Assembly: GCA_003644825.1 (NCBI GenBank)
Contig: QNDJ01000154.1
Coordinates: 1 to 5,287 of the forward strand
From: B21-G16 sp003644825 [NCBI: Candidatus Zhuqueibacterota bacterium]
GTDB lineage: Bacteria > SM23-31 > B21-G16
Direction: 5' to 3'
Length of the DNA stretch: 5,287 bases
The position numbers were made by a program, and so were the translations under genes. A model generated the notes under the pieces. The model did no database searches. It saw nothing but the letters and a program-made list of their open reading frames with translations, and was not told the origin of the DNA. Below are positions 1 to 5,287 of this stretch, piece after piece. How positions within the stretch are numbered: position 1 is the stretch's first letter; each line of letters begins with the position of its first letter.

Positions 1-161
1 GTTACAGGAAATAAAGTCTTTTTTATTCAATGGAAATCAGGAAAAATTTTCCCTTTATAATTAGAGCAAAAAAAAGGAAAACTACACGAAAAAATGAACT
101 TTATAACATACTGTTAATTCAGGAGTTGCAGGGTATGAATATTCAAAAATTAATAATTTTC
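1..161. other. AT-rich upstream region, no supported gene
   Basis: I see no gene that can be supported here. Two + frames are open from the window edge (one to a stop at 58-60, one to a stop at 62-64), so the tail of an upstream gene could lie here, but about 20 codons in each are too few to choose. A short inverted repeat, GGAAAA at 40-45 and TTTTCC at 47-52, has only a one-base spacer and no U-tract, so it is a poor terminator candidate. An activator of the sigma-54 promoter at 162-177 would be expected to bind in or beyond this stretch, but I cannot recognise a specific enhancer site. Confidence 0.5.
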
Positions 162-177
162 TGGCATAAATATTGCA
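162..177 (+). promoter_or_regulatory. sigma-54 (RpoN) -24/-12 promoter for the flagellar operon
   Basis: The sequence TGGCATAAATATTGCA matches every specified position of the sigma-54 consensus TGGCAYRNNNNTTGCW. The invariant GG is at 163-164 and the invariant GC at 175-176, with exactly the required 10 bases between them. Transcription would be expected to start about 12 bases after the GC, near 188, giving a leader of roughly 35 bases before the flgF ATG at 224. In many polar-flagellated bacteria the rod, ring and hook genes are sigma-54 dependent and need an AAA+ activator of the FlrC/FleQ/FlgR type. That an activator of this kind acts here is inference; none is encoded in the window. Confidence 0.85.
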
Positions 178-211
178 CAAAAAATATTCAGATTATTATA
201 TATTATTTAAT

Positions 212-217
212 AGAGGA
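212..217 (+). promoter_or_regulatory. ribosome binding site that fixes the flgF start
   Basis: AGAGGA lies 6 bases before the ATG at 224. It supports this start over an in-frame TTG at 173 that would add 17 residues. The TTG is also part of the -12 element of the promoter, upstream of the expected transcription start, so it should not be on the mRNA. The protein from 224 begins with the usual rod-protein N-terminus (MIKGIYTAASGM). Confidence 0.8.
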
Positions 218-223
218 TTAGCT

Positions 224-955
224 ATGATTAAAGGTATTTATACAGCGGCATCCGGTATGGTTTCACTTCAACTCAAAAATGAAGTAATAACTAACAATAT
301 TGCGAATGTAAATACTACCGGATTTAAAAGAGAAGGAGTTTTTCGTAAAACTCTTATTGATAAAGTGAAGATTTTGAAGATGAATTCCGGTGATTTTGTT
401 AACCTTGATGAAGTGGATGAAGTAAGGATTGATTTCAAACAGGGTAATCTGTATTCTACCGGAAACCCACTGGATACTGCTATCGATGGTAAAGGGTTTT
501 TCAGTGTTCAAACTCCCAATGGAATAAGATATACAAGAAATGGTAGTTTTACTATCGACAATGAGAGATATTTAACGACTACAAACGGTTACCGATTGTT
601 GGGACAGAATGGTCCCATACAGATTAATGGACAGAATGTTTTTATAGGTGATGATGGTTCAATTATAGTTGATGGTCAGATTGTCGAGAATTTGAGAATA
701 ATGGATTTTCCTGAACCTTATGTTATGAATAAAATAGGGGATGGTTTATTTGAGGCAGATGAGACTCAGGCGATACCTGCCCGGAATTTTAAGATAAAGC
801 AGGGGTTTCTTGAAGAATCGAATGTGAATGCAGTAAAGGAAATGGTGGATTTGATTGAGTTGAGCAGGGACTATGACTCAAACCAAAGAACAATAACAAT
901 TCAGGATTCAACCCTTGATAAAGCAGTTAATGAAGTAGGAAGAATTACAAGATAA
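224..955 (+). CDS. flgF: flagellar basal-body rod protein FlgF
   Basis: Proximal-rod component of the flagellar axis, exported by the flagellar type III system and assembled in the periplasm; 243 residues, typical for the family. The N-terminal rod motif is at about 4-38 (YTAASGM at 6-12, then NNIANVNTTGFKRE at 24-37). The central FlgE/F/G fold shows TGNPLDTAIDGKGFF at 79-93 and YTRNGSF at 103-109. The C-terminal helix that packs against the N-terminus in the D0 domain begins near GFLEESNVNAVKEMVDLI (194-211). The protein is assigned as FlgF rather than FlgG because it is shorter, lacks the FlgG-specific stretch after the N-terminal helix, and has the diverged C-terminal SRDYDSNQRT (214-223) where FlgG has AQRAYE. 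No cleavable signal peptide is seen, as expected for this export route. It is the first gene of the operon, directly after the sigma-54 promoter; flgG follows 29 bases later. A generic FlgG-like (FlhO/FlhP type) label is the only alternative, and less likely given the paired FlgG. Confidence 0.93.
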   Translation: MIKGIYTAASGMVSLQLKNEVITNNIANVNTTGFKREGVFRKTLIDKVKILKMNSGDFVNLDEVDEVRIDFKQGNLYSTGNPLDTAIDGKGFFSVQTPNGIRYTRNGSFTIDNERYLTTTNGYRLLGQNGPIQINGQNVFIGDDGSIIVDGQIVENLRIMDFPEPYVMNKIGDGLFEADETQAIPARNFKIKQGFLEESNVNAVKEMVDLIELSRDYDSNQRTITIQDSTLDKAVNEVGRITR

Positions 956-984
956 ATTATAGATAAAAATAAATCGGAGGAAAA

Positions 985-1773
985 ATGAGCAGAGTATTAA
1001 GAACAGCAGCTACAGGAATGCTTGCCCAGCAATTATTTGTTGATACAATTGCGAACAATATGGCAAACGTTAATACCAATGGTTTTAAGAAAAGTAAAGT
1101 TGAATTTCAGGATTTATTATACCAGACGTTGAGAACAGCCGGGTCATCTAACCTGCAGGGAACGTTTGTCCCAACAGAGTTGCAGGTTGGAAACGGAACA
1201 AGACCGGCAGCTACTCAGAAAATATTTTCTCAGGGAGAAATTTCTTACACCGGTAACCCTCTTGATATAGCCATTGATGGGGCAGGGTTCTTTCAAATAA
1301 ATAAACCCGATGGAACAATAGCATATACAAGAGATGGAACTTTTAAAATATCTGACCAGGGGTTTCTTGTTACTTCTGATGGTCTTGAACTTGAACCCCA
1401 GATAACAATACCGGATAATGCTGAAAGAGTTGAAATAGGTATTGATGGTAATGTATATGCGAAGTTGTATGCTCAGGAGGAATTGCAGAATTTAGGGCAG
1501 ATTACACTTGTAAAATTTATAAACCCTGCAGGATTAAGGAGCCTGGGGCAAAATCTTTATGAAGCGACGTTTGCTTCTGGTCCGCCCCAGATTGGTGTCC
1601 CGAACGAGCAGGCTTTCGGTAGATTGCTTCAGGGATATCTGGAATCCTCAAATGTGGATGTTATAGAAGAAATGGTAAATATGATTATTGCCCAAAGAGC
1701 ATACGAAATAAATTCTAAAGCAGTCCAGACCGCTGATGATATGATGAATACTGCAAATAATTTGAGAAGATAA
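985..1773 (+). CDS. flgG: flagellar distal-rod protein FlgG
   Basis: Distal-rod subunit forming the drive shaft that passes through the P and L rings; 262 residues, essentially the usual FlgG length. The N-terminal rod motif is clear (TAATGMLAQQ at 7-16, NNMANVNTNGFKK at 24-36). It is followed by the FlgG-specific segment at about 41-85, including YQTLR (46-50), GSSNLQGTFVP (53-63) and QVGNGTRPAAT (67-77); in known structures this region stiffens the rod. The core has TGNPLDIAIDGAGFFQI at 89-105. The C-terminal D0 helix reads GYLESSNVDVIEEMVNMI (217-234), then AQRAYEINSKAVQTADDM (236-253), a very well conserved signature. GGAGG at 976-980 is a strong ribosome binding site four bases before the ATG. 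The stop is two bases before the flgA start, so translation of the two genes is probably coupled. FlgG shares its core fold with FlgF upstream, the usual ancient duplication. Confidence 0.97.
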   Translation: MSRVLRTAATGMLAQQLFVDTIANNMANVNTNGFKKSKVEFQDLLYQTLRTAGSSNLQGTFVPTELQVGNGTRPAATQKIFSQGEISYTGNPLDIAIDGAGFFQINKPDGTIAYTRDGTFKISDQGFLVTSDGLELEPQITIPDNAERVEIGIDGNVYAKLYAQEELQNLGQITLVKFINPAGLRSLGQNLYEATFASGPPQIGVPNEQAFGRLLQGYLESSNVDVIEEMVNMIIAQRAYEINSKAVQTADDMMNTANNLRR

Positions 1774-1775
1774 TT

Positions 1776-2744
1776 ATGAAGTATAGAATAATTGCATTAT
1801 TTGTAATAATTTTCTTAAATGCTGTTAGTTTTAGTTTGGTCTTTTCTCAGAACAGTATTATTATTGAAGTTAAAGAACAGGCTTGTGTTGAAGATTATTC
1901 TGTTAGACTTAAAGATATTGCGGTAATAAAAGGAGTATCTGAAGAAATATATGACAGATTATCAAATATCGAAATATGTCTTTCTCCTTCACCCGGTGTA
2001 AAGAGAATTATTTATCCGTATTTGATAAAAAACAGGATGCGTGAACATAATTTTCTGGAAGAAAATATTAAAATTATAGGCAACAGGTGTATTGTTACTC
2101 TGAAAACTATTACTATTTCAGGAGAAAAAATAAAAGAAGTCGCTCTTGACTACATAAAACAAAAGATTAAGGGTGAAGATATTGAACGTAAGATAGAAAT
2201 TATAAAGGTACCAAGAGATGTTGTGGCACCTGGAAAAGATTTATCATTAAAGGTTATACCTCTGGATTATGGAAATATAAAAGGGTTATTGTCGATATTT
2301 GTTGGTATTTATAACGGGGACCATTTCTATAAAAAAGTTCCTGTATTTTTTAAGGTGCAGACTTTTGAATATGCTCTGGTTTCGGTAAAGAACATAAAAA
2401 GGTTTGAAAAAATAAAAAGTGATTACGTGGAAATCAAGAAGGTTGAAACTACTGGCATCAGAAAAGATTTCCTGAAGGATATAGATTCCGCTGTGGGTAA
2501 AAGAGCAAAATATTCTATTCAAAAAAACAATGTTATATTCAGTGATATGATTGAAAAGCCACCTTTAATCAATAGAGGAGATTTTGTTGATATTAAAGTT
2601 ATTAAAGGTAGTGTAGTTGTTTTATGTAAGGGAAGGGCAAAAAAAGATGGGAAACTTGGAGAATTTATTCCGGTAAGAAATTTAGTATCTAATAAAGACC
2701 TGTTAGCAAAGGTGGAAAACTCAAAAACTGTTATAATAAAATAA
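1776..2744 (+). CDS. flgA: flagellar P-ring assembly chaperone FlgA
   Basis: Periplasmic chaperone needed for FlgI to polymerise into the P ring; 322 residues, longer than the roughly 220 of Salmonella FlgA because of an extended N-terminal region. Residues 1-24 form a Sec signal peptide (basic MKYR start, hydrophobic run at 5-23, probable cleavage near FS/QNS). Residues about 30-195 are a divergent N-terminal region. The C-terminal half is the recognisable part: a SAF-type domain at about 199-260 (VSVKNIKRFEKI at 202-213, GKRAKYSIQKNNVI at 241-254), then GDFVDIKVIKGSVVV at 268-282. The family-typical GRAKKDGKLGEFIPVRN is at 286-302, followed by the SNKDLLAKV strand (305-313). Four cysteines are present (C37, C68, C105, C284). 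The ribosome binding site is weak (GAGAAGA at 1764-1770, inside the end of flgG), consistent with coupling to flgG across a 2-base gap. Its place just before flgH and flgI fits its role. Confidence 0.93.
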   Translation: MKYRIIALFVIIFLNAVSFSLVFSQNSIIIEVKEQACVEDYSVRLKDIAVIKGVSEEIYDRLSNIEICLSPSPGVKRIIYPYLIKNRMREHNFLEENIKIIGNRCIVTLKTITISGEKIKEVALDYIKQKIKGEDIERKIEIIKVPRDVVAPGKDLSLKVIPLDYGNIKGLLSIFVGIYNGDHFYKKVPVFFKVQTFEYALVSVKNIKRFEKIKSDYVEIKKVETTGIRKDFLKDIDSAVGKRAKYSIQKNNVIFSDMIEKPPLINRGDFVDIKVIKGSVVVLCKGRAKKDGKLGEFIPVRNLVSNKDLLAKVENSKTVIIK

Positions 2745-2764
2745 TTAACAGGGAGAAAAAAATT

Positions 2765-3364
2765 ATGAAAAAATTTTTAGTAATAATTTTTATTAATTTT
2801 TTCCTGATATTTTTCATTGCTAATGATTCTTATTTACAGGAGAGAACGAGAAAAGGTGGAGAAAGTCTGTTTGGTGATGTTAAGGCTTATAAAATAGGAG
2901 ATGTAATAACGATAATAATAAGCGAGAATTCTCAGGCATCGAATGTTTCAAATACTCAAACAAACAAGCAGAATCAACTGAGTGTACAGTCGAATTTTGG
3001 TAAATTATTGGGTGAATTAACCGGTAGATTAGCAGGTAAAATATCTTCCAATACTCAGAATCGATTTAGGGGTTCAGGACAAACATCAAGCCAGGGAAAG
3101 TTGATAACAACGATATCTGCGAGGATAGTTGAGATTACTGAAAATGGGAACTTCCTTATCAGAGGAAGCAAAGAAATAGAGACTAACGGAGAAAAAGTTA
3201 CAACTGTTGTATCCGGCGTAATCAGGAGAGAAGATATATCTCCTGACAATACAATTTATTCCACTCAGATAGCAGACGCTCATATTTATCATGATGGTAA
3301 AGGAGTTGTTAAACAAGGTAATAGACCGGGTCTCTTTACCAGAATTATAAACTGGATATTTTAA
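2765..3364 (+). CDS. flgH: flagellar L-ring protein FlgH (no lipobox cysteine)
   Basis: Subunit of the outer-membrane L ring, the bushing around the distal rod; 199 residues, somewhat shorter than the 232 of Salmonella FlgH. Conserved blocks in order: SLFGDVKAYKIGDVITIII (34-52), FRGSGQTSSQGKL (101-113), ISARIVEITENGNFLIRG (117-134), GVIRREDISPDNTIYST (151-167) and IADAHIYHDGKG (169-180), ending in a C-terminal INWIF. Residues 1-19 are a strongly hydrophobic export signal. FlgH is normally a lipoprotein with a lipobox cysteine, but this protein has no cysteine anywhere, so it is probably cleaved by signal peptidase I or left anchored by its N-terminus. The start is well supported by GGGAG at 2751-2755, nine bases before the ATG. 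No in-frame ATG between the flgA stop and 2765 would add a cysteine-containing leader. The gene begins 20 bases after flgA and is followed 20 bases later by flgI. Confidence 0.95.
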   Translation: MKKFLVIIFINFFLIFFIANDSYLQERTRKGGESLFGDVKAYKIGDVITIIISENSQASNVSNTQTNKQNQLSVQSNFGKLLGELTGRLAGKISSNTQNRFRGSGQTSSQGKLITTISARIVEITENGNFLIRGSKEIETNGEKVTTVVSGVIRREDISPDNTIYSTQIADAHIYHDGKGVVKQGNRPGLFTRIINWIF

Positions 3365-3384
3365 TATTATTATAAGAGGAAAAA

Positions 3385-4458
3385 ATGATTAAGGGAATAA
3401 GTTTTAAATCTTTATTTATAATACTGATTGTTTTAATACTTACTACCAGTTCTACTCTGGGACAATCAAGAATAAAAGATGTGACCCAGATTTTAGGTCT
3501 TGAAACAAAAAGAGTTATTGGATATGGTTTAGTTACGGGTCTTAATAGCACAGGCGATGGAATGAGGGCTCTTTTTACTATTCAGTCTGTTGCAAATCTG
3601 TTAAAAAGGATGGGATTAACTATTAATGCTCAGAGAATAAGAATGAGAAATGTAGCAGCCGTTATGGTAATAGCAGAATTACCACCATTTGCCAGAAGGG
3701 GACAGGTTGTTGATGCTATAGTTTCTTCACTTGGAGATGCCACGAGTCTTGAAGGTGGTACATTACTCAGAACCCCATTACTTGACCTGAATAATAAGGT
3801 TATTGCTTACGCTCAAGGGGTTGTTTCTGTTGGAGGATTGAATACTCACGCAGGTGGGGGTAGAATTCCTCTTTCCAATTTTCCTGTTACCGGGAGAGTT
3901 AATAAAGGATGTAAAATAGAACAGGAACAGCTTTTTAGCTTTATAACAAATAATTCTATTACATTAACTTTAAACGACCCTGATTTTACCACAGCTTATA
4001 GAATTGCAGAAAGAATAAACAGGGAGTTTAATGAAAATATATCTACTCCGATTGATGCTGCGACTGTTAATGTCCAGATACCTCAACTTTATCTTGAAAA
4101 TAATCAGATAGTAGAGTTTATTTCTAAAGTTGAAAGATTACCTGTTATAACAGATGTTGTTGCAAAGGTTGTTATAAATGAAAGGACAGGAACTGTAGTT
4201 GTTGGAAATGATGTTAGATTGTCAACGGTTGCGATTTCTCATGGAGATTTATCTATTCAGATTAGACCATCTCCGGCGGTTCAGCAACCTCCAGGTGCTC
4301 CAGCAACCAGAGAAGGAAGGGTGGTTGTTCTCGATGAAGAGAGAACAGGAACAGTTGGTGATTTGGCAGAAGCACTTAATGTTCTGGGTGTAAAACCAAG
4401 AGACCTTGTTTCTATATTTCAGGCATTGAAAGCAGCAGGTTCTTTAAAAGCAGAATGA
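3385..4458 (+). CDS. flgI: flagellar P-ring protein FlgI
   Basis: Forms the P ring in the peptidoglycan layer around the rod; 357 residues against 365 in Salmonella, so full length. Residues 1-26 are a Sec signal peptide (hydrophobic core about 10-20, likely cleavage after TLG). The mature protein starts with the family opening RIKDVTQILG (29-38) and VIGYGLVTGLNSTGDG (44-59). Other strongly conserved blocks are AVMVIAELPPFARRGQVVD (92-110), VSSLGDATSLEGGTLLRTPL (113-132), AYAQGVVSVGG (141-151), VINERTGTVVVGNDV (263-277), HGDLSIQIR (286-294) and the C-terminal LNVLGVKPRDLVSIFQALKA (331-350). After the signal peptide the only cysteine is C176, so the intramolecular disulfide of the enterobacterial protein cannot form. 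AGAGGA at 3375-3380 is the ribosome binding site. FlgA, two genes upstream, is its expected chaperone. Confidence 0.97.
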   Translation: MIKGISFKSLFIILIVLILTTSSTLGQSRIKDVTQILGLETKRVIGYGLVTGLNSTGDGMRALFTIQSVANLLKRMGLTINAQRIRMRNVAAVMVIAELPPFARRGQVVDAIVSSLGDATSLEGGTLLRTPLLDLNNKVIAYAQGVVSVGGLNTHAGGGRIPLSNFPVTGRVNKGCKIEQEQLFSFITNNSITLTLNDPDFTTAYRIAERINREFNENISTPIDAATVNVQIPQLYLENNQIVEFISKVERLPVITDVVAKVVINERTGTVVVGNDVRLSTVAISHGDLSIQIRPSPAVQQPPGAPATREGRVVVLDEERTGTVGDLAEALNVLGVKPRDLVSIFQALKAAGSLKAE

Positions 4459-4480
4459 GTTATTATGTGAGGATTTATTT

Positions 4481-5266
4481 ATGGATTTTAATATTGAAAA
4501 TAGAATTAATAATTCCATTGAAAATGCAGAACTTGAGAGAATTAAAAGAAAAATTAGAAACTCAGGGGGTAAATACAGTAAAAAAGATATCGAAACTGTA
4601 GCTAAAAGTTTTGAGGCTATTTTTATATATAAAATGCTTAAAGAGATGAAAAACACTGTACCGGAGAATACCCTTTTTGGAAAGGGATTGGGTAACGATA
4701 TTTTTCAGGATTTTCTCTATGAAGAGTATGCCAACAGGATTTCAGAGAAAGGGTCTGTTGGACCATGGAAGATGATTTTTAATAGTTTATCAAAATATGT
4801 TGAACCCGTTGAAAATAAGAAACATCCTGAGCAGTTTAAAATTTCGAAATTTCAGGGGAATTTACCAACAAAAATAAAAAGATATAATAAAGAAACAGTT
4901 TATGATAAAGTTGAAAGGTATAATCGGATTATTCAGGATGCGTCTTTGAAATATGGAGTGGACCCGGATATAATCAGGGCTATTATAACCCAGGAATCCA
5001 GAGGCAATCCTGGAGCTGTATCTCGTAAAGGAGCTGGTGGATTAATGCAAATACTCGAATCTACAGCGAAAGATTTAGGTATCAGGGATGTTTTTAATCC
5101 TGTTGATAATATTTTTGGTGGTGTTAAATATTTAAAGACATTGCTTGAAAAACACAATGGAAATCTTGAACTTGCTCTGGCTTCTTATAATGCGGGACCG
5201 TCATCAGTAGAGAAATATGGAGGAATTCCTCCATATTTCTCTACTGATGACGGTCCCGCATTATAA
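4481..5266 (+). CDS. flgJ: FlgJ-type rod-cap protein with C-terminal lytic transglycosylase (SLT) domain; 3' end artefactual
   Basis: Two-domain protein with no signal peptide, as expected for FlgJ exported by the flagellar apparatus. The N-terminal rod-binding (rod-cap) domain covers about 37-95, with AKSFEAIFIYKMLKEMK (41-57), then NTLFGKGLGNDIFQDFLYEE (63-82). A charged linker (about 105-145) leads to an SLT/GH23-like domain from about 146. Its hallmarks are the catalytic-glutamate motif ITQESRGNPGAVS (E172), GAGGLMQI (184-191), NPVDNIFGGVKYL (206-218) and ASYNAGP (234-240). Salmonella FlgJ instead has a glucosaminidase-type domain. The start is supported by GTGAGGA at 4467-4473, seven bases before the ATG. 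Residues up to about Y252 (YGGIPPY at 246-252) fit the family. The final FSTDDGPAL and the stop at 5264-5266 are encoded by the reverse complement of upstream sequence and should not be trusted, so the gene is best treated as 3'-truncated. Members of the SLT family normally continue past GGIPPY with a further helix. Confidence 0.92.
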   Translation: MDFNIENRINNSIENAELERIKRKIRNSGGKYSKKDIETVAKSFEAIFIYKMLKEMKNTVPENTLFGKGLGNDIFQDFLYEEYANRISEKGSVGPWKMIFNSLSKYVEPVENKKHPEQFKISKFQGNLPTKIKRYNKETVYDKVERYNRIIQDASLKYGVDPDIIRAIITQESRGNPGAVSRKGAGGLMQILESTAKDLGIRDVFNPVDNIFGGVKYLKTLLEKHNGNLELALASYNAGPSSVEKYGGIPPYFSTDDGPAL

Positions 5267-5287
5267 GAAGCCAGAGCAAGTTCAAGA
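5164..5287. repeat. perfect 124-bp palindrome (62-bp arms, no spacer) at the window end
   Basis: Bases 5226-5287 are the exact reverse complement of 5164-5225, with no mismatch and no loop. The symmetry point lies between 5225 and 5226, inside GGAATTCC. The right arm runs to the last base of the window. The left arm is good coding sequence for the FlgJ SLT domain, including the ASYNAGP motif, so the right arm is the copied one. A perfect palindrome falling inside a conserved domain and stopping the gene is best explained as a fold-back or assembly artefact, not as a terminator or mobile-element end. Confidence 0.97.

Follow-up and report, generated by a model that had tools for sequence, protein, structure and literature searches.

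The perfect palindrome that ends a contig within flgJ is an artefact that very probably stems from fold-back reads

The stretch of DNA analyzed here (the window, 5287 bases) is the entire contig C154 of a draft genome whose 493 contigs total 2,483,551 bases, with a completeness of 83.63, and it ends in a perfect palindrome which is an artefact and no biological feature. The explanation that we regard as very probably correct in full is that reads folded back at a short natural palindrome in flgJ, GGAATTCC, and entered a multi-k de Bruijn assembly in which the true junction was poorly covered. The terminal palindrome is 124 bp long and occupies positions 5164-5287. Its two arms, 5164-5225 and 5226-5287, have 62 nt each, are 100% complementary and are separated by 0 nt of spacer, and the far arm reaches the last base of the contig. 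This geometry agrees with the preliminary description, in which a 62-base exact reverse-complement repeat was reported to extend to the last base of the window.

To place this palindrome in the context of the genome, spacerless palindromes were surveyed in a sample of 142 of the 493 contigs, of which six were fully masked, leaving 136 readable contigs including the window (898,136 bases). The second-longest spacerless palindrome in this sample was 20 bp; the terminal palindrome of C154 is far beyond chance and is not a by-product of base composition. The ends of the readable contigs, 270 in all because two 3′ ends were not part of the sample, were inspected for perfect inverted repeats located at most 300 bases from the end. 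The end of C154 was the only one with arms exceeding 19 nt, while most of the ends in the genome lie outside this sample. This count suggests that fold-backs are not pervasive in this assembly. An RNA element was also considered as a reading of the palindrome, and it was dropped because the Rfam search of the window at gathering thresholds gave no match.

The sequence that should follow the fork was recovered by searching the own genome with window positions 5041-5287, which matched contig C253 in addition to the window itself. The 43 bases at 5187-5229 (plus strand) form an exact run identical to the first 43 bases of C253, and the two sequences diverge at 5230, where C253 reads ACC and the window reads TCC, the A belonging to the true branch and the T to the folded one. 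The missing 3′ end of flgJ is read in frame on C253, where it stops at 120-122. Because the true end of the gene is located there, the whole of 5230-5287 on the plus strand, which is the reverse complement of 5164-5221 placed out of genomic order, is false, and so is the TAA stop codon at 5264-5266 that closes the reading frame as assembled (4481-5266, 261 codons). The genuine 5′ part of flgJ covers 4481-5229 on the plus strand, which corresponds to 249 complete codons and two bases, and it carries the Pfam domains Rod-binding (PF10135) and SLT (PF01464). The continuation on another contig of the same genome supports the earlier proposal that an inverted chimera or assembly fold-back truncates flgJ, and the earlier view that the stop at 5264-5266 is false holds as well. 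That the tail is out of genomic order was also correct, as C253 differs from it, but the boundary had been set at about 5236, and the comparison with C253 moves it to 5230.

The flgJ product of the window is 38-41% identical to the FlgJ proteins of four genomes from the same class. When the parts from C154 and C253 were joined, the resulting 275-amino-acid protein aligned with these four relatives to the C-terminus, while the window's own tail beyond GGIPPY did not align with any of them. The motif pattern of a normal FlgJ C-terminus matched 65 of 80 named loci. In the corrected annotation, the FlgJ protein of this genome has 275 amino acids and C154 joins C253.

The gene content on the two sides of the join was compared using Pfam. 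The window encodes two rod-type proteins (Flg_bb_rod, FlgE/F/G D1, Flg_bbr_C), followed in the list by ChapFlgA, FlgH, FlgI, and the Rod-binding and SLT protein, which is FlgJ. On C253 the end of flgJ is followed by FlgN, FlgK, Flagellin_N, FliW, CsrA in two frames, and MerR, in this order; the Flagellin_N protein is probably FlgL, judged by its place. The join of C154 and C253 thus yields one flagellar stretch, with two rod-type genes, flgA-, flgH-, flgI-, flgJ-, flgN-, and flgK-like genes, fliW, and a csrA-like frame. The distance between flgJ and flgK in the joined sequence is 623 bases. In four of five genomes of the same class (G001, G002, G003, and G005) both genes were well matched and lay in the same orientation on one contig, with flgK starting 691-716 bases beyond the end of the flgJ match. 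The fifth (G004) gave only short matches to flgJ and flgK. Among the first 21 of the 80 named loci, which include those of the four same-class genomes, flgK was located downstream from flgJ in 19, and no flgK was found there in the other two (L182 and L183). On the 5′ side, no neighboring contig was found when window positions 1-250 were compared with the rest of the genome, where the only match was a weak one of 40 bases at 83% (C217). It was also observed that the csrA-like gene located 3′ of fliW (C253 3538-3776) is split over two frames, each half of which matches Pfam CsrA, which suggests a frameshift, either genuine or caused by an error where coverage was thin.

These data bear on the possibility that a linear replicon ends here in a covalently closed hairpin, which was read around its tip. 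Hairpin replicon ends are known from Borrelia and from phages with telomere resolvases, and such a telomere would likewise appear as a palindrome at a contig end. However, C253 continues both the same reading frame and the flagellar gene cluster, the tip would fall within the coding sequence of the conserved SLT domain, and the length of the palindrome equals the presumed k + 1 of the assembly, as described below. The hairpin could be rescued if C253 came from another organism, but the identity of all 43 shared bases, the frame that stays open across the join and the conservation of gene order speak against this. Hence, a hairpin end is close to inconceivable.

The site at which the fold turns was defined by comparing the window with C253. 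The turning site is the natural 8-bp palindrome GGAATTCC at 5222-5229. In the true sequence these perfect 8 bp lie within GGAGGAATTCCACC, a 14-bp near-palindrome with one mismatched pair. No longer palindrome occurs in the 200 nt around the true junction of the joined sequence. The four relatives have palindromes of at most 10-12 bp within the final 240 nt of flgJ, and the longest spacerless palindrome in 99 relative loci is 22 bp. A turning point at a nearly perfect natural palindrome is the feature expected of a library chimera centered on a palindrome. The same turning point could alternatively be explained by a real inverted duplication present in part of the population, with flgJ folded at GGAATTCC in some cells and normal in others. 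The assembly does contain two branches, and a rare true variant would look identical in short reads. On the other hand, the arm stops exactly at the presumed (k + 1)-mer limit, and consequently nothing shows that the inverted sequence exceeds one read. Moreover, none of the 99 relative loci shows such a duplication, and long perfect spacerless palindromes are unstable in many bacteria. We consider this explanation very unlikely, and it is extremely unlikely that a minority of cells carries a real inverted duplication starting from GGAATTCC through which FlgJ loses the end of its transglycosylase domain.

The length of the arms was compared with overlaps between other contigs of the assembly. 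In a de Bruijn graph with k-mer nodes, adjoining contigs have k bases in common. A loose scan for contig overlaps picked up mostly a dispersed repeat family, and exact end overlaps were used instead. The search for exact overlaps identified ones of 123 bases at the ends of two other contig pairs, which were C101 with C9 (L009/L120) and C6 with C16 (L117/L127), and one further partial end match of 45 bases (L006 with L124). The two exact 123-base overlaps suggest that k was probably 123 in the last round of the assembly. The 124 bp of the terminal palindrome would then equal k + 1, as expected for a self-complementary end in a de Bruijn graph, and the 62-nt arm is probably half of this value, while a biological length is unlikely. 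As judged from the comparison of the arms, this k value and the toy assembly described below, the feature at 5164-5287 would be a single (k + 1)-mer that is its own reverse complement if k = 123. The true continuation is present elsewhere in the assembly and shares bases up to the fork, but their number is 43 and not the last k, which suggests that the assembly graph forked here in a preceding round with k = 43. A literature search on palindromes and assembly, which was not exhaustive, found nothing on a k + 1 rule for palindromes at contig ends. The same overlap data showed that C101 and C9, as well as C6 and C16, could be neighbors in the genome.

The loose scan also brought up another feature of the genome. 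Approximately positions 1-2060 of contig C340 (L072) are a patchwork of dispersed repeats with many short palindromes; the copies belong to several families, stand in direct or inverted orientation and are 60-96% identical. Short pieces of this patchwork were also present in L006, L039, L042, L052, L058, L060, L077, and L080, near the ends of several contigs, and the dispersed repeats in L072, L039, and L077 gave no Rfam match at gathering thresholds.

Both overlap lengths can be compared with published assembly settings. One study describes the use by JGI of MEGAHIT with the k list 23, 43, 63, 83, 103, 123 (PMC6258724), and the identical list is given in another (PMC6081815). The value of 43 from the C253 overlap and that of 123 from the other contig pairs both occur in the list used by JGI. 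From these two overlaps of 123 bases and one of 43, rather than from any record of the assembly, we infer that this genome was assembled by MEGAHIT with that k list.

The behavior of fold-back reads in such a graph was analyzed using a toy de Bruijn assembly. The input comprised 150-base reads sampled from the joined true sequence in such a way that none crossed the true junction, 70-base reads that crossed it instead, and fold-back reads with their turn at 5225/5226; each k was run separately. The toy differs from MEGAHIT in that it is a plain graph without error removal, local assembly or hand-over between k values. With fold-back reads and k = 43, the upstream contig ended at 5229 and the downstream contig started at base 1 of C253, which is the same base at which the 43-base overlap begins. 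The fork likewise halted the upstream contig at 5229 at k values of 23 and 63. At k = 83 and k = 103 the terminal palindromes were 84 and 104 bases long, and at k = 123 the upstream contig ran to 5287, where it carried a palindrome of 124 bases, and its last 200 bases were the same as those of the window. The downstream contig at k = 123 began at base 44 of C253, which suggests that the actual start of C253 fits k = 43 alone.

The requirement for poor coverage of the true junction was seen in variants of the toy. With full true coverage and fold-back reads, both contig ends at k = 43 were as before, while at k = 123 the true junction was assembled through and the fold-back became a separate 150-base piece ending in the 124-bp palindrome. 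When the coverage was thinned, the fold-back piece was again separate. Because the fold-back remained separate in the variants in which 150-base true reads spanned the junction, the end of the window would require that the junction was hardly crossed by full-length true reads.

The toy is also relevant to the possibility that the palindrome is a pure graph error of the assembler, in which no chimeric read was involved. The end of the contig does coincide with a property of the graph, k + 1. However, the natural palindrome of 8 bp is shorter than 23, the k with which the inferred list begins, and without fold-back reads the toy, which unlike MEGAHIT has no local assembly, yielded terminal palindromes of only 2, 2, and 8 at k = 23, 43, and 123, respectively. 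Hence, at least in the toy, fold-back reads appear to be needed for a plain de Bruijn graph to make the fold, and a pure graph error is very improbable.

The palindrome, the fork, the true continuation and the 123-base overlaps are observed, and they are consistent with the following course of events. A few inverted chimeric reads would have folded over at the natural GGAATTCC of flgJ, possibly because 3′ ends paired at the near-palindrome and were extended during end repair of the library or during amplification. A multi-k de Bruijn assembler with k up to 123 would then have met two branches at 5229, the true one beginning with A and the folded one beginning with T. If the true junction was poorly covered, the folded branch alone could have been carried to k = 123, where the path would reach a self-reverse-complementary edge of 124 bases. 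The contig would stop at this edge because the next edge is the same contig read backwards. The true continuation would be left as a separate contig, C253, which starts 43 bases before the fork. In this course of events, the existence of the chimeric reads, the poor coverage of the junction and the way in which the chimeras formed are those steps which we infer. As to the source of the fold-back reads, the lack of an intervening deletion and the single affected end among 270 favor a rare event in library preparation, while multiple displacement amplification (MDA) or another source is possible.

The case of C154, together with the toy assembly, suggests a simple check of short-read assemblies, in which a perfect palindrome of exactly k + 1 at a contig end would point to fold-back reads rather than to a biological feature. 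The sequence missing at such an end may be located on a contig that shares a smaller k value, as judged from this one case and the toy.

When compared with known artefacts and systems, the end of C154 resembles the hairpin telomeres of linear replicons in having a perfect inverted repeat at a contig end. Hairpin telomeres end the replicon, while here the true sequence goes on in the same gene on C253. The inverted chimeras of MDA arise by re-annealing at short complementary segments (PMC1855051), and they are similar to the fold-back in the inverted orientation of the join and in such re-annealing. However, more than 85% of the MDA chimeras described there were inverted with an intervening deletion (PMC1855051), whereas the arms of C154 have neither spacer nor deletion. 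Many joins throughout the library would also be expected from MDA, and a fold-back was present at one of 270 contig ends, although contig ends are an insensitive measure of such joins. Another parallel is provided by the PDSM model, in which chimeric reads centered on nearly perfect natural palindromes arise in library preparation (PMC10908179). Those chimeras were observed as reads in human capture libraries, while the fold-back described here is known solely from an assembled contig end. In both cases the sequence turns at a nearly perfect natural palindrome and runs back into the opposite strand.
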